A stretch of DNA of 64,000 nucleotides from an uncultured Planctomycetaceae bacterium (GTDB lineage: Bacteria; Planctomycetota; Planctomycetia; Planctomycetales; Planctomycetaceae). Location of the stretch: contig CAIOKE010000251.1 of the NCBI GenBank assembly GCA_903858815.1, forward strand, positions 1-64,000, read 5' to 3'. Shown here in pieces: positions 1-64,000 of this stretch. The first letter of the stretch is position 1. Every line of letters begins with the position of its first letter. Below the pieces are notes generated by a model. That model did not search any database. It saw only the letters and a list, made by a program, of their open reading frames with translations, and had not been told where the DNA came from. The position numbers and the translations under genes were made by a program.

Positions 1-158
1 CACCAGATCCGAATGCACCAGCACCAGATCCGAATGCACCAGCACCAGATCCGAATGCACCAGCACCAGATCCGAATGCACCAGCACCAGATCCTGGTGC
101 ACCAGTAACCGATCCCAACGCAGCCCCTCAGGGTACACCGGGAGCCGGTCAGAATTGA
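1..158 (+). CDS. C-terminal end of a protein with a PDPNAPA heptapeptide-repeat tail (partial)
   Basis: Only the last 52 codons are in the window, read in the frame beginning at base 3 and ending at the TGA at 156-158. The visible part is a low-complexity tail: four exact copies of the heptapeptide PDPNAPA, one altered copy (PDPGAPV), one degenerate copy, then a short Gly/Pro/Gln-containing end. Such a tail is probably disordered or a linker. The body lies outside the window, so no function can be given. It sits 99 bases upstream of the Gly/Met-rich membrane protein on the same strand and may be in the same operon. The reading frame is supported by the repeat staying in phase and by the absence of stops; the function is unknown. 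Confidence 0.6.
   Translation, partial: PDPNAPAPDPNAPAPDPNAPAPDPNAPAPDPGAPVTDPNAAPQGTPGAGQN
3..107 (+). repeat. 21-bp tandem repeat encoding PDPNAPA
   Basis: Four identical 21-bp units occupy 3-86 and a fifth, diverged unit runs 87-107; a sixth unit is only loosely recognisable. The period is a multiple of three, so each unit encodes one heptapeptide of the upstream protein tail. Exact identity at the DNA level suggests recent expansion by slippage. The array runs off the left edge, so total copy number is unknown. Confidence 0.9.
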
Positions 159-257
159 CGAACAGCGAATGTTTCAGCTGGCAAGAACCGTAGTTTGAAT
201 TGACGACAGTGAACTTTTCCAGTGCAGTGAGAATCCAGAGTACGCAGGAGTTGAGTC

Positions 258-2720
258 ATGGCCAAGATGAAGCTGGATTTTAAGGCATTGCTTTTAAACC
301 ATGCCGAGAAGATTGGTGCTGGGGTGGTGGCTGTGCTTGGCTTGACCGGACTGGCGACCGCCAACTGGTCAGCGTGCACACTGGATCCGCTGGCTCTGCG
401 CAGCGACGCTGATCGCACGAAGTCGACGTGGTTAACCAGCACATTGCCGGATGACAAGAAGAAGGAGCTTGAGAATACTCCGGCGGTGGAAGAGATGGCG
501 AAGAAGATGCTTGACTCCATTGAGGATACAGGCAAGTTTGCCACAAATCGACGCTGGAATGCCCCGCTCAGTCGATCGCGTCAGAAACTGGACAGCATCA
601 TTGTGATGGCCCCGGAATCTCCGGAGTCCTCGCTTGTGATTTTCCCGCTCGTCGAGAAGAACGACGAAGAAGAGAAAAAGGATACCGACAAGGAAGACAC
701 TCCTAAGAAGAACAACAAGAAGGGCAAGACTGAAGCGGACAATACGGATCTGGCAAATATGTTCGGTCCGGCGACTCCGACCCCAGGTGCTGCGGGTGGT
801 TTTCCTGGCGGTGCACCTGGCGGCGATATCGGTTCGGGCCTTGGCGACAGTGGTGACGGTGGCCTGATGGGATCGGGTCTGGCTGGTGCAGGACGTCCCG
901 GCAGTGGCAAAGGCATGGCAGGGGCCGCCGGTGGTCTCTCCGGCGGTCCTCCGGGCATGGGCGGCATGGGTCCTCCGGGCATGGGTGGCATGCCAGGCAT
1001 GGGTGGCATGGGCGGCATGCTGGGCGACACCACTGGTGGGATGGGCTTTGGCATGGGGGAACTGGACGGATACGGTGGCTACGGTGGTAACGCCCTTGGG
1101 GTCATCGAGAAGAAAAAGGTACGCACCCATGCTGGCGTCTCGGTGCGGTATGTTTTCAACATGTACAAGCAGGCCCAGCAGATTGCTGAGGCGATGAATC
1201 TGCCTGGTGATCAGGCCATTCGTCTGGTTGACTTCGTCAATCTGCAGATTGAGCGGAAGCGTGCTGTTCCGGGTGTGGATCCATGGGCTGGTGAATGGGA
1301 ATCTCTGCCACTGGATTCCGTGGCTGAGATCCTGAAAAGCTCGCTGGCATTCGACATGGAAATTGTGGCCCAGTCTGTCACTCGAGCTGAGATCACGATG
1401 CCGCTGCCTCGTCGAGCGACCGGGCGGTGGACTCCACAGGACGCCTCTCACAAGTTGCTTGAAGATTTCCAGCTGTCCGAGGAAGAGCAGGAGATCATCA
1501 ACGCTTACAACGAGAAACTGCGTCAGGAAGCAGAAAAGCTGAAGGCTCAGCTGCCTCCCGATCAGGCTCCCAGTGAAGGCTTCCGCCAGTATGCGTTCGA
1601 CAGCAACGACCTGATGGGCGGGCTGAACAATGCAGGATTTGGCGGTGGCGAAGGCATGAGTGGGATGATGGGCGACCTGTACTCTTCCATGCGTGGCAAG
1701 GGCAAGGGCGAGGAAGGCAACGCAGGTGGCGCGGACGATGAAAAGTCCAAGGCCGAATTTGAAAAACAGCTTCGCAAGGGAATGGCCGGCGGACGTCTGT
1801 TGCTGGTACGTTTCATGGACTTCACCTGTGACCGCGGTGCCGCTTATCGATACCGTGTCAGACTGGAAATGCGAAACCCGCACTTCAACCGACCAATTGA
1901 TGAACTGGTAGACCCGGAAACAGCCACGCAGAAGACAGTCTTCTCTGCGTGGACAGATCCGACGGAGCCAATTTTTGTGCCCTCGGGATATCGCTATTAC
2001 CCTGAGAAGGTTGATTCACGTCCTCGTGCCTCTGAGATGGCCACACTCTCGGTCTACTACGAGCATGAGACTGCTGGTACTCCCACAATGTCTTTGATGA
2101 AGATTCCAGTCGGATCAAGGATCGGTGGAAAGCAACAGATCGACATCGTTGATCTTGGCGAAAACACGTTGGCCGTGCAGGATGTGGAAGTGAAGTCGGG
2201 CGACTATCTGGCGTCGGTTACGGAAGCTCCACGCGTCAATCGCGCTGACTTCCCGGAACTCAAGGAAGCCTTTGAAGCCCTCAGCGGGGCTCGCCTTGTG
2301 GGGGACCGCCTGACCGTTGTGGATTCCAACGGAGCGATTGTCAGTCGCTTTGGTGGTGACAGTGTTTCAGTTGGAACAAAAGTCACCACAAGGAAGACCG
2401 ATGAGGAAGTCACGAAGTACGTGCTTGAGACATTCGCTCACCTGCGTCCCGCGAAGGAAGGCGAATCGAATTCTCCTTATGAGGGTGCTGGTGGGGAAGA
2501 CGGTGGCCTTGGCGGTGCAGGGGGTATGGCCGGCATGGGCGGTCAGGGGCTCGGCCCGGGTTCAGGTATGAACTTCGGCGGTGGCATGGGCCGTGGCAGC
2601 TCGCTCTCGGGTGCTGGAGGTCGCGGTGGTGCTGCTTCCGGACGTGGTGGTCGTGGTTCTTCTCGTGGCAGCGGCCGCGCCGGTGGGCGTGGAGGTATGG
2701 GAGCTGACGGCGGATTCTGA
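258..2720 (+). CDS. Membrane-anchored Gly/Met-rich hypothetical protein
   Basis: The 820-residue product has one N-terminal hydrophobic segment (about residues 18-37) after a short Lys-rich start, then an acidic Lys/Glu-rich stretch (about 130-165), a long Gly/Met/Pro-rich region (about 172-280), a structured middle containing a helical domain (about 285-440), a second Gly/Met patch (about 458-500), a probable beta domain (about 515-730) and an Arg/Gly-rich tail resembling RGG boxes. A GCAGGAG ribosome site seven bases before ATG supports the start. I do not recognise a catalytic motif. Similar proteins may accompany type IV pilus assembly genes in Planctomycetes, but that is recollection, not shown here. 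The preceding gene also carries a low-complexity tail, so the pair may form one surface structure. Confidence 0.75.
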   Translation: MAKMKLDFKALLLNHAEKIGAGVVAVLGLTGLATANWSACTLDPLALRSDADRTKSTWLTSTLPDDKKKELENTPAVEEMAKKMLDSIEDTGKFATNRRWNAPLSRSRQKLDSIIVMAPESPESSLVIFPLVEKNDEEEKKDTDKEDTPKKNNKKGKTEADNTDLANMFGPATPTPGAAGGFPGGAPGGDIGSGLGDSGDGGLMGSGLAGAGRPGSGKGMAGAAGGLSGGPPGMGGMGPPGMGGMPGMGGMGGMLGDTTGGMGFGMGELDGYGGYGGNALGVIEKKKVRTHAGVSVRYVFNMYKQAQQIAEAMNLPGDQAIRLVDFVNLQIERKRAVPGVDPWAGEWESLPLDSVAEILKSSLAFDMEIVAQSVTRAEITMPLPRRATGRWTPQDASHKLLEDFQLSEEEQEIINAYNEKLRQEAEKLKAQLPPDQAPSEGFRQYAFDSNDLMGGLNNAGFGGGEGMSGMMGDLYSSMRGKGKGEEGNAGGADDEKSKAEFEKQLRKGMAGGRLLLVRFMDFTCDRGAAYRYRVRLEMRNPHFNRPIDELVDPETATQKTVFSAWTDPTEPIFVPSGYRYYPEKVDSRPRASEMATLSVYYEHETAGTPTMSLMKIPVGSRIGGKQQIDIVDLGENTLAVQDVEVKSGDYLASVTEAPRVNRADFPELKEAFEALSGARLVGDRLTVVDSNGAIVSRFGGDSVSVGTKVTTRKTDEEVTKYVLETFAHLRPAKEGESNSPYEGAGGEDGGLGGAGGMAGMGGQGLGPGSGMNFGGGMGRGSSLSGAGGRGGAASGRGGRGSSRGSGRAGGRGGMGADGGF

Positions 2721-2750
2721 CAGGTTCACCTGTTGTCAAATGACGATTGC

Positions 2751-2793
2751 GGGGACGGTTCGGCGCCTATCGCGGAACCGTCCCCGTTTTTTT
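2751..2793 (+). terminator. Strong intrinsic terminator
   Basis: A perfect 11-bp inverted repeat (GGGGACGGTTC at 2751-2761 and its complement at 2775-2785) with a 13-base loop is followed after one G by seven T residues (2787-2793). It lies 30 bases after the stop of the Gly/Met-rich protein and should end that transcript. Confidence 0.9.
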
Positions 2794-2931
2794 GGATTCA
2801 CGCGAAACACTCGTCCCCCTGATGGATCCCAGGGTCTGCGGAAACCTCACCCCTTCCAAGGGGAACACCGCGCACTTCGTGGGACTTTTGACCTTACTTT
2901 GCCGTTTCTGATTGCCGAGGATGTCCTCTGA

Positions 2932-5283
2932 ATGTCTGCGACAGAACCAATCGGCTGGCAGCAGCCCGATCCTCGTATTCTTCGACTGCTGAATACGCCA
3001 CTGCCTCCGGCCACCACTGTCAGTCCTGATCGAAAGTGGCTGATCTCCTCAGAACGAAGGGGATATCCCTCGCTGCAGGAACTTGCAGCACCCGCCCTGA
3101 AACTTGCCGGGCTGCGTATCAACCCAGCCACGCACGGTCCCCAGTTAGCTCCACTGCTCAGAAACCTGCAGCTGTGCTGCCTCGCCACCGGATCGTGGCA
3201 GGAGGTTCTGCTGCCGCAGACCGCTCGCATCGGGTTCACCGGTTGGGCACCTGACAGCTCAAAATTTGCGTTCACACTCACACAGCCAGACGGGATTGAG
3301 TTGTGGATCCTTGATATCAGCACTTGTGCTGCAACCGTCGTTCCCGGAATTCGCCTCAGCTGTGTGCTGGGCGTTCCTGCTCAGTGGATGCCTGACTCCC
3401 GGACACTGCTGATCCAGACACCCGGAATTACTGCGGCTGCCAGACCAATTCCCCCGATCTTTCCCTGTGGCCCGCAGGCCGAGGAATGCACCGGTACATC
3501 CGGACCCGTCCGTACTTTTCAGGATCTTCTGAAATCGCAGCACGATGAACGGCAATTCGAGTTTTTTGCGTCATCACAACTTGAACTGATCAGCTGCGAT
3601 GGCCGCCATCGTCGGCCGATCGGGGCGCCTGCGATCTTCACAGATGCAGATCCATCGCCGGATGGCCAGCACGTTCTGACAACTCGCCTGCAGCCCCCGT
3701 GGTCCTGCTCACTGCCATGGTCTCGTTTTCCTTCCATCGTCGAAGTCCTGCATCTCGACGGGACACCATCGCAGACCATTGCCGAGCGACCGCTGGAGGA
3801 CAACATCCCTATTGAGGGTGTGCGCACGGGGCCGCGTGGCGCAGGCTGGAAACCCGATTCCGGAGCCACACTGCTGTGGCTTGAAGCGCTCGACGATGGA
3901 AATCCGGCTCGACCGGCCAGTCATCGCGATCGCATTGTGCAGCAATCCGTTCAGCTGAATGCTCAGCCGGAAGAAGTCTATCGCACTGAGCATCGCTGTA
4001 CCGGAGTCTGGTGGAACCCTGACTGCTCATGGGCGCTCGTACGCGAGTACGACCGCGATCGCCGCTGGACTCGCACGTGGCAGGTCACCGACAAAAACGC
4101 CTCGACAGCCCCCCGGCTACTCTGGAGCCGATCAGTCAATGATCGTTATGGAGACCCTGGATTCCCAGCCCTGCGGCCACTCGCCGATGGTCGTCGAGTG
4201 ATTCATGAACAGGACGGAGCTCTTTACCTGCACGGAGCGGGTGCAACCCCCGACGGTGACAGGCCATTCCTCAACAGATACCAACTCGCTGACGGCACCA
4301 CCGAAACACTGTTCCGCAGTCCGATCGACGCGTGGGAGTCTGTGGTCGTCATGCTTGATAACAGGGCTGAACAACTGCTCGTACACCGGGAATCACCGGA
4401 CAGCCCACCCAACCTCGAAATTCGACTGGCAGGCAAGCAATCCCGCCGAATTACTCATCGCATCGATCCCGAACCAGTGCTGCGCAGGATTCAACGCCGA
4501 ATTATCACCTGCCGCCGCAGTGACGGAGTCGAGTTATCCTTTACTCTGTGCTTACCGGCTGACCATTCACCGCAACAGCCCCCACTGCCCGCACTGCTCT
4601 GGGCCTATCCTCGGGAATTCAATGATCCCGAAACTGCCGGACAGGTGTCAGGTTCTGTGAATCGCTTTAACACGCTGGCCGGAGCATCGCACCTGTTTCT
4701 GGTCTCCCTCGGCTACGCTGTTCTCGATGAAGTTTCCATGCCCGTCATTGGTAGTCCGGCAGACGCGAATGACTCGTTCATCAGACAGATCTCTGACAGT
4801 GCCGCAGCTGTGATTCAGGCGGCGGCAGCAATCGGCGCGATTGACCCGGCACGAGTCGCAGTCGGAGGTCACAGCTATGGGGCCTTCATGGCTGCCACAC
4901 TGCTCGCCCATACCGCCCTGTTTCGTGCCGGTATCGCTCGCAGCGGCGCCTACAATCGAACTCTGACGCCGTTCGGATTTCAAAACGAACGACGCACGTT
5001 CTGGGAAGCTCCAGAAGTCTACATGCAACTGTCTCCGTTCGCGGCGGCCAACCGGATTCGCTCACCGCTGCTGCTGATCCACGGAGACGCCGACAGCAAT
5101 CCCGGCACACATGTCCTGCAGAGCGAACGTTTGTATCAGGCCATCAAGGGAAATGGTGGAACCGCTCGACTGGTTCTGCTGCCTCACGAATCACACTCCT
5201 GCATAGCAGGAGAAAGCATCGAGCATACTCTGTGGGAAATGCAGGAATGGCTGCACAAACACCTCGCTGCGCCCACCGCCTGA
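2932..5283 (+). CDS. S9 family serine peptidase, S9D glutamyl endopeptidase type
   Basis: The 783-residue protein has a beta-propeller N-terminal region and a C-terminal alpha/beta-hydrolase domain, the order typical of prolyl-oligopeptidase-family (S9) peptidases. The predicted catalytic triad is Ser648 in the GGHSYGAF nucleophile elbow, Asp721 in GDADSNPG and His755 in LPHESH. The C-terminal 140 residues closely recall plant chloroplast glutamyl endopeptidase (for example the SGAYNRTLTPFGFQNE stretch), placing it in subfamily S9D, which cleaves after Glu in peptides. No signal peptide is visible, so it is probably cytoplasmic and involved in peptide turnover. GAGGA lies about 13 bases before ATG. 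It follows a terminator and converges with the EF-hand gene, so it is likely monocistronic. Family is clear; substrate preference is inferred. Confidence 0.9.
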   Translation: MSATEPIGWQQPDPRILRLLNTPLPPATTVSPDRKWLISSERRGYPSLQELAAPALKLAGLRINPATHGPQLAPLLRNLQLCCLATGSWQEVLLPQTARIGFTGWAPDSSKFAFTLTQPDGIELWILDISTCAATVVPGIRLSCVLGVPAQWMPDSRTLLIQTPGITAAARPIPPIFPCGPQAEECTGTSGPVRTFQDLLKSQHDERQFEFFASSQLELISCDGRHRRPIGAPAIFTDADPSPDGQHVLTTRLQPPWSCSLPWSRFPSIVEVLHLDGTPSQTIAERPLEDNIPIEGVRTGPRGAGWKPDSGATLLWLEALDDGNPARPASHRDRIVQQSVQLNAQPEEVYRTEHRCTGVWWNPDCSWALVREYDRDRRWTRTWQVTDKNASTAPRLLWSRSVNDRYGDPGFPALRPLADGRRVIHEQDGALYLHGAGATPDGDRPFLNRYQLADGTTETLFRSPIDAWESVVVMLDNRAEQLLVHRESPDSPPNLEIRLAGKQSRRITHRIDPEPVLRRIQRRIITCRRSDGVELSFTLCLPADHSPQQPPLPALLWAYPREFNDPETAGQVSGSVNRFNTLAGASHLFLVSLGYAVLDEVSMPVIGSPADANDSFIRQISDSAAAVIQAAAAIGAIDPARVAVGGHSYGAFMAATLLAHTALFRAGIARSGAYNRTLTPFGFQNERRTFWEAPEVYMQLSPFAAANRIRSPLLLIHGDADSNPGTHVLQSERLYQAIKGNGGTARLVLLPHESHSCIAGESIEHTLWEMQEWLHKHLAAPTA

Positions 5284-5305
5284 ACAGCAGGCAGAAAATC
5301 AACCA

Positions 5306-6949
5306 CTATTTCTGATCTGCCAGTGCCGCAGCCTCTGCCCCACTGATCAGACCGTCGCTGTCTCTGTCCAGCTGTGCAAACTGCCGAGCCGTCCCGGGAA
5401 ACTCACGCTTCGAGACATCCCCGTCCTGATTACGATCCATCCGGCGAAACCAATCCGGCCCCGAAAGATTTTCTGCCCCCGGCAGCACAGCATCTGCTGA
5501 TGATGCCATCATCGGACTCATCGACTGTTCTGCACCCACTCGACGAAACTCCGATCGCCCCAGCCCAACCGTCAGGGAATACTCCGTACCAAGTTCCAGC
5601 TCAGAAAAAAAATTGTCGGCGTTCGCATCAAACTGCGCCAGCCGAGCCTGCCCCCCGGCAATCTCCCGGCGAGTCAGTCGGCGGTCACTGTTACTGTCAA
5701 GAAGACTGAACAATGTTTTCCCACTCTGCTCCACAGACATCTCAACACGCCCGGCTATCACCGCCTGCTCACAGTCCAGACTGCGAAACAGTTCCTTACG
5801 ACTGACCCCACCACTGCCATCCACATCCACAACAGCAAATTCCACCACCGCCCCGGTTCGAGCCAGACTTCCGGAAAGCATTCCGTATTCTGCAGCACTC
5901 AGCTCCTGACTGCGATCCGCATCAGCCATCGAAAACTCCTGCCCGATAAAGCCCCGCGAGACCATGCGATCATTCGCACCACCGCCGCGAGCCATCAGAC
6001 GCAGACGCATCCCATCCAGACGCAGCAGCACTCGCCCACGCTCCGACTTCTCCACCTGACACCACGACTCCACACCCGGTGTCACAACGGCCTCAATATC
6101 ACTCAGATTTGCCTTGTCTGAAAGACGGAATCGCACAGTCAGATGATGCTTCGGAGCCTGCAGCAGTGCCTGCAGATCAGACCTCGTAAGTCCCTCAGTC
6201 TCACCCACACCGGGTAATCGCAGCGTGGCCACCGGCAATCGCCCATCCCCTGAATACCGTAACCACAGACGTTGCACAGCATCTGTCACAGAACGCTCAT
6301 CCCCCACATGCAGAAATGGTAATGACAACACCTCCGGGCGCACGGCCGAGTCCGCACTGAGAGGATCCCGGTAGGGCATCAATTCCGACAGTGCAAATGT
6401 TTCATCATTATCCAGATCGCGAAATCTGAGCGTCCTTGTCATCTGATCCAGTTCCGCTGCCGAAACCCCCAGATCACTGTTCAGATCCAGCAGGGATACC
6501 AGCCGAACGGCATCATCCGCCGGCCGCGGTTGAGCAATCAAATCCAGCAAGCGTGGAATTCGACCACTGAACCACGCTCGGAACTCAGCAGCCCCCAGAC
6601 CATCCGCACCCATGACAGGCAATTCGGCATCTGAAGATACGCCAACAAAACCACGCACATTCGGTGATAAAGAACTGAGTTCCTTCGTGGACAGTCGCGA
6701 GTCAGCATCAACATCCAATGCCTTCGCCAGCGAACTGCTGATCCATTCCCGATAGGCTCGGTTTCCCACCGAGATCTGCATCTCCACAAGCACCGGACCA
6801 ACCGGTCCCAGAATGACCATCGTCAGCGAATCAAACGAAGTGGCCGCCGCAGACTGCACCTGACCCTCGCTGCGACCACACAAAACCGAAAACATCAGCA
6901 GCACAGCCACGAAGACACCTGAACCCGGCACACGGCAGCTTCCCGACAT
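5306..6949 (-). CDS. Secreted protein with nine EF-hand calcium-binding loops
   Basis: The 547-residue product begins with an N-terminal signal-like hydrophobic segment. Nine 12-residue loops fit the EF-hand pattern, each with Asp at position 1, Asp/Asn at 3 and Glu at 12: DVDADSRLSTKE, DLNSDLGVSAAE, DLDNDETFALSE, DADRSQELSAAE, DVDGSGGVSRKE, DSNSDRRLTRRE, DANADNFFSELE, DRNQDGDVSKRE and DRDSDGLISGAE. A domain between about residues 205 and 325 lacks loops and is not recognised. The ATG at 6949 is preferred because AGGAG is nine bases upstream; an in-frame TTG at 6955 is too close to that site. Such proteins are common in Planctomycetes and probably bind calcium outside the cytoplasm; the role is unknown. 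Confidence 0.85.
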   Translation of the reverse strand: MSGSCRVPGSGVFVAVLLMFSVLCGRSEGQVQSAAATSFDSLTMVILGPVGPVLVEMQISVGNRAYREWISSSLAKALDVDADSRLSTKELSSLSPNVRGFVGVSSDAELPVMGADGLGAAEFRAWFSGRIPRLLDLIAQPRPADDAVRLVSLLDLNSDLGVSAAELDQMTRTLRFRDLDNDETFALSELMPYRDPLSADSAVRPEVLSLPFLHVGDERSVTDAVQRLWLRYSGDGRLPVATLRLPGVGETEGLTRSDLQALLQAPKHHLTVRFRLSDKANLSDIEAVVTPGVESWCQVEKSERGRVLLRLDGMRLRLMARGGGANDRMVSRGFIGQEFSMADADRSQELSAAEYGMLSGSLARTGAVVEFAVVDVDGSGGVSRKELFRSLDCEQAVIAGRVEMSVEQSGKTLFSLLDSNSDRRLTRREIAGGQARLAQFDANADNFFSELELGTEYSLTVGLGRSEFRRVGAEQSMSPMMASSADAVLPGAENLSGPDWFRRMDRNQDGDVSKREFPGTARQFAQLDRDSDGLISGAEAAALADQK

Positions 6950-6994
6950 ACTCAAGTTCTCCTGATCAAATAGCCACTGAAATCCCCGCAGCAG

Positions 6995-7801
6995 TCATTT
7001 CTGAATTGCGCCTGCTGGCGTCCTTGCAGCAATCATTCCCGCTATATACCCCCCCTTAAACCCCGCATCGATATTCACACAAACCACACCCGATGCACAA
7101 CTCGTCAGCATCGACAGCATCGCCGTCAAACCTCCCAAAGATGCCCCGTAACCCACCGATGTGGGTACCCCAATCACCGGACACGATGCATAACCACCCA
7201 CAACAGAGGGCAGGGCAGCCTCCATTCCAGCAACACAGACGATCGCTGCCATCCTGCGAAACTCAGAAACATGCTGCTGCAAACGATGCGGGCCAGCAAC
7301 CCCCACGTCCTGAATCAGACGCACTGGAACACGCATCCAGCGCAGCGTCTCTACCGCCTCTTCCGCCACCGACAGATCTGTACTGCCAGCCGAAATCACC
7401 AGCACTGAACCACAGTCCCGTTCCTCTCTGCCCGCACGACTCACTCTGATTGTCCCGGCCACCAGATTGCAGATCGCCTCAGGAATCACAGCACGCACAG
7501 CTTCCATCTGCTCTGGCGTCACTCGAGTAACCAGCGAATCCTGACCAGCCTCAGCCTGCCGCTGCAGGATCCTGATCACCAACTCAGCCGACTTACCCTG
7601 CCCATACACAACCTCCGGAAATCCACAACGGTCCTCACGCATCAGATCGAGGTCACAGTCCGGCATCTGACTGTGCACAGAAGAACGCTCCAGACCCAGA
7701 CTGCGCAAGCCAGACAAGGCTCGATCAAGCTGGCCAGCAGTCCCGTAAACTGCTTGCAACAGCTCACGCAGCGTCGCTTCATCCGGTAGTCCCGTCGACA
7801 T
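6995..7801 (-). CDS. larB: LarB, pyridinium-3,5-biscarboxylic acid mononucleotide synthase
   Basis: LarB carboxylates and hydrolyses nicotinic acid adenine dinucleotide in the first step of nickel-pincer nucleotide cofactor synthesis. The 268-residue product carries the family's N-terminal segment with DLMREDRCGFPEVVYG and the C-terminal PurE-like core, with VGVAGPHRL and the Gly-rich VPTSVGYGASLGG region. The gene follows trpD on the same strand with a short gap. The frame is open upstream to a GTG at 7849; the ATG at 7801 is preferred because it gives the usual length and GGGG lies seven bases upstream, but this is not certain. LarC and LarE, which complete the cofactor, are not in the window. 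Confidence 0.88.
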   Translation of the reverse strand: MSTGLPDEATLRELLQAVYGTAGQLDRALSGLRSLGLERSSVHSQMPDCDLDLMREDRCGFPEVVYGQGKSAELVIRILQRQAEAGQDSLVTRVTPEQMEAVRAVIPEAICNLVAGTIRVSRAGREERDCGSVLVISAGSTDLSVAEEAVETLRWMRVPVRLIQDVGVAGPHRLQQHVSEFRRMAAIVCVAGMEAALPSVVGGYASCPVIGVPTSVGYGASLGGLTAMLSMLTSCASGVVCVNIDAGFKGGYIAGMIAARTPAGAIQK

Positions 7802-7856
7802 CTCAATACCCCAATCCACCTCGTCCCAGACCTGCTGATAACCAGACACCCACCGC

Positions 7857-8897
7857 TTAAACCGCTCGCTTCGTGGCTGCGTTGCGAGTCCAGACGATCA
7901 AACGCTGCAACTGCGCCTCCGCAGCCCCCGAAACCACAGCCTCACGCGCACGCTCAACACCAGCCGCGATACTGGGTACCGCACCAAGCACCAGCAGCCC
8001 CGCCGCTGCATTCGCCAATACCATGTCCGCTGCAGCACCACGAACTCCACTGAACACCCCGCGAATCACGTTCGCACTCTCCTCTGGACCCGTAATCCGT
8101 AACTCACACACTGCACACTCCGGCAACCCCAGCTCTGCTGCCGTCCAGTAATGACGAGCAATCCCCGACTCACTGACATCCAGCACCAGAGTCCTGCCCC
8201 AAAGAGACACCTCGTCCAGCTGATTGTTTCCACAGACCACCAGACTGCGTTTGCCACCGAGCCTGTATAAGGCTTCGGCCAGCAACTCAGCCCGGTGATC
8301 ACTGGCTGCACCCAGCACCTGAAACTCGGCACCAGCCGGATTTGTCAGTGGCCCCAGCAGATTGAAGATCGTCGGAAACCCCAGCTGCTTGCGGACCGGA
8401 GCCGCGTGTTTCATCGCACCATGCAGCAGCGGTGCAAAACAAAACGCGATCCCCAACTCATCTAAACACGCACCGGCCTCGTCAGCATTCAAACTGATGT
8501 TCACACCAAGGTGCTCCAGCACGTCAGCAGATCCGCTGCGACTGGAGACACTGCGGTTCCCGTGCTTGGCCACCGACTGGCCACACGCTGCCAACACAAT
8601 GGCCGCAGCAGTACTGATGTTGAAAGTCTGCAGATCGTCGCCACCCGTGCCACAGGTATCAACCAAAGGAGACCTTGCAGTCCGAATTCGCGATGAGCGG
8701 TCCCGCATCGCCCGAGCTGCGCCCGCCAGCTCGTCGGCACACACACCCTTGACACTCAATGCCGTCAGAAAGGAGGCGATATCGACCGGATCGGCCACAC
8801 CGTCCATAATCGCCCCAATACACCCGGCACTTTCCTCGGAACTCAGATCCAGCCCCCGCTGTATTCCCTGAACCGCTGCCAGCAACTGACCATGCAC
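7857..8897 (-). CDS. trpD: Anthranilate phosphoribosyltransferase
   Basis: TrpD transfers phosphoribose from PRPP to anthranilate, the second step of tryptophan synthesis. The phosphate-binding CGTGGD, the NISTA segment, KHGNRSVSSRSGSADVLE and the GPLTNPA motif are all present, so the enzyme should be active. The frame is open upstream to 8990, but the GTG at 8897 is chosen: a GGGAGGA ribosome site sits eight bases upstream, the product is 346 residues as expected, and homology begins just after it. No other trp genes are adjacent. It is followed by larB and faces away from bpt. Confidence 0.93.
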   Translation of the reverse strand: MHGQLLAAVQGIQRGLDLSSEESAGCIGAIMDGVADPVDIASFLTALSVKGVCADELAGAARAMRDRSSRIRTARSPLVDTCGTGGDDLQTFNISTAAAIVLAACGQSVAKHGNRSVSSRSGSADVLEHLGVNISLNADEAGACLDELGIAFCFAPLLHGAMKHAAPVRKQLGFPTIFNLLGPLTNPAGAEFQVLGAASDHRAELLAEALYRLGGKRSLVVCGNNQLDEVSLWGRTLVLDVSESGIARHYWTAAELGLPECAVCELRITGPEESANVIRGVFSGVRGAAADMVLANAAAGLLVLGAVPSIAAGVERAREAVVSGAAEAQLQRLIVWTRNAATKRAV

Positions 8898-9056
8898 TGA
8901 ACGTTCCTCCCGAGAACACAGATCGAAACACAGTGAATTCCCGCACTTCTGCAGCACCGCCTGTAGACGGGACACAGAAAACGGCGACAATTCTGCCAGT
9001 CAGCTACCGCACCACCTCGCACATCTCTGGCGAATGCGTCCTCGGGAATTTTATCG

Positions 9057-9809
9057 ATGTCCGATCCCAACGTCACGCCAGAACCACCGGTCACCGAGAT
9101 GGAACTGGTGGGAACCGAAGATCAATGCTCCTACCTGCCCGACCAGACCAGTCGCATGATCTGGCGACTGGCCAGACGCCTGACAGAAAGTCGCTACGAA
9201 CAACTGCTGGAACGTGGCTGGCGTCGCTTCGGTCGTGTGCTGTTTCGCCCTGCCTGCCCGTCCTGCACAGCCTGTCAGGGCCTGCGAGTCTCTGTGAATG
9301 ATTTTCAACCATCGCGCAGCCAGCGTCGCTGCCGCGATGAACTTGATCAGCACCAGATCCAGATCGTCATTCAGCAACCCACACTCACTGCCGAACACAT
9401 CCAGCTCTACAACAGTTATCACCACGACATGCACCATCGTCGCGGCTGGCCGTTTCGTCAGATCACTCGCGACGATTACTTCGAATCTTTCATCGATGGA
9501 AACTTTTCATTCGCCCGCGAAGTCCAGTACCGCCTTGACGGCCGCCTGATCGGCCTTGGACTGGTCGACATCACCAGCACCTGCCTCAGCAGTATCTACT
9601 TCTTTCATGACCCGGAGTGGCGACAATACGGACTTGGGACATGGTCTGTGCTGCAGGAACTTCAACAGGCAAAAAACATGAGCCTGCAGTGGATCTACAT
9701 GGGCTACTTCATCCATGACTGCCAGTCCATGAAATACAAAAGCTCCTTCCGCCCCCATCAACTGCTCAGATCCTTCCCCCCCGATCACGTCAGCCCGAAC
9801 TGGCACTGA
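9057..9809 (+). CDS. bpt: Aspartate/glutamate leucyltransferase (bacterial Ate1-like)
   Basis: Bpt transfers leucine from Leu-tRNA to proteins with N-terminal Asp or Glu, marking them for ClpS/ClpAP under the N-end rule. The 250-residue product has the N-terminal Ate domain with the Cys-rich segment CPSCTACQGLRVSV, and the C-terminal GNAT-like domain with YRLDGRLIGLGLVD, SSIYFFHDPEW and the YMGYFIHDCQSMKYK stretch typical of the family. The start ATG has a weak GGGA site upstream. It is transcribed away from trpD and is followed by the repeat-rich intergenic region. No clpS is seen in the window. Confidence 0.93.
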   Translation: MSDPNVTPEPPVTEMELVGTEDQCSYLPDQTSRMIWRLARRLTESRYEQLLERGWRRFGRVLFRPACPSCTACQGLRVSVNDFQPSRSQRRCRDELDQHQIQIVIQQPTLTAEHIQLYNSYHHDMHHRRGWPFRQITRDDYFESFIDGNFSFAREVQYRLDGRLIGLGLVDITSTCLSSIYFFHDPEWRQYGLGTWSVLQELQQAKNMSLQWIYMGYFIHDCQSMKYKSSFRPHQLLRSFPPDHVSPNWH

Positions 9810-9865
9810 CCGCACAAACCACGCCACCTCCACACCCTGGTATGGAGCGCATCTCGGCAGGGCGC

Positions 9866-10026
9866 ATCATGGGAGGGCGAAGCTCCTGCTGAGCCGAACA
9901 TTCGCTACGCCCAGGCACCCGGCAGTCCCTCAACTCAACACCCGATGGCTCCCCCGGGACCTCCGAGCACCAGCTCGGAGACACAACACCAACGACCCAC
10001 GGCTCGGCAGGAGCCTCGCCCTCCCA
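9866..10026. mobile_element. MITE-like palindromic element, copy 1
   Basis: The unit is bounded by inverted repeats of about 25 bp: GGGAGGGCGAAGCTCC at 9871-9886 continuing to 9895, and the near-complementary arm at 10001-10026. Its interior shows a GACCTCCGAGCACCAG motif and matches copy 2 at many positions. No transposase is encoded, so movement would need one acting in trans. Confidence 0.7.
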
Positions 10027-10170
10027 AGCTCGTCATTACCCACGAATTCAGATCTTTGTGAACAGGGCGACCAGAAACCGCCCCCTCAGACCTGAATCGC
10101 AACAGCAGGTAAGCTGAACCACCGAAACAAGACCCCCGAGGCTGAAACAAGGCCCCAACGGCCCCCCCCC

Positions 10171-10420
10171 CAGGCCTGAAGGGCCGATCGCAGTCGAGCC
10201 AGGTGCGTCAGCACCTGGTCACGACACCACAAAGAAGCCCCCAAGGCCTGACGGGCCGGTTTCAGCAGAGCCCGGTGCATAAGCACCGGGAACCCCAGGC
10301 ATGAGGAACCCACACTCGCTTTGAAATCGGCCCTTCAGGCCTTAAACACCAATTTGGGGGGTGTCCCAGACCCAGGGCTGCGCCCTGGGCTACCAGAAAC
10401 CGACCCTTCGGGCCTGAATC
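10171..10420. repeat. REP-like hairpin array
   Basis: Three perfect 8-bp hairpins lie in series: CCAGGTGC-GTCA-GCACCTGG (10199-10218), CCCGGTGC-ATAA-GCACCGGG (10271-10290) and CCCAGGGC-TGC-GCCCTGGG (10371-10389). They alternate with four copies, in both orientations, of a GGCCTGAAGGGCC-like motif (10172-10184, 10244-10256, 10329-10341, 10403-10415). The compensating base changes between the first two stems indicate that pairing, not sequence, is kept. Confidence 0.7.
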
Positions 10421-10512
10421 GCAAACATTCCCTCGGCACAAACCAAACACACACCGCAACGGTCTCCTGGCCCGACGGGCTTCGCACGTACTGCCTCGCC
10501 CTCCCGAGGAGC

Positions 10513-10695
10513 ATCGTGGGAGGGCGAAGCTCCTGCTGAGCCCACCATTCGCCACGCCCAAGCACCCGGCGGGCATTCAACGCAACCCCCGACGGCTCGC
10601 CAAAGCCCAGCCTGGGACCTCCCCTGGGACCTCCGAGACCAGTTCGGAGACGATACTCCAACGGCCTGCGGCTCGGCAGGAGCCTCGCCCTCCCG
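10513..10695. mobile_element. MITE-like palindromic element, copy 2
   Basis: The same terminal inverted repeats as copy 1 occur at 10518-10542 and 10670-10695, with an internal segment alignable along its length but about 20 bp longer, including a short duplicated GGGACCTCC. The order of motifs (ACGCCCAAGCACCCGG, GACGGCTC, GACCTCCGAGACCAG, CAACGGCCTGCGG) matches copy 1, supporting a single mobile or amplified unit. Confidence 0.7.
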
Positions 10696-10738
10696 AGAAG
10701 CGGCGACATGCAATAACGACGGATACCAAACGCGCACG

Positions 10739-10890
10739 TCGACCTCAAGACACCAGTCCGGGGACGGCCTCACATCAACATCCAACGGCCTGCGCTGACG
10801 GTTCGCTTAGGACTGCCTCGGACCTCTCAGCAGCAGTTCGGGCGACAAGAATCAAACGACCTGCGGTTCGGCGGGAGCCTCGCCCTCCCG
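10739..10890. repeat. Two partial copies of the MITE-like right end
   Basis: Bases 10739-10795 and 10830-10890 both repeat the right-hand module of the elements: GACCTC, then an ACCAGTCCGG- or GCAGTTCGGG-like core, then CAACGGCCTGCG. Only the second keeps the terminal arm (10865-10890). They look like truncated or nested insertions, ending 34 bases from the stop codon of the last cytochrome oxidase gene. Confidence 0.55.
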
Positions 10891-10924
10891 CGGGGCACAC
10901 GGGGACTGAACACTGACAACTGAC

Positions 10925-11311
10925 TCAGTGTGACTCTTCGCTGTGCTCTGCTGCCGCGGCATGCTCACGCTCATATTCGGCGACTTCAGGTGCCCAGGTG
11001 GTCACCTGCGGAGCAACGTTAATGTAATACGACCGACCGATGTCAGGAAACAACGCGATCGGCAGACCGATCGCGAGGATGGTCGTCGGGGCAAGGAGCA
11101 CGAACTTCCAGTTGCCCTCGAACTTCAGGTGCATGAAGTACATCATCACGCTCATGGCCTTGGCGCAGGCGACTGCCAGCACCAGCACAATCGTAACACC
11201 CTTCGACATGGACATCACGTCAAACAGAACAGACAGCCCGGTGCAGCCGCACAGCACAAAGAAGACGGCCAGATAGTTGACATGATGAGTCTGATGTTCG
11301 TCGTGTGACAT
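10925..11311 (-). CDS. Cytochrome c oxidase subunit IV-like membrane protein
   Basis: This 128-residue protein has a His-rich N-terminus (MSHDEHQTHH) and three predicted membrane segments, with the conserved KAMSVMMYFMHLKFE stretch seen in bacterial Cox4/CtaF subunits. It is the last gene of the respiratory cluster and should be a small structural subunit of the oxidase. The frame extends upstream to 11359, but the ATG at 11311 is chosen because the extra residues do not resemble the family and the internal start begins the characteristic His-rich leader. It begins 51 bases after the coxC stop. Confidence 0.85.
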   Translation of the reverse strand: MSHDEHQTHHVNYLAVFFVLCGCTGLSVLFDVMSMSKGVTIVLVLAVACAKAMSVMMYFMHLKFEGNWKFVLLAPTTILAIGLPIALFPDIGRSYYINVAPQVTTWAPEVAEYEREHAAAAEHSEESH

Positions 11312-11362
11312 GGCGGGCCTGCAAGACCAGAAAAAAACAGGGAACGGAAACGCCTGCAAGGA

Positions 11363-12415
11363 TCAGATAATGTACAGCAGCGGGAACAGGAAAATCCAGA
11401 CAAGGTCCACAAAGTGCCAGTACAGACCGCTGTTCTCAACCCAGTCCGTCCAGCGCTCATTCAGGCTGCTGCCCTGCTTCAGAACCATCCCGAACAGAAT
11501 CATCCCCACGATCACGTGAATCGCATGGAACCCCGTCATGATGAAATAACAGGAAGCAAAGATGTTGCCATAGACCATCGGATGCGGATCAAAGACTCGT
11601 GCCGAAATCAGCCCGGACAGCGGACCCGTGGTTTTCAGTTCGGTCAGATACGTGCGTACTTCCTCCAGCTTCAAAGCCGGCAATCGCTCGCCCGCACCCA
11701 ACGCTTCACGCTTGACAAGATAGTCTGCGGGCAAAGCGGGCTGTGCCAGCGAGACGTCAGCAACAACGTGCTGTTCCAGATTCATCCACTTCTGAAACAG
11801 CTCGTAATCAGCTGCCGCGGATTCCTGATAGCCCTTGAACTCGGCGTCGGTCATCGAACTGGGCCGCTCGGCACTCTGAAGTGCCTGCACCAGTGGAGCA
11901 ATCCCCAGCAGATCCCCCGGACGCTCGGCGGTAATCACACCAGAGTGAGTATAAGCGTGAAATCGCTCACGCACCAGTTCCTCAAGCTGATCAGACACCT
12001 TCTGCATGGCCTGCGATGAAGTCTCTGGAATCCTGCCGGGCAGAATGTCATAGTCAATCTTACCCTTGTATTCCACGCCCTTGATCCCAAGGAACAGGAA
12101 GGCCAGCAGGGTCGTGACCCACAGGTAGCCGCGAGCCTTGCTGAAGTTCTTCTGCGCCATCGCCTCGTGCGCGACCACGACACAGTAACTGGACACGATC
12201 AACACGAATGTGTTAATCCCCCCCAGAAGCACATTAATATGAGTATCCTCGTACCGCGTCGGCCAGCCGTTCGAACCCAGTCGCAGCACAATATACGAAC
12301 CAATGAAGGCCGTAAAGAACATGATTTCAGTGCCAAGGAACAGCCACATCCCGAGTTTTGAATTCGGAATTGGAATCCCCATCCTCAGGGCAGGTGCTTT
12401 TGCAGAGTGAGACAT
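11363..12415 (-). CDS. coxC: Cytochrome c oxidase subunit III with a large soluble insertion
   Basis: Subunit III lacks cofactors and stabilises the oxidase core. The 350-residue product has the N-terminal [21 protein letters not shown] helix and the C-terminal [14 protein letters not shown] and [17 protein letters not shown] signatures. Unlike ordinary family members it carries about 160 extra residues (about 118-278) between the third and fourth visible membrane segments; this insertion is hydrophilic, with mixed helices, and contains no recognised motif. The total length fits a five-helix form plus this domain. It lies between ctaB and the subunit IV-like gene on the same strand. Confidence 0.92.
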
Positions 12416-12473
12416 AAATCAATACCAATCAGATAACCAGAGGCACCCGGAATTCAGCCACGCCTGACCTGCG

Positions 12474-13385
12474 TCAGCCCGTCAGCCGCAGAAAATCAAA
12501 CACCAGACACACCAGCAAAACCGGTAAACAGATCAATGAACCGGCCATCAACTGCCGCGCCCGGTAATCCGTACGATCAAGGAAAAATCGCCACGTCAGC
12601 CACAAATATCCACCAGACAGAATCAATGCAGCGGCCAGATAACCGCCACCAGCAAGGCCCGCATATCGCGGCAGACACGCACCAGGAACAAACATCAACG
12701 CATAAACAAGAGCCACGAAACCAGCCCGCCGACCACCATCAGAAAATGATGGCAGCATCCTTAAACCAGCCTGCTCGTACTCAGCTCGATAGATCCAGCC
12801 GATCGCCAGAAAATGCGGAAACTGCCAGATAAAAAACACAGCAAATAATGCCAGGGCCTCAGCCCCCGGAGCCCCCCCGGCTGCAAACCAGCCAAGCACC
12901 GGTGGCATGGCACCAGGTACCGCCCCAACAGTTGTGCAAAGAGCCGAATAAGGCTTCAACGGAGTATACAGCAGCACATAACACAGCATCGTCAGCACAG
13001 ACGCCACACTGGTCAGTGGATTGACCCACTGCCACAGCACCGCCCCACCAATCACCGCTAAAACAACACCATAAAGCAAACCCTCGGAACGACTCACACG
13101 GCCACTAGCAACCGGTCGCCCTGTCGTCCGCTTCATCCGCGAGTCACGGTTGGATTCCCACACCTGATTCAGAACACTGGAGGCAGCCACAAGACACAAC
13201 GTCCCGAATACCGCCGTCACCGCACGCATCCAGTCAATCACCGGACTGGCCAGCACATAACCAGCCAGAACTGCAACGGCGGACATCACCAGAATTCGCG
13301 GACGCGACATCTGCACGTAGTCACTCAGGCGAGCAGCACACGAAAAAGTTCCCAGCGTATCCGTCTGACCTGCTGCTGCACTCAT
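12474..13385 (-). CDS. ctaB: Protohaem IX farnesyltransferase (haem O synthase)
   Basis: CtaB (CyoE) adds a farnesyl group to haem B to make haem O, the precursor of haem A. The product is a polytopic UbiA-family prenyltransferase with the Asp-rich NQVWESNRDSRMKRT motif and the second loop YRAEYEQAG. The chosen ATG at 13385 overlaps the ctaA stop by four bases (ATGA), giving 303 residues; the frame continues upstream to 13439, but that extension lies inside ctaA and has no family match. It supplies the oxidase encoded around it. Confidence 0.93.
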   Translation of the reverse strand: MSAAAGQTDTLGTFSCAARLSDYVQMSRPRILVMSAVAVLAGYVLASPVIDWMRAVTAVFGTLCLVAASSVLNQVWESNRDSRMKRTTGRPVASGRVSRSEGLLYGVVLAVIGGAVLWQWVNPLTSVASVLTMLCYVLLYTPLKPYSALCTTVGAVPGAMPPVLGWFAAGGAPGAEALALFAVFFIWQFPHFLAIGWIYRAEYEQAGLRMLPSFSDGGRRAGFVALVYALMFVPGACLPRYAGLAGGGYLAAALILSGGYLWLTWRFFLDRTDYRARQLMAGSLICLPVLLVCLVFDFLRLTG

Positions 13386-14335
13386 GCCGCACCTCCACTC
13401 AGCAGATCTGGGGGCGTCAGAGCAAGCCCGGTCAGACACCCCGCAGATTTCAGCCTGAGCACCGCCAGTGCAGCACAGTTCGTCGAAGCAAACAGAAACA
13501 TCCCGGTCACAGTATGCAGACTGCAGGCAATCGCCTGCTCAAGCGAACCAGACACCGCCACATAGCCCAATGCTTCGACGCCAAAGCGAGTCGACAATGC
13601 CCCAAGTCCGAGACCCACCTGCAGACTGAGAGTGCCAACGATAAAAATGCCACAATAACGAAGCAATCGATGCGAAGACGTCAGCAGATGCCACACAGCG
13701 GCCGCGCAAACCAACGAGACAAACACGGCGGAAATCACGTGTTCTGTACGCAACAGGTGCAGATGACGCAGAGCACCTCCAAGGATGTACTGAGCCAGCA
13801 CGACCAGCGGAGCCACCAGACAAATCGCCAAACCACCCACGGAAAATCTCTGATCACTCTGCCGCAGCCATCGCTGCCAACCCGACATCAGCAGGACACG
13901 AAACACAACGCAGAGCGAAAAGAACATGGCACCCGTAACACTGTGCAGCATCGCCAGAGTCCCGCGATCAAACAGCACTCGAGCCCCCCCAAGTCCGCCC
14001 TGAGCTGTCACAGCCAGCAGGATCCCCAGAGTCCACCGCCGCTGCCAGCCACCAGCCCGCCAGCCAGCAGTCGCCAGTGCAATCGCCACCAGCCCGATCA
14101 GCACTCCAGCCAACCGATGTCCGTGCTCAACAAATTTCTCGTTGTTCACTCGGAAATCACTGAGCCACGGATACAGCAGCATGTTCTGGCCGTCCGAGGA
14201 GGGCCAGTCGGCGAACGCCATACCGGCTTTCAGAGTCGTCACGAGCGCACCCATGCTGATGGGCAGCAAAGCAACCAGACAGGTTGCCGTTGCCAGCCCT
14301 CTCAGCAGTGGTGAACACGTTGGGTCGGAAGACCG
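13382..14335 (-). CDS. ctaA: Haem A synthase
   Basis: CtaA (COX15 family) oxidises haem O to haem A. The protein has eight predicted membrane helices in two similar halves, with the first-half motif TTLKAGMAFADWP, the NEKFVEHGHRLAG segment bearing a haem-ligand His, and second-half LHLLRTEHVISAVFV and LHTVTG regions. The TTG at 14335 is preferred as start: GGGAG lies seven bases upstream and the product is 317 residues. A further in-frame TTG at 14383 would overlap coxA and has no usable ribosome-site spacing. The end overlaps ctaB by four bases, indicating coupled translation. Confidence 0.85.
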   Translation of the reverse strand, partial: RSSDPTCSPLLRGLATATCLVALLPISMGALVTTLKAGMAFADWPSSDGQNMLLYPWLSDFRVNNEKFVEHGHRLAGVLIGLVAIALATAGWRAGGWQRRWTLGILLAVTAQGGLGGARVLFDRGTLAMLHSVTGAMFFSLCVVFRVLLMSGWQRWLRQSDQRFSVGGLAICLVAPLVVLAQYILGGALRHLHLLRTEHVISAVFVSLVCAAAVWHLLTSSHRLLRYCGIFIVGTLSLQVGLGLGALSTRFGVEALGYVAVSGSLEQAIACSLHTVTGMFLFASTNCAALAVLRLKSAGCLTGLALTPPDLLSGGAA

Positions 14336-14363
14336 CAAATGACTACTCCCGGTAAAACTGCAA

Positions 14364-16214
<1,851 letters not shown>

Positions 16215-16282
16215 CTTGATTTACCGCCTGATTTTCAACCAGTACCAAAATCTGAAAAACCGTTTTCCGCCCGCAACCCTGC

Positions 16283-17089
16283 TTACTCAACAGAGGCTGT
16301 CTCTGCTTCCTGCACGCCGTCCTCATTCTGCTCACGTTCCAGCCGCGTCAGATAGGCCGAAACCCCCTCAGGAGACTCAGCAACAATCCGCGCTTTCATC
16401 TTGTAGTGCCCCCAACCACACAGCTCGGCACACAACAGCTCATAATCGCCCGCCTCCTCGATCTCAAACCACACCGGGATCACCAACCCCGGAACAGCAT
16501 CCTGCTTGACTCGCAATCGAGGCACGAAAAACGCATGCTGTACGTCCTGAGTCCGCAGATTGATCATCGTCGGCACTGCAGCGGGAACATGCACCTCGTT
16601 GACGTAGTACAGATCACCGGGCTGCGGGGAAGTCATCAGGTCTGTCCCCGGCTTAGGATACCGAATCCGCCACTCGAACTGACGAGCCATCACTTCAGCA
16701 ACCGGGGCTTCCTTCACCGAATCCGGAAACCGCGACAGAACTCGAATGTCTGCCAGCACGTCCAGCTGTGTCAGCGAGATAAAGACCAGTACGAAAGCCG
16801 GAACAATCGTCCAGACGATCTCCAGCTTGTGGCTGCCGTGCGAAAACCATGCTCGACTGCTGGGGTTCTTTGTCGCACCCTTCCATAAGGCATATCCAAG
16901 CGCAAACTCGGTGCCCACGAAAGTGACTGTGACAATAATCAGAATCAGATAAAACAGCCCGTCGATCTGATGCCCCAGAGTCGACAAAGGCTTACTGGGG
17001 AACCACCAGTTTCGACCCGGTGCGATCACGCACAGATACAGGGCAACCAGAGGCCAGAACCAGAAAAACAACGCCCAGAACTTCTTCAC
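16283..17089 (-). CDS. coxB: Cytochrome c oxidase subunit II
   Basis: Subunit II carries the binuclear CuA centre that accepts electrons from cytochrome c. Two membrane helices occupy about residues 4-24 and 42-66 or slightly beyond, followed by the periplasmic cupredoxin domain. The CuA ligands are all present: His185, Cys220, Glu222 (backbone), Cys224, His228 and Met231, in CAELCGWGHYKMK. There is no CxxCH, so this is not a caa3-type fusion; the dihaem cytochrome encoded just upstream could be the donor instead. The start is GTG with GGAGAG five bases upstream. There is no typical lipobox. Confidence 0.96.
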   Translation of the reverse strand: MKKFWALFFWFWPLVALYLCVIAPGRNWWFPSKPLSTLGHQIDGLFYLILIIVTVTFVGTEFALGYALWKGATKNPSSRAWFSHGSHKLEIVWTIVPAFVLVFISLTQLDVLADIRVLSRFPDSVKEAPVAEVMARQFEWRIRYPKPGTDLMTSPQPGDLYYVNEVHVPAAVPTMINLRTQDVQHAFFVPRLRVKQDAVPGLVIPVWFEIEEAGDYELLCAELCGWGHYKMKARIVAESPEGVSAYLTRLEREQNEDGVQEAETASVE

Positions 17090-17156
17090 GTTTACTCTCC
17101 ATCAACTGACGAGACATCCCGCAGTTCAGAGCCGAAAACCCAAACACCCTGATCGA

Positions 17157-18584
17157 TCACTCACCAGCGGCAGGTGCCGCAGCCGCGTCCGGAGCAGCCG
17201 CTGGAGCCGCTGCCACGCCAGTCGCACCCGGCTCCGACTCAAACGGTATGCTCAGTACGTAATTCACGATGTGCCAGATATCTTCGTGCGGAGTGTTCTT
17301 GAAGGAGGGCATACGCGACCCCTTAATACCCGCATGAATGCGACAGAACAGATCAATCGGTCGTCGCCCGCCTCGGAAAATTCCCGTGTGCAGGTTGCGA
17401 GGCTGATTCAGGTTGTCCCAGACATCATGCAAACCCGGTTCGTTGTACGGAACGCTCGTCACCGGGTTCTTTTCATAAATCATCGTCTGAGGACCATTGC
17501 CAGCACCGTCAATCCCATGACAGTCTGCACAGTTCAGCGTCTTGCTCAGGTACAACTCGCGACCACGACGACGCGACTCGTCAGAATCCGGCACTCGGGG
17601 AACTGATGGGATAATACGCGCATCCTCGGTGTCCGCGGCAACCCACGTTTCTTCAAGCTCTGCACCTATCCCGTCCACCACCCCCGGAAGATCCTCAGCC
17701 AGAAACTTCGCCAACTCGCCAACGATGTCAGACCGCTGCTCGTCCTTCAGACGTGATTCAACAGCGTCTTCCGAGAAGTCCGATGCCAGTTCGTTGACCA
17801 GCTTACGCTCAAATTCCCCCCGCATTGACAGGAACCGCACATACTCCACAATCGCTGTCAGCTCATCGTCCTTCATCAACAGGAACGAAGGCATGTACGT
17901 GCCCGGTATGCCGTATCGCAGAACTCGCAACAGGTCATCGCGACTGACCTTCGACATGTCATTTGTCGAGGTGAACTTGAAAACTCCATGGCGGTAATCA
18001 CGCGGACGAGGATACAGGTACTGGGCCGTTGGGCCGTTTCCGTCGCCCGCCGTTCCGTGACAATGACTGCAATGCCGCATGTACAGGACACGGCCAGACT
18101 GAATCGTTGATCCGCCGTCGATACTGCAGATGTCTCCGGCAGCCAGCGAACCACCGTCAAGACCTGTCAGGACAGCCTCGCCAGTCGCAGCATCCCACGA
18201 GCTCACGCTGAACGTTTTGCCAGCACCGGCACCCGTTACAACGTTGACGAAACCAGCCTTCTCCGGGAACGTCTGTCCCTCCTCGGCTGTAAACTTCACC
18301 TTCGCTTCGCCACCATCGGCAGCAAATACTTCAACCTTCGCCGCGGCACCACCCCACTGCACGGGCAGTTTCATCCACGCCTTCAGTGTCTGCGGAGTAC
18401 CGAACTTCTGGTCCAGAAGCGCCACCACACCGGGTGACTCTGCAATGCCGGCCTGCGCTTCCGGAATCAGCGAACGAGTTTTTTCGCTGATTGAAAACGA
18501 GGCGTTATTGTCGGAGCAGCCGGTGACAACGATCGCCAGAAACGCTGCGATCCCCGCCCTCTTCAGTACTGCTGTATGCAACAT
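17157..18584 (-). CDS. Dihaem class I cytochrome c lipoprotein
   Basis: The product has a signal with lipobox-like VVTGC, then an unrecognised beta-like domain (about 90 residues), then two cytochrome c domains with CSHCH and CADCH haem sites and candidate axial methionines in YMPSF and SRMPSF. An Ala/Pro-rich tail ends the protein. It should be anchored at the outer face of the cytoplasmic membrane and is encoded directly before coxB, so it is a likely electron carrier between the Rieske/cytochrome b complex and CuA. The ATG at 18584 (475 residues) gives the most natural lipoprotein signal; in-frame ATG at 18605 and GTG at 18614 are alternatives. Confidence 0.85.
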   Translation of the reverse strand: MLHTAVLKRAGIAAFLAIVVTGCSDNNASFSISEKTRSLIPEAQAGIAESPGVVALLDQKFGTPQTLKAWMKLPVQWGGAAAKVEVFAADGGEAKVKFTAEEGQTFPEKAGFVNVVTGAGAGKTFSVSSWDAATGEAVLTGLDGGSLAAGDICSIDGGSTIQSGRVLYMRHCSHCHGTAGDGNGPTAQYLYPRPRDYRHGVFKFTSTNDMSKVSRDDLLRVLRYGIPGTYMPSFLLMKDDELTAIVEYVRFLSMRGEFERKLVNELASDFSEDAVESRLKDEQRSDIVGELAKFLAEDLPGVVDGIGAELEETWVAADTEDARIIPSVPRVPDSDESRRRGRELYLSKTLNCADCHGIDGAGNGPQTMIYEKNPVTSVPYNEPGLHDVWDNLNQPRNLHTGIFRGGRRPIDLFCRIHAGIKGSRMPSFKNTPHEDIWHIVNYVLSIPFESEPGATGVAAAPAAAPDAAAAPAAGE

Positions 18585-18649
18585 GATTGCCAGCCCCAGT
18601 CTCATCAAACCCACTCAAGGATCAAACACCAAAACCACAACCAACCACA

Positions 18650-19531
18650 CTACAGTTTCAACAGCGCCGCCGGGTACTCAACCTGCACGTCGGTCGTCTC
18701 GCCTGCCTTCACTTCGACTGCCAGTTTTCGCTGCACAAAGTTGCCGTCAGCCGCCTCATGCCAAACCACAAATGAATGCTGACCAACCGGCAGGTCTGCA
18801 ATCACAAACTCTCCGTTCTCATTGGTCACAGCCCCGTACGGATGGTCAAGCGGCAGATGCCACGCATTCATCCACGCGTGATAGTCGCACTTCACAGCCA
18901 CAGGCACTGCCTCAGCCTTCTTGTAGACAACTGTCAACTTGCCCTCGCGGTCCATAGGGGCTACACCAGAATTGACGGAGGTGTTCTTCGATGGGTAGGT
19001 GTGAGTGTTGTGGGCCACTCCGTCGTTGCTGAGAACCTTGACGGTCTGACCAACCGGCAACACAACAGTGTGCGGATAAAACCGACAGTTCTTCTGGTCG
19101 AACACGAATGGCTCAGCAGGGGCCGCCACAGCACGCCCACCCTTGGGAGCCTTCTGGAGGTAGACGAACACATTCGCTACTCCACCGTCTCCACTGACCA
19201 TCAGACGCTCATCCGGCACATCCACTGCCGCACACACTTCCTTGTCCTTGATGTCATCGCCGGCTTTGACCAGCAGCTTCATCGTCGGCGCTCCACCAGT
19301 CATCATCACACGACCCCGGATGGATCCGACAGCGACCTCACCGGCCCCTTCAGCACCTTCCGACGCATCGCCATCGCCCGCTGCTTCTGCAGAAGACAGG
19401 AAGACAACCTGAGGAACAACAGAGGCACCGCCCCCGATCGTTGGCTGGCCATATTCACTGCAACCCGCAGACACGGATGCCAACGCCGCAGTGGCGGCAA
19501 CCAGACAGACCTTTGACTGTAACATCGACAT
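18650..19531 (-). CDS. Cupredoxin-like lipoprotein of the respiratory cluster
   Basis: The 293-residue product has a lipoprotein signal (lipobox VSAGC) and a domain opening with GSIRGRV, then a cupredoxin-like section with VKVLSNDGVAHNTHTYP and CDYHAWMNAWHLP, and a C-terminal carboxypeptidase-regulatory-like beta fold (GAVTNENGEFVIADLPVG). His, Cys, His and Met residues are arranged as possible type 1 copper ligands, but the spacing is not standard, so copper binding is only a suggestion. The ATG shares a base with the stop of the octahaem gene (TGATG) and has GGGAGGAG upstream, so translation of the two is coupled. It probably serves in electron transfer or assembly beside that cytochrome. 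Confidence 0.75.
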   Translation of the reverse strand: MSMLQSKVCLVAATAALASVSAGCSEYGQPTIGGGASVVPQVVFLSSAEAAGDGDASEGAEGAGEVAVGSIRGRVMMTGGAPTMKLLVKAGDDIKDKEVCAAVDVPDERLMVSGDGGVANVFVYLQKAPKGGRAVAAPAEPFVFDQKNCRFYPHTVVLPVGQTVKVLSNDGVAHNTHTYPSKNTSVNSGVAPMDREGKLTVVYKKAEAVPVAVKCDYHAWMNAWHLPLDHPYGAVTNENGEFVIADLPVGQHSFVVWHEAADGNFVQRKLAVEVKAGETTDVQVEYPAALLKL

Positions 19532-22500
19532 CACTCGTCTCCTCCCGCTGCCGGAGCCACAGGAGTGGCGGCCGCTGGCGGCTGATAAATCACAGGTCCG
19601 TAATCTTCCAGCAACTTCGAGTAGTTCATCAGAGCATCCCGGGTCGCCATGACATGTGCGTCCGGATCCCCCTTGAACTTATCAGGGAACTGAGTCGCGT
19701 TCTTACCGTAGTTGACAGGCATCGAAGTGTAAGGTGTCACCCACGCCGGCTTGTACAACCACAACTTCACCCAGTCAGGACGCAGCCGATTCTGCACATC
19801 AACCAGGTTGGGCCCCTGAATGTCCTTCGCCGGATCCGACGCCTTGAAACGACGGCCACCCAAAGAGTGACACTTCACACACAACGGACCATTCAACAGA
19901 TGCCACGACTCATTCATGTAACTCTGCTCGTCCGTCAACAAACCAGCAGCCGTCAGATCAGCAGACTTCTGATCCAGATAGTCCACGTCCTTCGGCCCCT
20001 GATCCTCGTATGGGAACTGGGCCCCGTCAACGGCCGCGAAGTAGTTCGCCAGTACTCGGGCTTCCTGCGGACTCAGGTTAAACCGCGGCATACGCAGAAC
20101 CGTTGTGTACCGAATCTTCCCAGGCTCCAGCAGGAATGAGTACAGCCAGTTTGTCTGAACTTTGATACCTTCCTGATACAGCGGAGGTGGAGAAGCCTGC
20201 CACGCCAACTTTCGCTGGTCAAATCGATAAGTCAGCAGCCGATCAACGAGCAGTTCGGCATAAGAGCCACCACGAGGCCCCTGGTAATCCACCAGCCGAG
20301 ACTCTGCGAATGAAACTGGTGCCCCCGGCAGCAGCAGTTTGGGCTCTTCAGCCGTCCCAAAGTCAACGGGCTCCCAAACCTCAAAGCCATACTCACGCAA
20401 CTCAGCATCTGTCTCTTCCGGGTCAGGCTTTGATGACAGGAAGCCATGGAAGCTGCCCACAGGCAACTTTCGTTTCTCGCCGTCCGCCACAAACTCCTTC
20501 TCTGCCCCCGTCAGCCCTTTACGCGGCGGACGAACCTTCAGCAGCAGGTCGCGAGCCACCTCGTGGTCGCTGGCATCCAGCGCCGTCGACTCAAGGCCAG
20601 CCAGATCGTCGATTGCGAAGGTGACCTTCGGCAACTCCACGACGTGACAGCCTGTGCAGTTGTACTTGGCCAGCAGGAACTCACCCTCAATCCGAGTCTT
20701 CTCACGCTCGTCCGGAGCGTAGACATACTCTTCAGCAGGAGGCTCTGCCACAAGGCCCAGCACAAAGGTAGCAATCGCCTCAATCTCGTCTTCCTTCAGA
20801 GGGAACTTCGGCATTCGCAGCCGCTCGTCATACCCCTTCGTCTCTGTCTTCTCGTAGTCATAAGTGCGAGGCCCTCGCAGCTTCTGCCAGATGAACCCCG
20901 GACGACCATGACGCTGCAGACTGTCGTAGAAGAAAGACGCAGTCATCTCCCGAGCTTCTTCCTCTGCCGTGAACTGGCCCTTCGCAGCACCACCGGCAGC
21001 AGCCCGCTTACGGGCAGTCAGGATACGATCGGCTGTACTTGCATGAGCTGACCCGGGAGCCTCGCCATGATGATGCAGATACTCTTCAATGTGCTCAAAC
21101 CCCAGTTTGCTGGTGTCCTTCCGGCCCCAGTCCTGCAGAGCAACCCCGATCGGACGAGCCTCTTCGTAACCGGGCATGTCGTGACACGCATAGCAGCCGT
21201 AACGAGAAATTGTCTTGCGGCCAACATACTGCAGTTTCATTTCACGCCACTGAGCAGCATCCGTCACGGCCGCACCGTCCGCCGTGGCCAACACGGCTTC
21301 GTCACCAATGATATCCGCCTTCTTCTGGGGGAAGGCCATCCCTGAAATAATCTTCTTCGCTGCGTCCTCGCCGAAACGATTCTTCTTCAGGTACAGCTCG
21401 ACCAGTTTGTCCAGTTCCGAATCTTCAACCACAGCGACCGGGAAGTTGCCCGGATCACCCTGCTTCAGCAGGAAGGCAGTGATATCAGCCGCCGGATCAA
21501 TTTCGGTGGTGCCGTCGGCGTCGAGATATGCGTCGAGGTACAGATTCGGCATACGCGTTCGCTTGTGATACCGCTCCGGCTCTCGCAACCATGTGTACAG
21601 CCAGTCGCTGAACGCCGGGTCATCCGCGTTCCGCTTCACTTTCTGATGAATGTCACTGATGTTCGGCCCGAAGTCCTCTTTGGACTCCGGAATCGCAGCA
21701 TGCGAATGGCAAGCCAGACATCCGCGCTCAACAAACAGCTTCTCGCCACGCTCCGCGTCAGCAGAGTAGCCATCCTTAGGCTGCAACAGGTCGATTGACT
21801 CTGAGGTCGACAGCAGTACAGAAGCAATCCCCGCAAGCTCTGCAGCTTCAAACTTCTTCGTCTGCCCTTCGTCCGTTGTGCCGAGGTGATCCGTCAGACT
21901 GAAAAACTGAGGCATCTTTGTGGTGGGACGATAGCGAGTCGGAATCTCAGTCCAGTACTGGATGAACTCGGATGATGTCTTCGCCGCAATGTGTCGCAGG
22001 CTGGGACCGACCTTGCGGTACTTGCCCGGCTTAGACGTTGGATCCTCTGCCGCTGCAGTCCGAGCTTCCTCGGTCTGCGGTTCCAGTCGCATGTCAGGGC
22101 CTATCGACGTCTCACCGTCAAAGCCGTGGATTTCGTGGCAGCCGTAGCAACCATACTTCTGCATCAGCTGCCAGCCACGGTGCACCTTCGGTGCCGAGGC
22201 ACCGAACTTTGGATGCACACCCAACTCGGTCATTGAGTGGTGACACTTCACACAGCCCGACTCAATGAATCGCGCCGGCTGCATCGGGTACTCCCAGAAG
22301 TGGTTCGGGTGGAACCCATACTCATGATGCCACTCGTCGGACAGATGCGGGTCGTTTGGTGTGTGCTCGGCATTGCCGAAACTGGTGCCTGAACCCTGAC
22401 CGTCATGACAGATTGTACAACCAAAGGTCCCCACTGGGTGCGGACTTGACGCCGAACAGTACAGATCTGTGTTCGGGTGAGTTGAGAACGGCTGAGGAAA

Positions 22501-23382
22501 TGCAGAAGCCTGAATCCATTTCGCCACGTCCCCGGTCTCGGGATGTCCAGCCGGATAGGCAGGAACCCCACCTGGACCCGTCTTGTCAATATTCTGGTGG
22601 CAGGTCCGACAGCGGTCAAAACGCGCAATCTTGGCCATGCCCAGCGTAATCTTCAGCTTCGGCACCCAGTCCTGCACAATCTTCAGGTGAGAATTGAAAC
22701 CATCAATGATCGGAAGCTCCATCAACGACCGCTTCAGCGAAGAAATGGTGCTGCTGGGTCGGATGTTCTCCAGAGCCGCGCGAATCCGATCGGCCTCGGC
22801 CGTCAATTTCCCCTGAGACGCCGTCAGTTCATCCAACTTCGCTGTGATCTGCTTCGACCTGGCAGCCACCTCGGAAAGCTGCTCCTTCTCACCGTCCAGC
22901 TGACGCTGCATCTCGTCACACATGCCCTGGCGTCGACGGTACTCCTCAAGTCGAGCATTCTTCAGCTCTTCAGGGAGTGCATCGCGAACCGCGAGATCGA
23001 AGTTGGCGCGAGCTTCATCACGATCCGAATTGCGGAACTTGAGGTCAACCTCAAGAGCCTCAACGCGACGTTCCCTTGAGCTGACATCCGCCAGCAACGT
23101 CGCCTGCTCAGCCTGCTGCTTTGCTACTTCGGCAGCAGTTTCCTCGATCTGCTTCGCGATCTGGTCGCGATTGGCTACGAAATCAGCGTTCTCAACCTTC
23201 CGCAGTTCCCGTTCGCGAATCTGCGAGTCGATTTCGAAGGCCGTTCGTTGCACGTCACGCCACTCGTCGTTCTGGTCCTGCCGCAGCATGGCATAGACCG
23301 ACAGCAGCATAAACACGCTGCTGGCCGCAAAGACCGCGTGAAGCGTTTTCTGGTTCCAACGAAAATCATCTGTTGCTGGCAT
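19531..23382 (-). CDS. Octahaem cytochrome c with membrane anchor and coiled-coil stalk
   Basis: The 1283-residue protein starts with one membrane helix (about 13-32), then a highly charged coiled coil (about 45-205), then a large periplasmic region with eight CxxCH sites at residues 258, 322, 377, 412, 555, 730, 909 and 1168. The first four lie within 160 residues and the rest are widely spaced. It occupies the position expected for cytochrome c1/f in a Rieske/cytochrome b operon and is a strong candidate to replace it, taking electrons from the Rieske protein. Multihaem subunits are known in anammox Rieske/cytochrome b complexes. The C-terminus is Ala/Pro-rich. It is coupled to the cupredoxin-like gene by a TGATG overlap. 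Confidence 0.9.
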   Translation of the reverse strand: MPATDDFRWNQKTLHAVFAASSVFMLLSVYAMLRQDQNDEWRDVQRTAFEIDSQIRERELRKVENADFVANRDQIAKQIEETAAEVAKQQAEQATLLADVSSRERRVEALEVDLKFRNSDRDEARANFDLAVRDALPEELKNARLEEYRRRQGMCDEMQRQLDGEKEQLSEVAARSKQITAKLDELTASQGKLTAEADRIRAALENIRPSSTISSLKRSLMELPIIDGFNSHLKIVQDWVPKLKITLGMAKIARFDRCRTCHQNIDKTGPGGVPAYPAGHPETGDVAKWIQASAFPQPFSTHPNTDLYCSASSPHPVGTFGCTICHDGQGSGTSFGNAEHTPNDPHLSDEWHHEYGFHPNHFWEYPMQPARFIESGCVKCHHSMTELGVHPKFGASAPKVHRGWQLMQKYGCYGCHEIHGFDGETSIGPDMRLEPQTEEARTAAAEDPTSKPGKYRKVGPSLRHIAAKTSSEFIQYWTEIPTRYRPTTKMPQFFSLTDHLGTTDEGQTKKFEAAELAGIASVLLSTSESIDLLQPKDGYSADAERGEKLFVERGCLACHSHAAIPESKEDFGPNISDIHQKVKRNADDPAFSDWLYTWLREPERYHKRTRMPNLYLDAYLDADGTTEIDPAADITAFLLKQGDPGNFPVAVVEDSELDKLVELYLKKNRFGEDAAKKIISGMAFPQKKADIIGDEAVLATADGAAVTDAAQWREMKLQYVGRKTISRYGCYACHDMPGYEEARPIGVALQDWGRKDTSKLGFEHIEEYLHHHGEAPGSAHASTADRILTARKRAAAGGAAKGQFTAEEEAREMTASFFYDSLQRHGRPGFIWQKLRGPRTYDYEKTETKGYDERLRMPKFPLKEDEIEAIATFVLGLVAEPPAEEYVYAPDEREKTRIEGEFLLAKYNCTGCHVVELPKVTFAIDDLAGLESTALDASDHEVARDLLLKVRPPRKGLTGAEKEFVADGEKRKLPVGSFHGFLSSKPDPEETDAELREYGFEVWEPVDFGTAEEPKLLLPGAPVSFAESRLVDYQGPRGGSYAELLVDRLLTYRFDQRKLAWQASPPPLYQEGIKVQTNWLYSFLLEPGKIRYTTVLRMPRFNLSPQEARVLANYFAAVDGAQFPYEDQGPKDVDYLDQKSADLTAAGLLTDEQSYMNESWHLLNGPLCVKCHSLGGRRFKASDPAKDIQGPNLVDVQNRLRPDWVKLWLYKPAWVTPYTSMPVNYGKNATQFPDKFKGDPDAHVMATRDALMNYSKLLEDYGPVIYQPPAAATPVAPAAGGDE

Positions 23383-23469
23383 AGCTCTGGCGGGGCTTTC
23401 GGCCCTTCCTCAGCGAATGATGAAATGAATCTGACAGCCGACACAACCAGACCGCGGCACAAACCTCGG

Positions 23470-24792
23470 TCAGATATTGAAGAACCACTCGGGGATACCA
23501 ACGATGTACTTCAGAGAAAACGCCCATCGCAGGAGCATCTTGATCGGAAGGATCGCCATCCACAGGATGAGATTGCTGAACACAAGGAATCGCAGCACAC
23601 CCATCCGTGCAAAATACGTTCTCAGAACCGTGATGCCCATGATCGGGGGCAGAACAGCAAAATAACCGATGATCAGCAGGATGCCCGGCAGCTCACGCAG
23701 CAGAATCCGGTCAACCGTCGTTCCCTTGGGAACACCAGATCCCAGACCATCCCAGAAAAACTCACTCAGGTTGACGTTATTCGCGGCTTCTACTTTATGA
23801 ACGTCCCAGTACTCGTAGATACCGAAGAAGTTCCAGTTCGGACCTCGAAGAAATGTCCCCAGTACGATCAAAGCCACCCACAGCGGCAGGAACCCGAAAA
23901 GGAATGTCGAGACCGCAAAGGCACGATCTTTGAAGCAGTAGTAGCCGTTGCCGCGTTTGTTAAAGTCGATATACGGAACGGCCATCAGTCCGCCCAGAAT
24001 AATGCTGGGTAATACCACACCCGCAAGCCACGGGTCGAAGTAAACAAGCATCTCCTGCAATCCCAGAAAGTACCAGGGGGCCTTCGAGGGATTCGGGGTC
24101 TTGACAGATGAACCGGGCTCCTCCAGCGGAGCCTTCAGGGCAATCCCCCAGAAGATCAGAACAGCCGTCAATACGACCATACAGATCAGCTCGGTGTAAA
24201 CCAGGTCCGGCCACACCAGTACCTTCTCGTTGTTTTCCTGCTCGAACAGTGGCCGCCCTTCCTCGATCCGGCGGTCATTGTCAACCGCACGACGGAAATA
24301 AATCCACGTGCAGAATGCCACGATGAACAGCATTGCGACAATCGGAACGTTGTCCGGCTTACCGACGATCTGACGGAAGTCATAGTCGGTCAGGCTCAGC
24401 CCCATGAAGATCAGCGACACGTTCAACAGCACCCATGAGACCTTTGGCTTCGTCCACCACTCACGGAGCGAGATCATGCCCCAGAACCCAAGGATCGAAA
24501 GCACGAAGTACAAGACGGGGTTCGAGAAATACCGATCAAACGGGTCCTTGAATGCCGACGGCATCGAGATCAGAAAACCTTCCGGCGGGTAGGTGAAGTG
24601 ATATGCCGAAACCATCATCAGGATCGAGGCGTACGTGGCCCAGACGGCGGCGCGAGGCACTCCGTTGGAAAACTCCCCATCCTCACGATAGCTTCTGACC
24701 GTCCAGGCCAGATTCATGAAAAAGAGCAAAAGGTAGTACCAGCCCAGCCCAATCAGCACGCTGGCGGTCAGGTCCGGATGAGCATTCAACAT
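23470..24792 (-). CDS. Cytochrome b C-terminal half fused to extra membrane helices
   Basis: The 440-residue integral membrane protein contains the C-terminal cytochrome b domain, comparable to subunit IV of the b6f complex, beginning near VWPDLVYTELICM at about residue 195. It includes the quinol-oxidation-site loop with PSKAPWYFLGLQEML, the form seen in menaquinol-type complexes in place of the PEWY loop. Before it are about 190 residues with roughly five additional membrane helices, and after it about two more. These extra helices are absent from ordinary subunit IV. No haem-ligand His pairs are expected here. It lies between the cytochrome b N-half and the octahaem gene. Confidence 0.9.
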   Translation of the reverse strand: MLNAHPDLTASVLIGLGWYYLLLFFMNLAWTVRSYREDGEFSNGVPRAAVWATYASILMMVSAYHFTYPPEGFLISMPSAFKDPFDRYFSNPVLYFVLSILGFWGMISLREWWTKPKVSWVLLNVSLIFMGLSLTDYDFRQIVGKPDNVPIVAMLFIVAFCTWIYFRRAVDNDRRIEEGRPLFEQENNEKVLVWPDLVYTELICMVVLTAVLIFWGIALKAPLEEPGSSVKTPNPSKAPWYFLGLQEMLVYFDPWLAGVVLPSIILGGLMAVPYIDFNKRGNGYYCFKDRAFAVSTFLFGFLPLWVALIVLGTFLRGPNWNFFGIYEYWDVHKVEAANNVNLSEFFWDGLGSGVPKGTTVDRILLRELPGILLIIGYFAVLPPIMGITVLRTYFARMGVLRFLVFSNLILWMAILPIKMLLRWAFSLKYIVGIPEWFFNI

Positions 24793-24890
24793 CGAGAAGC
24801 ACCCAGCTTACAGAACCTCAGAGGTCGCCACACAGTCATTACCGACTGACGCCCCCACTGCCGAAACCCACCACAACACCACCTGCCACA

Positions 24891-25664
24891 TCACAGCGGC
24901 TGGCTGATCCCACCGTCTTTTCGCACACGCCAGAAGTGAATCGCAATCAACAAGCTCACCACAAGCGGAATTGCTACGCAGTGCAGAATGTAAAATCGAT
25001 TCAATGTGGCTTCCCCCACAAATCGACCACCCAGAAGCAGGAACTTCGCGTCGGAAGCGTTCGTGATCAGCTCGTATCCACTGGTATTGAACACCTGGAA
25101 GCCCGGGCCCTCAACACCAAGGAATGGAGTTGCCTTAGCCATGTTTGATCCCACGGTGATGGCCCAGATGGCCAACTGGTCCCAGGGAAGCAGGTAGCCC
25201 GTGAATGACAACAGCAGCGTCAACACCAGTAGTAGAACCCCAATCACCCAGTTGAATTCTCGAGGTGGCTTGTAGCTGCCCGTCAGAAACACGCGGTACA
25301 TGTGCAGCCAGACCGTGATCACCATGGCGTGAGCCCCCCAGCGGTGGATCTCACGCATGATCCCCAGAGTCTGCACGTCACGCAGCGCCTGGATGTCGTA
25401 GAAGGCCCATTCGAGCGTCGGCCGATAATAAAACATCAGCAGGACGCCCGTGATGGCTTCCACCAGAAACAGAAAAAACGTGATGCCGCCCATGCACCAC
25501 GTGTAAGACAGAGCAATGCCCTGCTGCTTGATCGAAACCGGATGCAGGTGCAGGAAGAAGTTCGTGAGCATCACCACAACACGGTTACGACGGTCTGTCG
25601 GTGCCGGGTGACGAAACACACTCTTCCAGATCTGCGAATTACGAATATAGTCGCCGACTGACAC
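24891..25664 (-). CDS. Cytochrome b N-terminal half (b6 type)
   Basis: The 257-residue protein has four membrane helices holding the two b haems: His107 and His121 in the [11 protein letters not shown] helix, and His228 and His243 in the fourth helix, with the 15-residue step typical of b6. Cys57 in CMGGITF followed by [11 protein letters not shown] aligns with the cysteine that covalently holds the extra haem ci in cytochrome b6 and Bacillus QcrB, so a third haem is predicted. It should oxidise quinol, probably menaquinol, with the Rieske protein. The start is GTG with GAGGG about six bases upstream. Two separate genes encode the two cytochrome b halves, as in b6f. Confidence 0.94.
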
Positions 25665-25851
25665 GTGAAGCCCTCAGTTCTTTCGATTCGCTGGCTCTGG
25701 ACAGAACATCCTGACCACTGCCACTACACAACTTCACTGGACACTACCGCCGAATCACTATCCCGTCACTTACCGCTGACCTTCCATCAGGTTCACCACC
25801 TGATGGAAATTCCTGGATGCCATGAAACACTGCCTCAGGACACCCACAAGC

Positions 25852-26916
25852 TCAGCCCGTTGAAACAAACGACGAGGCGTTCGTCCACTGACCAAGCTCA
25901 CGCTGGAACTTCACACTCTTGTCGACTTCCAGCATCCCGTCCTCGGCTAACCGCAATCCCACTCGTTCCAGTGGACGCGGAGCCGGGCCTTCGAAGTTGA
26001 TTCCCGACTTGTAGAAGCCGGAACCGTGACACGGACACTTAAACTTCTGCTCGCCTTCCAGCCAGTTCGGAGTGCACCCGAGATGAGTGCAGACTGTGCT
26101 GAGTGCGTAAATTGAACGGACGCCGTCGACTTCAGAATTCACAACCCAGATGTTGAACTGAGCCTGCCACTTTGTGGATACGGTCCCCGGAGCATAATCG
26201 GTCGGCGGGCCAATCTTGAACTTTGTCGGGGGTTCAACCAGCACATTCGGCATCATAAAGCGAGCCAGTGCCAGACCTGAGGCGGCCGCAGCACCACAAA
26301 AGCTGCCCCATGCGATCACCAGAGGGCTGAACAACGTGGCGGTAATGGCCCCCACGGCGGACCGACGAGCCACCTCGGGGGCAGCCTTGGTGGCGGCCGC
26401 AGGAGCAGCCTTGCCGGGCAGCGGCTTCGAAGGCAGCACGACCTTGGGAGCAGCGGGAGCACCGGATTCGGCTGACCGGGCTGCCCGAATCATCTCGGCT
26501 GGAGACAACCCGGTCGGCTTGGCTGCCGCAGGTGCTGCAGAGGCGGCTGCAGCTGGGGCCGCGGCAGCAGGTGCTGCAGCCGGAGCACCACCCTTGGCAC
26601 CGCGGATCGCCGCCATGATGTCGGCTGGAGAACCAGGCTTCGCTGCCGGTGCCGCAGCAGTCGCAGCAGCCGCGGCGGGTGCCGGAGCAGCAGCGGCAGC
26701 ACCCTTGGCAGCACGAATCGCTGCCATGATGTCGGCCGGAGAACCAGGCTTCGCTGCCGGAGCGGCAGTCGCCGCTGGGGCCGGTGACGGTGACGGTGCA
26801 GGTGCCTCTGGGGCCTCAGCCGCCGGCGCAGGAGCAGCAGCGGCCGCACCAGCGGCAGCCTTCGCAGCTCGAATCTTCGCCATGATGTCGTTCGAAGAAG
26901 GCTTCGGATCGCTCAT
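25852..26916 (-). CDS. Rieske iron-sulfur protein with repeated N-terminal motif
   Basis: The 2Fe-2S ligands are Cys276 and His278 in CTHLGC and Cys294 and His297 in CPCHG, with Cys281 and Cys296 placed for the stabilising disulfide. One membrane helix spans about residues 188-218. The first 180 residues are unusual: very rich in Ala and Pro, with three near-identical copies of (N/A)DIMAxIRxAK at about residues 9, 61 and 98 and a fourth related copy, AEMIRAARSAE, at about 140. A normal Rieske protein has a short N-terminus. The extension is predicted to be cytoplasmic and flexible. It is the first gene of the respiratory cluster, so a promoter should lie just upstream. Confidence 0.95.
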   Translation of the reverse strand: MSDPKPSSNDIMAKIRAAKAAAGAAAAAPAPAAEAPEAPAPSPSPAPAATAAPAAKPGSPADIMAAIRAAKGAAAAAPAPAAAAATAAAPAAKPGSPADIMAAIRGAKGGAPAAAPAAAAPAAAASAAPAAAKPTGLSPAEMIRAARSAESGAPAAPKVVLPSKPLPGKAAPAAATKAAPEVARRSAVGAITATLFSPLVIAWGSFCGAAAASGLALARFMMPNVLVEPPTKFKIGPPTDYAPGTVSTKWQAQFNIWVVNSEVDGVRSIYALSTVCTHLGCTPNWLEGEQKFKCPCHGSGFYKSGINFEGPAPRPLERVGLRLAEDGMLEVDKSVKFQRELGQWTNASSFVSTG

Positions 26917-27223
26917 TTAATCCCGCCAGACGACAAAGAAAGGATTTTCGGATTTCCTGACAGACTTGCCGCTGTCACAAGTTCTTACCGGAAGAACGAT
27001 TTCGGCGAATAATTCGGACAGGGCAGTCGATTCTGTCTCTGCAGTTTCGGACTGACAAGGTGGTCAAAACAGACCCGATTTCTTTTCTCAGAGGCAGGAA
27101 GCAAAGAAACCGCATTCCCCGAGGGCGGGAATGCGCGAATTCCTGCCGATCGGCAAAACGCTCAATTATTCGTTCAAAACACCCGCTAAGGGCCGATTTA
27201 TGTGACGCCGAACGATCTGACAG
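26917..27223. other. Gene-free region upstream of the respiratory cluster
   Basis: This stretch separates nnrD from the Rieske gene, both read leftward. It must contain the main promoter of the respiratory cluster; a TTGTCA-N17-CAGAAT arrangement on the minus strand (about 27032-27060) is a possible sigma-70 site but no stronger than chance. It also holds the nested inverted repeat at 27093-27147. No coding sequence was seen. Confidence 0.5.
27093..27147. terminator. Nested two-tier inverted repeat after nnrD
   Basis: An outer pair GGCAGGAA (27093-27100) and TTCCTGCC (27140-27147) encloses an inner pair CGCATTCCC (27111-27119) and GGGAATGCG (27127-27135). Both stems are perfect. No long T-run follows on either strand, so it may be a terminator for nnrD of reduced type, a processing site, or a binding site. 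The palindrome GCCGATCGGC follows at 27145-27154. Confidence 0.45.
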
Positions 27224-28130
27224 TCACACCGGGCCCTGTACAACGCCACCCTCCAGTTGTCGCCACGCATCGGGCAGAAAATTCAGCAGATCCGATGCAA
27301 TCAGGCCCCGTTCAGTCCATTTGCGAGCTGCAAAATCTCCGGCAAGTCCATGCGCATGGACTCCGATCGCCGCCGCTTCAAAGGCCCCCACTCCCTGCCC
27401 TAACAACGAAGCCACAATTCCCGTCAGCACATCCCCGCTGCCAGCGGTCGCCATGCCGGAATTCCCCGTGGAATTGATCAGTGTCCGAACGCCATCCGTG
27501 ACCACCGTGCCCGGCCCCTTCAGCACCACCACTGTGCCTGTAGCGCTGGCAAATTCTGCTGCCAATTGCTCACGATTGGACTCAATCTCCGCGACCGACA
27601 GGCCCGTCAGCCTTGAGAATTCGCCGGGGTGCGGCGTGACCACGACAGCTCGTCCCACCCCGACACGCTGAACCGCTGTTAACAGGCGACCGGTGGCTGC
27701 CACATTCAACGCATCCGCGTCCAGCACCAGCGGACACTCACACAGCTGCAGCAGGTGCGATACCAGCCCCAGCTGTGCGGCACCCTGGCCCAGACCCGGA
27801 CCCACGGCTACCGCATCCCGGCCCGCTGAAATCTGCTGCACCCGAGCCGCACTGACAGGTAGTAAACCCTGCTCACCATCCGCCAGACCCACAGTCATCA
27901 CACACGGCTCACTCACCGCGACAATCGCCTGTATCGCAGCAGGGACAACCGCCGTCACCAGCCCGGACCCCGTCCTTAACGCCGCCAGTGACGACAGACA
28001 GACCGCCCCACTGAAGCCCACCGAGCCCCCCCACAATCGCCACTCGACCAAAGGTCCCCTTATGCCCAGCTGCCGGCCGCCGCGGCAAGGCCGGCAACCC
28101 ACTCGAAGCACGCGCCGGAGTCGTATTCAT
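27224..28130 (-). pseudogene. nnrD: ADP-dependent NAD(P)H-hydrate dehydratase with a one-base frameshift
   Basis: NnrD repairs hydrated NAD(P)H. The C-terminal and central parts carry the family motifs (LVLDADALN, TPHPGEFSRL, KGPGTVV, NSGMATAGSGDVLTGI). The N-terminal motif HKGTFGRVAIVGG lies in another frame: starting at ATG 28130, the reading shifts at a run of seven G on the coding strand (complement of 28026-28032). With six G the product would read VAIVGGSVGFSGAVCLSSLAALRTG without break, as in the family. The start overlaps the upstream stop by four bases (ATGA), confirming it. This may be a sequencing error, a recent mutation or slippage; all other motifs look intact. Confidence 0.85.
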
Positions 28131-29815
28131 GATTGACCTCCTGTCGACTCACTGTCGGCCGTCGGCACGACACGACGCCTCAGCGTCGCGCCGCCCGTCA
28201 GATTCAGCACCTCCCGAAAACCACTCTGCAGCAGGATTCGCTGGGCCGCATGCGCTCGCACACCAACCCCGCAACTGACCACCGTCGGTCGCGATGAATC
28301 CAGCTCACCCAGTCGCTCCCGCAGCTCGTCCAGCGGAATCGCTGTCACCTGAGCCCGCGTGGTCAACGGAGCCTTCGCAACCTCAGCCGCCGTCCGCACA
28401 TCCACAACCTGAAAACCGCTCAGATCGGCGTCCACATCCAGCATCGCTCCCCGACCGTCCAGTTCGTTGCACGCCACAAACGCCGCCTGATGAACAGGAT
28501 CCCGAGCTGAGCCGAATGGCGGTGCATAACACAAATCCAGTCCAGCCACATCACGGACTGTGCCACCGAACGCCAGCACAGTCGCAAGCACATCTATTCG
28601 CTTATCAGCCCCGTCCGCCCCCGTGGCCTGCGCACCCAGCAGACGTCCACTGGGATACTCATACACCAGCTTCAGGGTCAGCATTACAGCACCCGGGAAA
28701 TAGCCGGCGTGCTGCCCCGCAATGACGGTGGCACTGCGACAGTTAAAACCTGCACGCCGCGCCGCACGAACACTTAATCCTGTCAGCGCTGCGGTCTGAC
28801 CAAAGACCCGCACAATCGCTGTTCCCTGCACCGGACGAAACGCAGCACTGACGCCACACACCGCGTGCTCACCAGCCAGACGACCGGCGCGATTGGCCGG
28901 CCCGGCAAGCGCGACGCGCGCTGCACCTCCAGTGGGCCCATACGGATACTCCACCGCATCACCCACGGCGTAAATGTGCGGATCCGAAGTCTGCAGAAAT
29001 TCATTGATTCGAATGCCTCCGGTCGGACCTGTCTCCAGTCCGCACGCTGTTGCCAGACCCACGTTCGGGCGGACACCAATACCAAGGATCACCAGACTGG
29101 CCGAAAGCTGAGTTCCGTCTGAAAGTGACACACCGCTGACACAACCCGACTGCTCAGTCACGGACTTTAAAGCGCGTCCGAGGTGTAATCTGACCCCCTG
29201 CTGGATCAGTTCGTCACGAATCGCCACGGACATGTCCATGTCCAGCGGTGGCAGCACCTGCGACTGCAGCTCCACCAGATGCACCACAAACCCTTTCCTG
29301 ACAAGCTGTTCGGCCATTTCCAGACCGATGAATCCGGCCCCGGCAACGACCGCTGTACGAAGCCCGTCGGCAGTGGCTTCCACCGCGGCCCGAATCCGAT
29401 CCATGTCCACCAGATTTCGCAGACTGTACACACCCGTGGCTGTAATTCCCGGTAACGGAGGAATCACCGGAGCAGCCCCGGGCGACAGAATCAGGCGATC
29501 CCACGACAACTCATATTCGGAACCATCCGCCAGACGCCGCACCCGAATCGTTCTGGCTGCGCGGTCAATGGATACCGCCTCGGACTGTTCCCGCACGTCA
29601 ATCCGAAAACGTCTGCGTAACAGCTGAGCCGACGCAACAACCAGTTTCGATCGTTCAACAATCTCACCACCGATATGGTAAGGCATTCCGCAGTTGGCAA
29701 ACGAAACATCGCCATCCCGCTCCAGCAGAATGATCTCGGCCGCCTCACTGCAGCGTCTTGCTCGCGCCGCCGCCGACGCCCCGCCAGCAACCCCGCCGAC
29801 AATCACGACTCGCAT
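28127..29815 (-). CDS. CoA-disulfide reductase-like flavoprotein fused to a rhodanese domain
   Basis: The 562-residue product is a pyridine nucleotide-disulfide oxidoreductase with an FAD-binding VVIVGGVAGGASAAARARR start and the single active-site cysteine in SFANCGMPYHIGG, as in CoA-disulfide reductases. A second dinucleotide-binding GAGFIGLEMAEQL follows. The C-terminal 100 residues form a rhodanese domain with the catalytic loop CGVGVR, as in the CoADR-rhodanese fusions that reduce persulfides or CoA disulfide using NAD(P)H. The ATG at 29815 is chosen because GGAGG lies five bases upstream and the FAD motif begins at once; the frame is open to 29884. It overlaps nnrD by four bases. Confidence 0.88.
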   Translation of the reverse strand: MRVVIVGGVAGGASAAARARRCSEAAEIILLERDGDVSFANCGMPYHIGGEIVERSKLVVASAQLLRRRFRIDVREQSEAVSIDRAARTIRVRRLADGSEYELSWDRLILSPGAAPVIPPLPGITATGVYSLRNLVDMDRIRAAVEATADGLRTAVVAGAGFIGLEMAEQLVRKGFVVHLVELQSQVLPPLDMDMSVAIRDELIQQGVRLHLGRALKSVTEQSGCVSGVSLSDGTQLSASLVILGIGVRPNVGLATACGLETGPTGGIRINEFLQTSDPHIYAVGDAVEYPYGPTGGAARVALAGPANRAGRLAGEHAVCGVSAAFRPVQGTAIVRVFGQTAALTGLSVRAARRAGFNCRSATVIAGQHAGYFPGAVMLTLKLVYEYPSGRLLGAQATGADGADKRIDVLATVLAFGGTVRDVAGLDLCYAPPFGSARDPVHQAAFVACNELDGRGAMLDVDADLSGFQVVDVRTAAEVAKAPLTTRAQVTAIPLDELRERLGELDSSRPTVVSCGVGVRAHAAQRILLQSGFREVLNLTGGATLRRRVVPTADSESTGGQS

Positions 29816-29896
29816 CATTCCCTCCGTCATTTCATCCCATCGATCTGTCAGGAACATCTCAGAACCATCCGCCAGAACACACAACCTACTCCGAAG

Positions 29897-31744
29897 TCAG
29901 GCCGCTCTGCCAGCGCTCGATATCAACTTCGGCAAAGTCGGGGCCCTCGAAAACCCTGCGTGTAGTTCGCTGTATAAGCCCCCCTTCACCAGCAGTTCGC
30001 GATGCGTGCCACGCTCAGCAATCCGGCCGTGATCCAGGACCAGCACCTGATCGGCCCTGCGAATCGTGCTTAATCGATGCGCCACCACAAATGAGGTGCG
30101 CCCCTGAGTCAGAGTTTCCAGCGCCCGCTGCAGCCGCGCCTCAGTAGCACTGTCAATGCTGCTGGTCGCCTCGTCCAGAATCAGAATCGCAGGATCCGCC
30201 AGCATCGCTCGCGCAAAACACACCAGCTGCCGCTGCCCGGCACTGAGCGCCGCACCTCCTTCACCGACCTGCGTTGCCAGACCGGCCGGCAATGCCTCCA
30301 GCAGGTCCTCAAAATCCAGTCGCTGCAGCACCCGTCGAATATCTGCGTCCGTCGACTCCGGACTGCCGAATCGAATGTTGTCCGCAACCGATCCACTGAA
30401 CAGGAAATTCTGCTGCTGAACAATTCCCATGCGACGATGCAGAGACCGCTCCTGCAAACAACAGATATCCACACCATCCACCAGCACAACTCCGGATGTG
30501 GCCCGATAGAAGCGAGCAATCAGGTTGATGATTGACGATTTCCCGCTGCCGGTGTGCCCGACCAGAGCGATCATCTGCCCCCGCTCAGCAGCAAAACTGA
30601 TATTCCGCAGAACCCGTTGCCCCGGCTCATAGCCAAAACTGACATCCCGGAATTCCACAGCCCCGCGAACCGACTGCAGCTCCACCGCATCCGACGCATC
30701 CGTCCACTCGGGCGGAGTATCCAGCAGACGATACAATCGCTCGGCGCCGGCCATCGCAGTCAACGCCTGGTTGTACTGACTGCCAAGAATCGAAATCGGA
30801 GCAAAAAACAGACTGGCCATGAAGAAGAAGCCCACGACATCACCAATGTCCGTCGTGCTGCCGGGACTCAGTACCCGATATCCACCCGCCAGCAGCAGCA
30901 CCGCCAGACACACCTGACTGTTCAGTTCCAGCAGTGGCAGGAATGCCCCCTGTGTCTTCAGAACGCGAGTATTCCAGGTGGAATGATCCGCGGCCAGGTC
31001 CTGAAACAGACGCGAATTCTCAGCCTCACGACCAAACGCCTGAGTCACTCGTATGCCCACCACGGATTCCACCAGAGTCGCTGTGACGCGACTGAAGGAC
31101 TCACGCATGTCCCGCAGCGCACTGCTTAACAGACAGTGAAATCGTCGATTGATCAGCCAGATCACCGGAGCCAGTGCCAGTACAGTCAGGAACAACAGAC
31201 TGTCGTACCACAGCATCGCTGCCGCAGCAATCAGCATCTGCACGAACTGCACCAGAGACACAAAGAACACGTCCTGCACACCAACCCGCACATCCTCAAG
31301 ATCAGAAGTCATCCGACTGACCACGCGGCCAATCCGATTGGTGTGAAACCAGCGCATCGGCATCGTCTGAATGTGACGGAACAAACGGCAACGCAGATCA
31401 CACACCACCGCCTCACCAAGCTCCAGAGCCAGCTTCTGGCGAAAATGCAGAACGACCTGGGTCGACACGGCCAGCAGAGCAAATGCAGCCGCCCCGAACG
31501 CAATGCCGCCCGCATCACCAGCCGCGATCGGCCCCCGAATCACAGCCGCCACCAGCCCGGTCAGCAAAGGCAGCTGAATTGCACGAGTCAGGACTGCCAG
31601 CAACAGCCAGAATCGCTGTCCGGACCACGCATCGGTCGACCGAAACAGACGCGCAATCAATCGCAGATCCAGCGGTCGCTGCCGCTCATCCTCACGATCA
31701 ATCTGTCGTGTCAGCGATCGACTCAGTACTCCCACCGAAGACAT
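29897..31744 (-). CDS. ABC exporter half-transporter with the consensus ATP-hydrolysis motifs
   Basis: The 615-residue MsbA-like protein has six membrane helices and a C-terminal nucleotide-binding domain: Walker A GHTGSGKS, Walker B ILILDEATSSID with the catalytic Glu, and the switch His in VAHRLSTI. Its signature motif is altered, LSAGQ rather than LSGGQ. Together with the next gene, which shows the opposite pattern, this indicates a heterodimeric exporter with one active and one degenerate site. The ATG at 31744 is chosen with GGGGA eight bases upstream; the frame also opens at TTG 31783. Substrate is unknown; lipid or drug export are both possible. Confidence 0.9.
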   Translation of the reverse strand: MSSVGVLSRSLTRQIDREDERQRPLDLRLIARLFRSTDAWSGQRFWLLLAVLTRAIQLPLLTGLVAAVIRGPIAAGDAGGIAFGAAAFALLAVSTQVVLHFRQKLALELGEAVVCDLRCRLFRHIQTMPMRWFHTNRIGRVVSRMTSDLEDVRVGVQDVFFVSLVQFVQMLIAAAAMLWYDSLLFLTVLALAPVIWLINRRFHCLLSSALRDMRESFSRVTATLVESVVGIRVTQAFGREAENSRLFQDLAADHSTWNTRVLKTQGAFLPLLELNSQVCLAVLLLAGGYRVLSPGSTTDIGDVVGFFFMASLFFAPISILGSQYNQALTAMAGAERLYRLLDTPPEWTDASDAVELQSVRGAVEFRDVSFGYEPGQRVLRNISFAAERGQMIALVGHTGSGKSSIINLIARFYRATSGVVLVDGVDICCLQERSLHRRMGIVQQQNFLFSGSVADNIRFGSPESTDADIRRVLQRLDFEDLLEALPAGLATQVGEGGAALSAGQRQLVCFARAMLADPAILILDEATSSIDSATEARLQRALETLTQGRTSFVVAHRLSTIRRADQVLVLDHGRIAERGTHRELLVKGGLYSELHAGFSRAPTLPKLISSAGRAA

Positions 31745-31804
31745 CACTCGTTTCCCCAACTCGCTGGCAAAACACCCCGCCAAATCACCGCACTTTAACC
31801 CGCC

Positions 31805-33796
31805 TTACGCTGCACGTCGCTGACGCAGCCCCGCCACCAGACCCGCTCCCGACCCACGCTGCTCAGACAACGAAATAGTCGCCGGCCCAGCAGGCTCACC
31901 CACAGAATCGGCTGCTGCATCCACTTCCGTCCCGGCTGCTGCCTCTACCGCATCCGTTGCCGCCTGCAGCTCCGCCAGACGCCGAAACCATGTGCTGCGT
32001 TCGAGGACCTGCGCCGGAGTCCCCTCAGCTGTGATCCGCCCGCTCTGCAGCACCACCACCCGATCCGCCTGACACAATGTGCTGTAACGAGTCGACACAA
32101 GAATGGTTGTTCGGCCACGCATGACGCGCTCAATCGCCGCACAGATCTCGCGTTCCGTCTCCGGATCAACCGCCGACGTCGCGTCATCCAGCAACAGCAC
32201 CGACGGCTGCATAGCGAGCGCACGGGCCAGTGCCAGACGCTGTCGCTGCCCTCCCGACAGATTCGAACCATGCTCCCCAACCAGCGAATCGTACGCCTCG
32301 GGCAACTGACTGATGAATTCATGAGCAGACGCGTTCACAGCAGCACGCTCCACATCCGCCCGGCCGGCCTCAGGAACACCAAAGGCGATGTTCTCAGCAA
32401 TCGTACTGCTGAACAGAAAACTGTCCTGAAACACCAGCCCGCAACACCCCCGAACATCACTCAGTCGCAGGCCTCGCAGTGGCTTTCCATCCATTAGAAT
32501 CTCACCCGACAGCGGATCATAGAACCGCTTGAGCAGCATCAGCAGAGTCGATTTCCCGGCACCGGTCGGTCCCGTGATCGCCAGACACTCACCAGCACGC
32601 ACCTTCAAACTGATCTGTTCCAGGACCAGCCGATCGGGCTGATAGCCGAAACTGACGTCCCGCAGCTCAATCGAGCGTCGCACTCCGGACAGTCGCTCAG
32701 CCCCCGCCACGTCCGAGATCTCCTCGGGCTCGTCGAGCACTTCAAACACTCGACCAGCACTCGCCAGACTGCTCTGCACGCTGTTGACGATCCCGGTAAT
32801 ATGCGCAACCTGCGCGGCAAACTCCTGCAGCAGGCCCGCAAAGACAAACAGGCCGGAACCCAGTGACAACTGGCCCTGAATGACCAGACGCCCCCCGTAA
32901 CCAATCAGCACCAGCATATTCAACTGAGTCAGCAGGCCCATCAATGGCTGAAATGTGGACATGCGACGAAACATTGAAAACTTCAGCTCTCGAATCTGCT
33001 CATTAGCCCGCTGAAATACGGCTGCCTGCTCTGCCGTTCTCGCAAATGCCTTCACAACCTGCATGCCCTGCAGATTCTCCACAAGCGTGCGAATCATGCC
33101 GTCGCCCAGTTCACTGGCACGCAGATACGAAGGCTGAACAGAACGCGAAAAATATACACTCCCCAGCCATAACAGCGGAGTTGTTGCAAGACAGGCCAGT
33201 GTCAGCCCCGGATGGACCTGCAGCATGTACACACAATACGCCACCAGCGTCAGCAGCACCGTCAGCATGCGAATCAACACACCATCGAGGAAACTTCGCA
33301 CATTATTCGCGTCACCGGCAGCACGATTGATGATCGAGCTGCTCTGACCCGCATCATAAAATCGAAAACTGAGCCGCTGCAGCTTCTCGTAAATGTTCGT
33401 TCGCAAACGCAGCAGCACGCGCTGAGACAATGCGGCCGATGCAATCGCCGCCGCATATTTCAGGCCGGCAGAAAGCAGCGCCGTAAACAAAACCGCCCCC
33501 GACAACACCGAAATCACATGCAGCGGTGACCACGCCGCAGGTGGCGCAATTCCCAGAGGCCATGCCGGGGCCGCTGTCCCCAATGCCCGTGACTGCAGGT
33601 AATCAATTCCCAGACCCGTCAGCCCCAGTGTTGCCAGATTCAGAAACACAAGACTGCCGTGCATGAACACCACCACGGCACATGCCCGACGGTACTCAAA
33701 CGCTAACCCCAACAGCCTGCGTAATAAGGCACCCGTCGAGTATTTCAGTTCCGTATCCTGACGCCCCATCAGTCGCGACTCTGCCCCACTGCCCAT
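31805..33796 (-). CDS. ABC exporter half-transporter with a degenerate nucleotide site
   Basis: The 663-residue protein has the same fold as its downstream neighbour: six membrane helices then a nucleotide-binding domain with Walker A GPTGAGKS and a canonical LSGGQRQR signature. The residue after Walker B is Asp instead of the catalytic Glu (LLLDDATSAVD) and the switch His is replaced by Thr (VSTRYSTL). Its own ATP site should therefore be poorly hydrolytic, as in TM287/TM288-type heterodimers. A C-terminal extension of about 50 residues ends in Arg-rich sequence. The ATG at 33796 has GAGG five bases upstream and is preferred over a TTG at 33832. Confidence 0.9.
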   Translation of the reverse strand: MGSGAESRLMGRQDTELKYSTGALLRRLLGLAFEYRRACAVVVFMHGSLVFLNLATLGLTGLGIDYLQSRALGTAAPAWPLGIAPPAAWSPLHVISVLSGAVLFTALLSAGLKYAAAIASAALSQRVLLRLRTNIYEKLQRLSFRFYDAGQSSSIINRAAGDANNVRSFLDGVLIRMLTVLLTLVAYCVYMLQVHPGLTLACLATTPLLWLGSVYFSRSVQPSYLRASELGDGMIRTLVENLQGMQVVKAFARTAEQAAVFQRANEQIRELKFSMFRRMSTFQPLMGLLTQLNMLVLIGYGGRLVIQGQLSLGSGLFVFAGLLQEFAAQVAHITGIVNSVQSSLASAGRVFEVLDEPEEISDVAGAERLSGVRRSIELRDVSFGYQPDRLVLEQISLKVRAGECLAITGPTGAGKSTLLMLLKRFYDPLSGEILMDGKPLRGLRLSDVRGCCGLVFQDSFLFSSTIAENIAFGVPEAGRADVERAAVNASAHEFISQLPEAYDSLVGEHGSNLSGGQRQRLALARALAMQPSVLLLDDATSAVDPETEREICAAIERVMRGRTTILVSTRYSTLCQADRVVVLQSGRITAEGTPAQVLERSTWFRRLAELQAATDAVEAAAGTEVDAAADSVGEPAGPATISLSEQRGSGAGLVAGLRQRRAA

Positions 33797-34219
33797 CAGC
33801 CTCAAGACCCCACACAGCCCGACGATCTCCAACCAGTTCGAAACAGACGCTGAACTGATCTGACAGCGAGCTTTCCTGTGGCCCCTTTAACCGGGCCTGC
33901 ACTGGACAGTCCAGAGGAAAAAAGTTTTCAAGTGCAGCAGCGCCCGCTGTTTCTCAAACTGCAGCCCGAACCCGGCATCGCAATCGGAAAATAACGCCGA
34001 AACCGCGTCCAATTCGGCCTGCTCTGCAAGGACAATCGCGGCCCCGCCTGCCCGCACCTGCAGCCCATGTCCACCCACACACCGACCACTGCAGCCACGC
34101 CGCAAAAAATAGCGACTGGAAAGCCCCACAGGGTATCCCGAGGCACGTCAGGGTGCACACGCCCAGGTGCATGGCACCTGAAATCGTAACGCTCGACACA
34201 GAAAGCACTTAAAAAATCA
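33797..34219. other. Gene-poor gap between ABC exporter and lpxB
   Basis: No recognised gene lies here. One minus-strand frame, 33887-34129 (80 residues from a GTG, with the plausible segment AIVLAEQAELDAVSALFSD), might be a small protein or remnant, but it lacks a ribosome site and any recognised domain, so it is not listed as a gene. The rest shows no clear terminator or repeat. Confidence 0.4.
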
Positions 34220-35386
34220 CTAAGCGGCTCGACGTACGACCTGAAGACCGTCCAGCTGCGCCAATAAAAACCGCGCGACTGACTCGCTGGCACCCGCTGC
34301 CGCCGTGCGATCCGCCAACCGCCGCATGTCGGCCGCCACCTCGCCCAATTCAACCGGATTACCAAGCCAGCCCGCCAGACGCGATACCATCCCGGCAATT
34401 GCCGGCTCCGGATCACCACTGGACACAAACTCAGGCATCACCTCGGAGTCCGCCATCAGGTTGGGCAGACTGATCCAGCGGCAGAGCATCAGAAACTGAG
34501 CAAAGAAATGACCAATCCGGGGCACTCGGTAAAGCACAATGCCCGGCTTTCTGCGAGCCAGCAACTCCAGACTGATCGATCCGCTGACCATCAGACAGCA
34601 GTCCGCCGACTCAATCACCTCAGACGCTGCTCCGGTAAAGTAGCATAGTGGCAGATCCAGCCCGCTGATCGACTGCAACTCCTGACAACGCAGCCGCTGA
34701 TCGTCACGATAACAGCCCACAGCCCACCGAACCTGCGGATAGGTCGTCGCAAGTCGCCGCACGACTTCCATCATCACGGGCCAGTTTTTTTCGATTTCAT
34801 GCCCGCGTGATCCCGGCAGCAAAGCCACCAGCGGGCCGCTGCCCGCCACCAGCTGCTGCATCACCTCCGGGTCAAGCTGCCGCTCACGCACCTGATCAAA
34901 AAAGGGATGCCCCACCCACGAACAGGCGACTCCCCGCGACTTGTACCACTCATACTCAAACGGCAGTGCACACAGCACATGATCGACCCACCGCCGAACC
35001 TTACGAATCCGCCACGGAGCCCATGCCCAAAGCTGCGGCGGCAGATAATAATACACGGGAATTCCTCGTTTTTTCGCCGCTCGAGCAATCCACCAGTTGA
35101 ACCCCGGAAAATCCACCAGCACGACGGCATCCGGAGGCGCTCGATCAAATGCCTGCTCAGCCTGACTTACCAGCTGATAAAACTGCTTCACCAGCGGAAG
35201 CACTCGCAGAAATCCCATCACTGCCAGCTTCGTCAGCTCATGCAGCAGCTGACAGCCAGACTCTCGCATGGCAGGGCCACCAAATCCCTCGACCTGCACC
35301 GCTGGACTCATACGCCGCAAATGCATGATCAGACGCGCCGCGTGCTGATCACCGCTGGGCTCTCCCGCCGAAAAGAAAATCCTCAT
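34220..35386 (-). CDS. lpxB: Lipid-A-disaccharide synthase
   Basis: LpxB condenses UDP-diacylglucosamine with lipid X to make the lipid A disaccharide at the inner face of the cytoplasmic membrane. The 388-residue product starts MRIFFSAGEPSGDQHAA and has FGGPAMRESG, the VLVDFPGFNWWIA segment, YYYLPPQLWAWAPWR and the GSRGHEIEKN donor-binding region of this GT19 family. The ATG at 35386 is chosen because GGGGA lies five bases upstream and it starts exactly at the family N-terminus, though the frame is open to 35500. It is divergent from kdsB, another lipopolysaccharide gene, supporting a diderm envelope with lipid A. Confidence 0.95.
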   Translation of the reverse strand: MRIFFSAGEPSGDQHAARLIMHLRRMSPAVQVEGFGGPAMRESGCQLLHELTKLAVMGFLRVLPLVKQFYQLVSQAEQAFDRAPPDAVVLVDFPGFNWWIARAAKKRGIPVYYYLPPQLWAWAPWRIRKVRRWVDHVLCALPFEYEWYKSRGVACSWVGHPFFDQVRERQLDPEVMQQLVAGSGPLVALLPGSRGHEIEKNWPVMMEVVRRLATTYPQVRWAVGCYRDDQRLRCQELQSISGLDLPLCYFTGAASEVIESADCCLMVSGSISLELLARRKPGIVLYRVPRIGHFFAQFLMLCRWISLPNLMADSEVMPEFVSSGDPEPAIAGMVSRLAGWLGNPVELGEVAADMRRLADRTAAAGASESVARFLLAQLDGLQVVRRAA

Positions 35387-35526
35387 CGCTTTCCCCTGCA
35401 TCCTGCAGCCGGCAGTACCGCTGACGTCCGGCACCACTCCTCTGGAAAACTCATTTTGACAGGCAGAGGGGAAAACGTCTAGACTTCCTGACCAATTCAT
35501 GTCGTCTCAACAGGACAGGATGTCCC

Positions 35527-36297
35527 ATGAAAATTGTCTGCATGATTCCGGCCCGCCTGCAGTCCACTCGGCTGCCGCGGAAACTTCTGCTCAGTTCCAC
35601 CGGACGGCCGCTGCTGCAGTACGTCTGGGAAACAGCTCGACGCTGCCCGGAATTCAGCGATGTTGTGGTAGCCACCGACAGCGAAGAAATTGCCCAGGTT
35701 GTCCGAGACTTCGGTGGCCGAGCAGAACTGACAGGACATCATCACAGCGGAACAGACCGCATCGCCGAAGTTGTGCGACGCTGCTTCCCCGACGTCGATG
35801 CCGTCGTCAACCTGCAGGGAGACGAACCTGAGCTGGATCCCGCTGTCGTCACGGCTCTCGTACGCGAACTGGAAGCCTCCGGTACCGAAATGGCCACCGT
35901 CGCCTGCCCAATCGTCTCACCAGAAATTCTGCGCGATCCATCCTGCGTCAAACTGGTGACGAATGCCCTTGGGCACGCCATGTATTTCAGCCGCTCTCAG
36001 ATTCCCTTCACACGCGATTCGGCCCCCGAACAGTTCTTTCGCGATGGTGAACCGTCCCCGTTCCTGCTGCACGTTGGACTTTATGGCTATCGTCGCGAAT
36101 TTCTGCTGCGACTGACGTCGCTGCCACCTTCTCCGCTGGAACAGATGGAGAAGCTGGAACAGCTGCGAGCCCTGCAGGCAGGAGCCCGCATCGCTGTCGC
36201 CGTCGTGAACCATGCAGCCGTCGGTATCGATACTCCAGCCGACTACGAAGCGTTCGTACATCGACAGACAAACGCAGCAATCCGTCGTGCTGCCTGA
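35527..36297 (+). CDS. kdsB: 3-deoxy-manno-octulosonate cytidylyltransferase
   Basis: KdsB activates Kdo as CMP-Kdo for transfer to lipid A. The 256-residue product has the nucleotide-binding start PARLQSTRLPRK, ATDSEEIAQVV, the HHSGTDRIAEV motif and VVNLQGDEPELD with the Mg-binding Asp, and later SRSQIPF and LHVGLYGYRREFL, all family hallmarks. AGGA lies eight bases before ATG. The gene is divergent from lpxB, with about 140 bases between starts, which probably holds both promoters. It converges with the SDR gene. Confidence 0.96.
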   Translation: MKIVCMIPARLQSTRLPRKLLLSSTGRPLLQYVWETARRCPEFSDVVVATDSEEIAQVVRDFGGRAELTGHHHSGTDRIAEVVRRCFPDVDAVVNLQGDEPELDPAVVTALVRELEASGTEMATVACPIVSPEILRDPSCVKLVTNALGHAMYFSRSQIPFTRDSAPEQFFRDGEPSPFLLHVGLYGYRREFLLRLTSLPPSPLEQMEKLEQLRALQAGARIAVAVVNHAAVGIDTPADYEAFVHRQTNAAIRRAA

Positions 36298-36328
36298 AAT
36301 CCAGCCCCACCCCATTGGTTGTGGCAAT

Positions 36329-36348
36329 CGGGCTGCTGATGCAGCCCG
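36329..36348. terminator. Hairpin between convergent kdsB and SDR genes
   Basis: CGGGCTGC and GCAGCCCG form a perfect 8-bp stem with a TGAT loop in the 68-base gap between two convergent stop codons. There is no T-run on either side, so it could be a weak or factor-assisted bidirectional terminator or a 3' stabilising structure. Confidence 0.5.
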
Positions 36349-36365
36349 CTCAACGCAGTGAAGTG

Positions 36366-37088
36366 TCAGCCGCGCCCGACATACAACTGCTCGGTCGGCA
36401 ACACAACCGCGTTCAGGAAGTTCACGCCGTGCGGCATGTTCAGCATCACCAGAGCAGCCTGCACGATGCTGTCAGTACTCATCATCGGCTCGTCGTCCGC
36501 AGCCAATCCCGATGACAGTCGTCGCTCAACAAGCACATTCCCGGGATGCAGACAGCCCACACTGATGCCCCACTGACGCCCCTCCAGAGCTGCAGCCTGA
36601 GTCAACCCCTCAACACCAAACTTCGCCGCCGTATAAGCAGCAGAGTTCAACCGCGGACGCTGGGCAGAAATTGATCCAATATTCAGGATCCGCCCACGCC
36701 CCTCAGGCTTCATCAGGCGAAACGCCTCGCGAGTGCACAAAAACGAGCCCGTCAGACACGCATCCAGCACCCGCTGCCACGCCTCTAACGACAGATCCTC
36801 CAGCGGACCCCCATCAAATGCTCCCGCATTGTTGACAAGAATGTCCGGAACTCCGAATGTGTCACAGGTTGCAGAAAACAGGGATGCCACATCTGCCTCC
36901 TCCGCGACATTCGCCACAACCGTCAAAATCCGATCCCGAGCAACGTCGCGAAGGCGATCAGCCGCCGCTCTCAGTTTCCCCTCAGATCGACCACAAATCG
37001 CGACTCGATCCCCCCGCGCAAGCAGGGCCTCTGCCAGCCCAAGACCAATCCCCGAAGCCCCACCCGTGATTACCACAACACGCGACAT
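36366..37088 (-). CDS. Short-chain dehydrogenase/reductase
   Basis: The 240-residue protein is a classical SDR: cofactor-binding TGGASGIG near the N-terminus, CGRSEGKL suggesting NADP preference, NNAGAF, catalytic Ser in IGSISA and YTAAK (Tyr and Lys of the active site). The sequence resembles generic FabG-like or sugar/alcohol dehydrogenases; the substrate cannot be told. AGAGGA lies nine bases before the ATG. It stands alone on the minus strand between kdsB and a small plus-strand gene. Confidence 0.9.
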   Translation of the reverse strand: MSRVVVITGGASGIGLGLAEALLARGDRVAICGRSEGKLRAAADRLRDVARDRILTVVANVAEEADVASLFSATCDTFGVPDILVNNAGAFDGGPLEDLSLEAWQRVLDACLTGSFLCTREAFRLMKPEGRGRILNIGSISAQRPRLNSAAYTAAKFGVEGLTQAAALEGRQWGISVGCLHPGNVLVERRLSSGLAADDEPMMSTDSIVQAALVMLNMPHGVNFLNAVVLPTEQLYVGRG

Positions 37089-37257
37089 GAGCTTTTTCCT
37101 CTCGATTGAATAAATGGGAATTCCGATTGAGGCCCCTGAGAATTCTCAGGCGATTTTTCAAAAGAAACAGGACATTCGGCCGAACAGCCTCTACGAATTG
37201 ATTGTCGAAAGCAAGCCGTTACCAATCGTCTCTCGTTCCTTCAGGATCAGTCACTTT

Positions 37258-37488
37258 ATGCCCACTGCATCAGCCACTCGCAGCACTCGCAACTCATCGT
37301 TGCGGACACTGACACCCCCACCTGTCCCCATCAGCACACAGGACAGCTACACCGCCCGGTTTTCCCGCGTCGCGATGCTTGAGTCATTGATTGAGATTCA
37401 ACGAATCCGCAATCGACGACGACTGTTTGCGGGTTTGCTGCTGATCGGCCTTGGCGCCGCCACTGTCGGGTTTGCTTTGGTCTGGTAG
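37258..37488 (+). CDS. Small single-pass membrane protein
   Basis: This 76-residue product has a Ser/Thr/Pro-rich N-terminus, a helical Arg-rich stretch (IEIQRIRNRRR) and a C-terminal hydrophobic helix, LFAGLLLIGLGAATVGFAL, ending in Trp. The positive charges before the helix suggest the N-terminus stays in the cytoplasm. The frame is open upstream to 37114, which would give 124 residues; ATG 37258 has an AGGA about 12 bases upstream, so the start is uncertain. It converges with selO with only three bases between stop codons. No family is recognised. Confidence 0.45.
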   Translation: MPTASATRSTRNSSLRTLTPPPVPISTQDSYTARFSRVAMLESLIEIQRIRNRRRLFAGLLLIGLGAATVGFALVW

Positions 37489-37491
37489 TCA

Positions 37492-39102
37492 TCAGGAACT
37501 GCAGGACAACATCGAACATCCGGCCCGATGTTTCGCCCACTCCGGTCGCTTCGCCGCCAGATGGTCCTTTTCCGGCTGCTGCTCATAAGGTGTCTTCAGG
37601 ACCTGCTGCAATTCCTGAATCAGCGATGCGTCGCCCTGTTCCGCCCGATCAATGGCCAGCTGCGCCAGATAATTCCGCAGCACAAATTTGGGATTTGTGC
37701 GGTCCATCAGTAGCCTTCTGGCGTCATCCGTGACCCCACGTTCAAGCAGGGCGGCCCGATACTTTCCCAGCCAGTGTTGCAGGCGAGACTGCACGCCAGA
37801 GCCAGCTGCTGCAGGCTCATACCACGCGTCCTCAAGACTCTGCAGGACCTGCTGCCACTGGTCTGCCGCCAACTCGGTGTCCGCCGGACAAAGGCGTACA
37901 GCAGCCAGAGTCCGATAAAAAACCGTCATGTCAGTTTCCGTCAGCTGCAACACGTCAGCCAGTTCGTCTGTCAGCGATTCAATCGCATCGTCAACAACAG
38001 AGGTCTCAATTCCAATTTTTCGAGCCAGCATCTGCCGACATGCCGAATTGAATCGCTCTGAATAGGCGTCGATTCCAGCCTGCAGGGGGCGAGTATCAGA
38101 AAACAGAGGTACCAGAGCATTCGCGAACTGAACCAGATTCCAGAGTGCAATCTGAGGCTGCTGACCGAAGCTGTAGCGACGACCGGCGGCATCCGTCGTG
38201 TTGGGCGTCCAGTCCGGATCGAAATCTTCGACCCAGCCATAGGGACCATAATCAATCGTCAATCCCAGCACGGACATGTTATCCGTGTTCATGACACCGT
38301 GCACAAAGCCCACTCGCATCCAGTGCACCACCAGATCTGCAGTGCGCAGGCAGATGTCACGAAACCAGGCTTCTCGAAGCGCCTCATCCGGTGGCGTTGT
38401 CAGACCAAAATCCATCGCCATGCAATAATCCACCAGCTGCCGCAGCAAATCAGTCTCACGCCGCGCAGCCGGCAACTGAAAATTGCCAAACCGAAGGAAG
38501 GTGGGGGCCACTCGACAGACCACCGCCCCAGGCTCATGCCGCGGATTGCCATCGTAAAACATGTCCCGCATTACAAACTCTCCTGTACCCACCAGACTGA
38601 GGGCACGAGTCGTCGGGACACCCAGAAAATGCATCGCCTCACTGCACAGATACTCGCGAACACTGGACCGCAGTACCGCCAGTCCATCAGCATGCCGCGA
38701 ATAGGGAGTTGGGCCAGCACCTTTCAGCTGCCACATCCACCAGCGACCATCCGGCCCACGCATCTCACCCAGATTGATGGCCCGCCCGTCACCCAGCTGG
38801 CCCGCCCAGTTCCCAAACTGATGACCCCCGTAACACATGGCAAACGGATCCATGCCGGGCAGCACACGATTACCCGACAGGACTTCCGTCGCAGCGGCGT
38901 CCGGTATCGAAGACAACCCAAGCTCAGCGGCCAGATCATCAGACCAGGCCAGGATCCGTGGTGCTTTAACTGGTGTCGGCAGAACTCGGGAAAACGCCGC
39001 TCCGCGAACCTGACGCCGAAAGTTGGCCGACTCTGAGTCTCCTGGGAGACCTGCGACAAACCGTCGATGAAATTCCACCAGATCCACACTCTGCAGACTC
39101 AT
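37492..39102 (-). CDS. selO: SelO/YdiU family protein adenylyltransferase
   Basis: SelO is a pseudokinase that transfers AMP from ATP to Ser, Thr or Tyr of target proteins, linked in other bacteria to redox stress. The 536-residue product has the family signatures CYGGHQFGNWAGQLGDGRA, QLKGAGPTPYSR, RVAPTFLRFGNFQ, HGVMNTDNMS and DYGPYGWVEDFDP, including the metal- and nucleotide-binding Asn and Asp. The C-terminal selenocysteine/cysteine position found in some members appears as CSMLSCSS. ATG 39102 is preferred with GGGGA upstream; the frame opens at 39126. It follows hisC on the same strand after 32 bases. Confidence 0.95.
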   Translation of the reverse strand: MSLQSVDLVEFHRRFVAGLPGDSESANFRRQVRGAAFSRVLPTPVKAPRILAWSDDLAAELGLSSIPDAAATEVLSGNRVLPGMDPFAMCYGGHQFGNWAGQLGDGRAINLGEMRGPDGRWWMWQLKGAGPTPYSRHADGLAVLRSSVREYLCSEAMHFLGVPTTRALSLVGTGEFVMRDMFYDGNPRHEPGAVVCRVAPTFLRFGNFQLPAARRETDLLRQLVDYCMAMDFGLTTPPDEALREAWFRDICLRTADLVVHWMRVGFVHGVMNTDNMSVLGLTIDYGPYGWVEDFDPDWTPNTTDAAGRRYSFGQQPQIALWNLVQFANALVPLFSDTRPLQAGIDAYSERFNSACRQMLARKIGIETSVVDDAIESLTDELADVLQLTETDMTVFYRTLAAVRLCPADTELAADQWQQVLQSLEDAWYEPAAAGSGVQSRLQHWLGKYRAALLERGVTDDARRLLMDRTNPKFVLRNYLAQLAIDRAEQGDASLIQELQQVLKTPYEQQPEKDHLAAKRPEWAKHRAGCSMLSCSS

Positions 39103-39134
39103 AAGTTTCCCCAACCGCTCCCGCATTCCAACCG

Positions 39135-40220
39135 TCAGGGCCGCACCGACTGCGGCAGGACCTGCAGCAACCGATCAATCTCGGAATCCGTACCTATCGT
39201 AATTCGCAGGCCATCCAGCTCTGTCCCAGCCTCTGCAGCACCCGGGAACCTCATGTAACGGACCAGCACTCGCTGCTGCTTCAATCGCTCGTAAATCGTC
39301 CGATGACTGACGCCTGAATGCGTCGTCCACAGAAAATTGGCCTCACTGCGATGCACATGAAATCCCAACTGGGGCAGGGCAGCCGCCAGCCGCGCACGCG
39401 TCTGCAGAATGCGATTGCGGTTGTCCAGCATCCACTGCTGATCCTGCAGTGCCGCCGTGGCTGCTGCTATCGCCACAGCATCACAGTTGTAGCTGTCCTT
39501 CACCTTACGCATGCCGTGAATCAGCGCAGGCTGAGCAATGCAGTAGCCAAAACGAATCCCCGCCAGACTGTAAGATTTGCTGAACGTCCGAGTCATCACC
39601 AGACGACCGTCGAAACGCGAATCCTGCAGCAGAGCTGCCGTCTGAGGTGACTCAGCAAAATCCGCATAAGCCTGATCCAGCACCAGCACCCCCTGATCCG
39701 GCAGCAGTTGGAGCAACTGCTCAGTTGACCACAACGTCCCCGTAGGTGAATTGGGATTCGGAACGAAGAAGATCCTGAGCTGACGTCTGAGTTGGGCTGC
39801 CTCAGCCGGATCCCAGAGCCAGTCAGCGCCCAGCCCCAGTCGGTGCACCTGCACGCCCTGAATCTGCGCCAGAGATTCATACAACACGTAACTGGGATAG
39901 GGATAACCGATCTGCTGGCCAGCATCGCAAAACGATCGCATGATGATCGTCAGGTTCTCATCACTGCCGTTCGCCGGAAGAATCCAGTCCGGATCTACTC
40001 CGTGCAACGCCGCTGCCGCGCGACGGAAACCCGTGGCGTCCGGATCCGGATACACATTCAGTCGGCCCTCAGCCGTACGTCGAATCGCTTCGGCCACACG
40101 AGGAGATGGAGGATAGGGGTTCTCGTTGGTGTTCAGCTTCACCCAGCCGGCTTCCTGAGGCTGCTCGCCAGGCACGTAACCCGCCATCTGATCAATCGCC
40201 GGACGAAAAACAGAAGCCAT
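39135..40220 (-). CDS. hisC: Histidinol-phosphate aminotransferase
   Basis: HisC is a PLP-dependent aminotransferase acting on imidazole acetol phosphate in histidine synthesis. The 361-residue product has KLNTNENPYPPSP, the NGSDENL cofactor segment, NPNSPTG, LDQAYADF and the PLP lysine in TFSKSYSLAGIRFGY, followed by the C-terminal LRITIGT substrate-binding stretch. Members of this subfamily may also act on aromatic amino acids. No other his genes are near. A 14-bp palindrome overlapping a third arm lies 31-44 bases upstream of the start and may regulate it. Confidence 0.95.
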   Translation of the reverse strand: MASVFRPAIDQMAGYVPGEQPQEAGWVKLNTNENPYPPSPRVAEAIRRTAEGRLNVYPDPDATGFRRAAAALHGVDPDWILPANGSDENLTIIMRSFCDAGQQIGYPYPSYVLYESLAQIQGVQVHRLGLGADWLWDPAEAAQLRRQLRIFFVPNPNSPTGTLWSTEQLLQLLPDQGVLVLDQAYADFAESPQTAALLQDSRFDGRLVMTRTFSKSYSLAGIRFGYCIAQPALIHGMRKVKDSYNCDAVAIAAATAALQDQQWMLDNRNRILQTRARLAAALPQLGFHVHRSEANFLWTTHSGVSHRTIYERLKQQRVLVRYMRFPGAAEAGTELDGLRITIGTDSEIDRLLQVLPQSVRP

Positions 40221-40240
40221 AGATGCATACTCAGGAGTAC

Positions 40241-40264
40241 AGGAACAGAGTGTTCCTAGGAACA
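40241..40264. promoter_or_regulatory. Palindromic triplet, candidate operator of hisC
   Basis: Three alternating arms AGGAACA-gag-TGTTCCT-AGGAACA occur, so the last two make a perfect 14-bp palindrome (40251-40264) and the first two a 7-bp hairpin. The position, 21-44 bases before the hisC ATG, suits an operator or an attenuator-like RNA structure. No known factor is assigned. Confidence 0.4.
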
Positions 40265-40467
40265 GAAACCAGAAGAAAATCCACCAGCCATACGCAGGAC
40301 CGAAGATCGCAGGCCAAGGTTCAGATCGCGAGCGTTTTCAAGCGACTCGGGAAATTCTCGCGACTGCAGTCCCTTCTGGCAATCACTCGCAACCCGATTC
40401 CAGTGCTGCGGAAGGCCAATTCCGCCTGCCCAGGACCTCGCCGGCTCTCAGATGAGCGACCCAACGG

Positions 40468-40577
40468 CACAATCACCACAAACAAACCAACTTACTCGAA
40501 CACCGCTAAAACCCAGAACCACCACAAACACTTAATCACCCCAAAAATCACAAAACACCCACACAACACACACACCG
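40468..40577 (+). promoter_or_regulatory. G-poor, C-rich tract resembling a Rho-loading (rut) site
   Basis: Over about 110 bases the plus strand is almost only A and C with very few G and T. In RNA from this strand such a C-rich, unstructured tract is what Rho binds. It lies about 170 bases upstream of the epimerase start, so it might end leaking transcripts or act in a leader. This is composition-based only. Confidence 0.3.
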
Positions 40578-40744
40578 GCAATTCCTGCCGATTCGAATTC
40601 TCTGCCTCCGTTTCCCACCGATCGATTCACCACACAACTTCCGATCAGTTCAAGGTACATCGTTTGCAACTGCGGCAGATGCCGCTTGCAGGTGCTGCCG
40701 GGGGCAGGAACACAACCAGAGACAACCACGGGACACACGTTCAC

Positions 40745-41689
40745 ATGAGACTTCTGATCACGGGTGGGGCTGGATTTATCGGTGGTCATATTGCCGAGCA
40801 AGCGGTTGAGCTTGGCTGGACAGTGGCGGTCGTGGACGACCTGAGTGGTGGTCGTCGTGAGAACGTCCCGGCAGCGGCCCGTTTTTTCCAGTGCGACATT
40901 CGCAATCTGGCCGGGTTACAGCAGGTGTTTGCCGAATTCCGGCCGGAACTGGTCAGTCACCAGGCAGCTCAGGCCAGCGTCTCAGTCAGTGTCCGCGAAC
41001 CCATCCGGGATGCGGAAATCAATATTCTGGGCTCGATCAATGTAATGCAGTGCTGTGTGCAGCATGGCGTGCAGCATCTGGTTTTCGCCAGCACCGGCGG
41101 GGCGATCTACGGGGAAGTCCCAGAGGGGACTCGCGCATCACTTGCCACAACCCCAGTACCACAAAGCCCTTATGCCTGCAGCAAGTTTGCCGTCGAAAAG
41201 TACCTTGAATCCTTCCGCCGGGAACATGGCCTGAAATCCACGGTCCTGCGTTATGCCAACGTCTATGGTCCGCGTCAGGATCCGCATGGCGAGGCTGGGG
41301 TGGTGGCGATCTTCTGCAATCGCATGCTGGTCGGCGAACCCGTCTCGGTGTTTGCGCGGCGAACGGAGGGCGATCCGGGTTGCGTGCGCGACTACGTGTT
41401 TATCTCTGACGTGGTCAAAGCCAACCTCGCTGCCATGCAGGGACGGATCCCCGATTCGATGCTGAATGTGGGCACCGGAGTAGAGACGACGACCCTGCAG
41501 CTGGCCGAGCAGTTGAAGCAGATTCTGCAAAGCTCCAGCGATGTACGTTTTGGAGGCATTCGACCAGGCGATGTGGAACGTTCCCTGCTGGATGCCACGC
41601 GGATGCAGGAGCTGCTGGGAGCCCCCGTCAGCGTCGCAGAAGGCCTGCAGCAAACAGCAAGGTGGTTCCGGGCCCATCGAAATCGCTGA
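40745..41689 (+). CDS. NAD-dependent nucleotide-sugar epimerase/dehydratase
   Basis: The 314-residue extended-SDR protein has the NAD-binding start ITGGAGFIGGHIAE, VVDDLSGGRRENV, the HQAAQASVSVSVREP segment, FASTGGAIYGE and the catalytic YACSKFAVEKY with the Tyr-x3-Lys pair. It most resembles UDP-glucose 4-epimerase-like enzymes of polysaccharide synthesis. The exact sugar is uncertain. The start at ATG 40745 begins just before the Gly-rich loop; longer in-frame extension upstream lacks homology. No glycosyltransferase is adjacent, so pathway context is missing. Confidence 0.9.
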   Translation: MRLLITGGAGFIGGHIAEQAVELGWTVAVVDDLSGGRRENVPAAARFFQCDIRNLAGLQQVFAEFRPELVSHQAAQASVSVSVREPIRDAEINILGSINVMQCCVQHGVQHLVFASTGGAIYGEVPEGTRASLATTPVPQSPYACSKFAVEKYLESFRREHGLKSTVLRYANVYGPRQDPHGEAGVVAIFCNRMLVGEPVSVFARRTEGDPGCVRDYVFISDVVKANLAAMQGRIPDSMLNVGTGVETTTLQLAEQLKQILQSSSDVRFGGIRPGDVERSLLDATRMQELLGAPVSVAEGLQQTARWFRAHRNR

Positions 41690-41949
41690 TTTCAGAAAGA
41701 AACCAATCCGACTTCACTCAGCGACACTCAGCAACCCCAAAAGCTCAACCGTGGATCCCCTCCCCACACCCAAAAAATCGAAGGAAAGAACGAAAAACTG
41801 CTATTTCATTAAAGCTGCCATTCGCCGTACAGTCCCGGCGCAGGACAAAACACCAAATCGCCGGGGATCCCCACAAAATCCCAAATCACCTAAAGCACAC
41901 AGGACCCTTCGTTTACTTGTTGCAGACACCACAGGAAAGTCACATCAGG

Positions 41950-41990
41950 GATTCAGAGAAGCGGGGCATAAGACTTGCCCCTTTTGAATC
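41950..41990 (+). terminator. Hairpin with short T-tract upstream of small ORF
   Basis: GGGGCA (41963-41968) and TGCCCC (41976-41981) form a 6-bp stem with a seven-base loop, followed by TTTT. Outer arms GATTCA (41950-41955) and TGAATC (41985-41990) can pair across it. It could be an intrinsic terminator for the upstream region or a leader structure placed directly before the AGGAGG of the small ORF. Confidence 0.45.
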
Positions 41991-42001
41991 AGGAGGCTCG
42001 C

Positions 42002-42109
42002 ATGTCGCCGACTTCCGTGGACGCCAATTCAGGCCTCAACGAAACAGCGGGTAAATCCACATTCAAGAAACGTGTGTTACTCAAACTCATGCTTCTTCAT
42101 CAGGTTTAG
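42002..42109 (+). CDS. Candidate 35-residue small protein or leader peptide
   Basis: An ATG at 42002 lies five bases after a perfect AGGAGG site (41991-41996) and opens a 35-codon frame ending in TAG. The product starts MSPTSVDANSGLNETAGK, then becomes basic and hydrophobic (FKKRVLLKLMLLHQV), which could form an amphipathic or short membrane helix. It ends 72 bases before the first PEP-CTERM gene on the same strand. The strong ribosome site is the main support; it may instead be the broken start of a lost gene. Confidence 0.35.
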   Translation: MSPTSVDANSGLNETAGKSTFKKRVLLKLMLLHQV

Positions 42110-42181
42110 GCAACTCTGCACGAATTGCCGCCGGAGTTTTCGTGAACTCGACAACAACTCCAGAGCAATAGCGAGGCTGCG

Positions 42182-42997
42182 ATGACAAACATCAGGAAGA
42201 TGAGACGAATGGGCCTTTCGCGATTTGCCCTGTTCATTTTGATGATCGCCCTGTCAACCATCTCGTTAACGTCGACAACACAAGCCGACACAATCGTCCT
42301 CGACGATTTCAGCCAAAGCCTGAATGCCACGGGTGGGGTAACCGCCACGCAGATTAACACAAGTGGCATAGCCTCTAATTTCAACCTGAACCTTGCAAAT
42401 GCTCGAGTTTCCATACGTCCGAACACGTCCGCAACCTGGCGTGATTCAACTCCCGGCAGTGGAACACTATGGAATTCTCGCTACGTCCAGATGTCAAAAC
42501 CTCACGTATCGCAAACGTCGACACTGAGTTCTGTGATATCGATTAACAGCGGAGCTAGTGGCAAGTTGGTTTTCACCCACCCTGATGCGGACCAAACGCT
42601 TAGCGCCAGTATTTCGTACCGCAACCTCGATGGGAATGGATCACTCGCAAGGGATCTTTCGGAAATGGTCAGCTTCGTGATTGACGTTGACTCATTCGAT
42701 CAAAGCATCAGCCCTTCGCTTACCCTTTACGACGTAGATGGGAAGTCTGCTTCAAAAAGTTTCTCAACACCACTGAGTACGGGCCTGAATACATTGGCCA
42801 TTGGCGACCTGTTTAAATCCGTCAACAAATCCAGCATTGTCCGAGTTGACCTGAACTTTGCACTCACCACCGGCAGCGATCTCGCAGTCCGAGAGATTTT
42901 TTTCGCTCCGGTTCCAGAACCTTCAACAGTCGCACTGGCCTTCCTGATTGCTGCATTTTGTGGCTCGCGAATTGCCAGAAGAAACCGATCAAAATGA
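42182..42997 (+). CDS. PEP-CTERM sorted extracellular protein, paralogue 1
   Basis: The 271-residue protein has an N-terminal signal (Arg-rich start, hydrophobic core, cleavage likely after TTQA) and a C-terminal sorting tail: VPEPST, a hydrophobic helix, then RIARRNRSK. This is the PEP-CTERM signal read by exosortase in diderms with exopolysaccharide. The body is Ser/Thr-rich and beta-like, beginning DTIVLDDFSQSL, shared with the second PEP-CTERM protein 1.6 kb downstream. GAGG lies five bases before ATG. No exosortase gene is in the window. Likely attached to or released at the cell surface; role unknown. Confidence 0.85.
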   Translation: MTNIRKMRRMGLSRFALFILMIALSTISLTSTTQADTIVLDDFSQSLNATGGVTATQINTSGIASNFNLNLANARVSIRPNTSATWRDSTPGSGTLWNSRYVQMSKPHVSQTSTLSSVISINSGASGKLVFTHPDADQTLSASISYRNLDGNGSLARDLSEMVSFVIDVDSFDQSISPSLTLYDVDGKSASKSFSTPLSTGLNTLAIGDLFKSVNKSSIVRVDLNFALTTGSDLAVREIFFAPVPEPSTVALAFLIAAFCGSRIARRNRSK

Positions 42998-44609
42998 CGC
43001 TGCAACGGGCCCCCTCGACTGCTGCCGCTGCCCCTGAGCAGTGACAAAGGCAAATTCACAGTGGCTTTCCGAGAAAGCTCAGAACCGCTCTTCAGCGTCG
43101 ACATGCTTGATTCAAAGCAACCGTCCCCCAGAACGATTGCAACTGCGGACCCCACACTGCTTCGGTTGCGGGCTTTCTTCAAGCGAATATTCCGAGGGCA
43201 CGTCCTGAGTTGAGGCGTTGATGGAGTCAGGACTCTCGAGTGGACCAGGCGGCTGCGATGTCATGCGGATTCCCAGCTGACCGTGGGGGAGTTCTGTGCG
43301 TGAGAGGATGTGTTGGTCGCAGCGTCTTAAGTTTGGCCAGACAGACTGAGCACCTCGTGCTCGACTGCTCCACTACACTCGCCCGTGCGGTCAGAACTCC
43401 AGCCAGATTCCATCGCCAAACTTCGAACGGATTGCCACAATTTGCCAAAGGTTGGATTTCAGGTGGTGACTCGTTTGCCGGTCAGAGCAGGGTGTCGCGA
43501 TTTGATTACGAGCACCATTTCACTGAGTACGAGCACGATCAAAAACCGGATGATCGCCCGCTGGCGATCAATGAGGCAGCCCCCCCCCAAGGCCAGGTTA
43601 GGCTCCAGCCGACCCGAAGAAACACCATTGCAGGTAGTACAGCTCAGCGCGAACCTCAAGATCCGAGGCACGACAGAATTGGGGGGCCAGCCGATCGCTG
43701 CAGGCAGAAAGACCTGACTGTTTCCGGAACAGCCCAGACGGTGATGACTGCGCCACGGAGTTGCTGACCTTGATCAGCACAACTCTACGGCATGACCTCG
43801 ATACCCGGGGGTTAATTCAAATCTGCGATCGATCAGCTGCACGCCGACTGAACCAGCGACCATTCTCTGCGAACGGACGTTTGGAATTCTGCAAATGCTT
43901 AATTCGCCCGAAGCGACCGCATAGAGGAACGCCGTGATACTGCTGCACGGACTGCTCAGCCCGCCGCCCAGCAACGTTCGCGAATGCCCGAAAGTAAAAT
44001 GCCCGATAGCTCACGAAGGGAGAATCAGCGGGGGTTGGGCTCCATTCACGCTGGACGCCCCACTGGTCTGTTGAGCATACCGCCCAACTGAACTCCAGAC
44101 GGCGACCAATCACAGAGGGTGGAACGTCGCCCTGAGTTGCCCCCGGCTCGACAACCGGGCCAGGAGCTGTCGCTGGGAATTTCCCTCACAATCCGCCTCC
44201 ACTCCATCGAATGCACTGGCGACCTGTCGGCCTGAAACGCAGGTCGGTTCGCCAGACGCCCGGGTGTGCGGGATTTCGATCACTTCCCCTGCGGATCGGA
44301 TTTATCCGAATTTCCGATACAAAGAAATGCCCAGGCTCTGATGCATTTTTGCAACAGTGTCCAGCGGGCTCCACGTCCACTGTTGCTCAAAGGCATCATC
44401 GCGACACATCCCACAGCACTGCTTTAAATCTGGAACTTGCGCGGTCTTTTCTGGCGGACCGACAAAACAATCCTGCCGCGAACAATCTACATTGCAATGA
44501 GGCCTTGGATCCAGCGTGCGACCAGAGCATCAGTGCCACGCATGCATTTATTCATCAATCAGATCCGAATTTTGCCACATCATGCCTCCCAACAGGAAAG
44601 TGTTGAATC
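42998..44609. other. 1.6-kb region without recognisable genes between PEP-CTERM paralogues
   Basis: Frames of up to about 175 codons exist but none has a convincing composition, ribosome site or family. The frame continuing past the stop of the first PEP-CTERM gene stays open for about 70 codons to 43213 and includes protein-like sequence (SSDKGKFTVAFRESSEPL), and a minus-strand frame at 43817-44113 is also plausible; both may be gene remnants. A perfect 8-bp hairpin TGATCGCC-CGCT-GGCGATCA lies at 43551-43570, followed by a run of C at about 43581-43589. Confidence 0.45.
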
Positions 44610-45383
44610 GTGTACTCCGTAATTTCTCACTCCGCCACAGCACGCATTCTTCTCATCCTTGTACTGCTTTCTTCGCACAGATCGGCCGAAGCAGACGTCG
44701 TCGTCCTTGACGATTTTTCCACACCACTCAGTGGAAATGGACTAACCTTTTCTAAAGATGACCCAAACAACGAACTCTGGGCTCCAGAAATCACCATTGG
44801 TCCGGGGGTGACTGCCAAATGGAGCGACAGCGGGACTGGTATCCTGGGAGGGACGCGCAATGTTGAGGCTCAAGTTGCAAGCGCGGCAAATCAGAGTGCA
44901 GTGATCTCAATCAGTGACGCTTTGAACGTCAATTCTCCCCCATCCAACTTCATGTGCGGCGTATGCCTCGCATACAATTTCGCCCCGATCAACGTGCTGA
45001 TTCACCACGTCTTTTTGTTTGACGTCGTGGCAATGGATCCTGCAGCACGGCAAAACCTGACCGCCACGCTGAAAATCAAAGACTCAGCCGGTACAACCTC
45101 CGTCAAGACACTGTTAATGGACAATGTGGTTGTTGGACGAAACAGGTTTGAAATCAACAACTCGACCAACTGGAGTCAACTGGACAAGCTGGATGTTGTG
45201 TTTGCTGAGTTGTCCTTCACGGCCACTCAAAACGCCGTAGACTTTGTGATCGACGGGATCGCCTTCAGTACCAATCCCGAACCATCCACGTTTGTGGTCA
45301 TTGCGATCGGCTTTGCTGCTGTCGCGGGAGTTCGCTGGGGTCGCCAACGCAACGCGCGACAATCAACCCTGGCCGCGATTTGA
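44610..45383 (+). CDS. PEP-CTERM sorted extracellular protein, paralogue 2
   Basis: The 257-residue protein begins with a signal peptide ending near AEA, then DVVVLDDFSTPLSGNG, which matches the DTIVLDDFSQSL start of the other PEP-CTERM protein. The C-terminal tail is NPEPST, a hydrophobic helix (FVVIAIGFAAVAGV) and a basic end (RWGRQRNARQ). The start is the first in-frame codon available, GTG 44610, because a TGA precedes it; AGGAAA about 12 bases upstream is a rather distant ribosome site. It probably reaches the envelope surface by exosortase sorting. Confidence 0.8.
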   Translation: MYSVISHSATARILLILVLLSSHRSAEADVVVLDDFSTPLSGNGLTFSKDDPNNELWAPEITIGPGVTAKWSDSGTGILGGTRNVEAQVASAANQSAVISISDALNVNSPPSNFMCGVCLAYNFAPINVLIHHVFLFDVVAMDPAARQNLTATLKIKDSAGTTSVKTLLMDNVVVGRNRFEINNSTNWSQLDKLDVVFAELSFTATQNAVDFVIDGIAFSTNPEPSTFVVIAIGFAAVAGVRWGRQRNARQSTLAAI

Positions 45384-45432
45384 ACAGGAGCCGGGCGTCC
45401 AGATCAGAAGCCCTAAACCAACACCCAGAAAC

Positions 45433-45503
45433 AGCGACTGAAGGGAATCGAACCCTCACCAGGAGCTTGGGAAGCTACTGTGCTACCACTACACCACAGT
45501 CGC
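45433..45503 (-). tRNA. tRNA-Gly (anticodon CCC)
   Basis: The minus strand folds into a 71-base cloverleaf: a perfect seven-pair acceptor stem (GCGACTG with CAGTCGC), a D arm containing AGTGGTAG, an anticodon loop TTCCCAA with anticodon CCC, and a T arm with GGTTCGATTCC. The discriminator base is T and CCA is not encoded. There is one mismatch in the anticodon stem (T-C). The call reads GGG codons. Confidence 0.93.
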
Positions 45504-45597
45504 AAATTTTCTGCCCGGCATTCTATTGATTCACCTGAGCCGTTGCAACCGGCATTGCTCCGCAGGAATTCGGCTGCCCATCCGACGTAAAAACTGA

Positions 45598-46404
45598 TCA
45601 ATCCCACGGGGTTTGCAGGCGACTGAAACGACGGTCTGTTGCGGGTCGCAGCACTGTGACGCGGGGATGCGTCTGCCCAGACGCCCCCAACAGCCACGCC
45701 ACCGCAAAACCCGCCGCAAAGCCACCGATGTGAGCCCACCAGGCGACGCCCGCAGCCTCCCCGGCACCCATCGCAAACGTTCCCTGCCATAGTTGCAGCA
45801 AAAACCACAACCCCAGAAACACCGGGGCCGGAATCACCAACACCTGCAGGAACATCAGGATGGGCACCAGCGATACCACGTTCGCCCGCGGATACAGGTA
45901 CAAATAAGCACCCATCACGCCCGCTACCGCACCGCTGGCCCCAATCGTTGGGACAACCGACGCTGGATACATCCAGTAATGACTGAGACTGGCCAGGATC
46001 CCACTGCCCAGATAAAACAGCAAATACCCCAAATGCCCCAGACGATCCTCGACATTGTCACCAAAGATCCACAAAAACCACAGATTTCCCGCCAGATGCA
46101 TCAGACTCCCGTGCAGAAAAATACAGCTCATAACTGTCAGCCAGACCGGCATTGGAGGCCGCGGAATCTCTGACCTGAATTCCACCTCACGCACTCCAAA
46201 CACCGTCTGCACCAACTCGCGGTGCTCAATCACAACCGGACGATCCGGCTGCGAAATCCGAGCCGGAATCATCCCGTACAAAAACGTCAGACGTCCGTCT
46301 CGATCACCCGCTTGCACCACAAACACCGCAATGCACGCCAGGATCACCGCGTAATTCACTACCGGAACTGTTCGCGACGGTATGTTGTCTCGTAACGGAA
46401 TCAT
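45598..46404 (-). CDS. Rhomboid family intramembrane serine protease
   Basis: The 268-residue protein has six or seven membrane helices with the rhomboid motifs: HLAGNLWFLWIFGDNVED, the catalytic Ser in GASGAVAGVMGAYL and the catalytic His in WWAHIGGFAAG. It should cleave membrane proteins within or near the bilayer. The loop after the first helix is large, as is common in this group. ATG 46404 is chosen because it follows a GGCGGGAA site and avoids overlap with the neighbouring gene; the frame opens at 46479. A tRNA-Gly gene lies about 95 bases downstream. Confidence 0.93.
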   Translation of the reverse strand: MIPLRDNIPSRTVPVVNYAVILACIAVFVVQAGDRDGRLTFLYGMIPARISQPDRPVVIEHRELVQTVFGVREVEFRSEIPRPPMPVWLTVMSCIFLHGSLMHLAGNLWFLWIFGDNVEDRLGHLGYLLFYLGSGILASLSHYWMYPASVVPTIGASGAVAGVMGAYLYLYPRANVVSLVPILMFLQVLVIPAPVFLGLWFLLQLWQGTFAMGAGEAAGVAWWAHIGGFAAGFAVAWLLGASGQTHPRVTVLRPATDRRFSRLQTPWD

Positions 46405-46448
46405 TTCCCGCCTTTCCTCTGGCAAAACAAAACTCCGATAGCCACGAC

Positions 46449-48389
46449 CTACTTCACCGACTTCTGCCAGTGTGGCCACATCGCAGCTGTCCCCACTGAA
46501 AAAGTCGTCACCTGACGTTCAGAACCATTCTGCAGATTGCGCACGAACAGATTCCGCACCCCGCCACGCTTCGAACCGTACAGCAGCCACCGTCCGTCAG
46601 GCGAAGGCGTCGGATGATAGTGCAGCGTACCGGATTCTGAGGATGTCAGCTGCCTTGCCTCTCCAGATAATGTCACCTCGAACAACTCCACCCGATCCTC
46701 GCACTGACGACTGCAATACACCACGCTGCCGTCAACTGACCAGACCGGCAGGTCACTGCTGCCCTGATGAAAATCCAGCACATCCAGAAACAGCACCCAA
46801 CCCTGATACCCGCCCTGATCTGCCAGTTGTCGCAGGCCAGTACCATCAGCCTGCACAATCCATGGATTCGCTTTTCCATGCTGCCCACTGACAAACAACA
46901 GCCACTGTCCGTCAGGTGACCACTGCGGAGCAAAATTGAAGGGATTGCCCGTCTCAATCTTCTGCCGCGATGACCCATCCGCTTTCGCAATATACACCTG
47001 ATAATCCTCGTGATAGCTGATGTGACTGCCATCCGGCGATGCGCTGTATCCGTAGGAAAACCCGGTACCACCTCCGGATACATCCCGTTTGTCGCGACCG
47101 TCCGGCTGCATCACAAACGGTCGCGACACACCATCGATCAGAGCCGTAAAGCCAAAGCCTCGCTTTTCCGGCAGAAAAAACAGCCCGGAATTGTAATGAC
47201 TCACCCGATCCACTGCCGTCACACGATCCACCGCTCCATCAGCCAGTGAAACCAATGATGCATCCAGACTCCACCGCCCCGGTTCCATCCGAAACGTCCG
47301 CTGCTGCTCCTCCCACTCAGCATTCTGCGGATGCTGCCAGCCACGATTCACGATCGCCTGCGTTCCATCGGGTGACCAGCCGGCAAACTGCGTCCACGAA
47401 TTCGACACACCGTGCCCCGCTGCCGTCTCCACGTCGTCCTCCACCAGCAGCTGCCCCCCAAGCTCCCGCAAATGACTGCCGTCCGCCTGCATCAACATCG
47501 CTCGACTGGTTCGTACGTTGGCATGCCGACCACCGGGCAAATCCGTACGCAGCTTCGTAAAACCGATCATTGGAGTCACCGGGGCTGCAGTTCGCACAAC
47601 AAAGTCCACCAGTTCCTGACATTCAAAAAAGCCAGACCACATGTTGTGCCCCTGGCCCGCCGGCACAATCAACTGAAACTGTCCTCCCGCAGCCCGATAA
47701 CGTTCCGCCGCCAGCCCGGAATTCGCCTCCAGAGGCACAACCGTGTCAACATCGCCGTGAATCGCAAACATCGGCACGCCCGCCTCCGCCAGAGGCGTCA
47801 GGCGATTCACCGGGTCGAATTCCTCCAGACGCCGTCCGAGGTCTTCCGCCGTCATTGCGAAGGCTGCAGACGCGCGCTGCAGCCCAGGATAACTTGTCAG
47901 ACTGCAGACCGGATAAATTCCTGCGAAAGCCGAAACGCGCTGCGGATGTCGGGCAGCCCACGACAGCGTCATCAGTCCTCCGCGACTGCGTCCCAACAGC
48001 ACCGGACAGGATGAAAAACCGCGTCGCACCATCTCCGCATGCAGCTGGTCATAACACTCGCAGCCTGCCGGGCTGCCGAAGGATTCACCCGCATCAATCC
48101 CGGCAATAGCGATCCCGGCTTCCTGAAACTGTCGGAACATCCACGTTTCCTCGGCACCCGGTAAACCTGGCAGTGTCGGAGCATACCAGACCCACGCTTT
48201 TCCCGATTTCTGCAAGCCCGCACGCCCCGCAATCAGAAACGCCGGACGACCTCCCACCGCAAAAACTTCCCCGGCCAGCGGAAGCTTCTTCTCTGGCACG
48301 CCCTGCTGCCCAAACACTGGCCCACCAATCAGCCCCCGCTGCCACAGCCCTGCAAGGCCGACGATCAACCACAAAAACCGAGTCGCCAT
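46449..48389 (-). CDS. Secreted alpha/beta-hydrolase fused to a C-terminal beta-propeller
   Basis: The 646-residue protein has a signal peptide, an N-terminal alpha/beta-hydrolase domain and a C-terminal TolB/WD40-like propeller. The hydrolase triad is predicted as Ser135 in LLGRSRGG, Asp215 in IHGDVDTVVP and His248 in GQGHNMW. The propeller shows repeated blade motifs such as WSPDGTQAI, ASPDGSHISY, WSPDGQWLLF and PSPDGRWLLY. Domain order is the reverse of S9 peptidases. ATG 48389 is preferred: AGGA sits upstream and the signal peptide starts there. It is upstream of the rhomboid gene on the same strand, 44 bases apart. Substrate unknown. Confidence 0.8.
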   Translation of the reverse strand: MATRFLWLIVGLAGLWQRGLIGGPVFGQQGVPEKKLPLAGEVFAVGGRPAFLIAGRAGLQKSGKAWVWYAPTLPGLPGAEETWMFRQFQEAGIAIAGIDAGESFGSPAGCECYDQLHAEMVRRGFSSCPVLLGRSRGGLMTLSWAARHPQRVSAFAGIYPVCSLTSYPGLQRASAAFAMTAEDLGRRLEEFDPVNRLTPLAEAGVPMFAIHGDVDTVVPLEANSGLAAERYRAAGGQFQLIVPAGQGHNMWSGFFECQELVDFVVRTAAPVTPMIGFTKLRTDLPGGRHANVRTSRAMLMQADGSHLRELGGQLLVEDDVETAAGHGVSNSWTQFAGWSPDGTQAIVNRGWQHPQNAEWEEQQRTFRMEPGRWSLDASLVSLADGAVDRVTAVDRVSHYNSGLFFLPEKRGFGFTALIDGVSRPFVMQPDGRDKRDVSGGGTGFSYGYSASPDGSHISYHEDYQVYIAKADGSSRQKIETGNPFNFAPQWSPDGQWLLFVSGQHGKANPWIVQADGTGLRQLADQGGYQGWVLFLDVLDFHQGSSDLPVWSVDGSVVYCSRQCEDRVELFEVTLSGEARQLTSSESGTLHYHPTPSPDGRWLLYGSKRGGVRNLFVRNLQNGSERQVTTFSVGTAAMWPHWQKSVK

Positions 48390-48568
48390 ACCCGTTCCTT
48401 CCCCACAGACACATTCCGATCGACGACACTGACAATTCCACCGGATTTCCTGTAACATCAACGCAGTCCGTCGCTATTGTGGCGGATCTTCTGCCATTTT
48501 CCTACCAGACTCGACGCTTGTCGCTGCAGTCTTCGACTGCCCGTTTCATTGCCGGAAGACCCCAACGG

Positions 48569-49576
48569 ATGACCACCGACAATTCTTTGCTGATCCAGCA
48601 ACTCGAAACTTTCCGTCTTGATTTCCACAAGCTCCGATCGGAAATCTCACGAGTCATCGTGGGTCAGACAGAGATTCTGGATGATACTCTGATCGCCCTG
48701 ATCGGTGGCGGACACGTATTGCTTGAAGGTGTCCCGGGGCTTGGTAAAACGCTCACCGTCCGTACTCTGGCCAGTGCTCTGCAACTGGATTTCCGTCGCA
48801 TTCAGTTTACTCCCGATCTGATGCCCGCGGACCTGATTGGCACGCAGGTACTTTCCGAAACGGCCGATGGTCGCCGGGTCTTTGATTTTCAGAAAGGCCC
48901 TCTGTTCACCAACATTCTGCTGGCCGACGAAATTAACCGAGCGACCCCCAAGACGCAGTCTGCACTTCTCGAATCCATGCAGGAACACTCCGTGACCGTC
49001 GCCGGCGCGACGCACCGCCTGTCCGAGCCGTTCTTCGTCATGGCCACCCAGAATCCCCTGGAAATGGAAGGCACATACCCACTCCCCGAAGCCCAGCTCG
49101 ACCGATTTTTCGCCAAACTGCTGGTTCGATATCCGCAACCGGCGGATCTTGAGACAATCCTTGACCGCACCACCGGCACCAGTCAACCAACCGTGACTCC
49201 CGTCCTCAGTGGAGCTCGCATTCTGGAAATGTCCGCTCTGGCTCGACAGATCCCGATCGCCAAAGACATTCAACGCTACGCCATCGCGCTGGTCACTGCC
49301 ACTCATCCTGAACAGCACACGTCATCTGAGACGGCCCGTCGCTATATTCGTTACGGTTCCAGCCCACGCGGTCTGCAGGCACTGATCCTTGGGGCGAAGA
49401 TTCGAGCGATTCTGGACGGTCGCTGTCATGTCGCAACTGCAGATCTGCAGCAAATGGCACTCCCGGTACTGCGTCATCGCATGATCCTGAATTTTGAAGG
49501 ACAGGCGGAAGGCATCAGCACGGATGACGTCATCCGTCGCATCATGAATCAGATGGACACTGCGTCCGCCTCCTGA
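48569..49576 (+). CDS. MoxR family AAA+ ATPase
   Basis: The 335-residue protein has the MoxR features: HVLLEGVPGLGKT Walker A, the LMPADLIGTQV insert, ILLADEINRATPK Walker B, ALLESMQEHSVTV, and FFVMATQNPLEMEGTYPLPEAQLDRF with sensor and arginine-finger residues. MoxR ATPases act as chaperones for vWA-containing partners, which are encoded immediately downstream. ATG 48569 has GGAAG about 11 bases upstream; earlier in-frame starts overlap the opposite-strand gene and lack homology. It is the first gene of a five-gene run. Confidence 0.95.
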   Translation: MTTDNSLLIQQLETFRLDFHKLRSEISRVIVGQTEILDDTLIALIGGGHVLLEGVPGLGKTLTVRTLASALQLDFRRIQFTPDLMPADLIGTQVLSETADGRRVFDFQKGPLFTNILLADEINRATPKTQSALLESMQEHSVTVAGATHRLSEPFFVMATQNPLEMEGTYPLPEAQLDRFFAKLLVRYPQPADLETILDRTTGTSQPTVTPVLSGARILEMSALARQIPIAKDIQRYAIALVTATHPEQHTSSETARRYIRYGSSPRGLQALILGAKIRAILDGRCHVATADLQQMALPVLRHRMILNFEGQAEGISTDDVIRRIMNQMDTASAS

Positions 49577-49620
49577 AAACGCGGAAATCACCCGATATCT
49601 TCGCCTCGGCACACGGCCCC

Positions 49621-50493
49621 ATGCTGTTTCCTTCCGATTTCCTGACACGCCTCGAATACCTTTCGATCATGTCGAAACGGGTGTTTCGTGGACAACTGCT
49701 GGCTCAGCGCAGAACTCGCCAGACAGGTTCCGGTATCGAATTCTCCGACCATCGCGAATACAGCCCCGGCGAAGACCTCCGGTATCTCGACTGGAACATC
49801 TATGCCCGGCACGGGGACCTCCTGATCCGACGCTTTCAGGAAGAACAGGACCTGCACGTCTGGCTGCTGCTCGACTGTTCACGCAGCATGAACTTTGCCA
49901 ATGGTCGTAAATTCGAACTGGCTCGTCAGCTGACCGCTGCACTTGCCTGGATCGCACTCGCAGACCTCGATCGCATCTCTGTCCTCGCCTGTGCCGCCGG
50001 AGTTGTTCAGCAGTTTCCACTCACTCGCGGTCGCGAACGAATCCTGCCCCTCATGCAGTTCCTCGAGACCCTCTCTGCGGATCGCCACGAAACCCGTCTG
50101 CAGGAATCTGTACGTCAGTTTCTGCACCGCCGACCTCGTCCCGGAATCGCCGTTGTACTCAGCGACCTGTTTGACCCCTACGGTTTTGAAACGGGCCTTG
50201 ATCAGTTGCGTTTCAGCGGGTTTGACCTGCACGTCATTCAACTGCACCACCCCCTGGACGCAGAACCCGGTCTGCTGGGAGATGCCGAGATTGTGGATCT
50301 GGAATCCGGGAGAATCCTGCAGACCACGATCACCGAGCAGATGCTGGCACAGTATCGTCAACTGTTTCAGCAGCATCAGTTGTCCGTACGCCAGTACTGT
50401 GCCCGTTACAACCTCGGCTGCACTCAGTCCAGCACCAAAGCAGAATTCGATGCACTGGTCATGGCCATGATGCGACAGTCAGCCACCTCTTAA
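49621..50493 (+). CDS. DUF58 domain protein of a MoxR-vWA operon
   Basis: The 290-residue protein carries the DUF58 signature GIEFSDHREYSPGEDLRYLDWNIYAR in its N-terminal part and a vWA-like fold in the remainder, with LLLDCSRSM as a MIDAS-like start. DUF58 proteins always accompany MoxR ATPases. No membrane helix is seen, so it is probably cytoplasmic and a direct MoxR partner. It begins 44 bases after moxR and is followed 26 bases later by the next vWA gene. Confidence 0.93.
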   Translation: MLFPSDFLTRLEYLSIMSKRVFRGQLLAQRRTRQTGSGIEFSDHREYSPGEDLRYLDWNIYARHGDLLIRRFQEEQDLHVWLLLDCSRSMNFANGRKFELARQLTAALAWIALADLDRISVLACAAGVVQQFPLTRGRERILPLMQFLETLSADRHETRLQESVRQFLHRRPRPGIAVVLSDLFDPYGFETGLDQLRFSGFDLHVIQLHHPLDAEPGLLGDAEIVDLESGRILQTTITEQMLAQYRQLFQQHQLSVRQYCARYNLGCTQSSTKAEFDALVMAMMRQSATS

Positions 50494-50519
50494 AACTCCC
50501 CGGAACACGTTTTTAAACC

Positions 50520-52490
50520 ATGACATTTCTGGTCCCGACAGCCTTCGCCCTCGCTGTGATCGCCATTCCGATCACTGTGCTCTACATCCTGAAACTCAGG
50601 ATGCGGCAGGTGCATGTCTCTTCCGATCTGTTCTGGCAGCAGATTTTTACCGCCCGACCGCCGCGTTCCTTCTGGAGTCGTTTCCGGCATCCTCTGTCGT
50701 GGCTGGCGCAGCTGTTAATCCTGCTGGCGATCGTAGTCGCCGCCGCCGACCCACGCTGGAACTCCACTCAGACAGAGCAGCGTCTGGTACTGATCCTCGA
50801 TGTTTCAGCCAGCATGCAGGCCTCCGAACCTCGTGGCCAACGATTTGAACTTGCGCGCACAAGAGCCCTGCAGATTATCAATGGGCTGCCAGCCAGCGCA
50901 CAGGCCGCTGTCATCGCAGCCAACCATCGCCCGGAAATCCTGTGCAGCATGACCGATCACATTCCCGACCTGCTGCGCGCCGTCACCTCAGTAGGACCCT
51001 CTGCTGCTCCCGGACGCCCCGATCTTGCCGTCTCCATCGCTTCCAGCCTCCTTCAAGAGACAAACGCCGCGTCAATCCTGCTGCTGTCCGATCGCTGCTT
51101 CGACGCCACATCGCTGCCGGCAGAACCCCGCCTGACCATCGAGACTGTCGGAACCCCGCTGCCGAACATCGGCATCGTGGGGGTTCAGGCCCTGCGGAAC
51201 TCGGATGACCCCCTGTCCGCCGAATTGCTGGTCGCCGTCCGCAATGCTTCCTCGCTGCCCGCAGAAGCTGTTCTGCAGCTGCGAATGAACGAAACACTCA
51301 GCTATGTCGAGCGACTCAGCCTGGCACCTGAAGAAACAACCTCAAAAACGTTTCCTCGCATCGGCCCTGCAGGCGGAATCTGGCAAGCAGAACTGCGCGA
51401 AATCCGGTTTCTTCAGAATGCCGCAGATACCATTACCTCGGCCCCAGCAGCCACAGCCCCTGCAGATGCTCTGGCTATCGACAACACCGCTGCTGCTGTG
51501 CTGCCTGCAGCAAACAGACAGACAGTGCGACTTATCAGTTCCAATGGCTATTTTGTCCAGAAAGTCCTTGAAGCAGATCCCCTGATTGATCTGCAGGTGC
51601 AGTCCGCGATCACTGAATCACCCGCGAACGAACCAGCCCAGATCACAATCCTGCACGAACTGGTACCTGCGCGGCTGCCAGCCGGGCCCGTGATCGTACT
51701 GGACCCGCGAGGCGACTGCGATGCCTGGGCCCTGAAGGAAACTCGCCAGAATCCACTTCCATCACCTGCTGTGGAAGCACATCCCATCACCAGAAATTTT
51801 CGTCTTGATGATGTGCTGATACCTGCTGCCACGGAACTGGAGTTCCGCCTGCCAGCGCGTGTCCTCGCCGTCGCAGAAGACGGTCTGCCCCTGTGCGTAC
51901 TGCTGCAGCGACCCACTGGCCCCGTACTCGTCGTCCCTCTGCAACTGACGCAAAGTGACCTTGCTTTCCGTACGGTCTTTCCGATTCTGATTTCGAACAC
52001 TCTGCGCTGGTTTGCCAACACCACCCACCTGACTGCTTCAGCCCTGCAGGCCGGGCAGCAGATCGCAGTGCCACTGCCCAGCGCCACATTCACTCAGCGG
52101 ACGGCGGCGGAAGCAGACATTCAGCAGGTTCTGCTCAGGTCCCCCGCAGGTCGATCAGAACTGATCCCACTCGTTCGCACTGCTGACGGTTCAGCAGAAC
52201 TGAGGGCTCTGACTGGCCCACTGTGTGAAACCGGTTTGTGGTCGGTCGAACCCACCGGAACGCTTGCGGGAATCGGCGTGCCGTCAAAGTCCGCTGTAAC
52301 CATAGCCGTGAATCTGGCGTCAGCTGCAGAGTCGGATCTGCGGCCCCCAGGCCCTGTCAGCGAACCTGCCTCGGCCGACTCACGAACCCCGCGTTCCGGC
52401 AGCAGACCGCTCTGGTTCTGGATTTGTTGTACAGCAGCTTTCCTGCTGATACTGGAATGGTTCCTGTATCAACGTCGCTGGATCACCTGA
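50520..52490 (+). CDS. BatA/vWA domain membrane protein
   Basis: The 656-residue protein has two N-terminal membrane helices (about 5-24 and 60-80, BatA N-terminal type), a vWA domain starting LILDVSASM with the metal-ion DxSxS, and a C-terminal helix (LWFWICCTAAFLLILEWFLY) with positive residues after it. The central part (about 245-600) is periplasmic-like, with proline- and alanine-rich linkers. It forms part of the aerotolerance-type operon with MoxR and DUF58, but the actual function in Planctomycetes is unknown. Seven bases separate its stop from the next ATG. Confidence 0.88.
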   Translation: MTFLVPTAFALAVIAIPITVLYILKLRMRQVHVSSDLFWQQIFTARPPRSFWSRFRHPLSWLAQLLILLAIVVAAADPRWNSTQTEQRLVLILDVSASMQASEPRGQRFELARTRALQIINGLPASAQAAVIAANHRPEILCSMTDHIPDLLRAVTSVGPSAAPGRPDLAVSIASSLLQETNAASILLLSDRCFDATSLPAEPRLTIETVGTPLPNIGIVGVQALRNSDDPLSAELLVAVRNASSLPAEAVLQLRMNETLSYVERLSLAPEETTSKTFPRIGPAGGIWQAELREIRFLQNAADTITSAPAATAPADALAIDNTAAAVLPAANRQTVRLISSNGYFVQKVLEADPLIDLQVQSAITESPANEPAQITILHELVPARLPAGPVIVLDPRGDCDAWALKETRQNPLPSPAVEAHPITRNFRLDDVLIPAATELEFRLPARVLAVAEDGLPLCVLLQRPTGPVLVVPLQLTQSDLAFRTVFPILISNTLRWFANTTHLTASALQAGQQIAVPLPSATFTQRTAAEADIQQVLLRSPAGRSELIPLVRTADGSAELRALTGPLCETGLWSVEPTGTLAGIGVPSKSAVTIAVNLASAAESDLRPPGPVSEPASADSRTPRSGSRPLWFWICCTAAFLLILEWFLYQRRWIT

Positions 52491-52497
52491 AGCCACC

Positions 52498-55140
52498 ATG
52501 ATTTTCGAATTCGCTCAACCGGTACTGCTGCTGCTGGCGATTCCTTCCGGAATCCTGCTCTGGCTGCTGTATCGTCGCAGCCTCAGCGACTTCCCGCTCC
52601 GACAGCGTCAACTCAGTCTTGCTGTCCGTGGCCTGTTAATTGCCCTGCTGCTCTGCAGTGTGGCAGGGATGACTTTGCTGAAATCATCAACAACTCCATG
52701 GGTCGTGTTTGTGACCGATATCAGCCGAAGTATCGGACCTGAAGGGCGGAAGGCGGCGGCTGAATTCCTGAACTCTGCAGAACAGGTCCGAGCCGGTCGT
52801 CCGGCGACCTGGATTTCCTTTGCGGGCAGCCCTGAGGCACCTCTGTCGTCTTTCCCTGAGCTGAAAGCGGCCTCCGACTCGAAGTCGCAATCGTCCCGCA
52901 CAGAGCCCGCGCCACCACAGACGCCAGACACCACAACGCAGCTCCCCGCGACCGATATTGAACGGGCTCTGGAACTGGCCATCGCCACTGTTCCCCCCGG
53001 CTTCGTGCCCCGGATTCTGCTGCTGAGTGACGGCAATCAGACGGCCGGTGACGCCATCGCAGCAGCCTCACGAGGCATGGCAGAAATCTGGACCGTCCCA
53101 CTGCCTCCGCCACAGGCTCCCGAAGTGCAGATTGCCGCCCTGCAGGCTCCAGAACAGGTTCGTCAGGGAGAACCCTTTGTTGTGGAGGCTGAGATCTCAG
53201 CCAATCATGCTGACGAAGCTGTTGTGGAACTCTTTCGCGGCGAATTTCGTGCCGCAGCCCGGCGAGTGACGCTGCAGCCAGGTTCCAGTACTGTCCGCTT
53301 CGAACAAACGGTTGATCAGGATCGTATCGCCGAGTTCCGCGTCAGGATTTCCGGACTGCAGCAGGACACGCTGCTCGATAACAATACGGACCAGATCCTT
53401 GTGAGCGCATCCGGCAAACCCCGAGTCTTACTGGTGGAATCAGACCCGGATCAGATTCAGGAACTGGCTTTCGCTCTGGAAGAGCAGGGGATTCCGGTCG
53501 ACGTGCGTCCGATCGCAGGATTGCCGGAGTCACTGGACGCCCTGCAGAACTATGAGCTGCTGATACTTTCCAATGTCCCAGCATTGCAGGTTTCGCGTCA
53601 GCAGATGGATGTCATTCAGACATGGGTCCGGGACTTTGGTGGTGGCTTCCTGATGCTGGGCGGTGATCAGTCGTTCGGACTGGGAGGCTATTATCAGACC
53701 CCCATCGACGAATTACTTCCGGTCCGCAGTGACTTTGAGAAGGAGCAGGAGAAACCATCGCTGGGGATGGTTCTGGTCATCGATCGATCGGGATCGATGG
53801 AAGGTGAGAAACTGGATATGGCTCGAGCGGCAGCTCGGTCGGCCGTAGACCTGCTGGGTCCTCGCGATCAGGTTGCCGTGCTGGCCTTCGACGATCAGAC
53901 GTGGGTCATTTCCGAGTTGCAGACGGCCGCCAACCGCAGCCGTATCGCGGACCAGATCAGCAGAATTCAGCCGGGCGGAGGAACTAATATGTTTCCGGCA
54001 ATGGAATCTGCCTTCGAAACTCTGAATGCGGCCAGCCTGCGTCTGAGACACGTCATTATGCTGACCGACGGGATCTCCAACAGCGGAAACTTTGAGGGCC
54101 TTGCCCGCCAGATGGCCGCGGCCCGCATGACTGTTTCGGTCGTGGCACTGGGCCCCGAAGACGCCACGGATATCCGCTTGCTGAAGTCCATTGCGACGCT
54201 CGGTCGCGGACGATTTTACCACGCCGTGGATCCGGCGCAGGTGCCCCGCATTTTTGCCAAAGAAACGCTGACTGCAGGAAAAGCGGCAATCAATGAGGAC
54301 CCCTTCCTGCCGCAGATTGTCAGAGCGACGAAGGCCCTTGCTGATATCGAGCTCGAAGCCGCTCCGCTGCTGCTGGGCAGTGTTGTCACTCGGCCCAAAG
54401 CAGCAGCAGAAGTGATTCTGTCAACAGAAAAGGGCGACCCGCTGCTGGCCTGGTGGCGTTATGGACTGGGAATGACAGGCGCCTTCACATCTGATGCCAA
54501 AAATCGCTGGGCTGCCGAATGGATTACCTGGCCGGGCTTCGGCAAATTCTGGACTCAGACTGCTCGCCAGCTGATGCGCCCCGGTGGCAACCAGAATATC
54601 AGCCTCGCAGTGCAACGGACGGGCCAACAGGCCGTGATCACTGTCGATGCTCTGCTGCCAGACGGGACTTTTCTGAACTCCGCACAAGCCCGCCTGAAAG
54701 TAAGCAGTCCTGATCTGCAGCAGCAGGATCTGGATCTTGTCCAGACAGCTCCCGGTCGATACGAAGCCAGTCTGCAACTGGACACTCCGGGGATCTGGAA
54801 TCTTGAAGCTGCTGTGACTGAGGCCAATCAGCCCCCATTGAGAATTTCTCGTCCGCTGTATGCCGGCCGTTCGGATGAACTGCGACTGCGTCCCGTGAAT
54901 CAGGAACTGCTGCAGCAGCTGGCGACTATCAGTGGCGGGGTCACCAACCCTGCACCGGCTGACGTCTTTCGTGCATCCGGTCGCCAGACCCGCAGATCGA
55001 TCCCCCTGCGAACGTGGCTGCTGAGTGCCGCAGCGATCCTGCTGTTGCTGGATATCGCACTGCGACGCATCGAACTGCAGCCACGCAGACTTTCTGCTGG
55101 ACAGCCGGTAGTCACTTCCACAGGAGTCGGAGCACCATGA
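52498..55140 (+). CDS. Large vWA and glutamine-amidotransferase-like membrane protein
   Basis: The 880-residue protein has two N-terminal membrane helices, a first vWA-like domain with a degenerate MIDAS (VTDISRS), an Ig-like section, a class I glutamine-amidotransferase-like domain containing GGGFLMLGGDQSFGLGGY, and a second vWA domain with a proper MIDAS (VIDRSGSM, later TDGIS). A C-terminal helix is near LLSAAAILLLLDIALRR. The amidotransferase fold here usually lacks glutaminase activity. The stop overlaps the next start by four bases (ATGA), showing translational coupling. Function unknown; probably an envelope complex driven by MoxR. Confidence 0.87.
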   Translation: MIFEFAQPVLLLLAIPSGILLWLLYRRSLSDFPLRQRQLSLAVRGLLIALLLCSVAGMTLLKSSTTPWVVFVTDISRSIGPEGRKAAAEFLNSAEQVRAGRPATWISFAGSPEAPLSSFPELKAASDSKSQSSRTEPAPPQTPDTTTQLPATDIERALELAIATVPPGFVPRILLLSDGNQTAGDAIAAASRGMAEIWTVPLPPPQAPEVQIAALQAPEQVRQGEPFVVEAEISANHADEAVVELFRGEFRAAARRVTLQPGSSTVRFEQTVDQDRIAEFRVRISGLQQDTLLDNNTDQILVSASGKPRVLLVESDPDQIQELAFALEEQGIPVDVRPIAGLPESLDALQNYELLILSNVPALQVSRQQMDVIQTWVRDFGGGFLMLGGDQSFGLGGYYQTPIDELLPVRSDFEKEQEKPSLGMVLVIDRSGSMEGEKLDMARAAARSAVDLLGPRDQVAVLAFDDQTWVISELQTAANRSRIADQISRIQPGGGTNMFPAMESAFETLNAASLRLRHVIMLTDGISNSGNFEGLARQMAAARMTVSVVALGPEDATDIRLLKSIATLGRGRFYHAVDPAQVPRIFAKETLTAGKAAINEDPFLPQIVRATKALADIELEAAPLLLGSVVTRPKAAAEVILSTEKGDPLLAWWRYGLGMTGAFTSDAKNRWAAEWITWPGFGKFWTQTARQLMRPGGNQNISLAVQRTGQQAVITVDALLPDGTFLNSAQARLKVSSPDLQQQDLDLVQTAPGRYEASLQLDTPGIWNLEAAVTEANQPPLRISRPLYAGRSDELRLRPVNQELLQQLATISGGVTNPAPADVFRASGRQTRRSIPLRTWLLSAAAILLLLDIALRRIELQPRRLSAGQPVVTSTGVGAP

Positions 55141-56633
55141 AGCATACTCCCTGCCTGACGCAGATGCTCCGACCATTCCAGCAGCGACAACGCCTGATGC
55201 GAATCTGGCATGCAGCTGCACGAGCCCTGCTGATCACCTCCTCATTCGTCACAGTGATCACTTTGGCAGCATCCTGTTTTGGCTTTTCGTGGTCGCCGGC
55301 CCTGCCGCCGTTGCTGGCTGTCGTCTCGGCAGCAATTGCAGCACTGAGTGTGCTGCTCAGAACTTCAACCATCCGTCAGACGGCTCGCTGGCTGGATCAG
55401 ACGTTACAGCTCAAAGACCGCTTGTCCTCAGCACTCCAGTTTCAGCAGGAGCCAGACCTGACACCGGTCCAGCAGCTGCAGATCGCCGACGCCCATCAGC
55501 AGCTGGCCCGTTTCACCGCAGAACACGTCGTTCCGCTGGTAACACCTGTCGAGTGGAAACGCGGTCTGGCATTCACAGCCATCGCAACGCTGCTGGCCGT
55601 TGTCGGGCCTTTTCAGTGGTCCGATGCTTCTGTTGGCACTGCTGCAGGAAAAACAGCGATGCGGGAAGGTCAGCGCATGCAGGCCGAGCTGGCGCCGCTG
55701 GAAGAAGCTGCTCGAGAATCCACCGACAAAGACCTGCAACAGACGTTGCAATCCATGAATCGCACTCTTCAGGAATTGCAGACGCAGCCACTGCCCCCGG
55801 AGGAAGCATTTGCAAAACTGGCCGAGATGGAGAATTCACTGCAGCAGCTTCAGCAGAAACTTAATAACCCGGCGACCATGCAGCAGTTGAAAGACGTCGG
55901 CGAAGCGATGTCGGCTGCAGACGAACTGGAAGATGTTGGAAACCTGCTGAGCAGCGGAAAACTGGATCAGGCGGCCGCTGAGCTGGCCAGAACTCAGGCC
56001 CCCCAACTGGATCGCAGTGAACGACGCGCCGTAGCTGAAAAACTGCAGCAGTTGCAGCAACAATTCCAGCAGTCTGCCACGCCCCAGGGATCGCAGAAAG
56101 TCGCAGATGCCGCCGGCAGGATGTCTGAGGGTCTGCAGAATCAGGATGCACAGAAGTTCGAGGAGGCAGCAGAAGGCCTCGCGTCCGAAGCCAAACGTCT
56201 GGCCGGACAGAAGAAACTGTCTGAACTGCTGCAGCAGCAGATGCAGAGCCTCGCACAGGCTCGCTCGGAATTCGAAAGTGAAGCGGGGAACCAGGCTCAG
56301 GGACAGGGTCGCGGCGGAAATAAAGCCGGAAAAGGATCTGCTGGTGATCCTCGTGGCCAACAGACAGCTCAGTCGGCCGCTGGCAGTGAACTGCGACTTA
56401 CCGGCGAGGATTCCGGAACCGGGACTGCAGAAACAGAGAAATCCGAAGGGCAGCCTCAGGATCAGCAGGCTGAACGCGAATATCGTCAGAATGCCCAGCG
56501 GTATGAGGCGCTGAACGAGGCGGCATTGCGATCTGAGCCCATTCCACCGGGTCAGAAAAGCCTGATCCGCAGGTACTTCCAGCTGATTCGCCCGACACAA
56601 CAGCCCGCAGACAACACTGCCACACCTCGCTGA
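55137..56633 (+). CDS. Gln-rich coiled-coil membrane protein of the MoxR operon
   Basis: The 498-residue protein has two hydrophobic segments near the N-terminus (about 24-50 and 55-72), a third near 140-155, and then a long, Gln- and Leu-rich coiled coil (about 175-360) followed by a charged, Gly/Gln-rich region and a tail with the motif SLIRRYFQLIRP. The start is ATG 55137, overlapping the previous stop by four bases. Comparable proteins with long coiled coils close many planctomycete MoxR operons, but I do not know the role. It may scaffold the vWA proteins. Confidence 0.8.
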   Translation: MKHTPCLTQMLRPFQQRQRLMRIWHAAARALLITSSFVTVITLAASCFGFSWSPALPPLLAVVSAAIAALSVLLRTSTIRQTARWLDQTLQLKDRLSSALQFQQEPDLTPVQQLQIADAHQQLARFTAEHVVPLVTPVEWKRGLAFTAIATLLAVVGPFQWSDASVGTAAGKTAMREGQRMQAELAPLEEAARESTDKDLQQTLQSMNRTLQELQTQPLPPEEAFAKLAEMENSLQQLQQKLNNPATMQQLKDVGEAMSAADELEDVGNLLSSGKLDQAAAELARTQAPQLDRSERRAVAEKLQQLQQQFQQSATPQGSQKVADAAGRMSEGLQNQDAQKFEEAAEGLASEAKRLAGQKKLSELLQQQMQSLAQARSEFESEAGNQAQGQGRGGNKAGKGSAGDPRGQQTAQSAAGSELRLTGEDSGTGTAETEKSEGQPQDQQAEREYRQNAQRYEALNEAALRSEPIPPGQKSLIRRYFQLIRPTQQPADNTATPR

Positions 56634-56733
56634 CAACTGACTGGAAGTTCTGTCCTGAATCTCCTATGGTCCCTGATGGTCCTGCTGACTCTCTGATACC
56701 CCCACTGTTGATCCATCAATGGAAGATTGGCTC

Positions 56734-57690
56734 ATGAACTACAGTCGACGTGAATCCCTGCTGGCTCTGGGCAACACTGCCGTCGCCATGTCTGCCGCTC
56801 CCGCAATTGCAGCCAGTTCCTCGAGGCGTCCTCAGCAGGATAATAAGGACACGTTTCGTTACTGCCTGAATACCAGCACCATTCGCGGACAAAAGCTGGG
56901 CATCATCAAAGAAGTGGAAATCGCCGCGGCAGCGGGCTACGATGGCATCGAACCCTGGATTCCGAACCTGCGTGAATTCCGCGACCAGGGAGGCAGCATC
57001 CCGGACCTCGGCAAACGTATCGCCGACGCTGGACTGACAGTCGATAGTGCCATTGGCTTTGCTCAATGGATCCACAACGACGAGTCCCAGCGCAAGCAGG
57101 CACTGGAGGAAGCTCGGAAGGATATGGATATGCTGCGACAGATGGGTGGAACCCGCATCGCTGCACCACCGGTTGGTGCACATTCCAGTGACAGCCCGAT
57201 CGTCGAACTGGCCGCTGCGGCCGAACGCTTTGCTGCCCTGCAACAGGTCGGAACTGATGCCGGCATCATCCCTCAACTGGAAGTCTGGGGGTTCTCCAGA
57301 AATCTGTCCCGCATCGGAGATGTCGCATGGGTGGCAGCAGAAACCGGCAGACCGAATTCCGTATTGCTGCTGGATGTCTACCACATTTTCAAAGGCGGTT
57401 CAGACTTTGCCGGACTGTCCCTGTTCAGCGACCAAAGCCTGCAGGTCTTCCACATGAACGACTTCCCGGCCGAGCCACCACGCGAACGCATGAATGACTC
57501 TCACCGTGTCTATCCGGGCGACGGGATTGCTCCCCTGAACACCATCCTGCAGATGCTGGCCGGTAAAGCACGCAGCCTGACACTGTCTCTGGAACTGTTC
57601 AACCCTGGATACTGGCAGCAGGATGCCGCCACAGTTGCAGCCGAAGGGCTGAAGAAGATGCAGGCCGCCGTAACAGCGGCCGGCTTCTGA
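56734..57690 (+). CDS. Exported TIM-barrel sugar phosphate isomerase/epimerase-like protein
   Basis: The 318-residue protein belongs to the AP-endonuclease-2/xylose isomerase-like TIM-barrel superfamily (GYDGIEPWIPNL, LLLDVYHIFKGG, FHMNDFPAE, GDGIAPL, SLELFN), with metal-ligand Glu, Asp, His and Glu residues in the expected order. The N-terminus has a twin-arginine-like motif (SRRESLL) followed by a hydrophobic stretch and AIAA, suggesting Tat export. The ATG at 56734 has GGAAG nine bases upstream; an ATG at 56719 would add five residues. Substrate unknown, possibly a sugar or inositol derivative. Confidence 0.85.
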   Translation: MNYSRRESLLALGNTAVAMSAAPAIAASSSRRPQQDNKDTFRYCLNTSTIRGQKLGIIKEVEIAAAAGYDGIEPWIPNLREFRDQGGSIPDLGKRIADAGLTVDSAIGFAQWIHNDESQRKQALEEARKDMDMLRQMGGTRIAAPPVGAHSSDSPIVELAAAAERFAALQQVGTDAGIIPQLEVWGFSRNLSRIGDVAWVAAETGRPNSVLLLDVYHIFKGGSDFAGLSLFSDQSLQVFHMNDFPAEPPRERMNDSHRVYPGDGIAPLNTILQMLAGKARSLTLSLELFNPGYWQQDAATVAAEGLKKMQAAVTAAGF

Positions 57691-57705
57691 CAACTGGTCG
57701 CGACT

Positions 57706-59808
57706 TCAGTTGTTACTGACGAAGAAGTCGATCCACATCACAAAGGCCAGCAGCGACATCAGGAAAATCATACCGGCCGCGTGCGCCCAGTTGATGACCG
57801 TGATGCTGGGCTTGCGACGCGTGATGCCCTCCCAGAACAGAAACACCATGTGCCCACCGTCCAGAATGGGAATCGGAAGGAAGTTCAGAATGGCCAGATT
57901 AATGCTGAGAATCCCAAGGAAAACCAGCAACTCGACAAAGCCTCGCTCGGCCACCTTGTAGGCAATCTTCGCGATCCCCACAGGACCACTCAAAGACTCC
58001 ATATCAACCTCACGACCCACCATCTTTTTCAGACTGCGATAGATCGAAAATGCCACCTTGCGAGTGGTGGCAAGTCCCAGTGTCAGAGCCTCAGGAAGCG
58101 AACGGGCCTGCAACAGCACACGCTCGTCACGCCAGATTCCCGGGTTGAAGCCCCGCACCCATAGACCCCAGTTCTCTTCCAGTTCCAGGTCCTGCAGAGT
58201 GACAGTACCTGTTGACTTGCCATCGTCAAAATGCAGCACCAGCTTCCGCCCCGGTGCACGCTGCAGTTGATCAAACGCCCATGCCCAGTTCGCCTCAACC
58301 TCTTCTTCCGTCGAGCTTTCTGTTGCTGTCAGAGGCAATTCCACCGGAGTCTCGGCGTTGCCCCACGCATCCGGCTTCCCTTTGCCCGGATCCGGGTGCA
58401 GCAGCTCAATCTTCGTGATGCGAGTCAGTTGTGACAGCCCGCCCACACGCTCTGCCTCTGAACCTGGCAGAATCTTCGCGATGTGGTTCTGCACCTGATA
58501 ACCCAACCCGATGGAAGGAATGGTCAAAGGTGCCGTACTGCTGTCCGGACTTTCCATCCAGCCCGGCAGATCGCTGGCCGGTGTCAGCGTGCACTCGCCT
58601 TCAACCGCACCACTACTGGAGGCTCGCGAGTAGCGAATCACTATCGGCTGCCCGGACTTCTTTCCGAAATACACCGGCAAAGTCAAAGGGTCAATGTCTT
58701 CACCAGGCTTCAGCCCATCGACCTCCCGAATCGTATCACCCACCTGCAATCCCGCCACTGCCGCAGGAGACCCCTTCTGAATCGCCCGAATCGGCCCCAT
58801 CGCCATCCAGAATCCCAGCTTTCTGACCGGTTGGGCTGGAACCCGAATCCTGACAACTGTTGACTTACCACCATCAGCCTTTCGCTCCACGTTGTAGATC
58901 ATTTCGCGGTCAGCATAAGTGGCCAGCACTCGACGCAGATCGGCGATCAGACGCACTGGCAGCTCGGGAGTTGACTGGTCCGCACTGTCACTGGCAGCGA
59001 CAGGCTGCAGGCTGACAATTTTGTCACCCGGCAGAAATGCTTCAGACGCCTTTTCCACAGCCAGACCTGCGTCAGCAATCAAGGCAGGATCATCGACAGC
59101 ATCTATTTCCGTTGTGAATGCCGGAATCACACCAATCGATCGGCCGGGTGACCCCTTCACCGGAGTCAGCGTGATTTCCTCGGCCTGATCAGAACCCGGA
59201 CGCACAACTGACATTCTCAGGTCACCGGACGACAGCAGAATGGACTCCTGCAGATCCACGAAGCTGCGGATCTGCTCACCATTCACGGCAGCAATCCGAT
59301 CACCAGCGCGAATCCCGGCTTCCCACGCCGGAAAACCGGCCCGCACACCACCAACCACTGGAGCCGGTTCCAGAACCCCATTCCAGTAACCAAACGCAAA
59401 AAACAGAAATCCCGTCGCCACATTCATCGCCACTCCGGCAGAAATGATGGCCATCCGCTGCGGAACGGTTTTCGAGGAATACGATCGAGGATTCTCAGCG
59501 ATCTCTGAACTGGTCATCTGGTTGGGGTCCATGTCATCCTGCCCCAACATCTTCACATAACCACCCAGCGGCAGCACCGACAACGCATACTCCGTTTCAC
59601 CACGCTGGTGACTCCAGATGATGGGCCCGATTCCGATGCTGAACCGATCCACATGCACGTTACACCACTTCGCTACGGCAAAATGCCCCAGCTCGTGGAA
59701 AAAAATGACCATCCCCAACCCCAGCACAACGGCGAGGATGGTCTGCAATTCGCCCAGAATTGAAGAAAATGCCCCTGCCGCCAGCGGCATGCAATTCAAG
59801 ATTTCCAC
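57706..59808 (-). CDS. rseP: RseP-type site-2 metalloprotease, extended
   Basis: This intramembrane protease cleaves anti-sigma factors and similar proteins. The 700-residue product has the zinc motif HELGH in its first helix, the GYVKMLG region, two clear PDZ-like domains (GVRAGFPAWEAGIRAGD and KGSPAAVAGLQVGD) plus a third similar segment (PGSEAERVGG), and a final NFLPIPILDGGH containing the third zinc ligand. It is considerably longer than E. coli RseP (about 450 residues), the surplus lying in the periplasmic region. The GTG at 59808 has GAGGA nine bases upstream and overlaps dxr by 13 bases; an internal ATG at 59790 has no suitable site. Confidence 0.93.
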   Translation of the reverse strand: MEILNCMPLAAGAFSSILGELQTILAVVLGLGMVIFFHELGHFAVAKWCNVHVDRFSIGIGPIIWSHQRGETEYALSVLPLGGYVKMLGQDDMDPNQMTSSEIAENPRSYSSKTVPQRMAIISAGVAMNVATGFLFFAFGYWNGVLEPAPVVGGVRAGFPAWEAGIRAGDRIAAVNGEQIRSFVDLQESILLSSGDLRMSVVRPGSDQAEEITLTPVKGSPGRSIGVIPAFTTEIDAVDDPALIADAGLAVEKASEAFLPGDKIVSLQPVAASDSADQSTPELPVRLIADLRRVLATYADREMIYNVERKADGGKSTVVRIRVPAQPVRKLGFWMAMGPIRAIQKGSPAAVAGLQVGDTIREVDGLKPGEDIDPLTLPVYFGKKSGQPIVIRYSRASSSGAVEGECTLTPASDLPGWMESPDSSTAPLTIPSIGLGYQVQNHIAKILPGSEAERVGGLSQLTRITKIELLHPDPGKGKPDAWGNAETPVELPLTATESSTEEEVEANWAWAFDQLQRAPGRKLVLHFDDGKSTGTVTLQDLELEENWGLWVRGFNPGIWRDERVLLQARSLPEALTLGLATTRKVAFSIYRSLKKMVGREVDMESLSGPVGIAKIAYKVAERGFVELLVFLGILSINLAILNFLPIPILDGGHMVFLFWEGITRRKPSITVINWAHAAGMIFLMSLLAFVMWIDFFVSNN

Positions 59809-60956
59809 CTGCGTGCTTCCTCTCGCGCCCAGCTATCCACTGCCGCCAGCTGCGGCAAAGTTGGTCCGGGATCGTAGTTATGACTGAACAGTATATCTTC
59901 CACCAACTGCGTAATGGATAGGAAATCCAGCTTTCCCTGCAGAAATCTTTCGACCGCAACCTCGTTCGCCGCATTCAGAACCGCACCACACGTACCACCC
60001 TTTTCAGCCACTTCAAAACCCAGTCGCAACGCCGGAAATGCCTCAAAATCCGGCGGCAACAACTGCAGCGTCTGAGCCGTTGACCAGTCCGTTCGCTTCG
60101 TCGGTCCAGAGATTCGATCAGGGTACGTCAATGCATACTGAATCGGTAAACGCATGTCCGGTGGCGATATCTGAGCAATCACCGAACCATCCTCATACTC
60201 CACCAGAGAATGCACCAGCGACTGAGGATGGACGCAGACTGCCAATTGCTCCCGAGTCAGCCCGAACAACCATCGGGCCTCGATAATCTCAAGTGCCTTG
60301 TTCATCATCGTGGCAGAATCAATCGTGATCTTGGGGCCCATGCTCCACGTGGGATGTCGCAGGGCCATCTCCGGAGTCACTGCACGCATCTGCTCTCGAC
60401 TCCAGCCCCGAAATGGCCCCCCGCTGGCGGTCAGAACCACCCGCCGCACCTCACTGCGACGACCACTCTGCAAACACTGAAAAATTGCACTATGCTCGCT
60501 GTCGACAGGAATCACCAATGCCCCCGTCTCGCCAGCCCGCTGCATCAGCAGACTGCCCGCCACAACCAGCGACTCCTTGTTCGCCAGAGCCACCCGCTTG
60601 CCCGAATCCACCGCAGCCCACGCCGCCGGAAGACCGGCCGCACCGACCATCGCACACACCACAGTCCCCGTCTCAGGTCGACGAATCAGCTCGTCCAACA
60701 CCTCAAATCCCGCATACCAGCTGACACTCCCGGACTGCACCCCCAGCCCGGCTTCCGGCAACACCACCTGCCGATTGCCCAGCACCGCCCACCCCGGCTG
60801 AAACTCAGACACCTGAGCCAGCAGACGCTCGCGACTTTGCCACGCTGCCAGTCCCGTCACGCGCAAACGACCACCCAACTGCCGGATCACATCCAGACAA
60901 TTGGTACCGATCGAGCCGGTCGAGCCCAGCAGTGCTACTCCACAAGCCGAATTCAA
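59796..60956 (-). CDS. dxr: 1-deoxy-D-xylulose 5-phosphate reductoisomerase
   Basis: Dxr makes methylerythritol 4-phosphate, the committed step of the non-mevalonate isoprenoid pathway. The 386-residue product has the NADPH-binding LLGSTGSIG near its start, ALANKESLV, PVDSEHSAIFQ, LTASGGPFRG, PTWSMGPKITIDSATM and NAANEVAV, all diagnostic. The frame is open 231 bases further upstream, but the TTG at 60956 is chosen because AGGAAG is eight bases upstream and it gives the family length. The dxr-rseP order with overlap is common in bacteria. Confidence 0.95.
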   Translation of the reverse strand: MNSACGVALLGSTGSIGTNCLDVIRQLGGRLRVTGLAAWQSRERLLAQVSEFQPGWAVLGNRQVVLPEAGLGVQSGSVSWYAGFEVLDELIRRPETGTVVCAMVGAAGLPAAWAAVDSGKRVALANKESLVVAGSLLMQRAGETGALVIPVDSEHSAIFQCLQSGRRSEVRRVVLTASGGPFRGWSREQMRAVTPEMALRHPTWSMGPKITIDSATMMNKALEIIEARWLFGLTREQLAVCVHPQSLVHSLVEYEDGSVIAQISPPDMRLPIQYALTYPDRISGPTKRTDWSTAQTLQLLPPDFEAFPALRLGFEVAEKGGTCGAVLNAANEVAVERFLQGKLDFLSITQLVEDILFSHNYDPGPTLPQLAAVDSWAREEARRWKS

Positions 60957-61144
60957 GCAGTGTTCTTCCTGATTCCACACCAAAAACTTACTCCACGACA
61001 CTCCCCAGCAGTGTAACCGCAGCCAGCCTTCGTGGGAAACCCGGATTCTCTGCCCCCACTGCTCAATTGCCAGAGCCCGTATTTCTGGCAGAATCCAGCA
61101 CGTAACCCGAGCCCCTCGACCACTCCCTGCCATGGAATCAAGGC

Positions 61145-62641
61145 ATGTCTTCCCACACATCATCCACGCCGTTCCGCCGCTTCTCACAATACATCACAGC
61201 GCTCTGCATCATCATGCTTCTCGCTGCTTCCAACAGTCAGAATGCCATTGCTGCCGAAACCACTCCAAATATCGTTCTGATCTTTATGGATGACATGGGG
61301 TATGCTGACCCAGCCCCCTTCGGAGGAGATCCGGAACTGACACCCCATCTGAACGATCTGGCCAGAAGAGGCCGTCGGTTTACCGACTTCTACGTCGCTC
61401 AAGCCGTCTGCTCAGCCTCACGCTCGGCTCTTCTGACAGGCTGCTACAATGTTCGCGTGGGAATTCAGGGAGCCCTCGGCCCCGCCAGCCGAATTGGCAT
61501 CAACCCTGACGAAACAACCCTCGCAGAAATCTGTCGACAGAAAAACTACAAAACAGCCTGCTTTGGCAAATGGCACCTTGGACACCACCACCCGTTTCTG
61601 CCACTGCAAAACGGGTTTGATGAGTACTTCGGGCTGCCCTACAGCAACGACATGTGGCCCTTCCACCCGGAAGTCCTGCAGCTGCCAATGGAAGAACGGC
61701 TGAAACGCTGGCCCCACCTGCCACTGATTGAAAATAACACGGTCATCAACCCACAGGTCACCGCCGAGGACCAGACAAAACTCACCCGCCTCTACACAGA
61801 AAAGGCCACCGCTTTTATCGATCGCTGCGGACAAAACCCGTTTTTTCTGTACCTGCCACACTCCATGGTGCATGTCCCACTGTTTGCAGGCCCGAACTTC
61901 CGCAACCGCAGTGGAAAAGGACTGTTCGCGGATGTCCTGATGGAAATTGACTGGTCCGTCGGTCAGATCGTTGCGGCACTCCGCAGGAATCAGGTGGAAA
62001 ACAACACTCTCATCATCTTCACGTCCGATAACGGTCCATGGCTCAGTTATGGGGATCACGCCGGATCTGCCGCACCGCTGCGTGAAGGTAAGGGCACGAT
62101 GTTTGACGGGGGCTGTCGAGTCCCCTGCATTATGACGTGGCCCGGCCACATCCCTGCGGACACCGTCTGCCGAGCCCCTGTGATGACCATCGATATCCTG
62201 CCGACCGTCGCCGATCTGCTCAACACAGATCCCCCCGCCAAACCCATCGACGGCCTCAGCCTGAAATCACTGCTGACCGGACCAGAGACCGATCAGTCGC
62301 CCCATCAGGCGCTCTGGTTCTACTGGGGCAACGAACTCCAGGCGATCCGCGCCGGACGCTGGAAAATGCACTTCCCGCACGAATACCGAACCGTGCAGGG
62401 AGTCCCAGCAGCCAGCGGAGGAATCCCCGTGCGATACCGAACAGAAAAAATCGAAACCGCGCTGTTTGATCTGCAGACCGATCCCGGCGAAACCACCAAC
62501 CTGCTGGATCAGCAACCCGCCGTCGCGACACACCTGCGCGCTCTGGCCGAAACAGCACGCGAACAACTGGGAGATGGCCGCAGAAAAGGAACGGCTGTCA
62601 GGCCCGCCGGCGCGCTGCCAGCAGAGCCTGCACCACGCTGA
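61145..62641 (+). CDS. Secreted arylsulfatase-type sulfatase
   Basis: The 498-residue protein has a signal peptide and the sulfatase fold: metal-binding FMDDMGYAD, the formylglycine site CSASR (Cys to be oxidised by a sulfatase-modifying enzyme), GKWHLG, and TSDNGPW with later metal ligands. It would hydrolyse sulfate esters of polysaccharides or similar compounds outside the cytoplasm; Planctomycetes typically carry many. The site has Ala at the position that is often Pro, which is allowed. The start lies 189 bases from the dxr start on the other strand. Substrate cannot be told. Confidence 0.95.
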   Translation: MSSHTSSTPFRRFSQYITALCIIMLLAASNSQNAIAAETTPNIVLIFMDDMGYADPAPFGGDPELTPHLNDLARRGRRFTDFYVAQAVCSASRSALLTGCYNVRVGIQGALGPASRIGINPDETTLAEICRQKNYKTACFGKWHLGHHHPFLPLQNGFDEYFGLPYSNDMWPFHPEVLQLPMEERLKRWPHLPLIENNTVINPQVTAEDQTKLTRLYTEKATAFIDRCGQNPFFLYLPHSMVHVPLFAGPNFRNRSGKGLFADVLMEIDWSVGQIVAALRRNQVENNTLIIFTSDNGPWLSYGDHAGSAAPLREGKGTMFDGGCRVPCIMTWPGHIPADTVCRAPVMTIDILPTVADLLNTDPPAKPIDGLSLKSLLTGPETDQSPHQALWFYWGNELQAIRAGRWKMHFPHEYRTVQGVPAASGGIPVRYRTEKIETALFDLQTDPGETTNLLDQQPAVATHLRALAETAREQLGDGRRKGTAVRPAGALPAEPAPR

Positions 62642-62650
62642 TCACCGCAC

Positions 62651-64000
62651 TTACACCTGCCCCGGCACAAATCCACCTGCCGCCACCTGCTCAAACACCA
62701 GTTCCAGCAGTGACACTTCCGCAGCCTGCGCACCAGTCCGTGCACTCAACACGTCTGCAGATCCCGACACTGTCGCCATCGGCGATATCGTCACACCAGC
62801 ACTCTCAACTGCAGCAGCAATCGTGTCCTGCTCGGCGGATGGTTGTATCCGCGCTGCCACGATCTGCTCGGATTGAACTGACGCCCGGGACAACAAGTCC
62901 TCTGCAGACAGCCCGAGCAAATCCACGGCGAGATCCGGTGCGGCGACGAGTTGTGGCGATTCAACATCAACGTCGTTCGACACAACGCGGAAGAAATATT
63001 CCTCGGTACTCAGACTGTTGCCCCGAAAATCAATGGCCTTCAGCCACAGTCGATAATCCCCCGGAGCCAGTGTGGCTGACGGTGTCCATGTCGTGCCGGA
63101 TAAGGCCGTGGCTGAGGCGACCGTTTGATCATCAGAATCCAGCAGCCGAGCCTGATACGATGTGACACCGGCCACGGCCGTCCAGCTGAACACCGGATTT
63201 CTCTCTTTGGTCATTGCTGAAGGTCGCAGTACTGTCGACGGAGTCTTGAACTCAAAATGCAGCGGCGCACTCCACGTATGCCAGATACCCGACAGATCCC
63301 GGCCGCGAACCCACGCCGTATAAGACGACGGCTTCAGGGATGACAACAGCAGTGATGTCCCCGCAACTTTCGTATTCCTCAGTACCTGCGATTCCCCGGT
63401 CGCCCGATCATCAATCCAGACATCATAAGCCACCGCACCCTGCAGGCGATCCCAGCGCAACTCAGAAACCGAAGTAAAGTCTGATGCACGGACACCAACG
63501 CCCGTCACGACGTAAGTCACCAGCATATTGCCGGGAACTCCCCAGCCTGTCTGGTCACCAGCAGCATTCTTTGCCCGGATCCACACCAGATAACGCCCCA
63601 CGGGAACACGCGGTACCGAAACGGTCGTGCCAATAACATTCATGTTACGAAAATACTGCTTCACCCCCGTAGACAGCGAATCCACCCAAACGTCATATGT
63701 CGCGGCACCCGGAACACTCAGCCACTCGATATTCAGAGTATTATTCTTCTGGGGAACCGAGACATTCTGCAGCACAGGGACCGGTCGAGTCTGCCACACG
63801 GCCAACGGACTCCACGTACTTAACAGCCCCTTCGCTGTGACTGCCCGAACCCACACGTTATATGTACCAATTCCCAGGTCAACCTGTGGCACAAAGAACG
63901 TGTCTTTAATACCACTGGCCACCACAAACCGCGTCTGCTTCGTGGTCACATTATCAATCTGGATGGAATACGAAGCAGCCGACTCGACAGCGGTCCACGA
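62651..64000 (-). CDS. C-terminal part of a fibronectin-III-like repeat protein (partial)
   Basis: The frame enters from the right edge without a start in the window and ends at 62651, giving about 449 residues. At least four repeats of roughly 95 residues are visible, each with a Trp-x-x-V-x-G/A-A-x-x-Y pattern (such as VPGAATYDVWVD and LQGAVAYDVWID), as in fibronectin type III domains; the third reads LRWDRLQGAVAYDVW and the fourth FSWTAVAGVTSYQ. The last 95 residues are different: Ala/Val/Ser-rich, with acidic patches, and no PEP-CTERM tail. It is probably a large surface or adhesion protein. It converges with the sulfatase with nine bases between stops. Confidence 0.8.
   Translation of the reverse strand, partial: SWTAVESAASYSIQIDNVTTKQTRFVVASGIKDTFFVPQVDLGIGTYNVWVRAVTAKGLLSTWSPLAVWQTRPVPVLQNVSVPQKNNTLNIEWLSVPGAATYDVWVDSLSTGVKQYFRNMNVIGTTVSVPRVPVGRYLVWIRAKNAAGDQTGWGVPGNMLVTYVVTGVGVRASDFTSVSELRWDRLQGAVAYDVWIDDRATGESQVLRNTKVAGTSLLLSSLKPSSYTAWVRGRDLSGIWHTWSAPLHFEFKTPSTVLRPSAMTKERNPVFSWTAVAGVTSYQARLLDSDDQTVASATALSGTTWTPSATLAPGDYRLWLKAIDFRGNSLSTEEYFFRVVSNDVDVESPQLVAAPDLAVDLLGLSAEDLLSRASVQSEQIVAARIQPSAEQDTIAAAVESAGVTISPMATVSGSADVLSARTGAQAAEVSLLELVFEQVAAGGFVPGQV

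Follow-up and report, generated by a model that had tools for sequence, protein, structure and literature searches.

The repeats lying between the ATE and COX4 genes of a planctomycete draft genome belong, with a probability that we put at roughly 0.6, to a REPIN/BIME-like family of Planctomycetota. They were studied in a window of 64,000 nt (G000:C251:1-64000), G000 being the 6.39-Mb draft genome, in 373 contigs, of an uncultured Planctomycetaceae bacterium. The basic doublet would consist of two inverted 25-nt REP-like arms with a short diverse spacer between them, and this reading is drawn from copy number, doublet architecture, covariation, extragenic bias, the fold of the doublet and the lack of the island in relatives. 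Counted against it are that no cognate RAYT was found, that the foot of the arm is not GTAG/GTGG, that direct neighbours outnumber inverted ones in G000, and that the spread of the doublet in one genus relative (G297) is explained by a MITE and not by a REPIN mechanism. Since a GTAG foot and a linked RAYT are both missing, we do not file the repeat as a proven REPIN/BIME member. REP and REPIN families usually keep to one species and depend on a RAYT close by. Here the arm is the same in many genera and no linked RAYT was found, so that one can test whether REP-like repeats are able to persist on another carrier.

The island spans 1.1 kb without a gene of its own, as the first-pass annotation had stated, and is bordered by two convergent genes, coding for arginine-tRNA-protein transferase (ATE; ATE_N/ATE_C; 9057..9809, + strand) and cytochrome c oxidase subunit IV (COX4; 10925..11359, - strand). 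It holds the two full units with inverted arms that had been described, at lengths of 157 and 178 bp instead of the 161 and 183 bp first given (about 4-5 bp shorter). Unit 1 (9870..10026, +) runs from a left arm (9871..9895, -; variant GGGAGGGCGAAGCTCCTGCTGAGCC, with a compensated A-T for G-C) through an interior with hairpin A (CCGAGCACCAGCTCGG; 9963..9978, +), a second palindrome found beside right arms in G000, to a right arm (10001..10025, +) that matches the consensus exactly. Unit 2 (10517..10694, +) has the same compensated variant as its left arm (10518..10542, -) and again the exact consensus as its right arm (10670..10694, +). Complementarity between the paired arms is 93% over 27 nt in unit 1 and 84% over 32 nt in unit 2. 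The two truncated right ends of the earlier description were likewise recovered, as a 13-nt outer fragment of a right arm (10493..10505, +) and a degenerate half unit (10820..10889, +) with an arm at its end (10865-10889, +). Altogether, five arms (25 nt, up to three mismatches) were found in the window, compared with none in 100 shuffles. Peptides of the GEAPAEP type are explained as translated repeat DNA, again as proposed: a mechanical open reading frame at 10390-10785 (-) contains REGEAPAEP and has no Pfam match, and GEAPAEP was not mentioned in the literature searched.

From the end of ATE to the COX4 match, the distance is 1182 bp in G000 versus 146-323 bp in nine genus relatives that share the gene order, and none of these nine has arms at the ATE-COX4 junction; in the stretch fetched from the other eight genus relatives there was no COX4 match. 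Since the junctions of the nine relatives are short and arm-free, the island is best taken as a gain in the G000 lineage or, less simply, as the outcome of nine losses.

Further copies of the arm, for which a genome-wide search had been proposed, are plentiful. G000 holds 277+202 = 479 at up to three mismatches, where the reversed pattern gave 0+0, and 240+176 at up to two mismatches, where it again gave 0; the 157-bp unit had 122 BLAST matches in this genome, mostly to its right half. Arm hits are mostly extragenic, with 47 of 163 inside open reading frames of at least 150 aa compared with a fraction of 0.784 of random points. Many of the G000 copies are at contig ends, so that arms may account for some of the contig breaks in this draft genome. 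At up to two mismatches, the arm was detected in 11 of 294 genomes of the phylum (G000 counted among the 11) and in 14 of 18 genomes of the genus, with counts from 0 to 416 (335 in G303, 55 in G296, 47 in G297 and 34 in G300). The exact 25-mer occurs in at least 113 stretches of named genome contigs. Those listed are mostly labelled Planctomycetota, from several orders, and a few belong to MAGs labelled Armatimonadetes, Zixibacteria, Deltaproteobacteria or Acidobacteria, for which mis-binning is possible. The arm is also present on nine viral contigs, and the repeat had no match in the plasmid collection.

The 25-nt arm is GGCTCGGCAGGAGCCTCGCCCTCCC. Read as GGGAGGGCGAGGCTCCTGCCGAGCC, it can pair in the form GGC-GA-GGC-TCCT-GCC-GA-GCC, so that a short foot (GGGAG) lies on the 5' side of an imperfect hairpin with opposed GA/GA mismatches; the opposed residues may form sheared pairs. 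Co-change was counted by script over all 300 position pairs of 95 distinct arm variants with one to five mismatches. The largest excesses, in a count that takes the variants as they stand, kinship by shared descent included, were seen at positions 11-20 (14 observed, 3.8 expected), 12-19 (5 and 0.7) and 8-23 (7 and 1.8). All three are predicted stem pairs, with pairing restored in 22 of the 26 double changes, and both left arms in the window are a compensated variant, GAAGC...GCTGA. An alternative stem, GGCTC/GAGCC, was rejected: it showed one double change at one of its five pairs and none at the others. Folded as single-stranded DNA, the whole doublet has a predicted energy of -41.2 kcal/mol (z = -12.4). 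Two computed results count against the hairpin, namely the ordinary stability of a lone 25-nt arm (z about -0.2 to -0.5) and the different predicted fold of the covarying variant GAGCC...GGCGA. Compensatory changes are described as common in REPs in passages of PMC3116915. For the arm, "REP-like hairpin" is a more fitting description than "MITE end".

Among loci on named contigs other than those of G297, there were 73 pairs of neighbouring arms of the inverted <> type, 7 of the >< type and 15 direct ones; most <> spacers measured 8-32 nt. Six genome sets were compared, G297 excluded and two related MAGs pooled in one set; within a set, arms are 0.93-0.99 identical, compared with 0.30-0.59 for spacers and 0.24-0.54 for the 25-nt flanks; in G297, spacer and flank identity are both 0.79 because a whole MITE is copied there. 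REPINs are defined, in passages of PMC8049555, as two inverted REPs with a short and highly diverse spacer, and this arrangement was found in species other than that of G000. The repeat has the structure of a REPIN/BIME family in those species, and it works like such a family. A sample of 73 distinct arms from 60 loci in G000 itself gave 7 <>, 20 direct and 1 >< neighbours and 20 single arms, the direct arrays having a period of 36-38 or about 83-88 nt; G303 also has direct neighbours.

In its inverted doublets of conserved short hairpins around a diverse spacer of preferred length, its extragenic location, its hundreds of copies, its compensatory changes and its occurrence as singles and arrays, the repeat resembles the REPINs and BIMEs of Pseudomonas and E. 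coli. It differs from them in the GA/GA opposition of its stem, in a 25-mer that is identical over many genera, in that no RAYT with flanking copies was found, and in its foot, which the commonest arm variants have as GGGAG and not GTAG/GTGG (or CGTC). Hairpins associated with class 3 TnpA-Y1, which passages of PMC6006769 place in Planctomycetes and Acidobacteria, with about 600 copies in Solibacter, are similarly atypical, numerous and present in the same phyla, whereas the CnGA foot given there does not fit the arm. A motif look alone, made without a class 3 reference sequence, recognised no class 3 TnpA-Y1 protein. In the portions consulted of the planctomycete REP, RAYT and MITE literature, including PMC3733652 and PMC6006769, no account of the arm repeat was found.

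REPINs are copied by RAYT proteins according to passages of PMC8049555 and PMC3116915. The doublets studied here would be copied, in single-stranded hairpin form, by an enzyme acting in trans, most probably one of the HUH/Y1 tyrosine transposase class; in G000, tandem duplication, decay to single arms and nesting with other repeats may then have produced the 1.1-kb ATE-COX4 island. The Y1 search used PF01797 (294 phylum genomes, 18 genus genomes and 8/10 other arm-bearing phylum genomes), and PF01797 matches were obtained in 184/294 phylum genomes, 12/18 genus genomes and 10/10 other arm-bearing phylum genomes. The best-scoring Y1 loci were examined for arms within 1.5 kb. A first set of 59 loci (30 from arm-bearing genomes) yielded one weak arm-like site (L073, four mismatches, at about 700 bp), and two further best-scoring sets yielded none in 30 and none in 14 loci. 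A REPtron, that is, a cognate RAYT flanked by its own REPs, was not found among the best-scoring Y1 loci, and with no convincing arm-flanked gene among the Y1 loci examined, Y1/RAYT was rejected as a linked mobiliser. According to passages of PMC8049555, REPINs are still present in E. coli strains that have no RAYT, so the missing linkage makes a RAYT mechanism less probable, not impossible.

The supposition that arm-rich genomes have no Y1 gene was also given up: G000 seemed Y1-free at E<=0.001, but a permissive search found divergent RAYT-like genes. Six matches to a divergent RAYT-like protein were obtained in G000, including the query itself (C363:102715-103860), which matches NCBIfam REP_Tyr_transpos with E=2.5e-9 and 37.2 bits, a score that does not reach the cut-off of 80. 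Searched against the 10 arm-bearing phylum genomes besides G000, this RAYT matched nothing below 1e-30. The RAYT-like genes at L371, L376 and L381 of G000 are about 95% alike and exist in at least three copies, two of which are cut by contig ends; such multicopy genes are unusual, as each REP type is said to have, in most cases, a single RAYT copy. In the named-contig set, the one RAYT near arms, from a Fuerstiella MAG (L247), has an inverted repeat of its own, AAAAGGGGTCAGGTCTC, at its borders and was therefore rejected as cognate to the arms. With that repeat, the gene (L247:700-1442) forms a TIRYT-like unit.

The first-pass annotation had called the units a MITE-like family, and we confirm a dispersed non-coding repeat with inverted arms, truncated copies and clustering. 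That they are ordinary MITEs, moved by a DDE transposase, with the arms terminal or subterminal and every copy cut and pasted with a target duplication, appears quite improbable. Elements of this kind do carry the doublet. An element in G297, mostly of 143 bp and with the terminal inverted repeat GGGTGYAGTCGCGGAT, has the doublet as its core; at the 16 of 20 loci with both ends (four were dropped, both ends not being found), 9-bp target duplications are exact in 6 and within one mismatch in 8, compared with none among 240 cross-paired controls. When 120 doublets were scanned for terminal inverted repeats plus target-site duplications, 15 scored at least 19, versus 3 of 360 with shuffled right flanks; L252 reached 9/9 for the duplication and 14/14 for the inverted repeat, and in JAPLNL a different MITE, with ends CACCGCTGTAAACAT, carries the doublet (copies L175, L207 and L219). 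However, outside the excluded G297 loci just 6 of 101 units score at least 19, and at least one of these six (L253) is also on a G297 contig. The MITE ends, where real, lie outside the arms and differ between genomes, and unrelated spacers separate identical arms, for example in an Isosphaera MAG. At the window units, neither terminal inverted repeats nor target-site duplications were seen, these units not being among the best 40 of the 120 scanned. Since the window units show no MITE ends and the arms in G000 are often single or in direct tandem, the arms are not ordinary MITE inverted repeats. In G297, swapped 9-bp flanks were also observed, the MITE at L318 having its left flank as in L305 and its right flank as in L319, the pattern expected of recombination between copies.

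Two of the JAPLNL copies, L207 and L219, sit inside a further arm; joining their flanks minus the 9-bp duplication restores that arm, and the duplication corresponds to arm positions 5-13 in both. Arms can thus be both cargo and target of MITEs, and clustering by nested insertion occurs there. The suggested insertion of units into or near each other accordingly holds for JAPLNL and finds no support in the window itself. REPs are insertion targets of IS elements according to PMC1525189, a case that the two arm-inserted MITEs resemble, although here the inserted MITE itself bears an arm doublet. It is possible, if doubtful, that the doublet is a RAYT-independent module whose arm is identical across Planctomycetota, and perhaps other phyla, and that it spreads through capture as the core of unrelated MITEs that land in its arms, with mutual amplification of module and carrier. 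The arm could instead be a hairpin with a host function, a protein- or RNA-level site under selection that MITEs or recombination merely spread. Its conservation far above that of the spacers, the exact 25-mer in distant genera and the covariation of stem pairs are consistent with this, but we consider it unlikely in view of the patchy occurrence described above, even among close relatives. Rfam gave no match overlapping the units up to E=1, which argues against such a role and gives no sign of conserved RNA genes, the finding that would have refuted the first-pass annotation; in addition, no sigma-70-like promoter was found, and the two terminator-like sites are within the shuffle spread (mean 1.2, sd 1.4). 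A chance palindrome spread by local tandem amplification and gene conversion, with no transposition, would suit the direct arrays of G000 and the direct neighbours in G303, yet it is highly improbable for arms that are dispersed over many contigs with unrelated flanks and that occur in many genera and on viral contigs. We retain the REPIN/BIME-like reading.

Other hairpin repeats share these loci. The palindrome of hairpin A has 85 matches in 58 G000 loci (L003-L060, some of which overlap), and GAGCAGGAATGCTCGGGCTAC has 25 in the same 58 loci, with 0 for both reversed controls. Between the units of the island lie Acido-Lenti-1-like hairpins (RF01687, gathering score 37) at 10172-10218 (-, 36.9 bits), 10244-10290 (-, 30.7 bits) and 10371-10415 (+, 24.8 bits). 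They are a different repeat in the same island, and none was found when 20 other arm loci of G000 were looked at; three copies in one island suggest that Acido-Lenti-1, listed as an sRNA family, is able to act in the manner of a REP. Elsewhere in the window, the sequence at 29614-29796 (+) resembles the Vibrio RNA AS7 (RF02819), scoring 52.8 bits where the gathering score is 90.

Follow-up and report, generated by a model that had tools for sequence, protein, structure and literature searches.

A repeated short helix on the long N-terminal arm of a planctomycete Rieske protein: a putative cytoplasmic docking arm of a complex III-oxidase module

The stretch of DNA analysed in our study (the window) comprises 64,000 nucleotides from an uncultured Planctomycetaceae bacterium (contig CAIOKE010000251.1) and carries at 25852..26916 (-) the gene of a Rieske iron-sulphur protein of 354 amino acids, whose open reading frame is recognised by Pfam (PF00355, E 1e-8, 35.2 bits against a cut-off of 20.3) and has its best PDB match in 9rk3 (E 9e-38). 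The protein begins with an Ala/Pro-rich arm of residues 1-183, predicted to be cytoplasmic (26368..26916, -), which is followed by the twin arginine R184-R185 of a Tat-type signal anchor (26362..26367, -), a transmembrane helix of residues 187-221 (26254..26358, -) and the Rieske [2Fe-2S] domain at residues 240-317 (25966..26199, -), and its ligand boxes CTHLGC and CPCHGS are invariant in an alignment of 56 orthologues. Downstream on the same strand, cytochrome b is encoded in two pieces: a b6-like N-terminal part of 257 aa (24891..25664, -; Pfam Cytochrome_B), adjoining the Rieske gene in 78 of 80 loci, and a C-terminal, subunit IV-like part of 440 aa (23470..24792, -; Pfam Cytochrom_B_C E 0.0016, weak NCBIfam SUIV-type match), present in 72 of the 80. 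These are succeeded by a multihaem cytochrome c of 1283 aa with an N-terminal membrane anchor and coiled coil (19531..23382, -; Pfam Cytochrom_C and Cytochrome_C7; 67/80 loci), a cytochrome c of 485 aa (17157..18614, -) and the COX2-COX1 pair identified by Pfam (14364..17089, -; COX2 16283-17089, COX1 14364-16214). As all these genes run in the same direction, the Rieske gene is a member of a complex III-oxidase gene cluster. Between this anchor and the first haem motif the multihaem cytochrome has a coiled coil of about 200 residues. The same genome also holds a second Rieske/cytochrome b pair (G000:C112:2230-3138, -) with frames for a 245-aa Rieske protein and a 695-aa cytochrome b.

The arm consists of 44% Ala and 17% Pro, and the pattern [ST]..[DE][IM][LMI]..[IA]R matches it exactly four times, at residues 7, 59, 96 and 138. 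Copy 1 is SSNDIMAKIR (residues 7-16, 26869..26898, -), copies 2 and 3 are both SPADIMAAIR (residues 59-68, 26713..26742, - and residues 96-105, 26602..26631, -) and copy 4 is the variant SPAEMIRAAR (residues 138-147, 26476..26505, -). When the arm was shuffled 20,000 times with its composition preserved, the motif matched 0.00005 times on average and in no case twice. An in-frame TAA lies immediately 5' of the ATG of the Rieske frame, so that translation cannot start farther upstream. Related genomes share the N-terminus M[ST]DP.PS. In a codon comparison summed over eight close pairs, pN/pS was 0.18 in the motifs vs 0.35 in the linkers, and in the same pairs the motifs contained no gap columns while the linkers had about 10%. 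This shows that the whole arm is under purifying selection, the motifs more strongly than the linkers, and together with the evidence for the start it establishes the arm as a real protein segment and not an annotation error. The four-copy Ala/Pro arm ahead of the Rieske domain, first seen in a preliminary description of this DNA, is thus confirmed, and the start codon, which that description had named as a possible point of failure, lies before the repeats.

The Rieske relatives were gathered with the core domain alone and comprise 80 named loci plus further ones from whole genomes. Core-domain relatives of up to 95% identity are all planctomycetes as far as the records name them, with Fuerstiella MAGs at 75-79% identity to the Rieske core; one orthologue (L093) belongs to the cultured Thalassoglobus neptunius. 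Close relatives keep the motif: it is lacking in only three of 84 distinct Rieske ORFs, all three truncated by contig ends, and the remainder carry one to five copies, mostly three to five, so that every orthologue with an intact N-terminus has the array. The 56-orthologue alignment was picked from ORFs with at least one motif, and for that reason it informs on the positions within the motif and is not an independent proof of its presence. In this alignment R16 of the first copy is invariant, and so are the cluster ligands and R184-R185; conservation reaches at least 90% for I11, L12, R68, A102 and R105, whereas residues flanking the motifs vary. The copies also have flavours according to their place, P/L-S/T-T-x-D/E-I-L for the first, S-T-A-D-I-L-A-A-A-R for the middle and S-x-A-E-M-[IL]-x-A-x-R for the last. 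Linker length ranges from 9 to 166 residues among the orthologues and the net charge of the arm from -27 to +18, which speaks against a role by electrostatics alone. The arm is hence an array in which several copies of one conserved, predicted helix are joined by unconserved linkers.

The AlphaFold2 model, built with the orthologues, places one helix at each copy (residues 8-25, 60-71, 97-106 and 139-151) besides the membrane helix. The helix of copy 1 reaches a pLDDT of about 90 and the linkers 43-62, with a pTM of 0.41 for the single chain, in agreement with the earlier suggestion of short helices on flexible arms. The S/T-x-x-D/E pattern is a typical helix cap. The twin arginine precedes the membrane helix in all of the 75 orthologues; in the present protein it lies directly ahead of that helix, which is the only one, and this is the arrangement of a Tat signal anchor. 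Bacterial Rieske proteins are Tat substrates whose signal is not cleaved (PMC7317946), so everything before the twin arginine is expected to stay in the cytoplasm. The cytoplasmic side proposed for the arm in the preliminary description therefore agrees with the topology predicted from the twin-arginine rule.

The same motif had been suggested to occur in NADH dehydrogenase or other respiratory subunits of this genome, and this was not supported: repeat and profile searches in six frames found no second motif protein in it, all other matches having E > 0.5, and the other ORFs of the Rieske loci searched contain no match to the strict pattern. The array does occur outside the Rieske protein in related genomes. 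The closed genome G024 encodes a stand-alone array protein of 290 residues (L207:9391-10263, G024:C1, +) beside cytochrome oxidase genes, in the order array, cytochrome c, COX2, COX1, and G237, of the same genus, encodes one of 277 residues beside COX2-COX1 (L213:8195-9028, G237:C318, -). These two proteins have seven to nine motif copies, such as SVADILAAAR, SVAAMLAAVR and SVGEMIAAIR, on Ala/Pro linkers, end with RGGWFARLFE and possess neither a Rieske domain nor a twin-arginine anchor. A third genome, G030, has a weaker, degenerate version ahead of cytochrome c and CtaA, and the cytochrome c which comes after the array gene in G024 and G030 is a homologue of the 485-aa protein of the window. 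A search covering G024 and G030, and not G237, found no close Rieske orthologue, and in all three genomes cytochrome b is present in a distant form only, the close form being absent. The cytochrome b of the second pair described above likewise has distant relatives in the bc1-less genomes examined. Immediately before the arrays of G024 and G030 lie related-looking lipoprotein genes (L207:7993-9321, + and L208:6467-7876, +), for which a functional link to the arrays is possible.

In one protein of family f5, an SH3-like N-terminal domain is followed by the array as a tail; this tail has six STADILAAARAKK-type copies in G040, and in both G049 and G057 it mixes STADILAMAR with STAEKLALLR. The same SH3-like protein is found in the genus of the window, where it bears SPLDKIRAA copies on Ala/Pro linkers. 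SH3-like domain proteins of this kind (about 8504-8722 of L210, -, G000:C234:12003-12221; L209:8290-9228, +) occur in 43 of 59 relatives, and those that were read combine Ala/Pro linkers with lineage-specific helical repeats, namely SPLDKIRAA, SPLELARQQGAA or STADILAAARAKK. The domain matches no Pfam family and has only a weak resemblance to KOW/L21e (E about 0.1). One motif copy also lies in a linker of a 962-aa fusion of nitrite/sulphite reductase, Rieske, FAD and NAD domains in G021 (L211:6882-9770, +), between the Rieske and flavin parts. Traces are seen in three relatives of this fusion and the motif is missing in most, due to which a fixed role in nitrite reductase was rejected; as so few relatives keep anything like it, the copy may be due to chance or recent. 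A 200-aa protein of unknown family (L212:6073-6675, -) has one motif copy at its start, MNKPSTADILAAARAAKK.

In a sample of 147 genomes of the phylum, mostly metagenome assemblies, Rieske orthologues are present in 72, and arrays recognised by the motif profile are limited to the family of the window and to family f5 of the same class, with one weak profile match in each of two further genomes. In the family of the window, 77 of 91 genomes have the array. The profile has 21 columns and gives weak E-values to diverged copies, so that absence here means no recognisable copy. In the Rieske orthologues read outside the class the motif is absent and mostly 10-40 residues precede the twin arginine. 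Plain Ala/Pro arms are seen there in L254, L256 and L275. Those of family f41, also rich in Ala/Pro, bear either two CxxC zinc-ribbon-like units with weak Pfam matches (L255) or two TSKISGQKMSWLxY units (L260). As the f41 arms carry other repeated modules, the arm seems to be a display whose modules can be exchanged from lineage to lineage.

A conserved ten-residue helix, repeated on free linkers and predicted to be cytoplasmic, is the basis on which we read the arm as a docking device. We consider it to be a cytoplasmic, multi-grip docking arm that belongs with the complex III-oxidase module and has a putative partner encoded outside the cluster, and assign this reading a probability of about 0.58. 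Residues 1-183 would form a flexible extension of the n-region before the uncleaved twin-arginine signal anchor, and the four helices would present one common binding surface made up of the S/T-x-x-D/E cap, the Ile-Leu/Met pair and the invariant or near-invariant arginine. Each helix could dock into the same type of pocket on a cytoplasmic protein, whereby one complex III would gain several weak grips of variable reach. The outcome may be a clustering of complex III together with the co-encoded oxidase, or the retention of a cytoplasmic partner nearby. The existence of stand-alone arrays argues that the function concerns neither cluster insertion nor Tat export of the Rieske domain, and their location beside oxidase genes points to a role of the arm in the complex III-oxidase module. 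Against the docking reading, most of the other bc1-less relatives examined have no array at the oxidase operon, which makes the arm dispensable in them, and the stand-alone arrays might be what is left after the loss of a Rieske gene. The bc1-less relatives include G018, G035 and G101.

From these features we infer the docking function, its multivalency and a receptor that is probably encoded away from the cluster. Across the 80 loci, with flanks of about 5 kb, none of the conserved neighbours has a domain that is obviously cytoplasmic. A partner encoded adjacent to the Rieske gene was considered and rejected, as conservation in the flanks is confined to cytochrome b and the multihaem cytochrome. 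Genes for carbohydrate kinase-like, pyridine nucleotide oxidoreductase-rhodanese and ABC proteins lie upstream of the Rieske gene in three to five loci each, counted within the same flanks of about 5 kb, farther genes being partly out of reach. It is conceivable, though we think it rather unlikely, that a single cytoplasmic receptor recognises the helix wherever it occurs, on the Rieske arm, in the stand-alone arrays, on the SH3-like protein and sporadically in the linker of the nitrite reductase fusion, and that such a planctomycete docking code organises respiratory and other enzymes in space.

The strongest of the competing explanations dispenses with a receptor: the helices would bind each other, in cis or between complexes, and the arms would zip complex III (and the oxidase) into clusters. 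Near-identical repeated helices, the freely variable number of copies (one to five) and length of linker, and the presence of the array beside both complex III and oxidase genes are all in line with such clustering. However, a helix of about 10-12 residues, whose third hydrophobic position is mostly Ala and not Ile in most orthologues, is weak for a self-sufficient bundle, and in the AlphaFold2 model (pTM 0.41) the helices appear apart on low-confidence linkers; self-association is a rather unlikely account. Tat substrates with cofactors are subject to quality control, some of them by chaperones which bind the signal, and since the arm is an extended Tat n-region, its helices might be gripped by a chaperone until the [2Fe-2S] cluster has been inserted and export can proceed. 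Such a maturation site is improbable, as the array is also found behind the SH3-like domain and in the stand-alone proteins devoid of Rieske domain and anchor, whereas the orthologues outside the class manage with their short N-termini and no array. Still less probable are amphipathic membrane-binding segments by which the arm would rest on the inner leaflet: the three DIMA copies of this protein have a mean hydrophobic moment of 0.35-0.37, but the common form ADILAAARA attains merely 0.15-0.18, the acidic residue is conserved, small Ala stands in place of bulky residues and the charge of the arm varies over the wide range given above. Finally, a mere spacer with partnerless helices, grown by slippage in GC-rich DNA, would suit the Ala/Pro low complexity and copies 2 and 3, whose DNA still shows the repeat (77% identity over 111 nt), yet it is scarcely credible, as a neutral spacer would lose the arginine and is already contradicted by the invariant R16 and near-invariant I/L/R positions across 56 orthologues, by the low pN/pS and zero gaps of the motifs and by the first and last copies, which have stayed distinct in type and in register.

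The docking arm is thus retained as the best available, putative reading. A large group of planctomycete bacteria has a core respiratory protein with a long flexible arm that is predicted to be cytoplasmic, and if the docking reading holds, a widespread complex III would be fitted with a grappling arm on its cytoplasmic side, which would reveal how planctomycetes keep their respiratory chain in position. The stand-alone arrays adjoining cytochrome oxidase genes point to the same system acting on complex IV. The sequence rules of the arm are now clear enough to direct tests at the peptide level. In the literature searched, which misses many subscription journals, no arm of this kind on a planctomycete Rieske protein was found, and within that scope the motif-bearing arm appears to be new on an already known kind of protein.

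In comparison to known systems, the protein resembles the bc1/b6f Rieske proteins in its Rieske fold with the full ligand motif CTHLGC...CPCHGSGF, in its single membrane helix after the twin arginine and in the adjoining b6-like cytochrome b, subunit IV-like protein and multihaem cytochrome c. Its nearest solved relatives are two Rieske domains (9rk3 and 9rk4) of Kuenenia stuttgartiensis, an anammox planctomycete, from which it differs by the 183-residue motif-bearing arm. A putative NAD(P) oxidoreductase has been described at the cytoplasmic face of the Kuenenia complexes (PMC12954380), and because of this a redox enzyme of the cytoplasm may be conjectured as a candidate partner for the arm to hold. 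The Ala/Pro-rich flexible linkers recall those of the peripheral-subunit-binding and lipoyl domains of 2-oxo acid dehydrogenases, to which the preliminary description had likened the arm; its docking interpretation is upheld in part, for the motif, the helices, the flexibility, the side and the putative docking itself, but not for this kinship, as Pfam matches the Rieske domain only and the motif has about 10 residues against a folded domain of 35. Disordered termini with short conserved motifs have also been proposed for cargo loading of encapsulins and microcompartments (PMC8346489); the Rieske protein shares the disordered terminus and short conserved motif, whereas it is a membrane protein with another motif and no adjoining encapsulin gene was recognised. 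A parallel in design exists with multivalent scaffolds such as the N-terminal region of CsoS2 and EPYC1, where repeated short helices on disordered linkers make several weak contacts (PMC10484944, PMC11570498). The Rieske arm has a different motif and is anchored in the membrane, and the likeness is one of design only, with no relation in sequence claimed.
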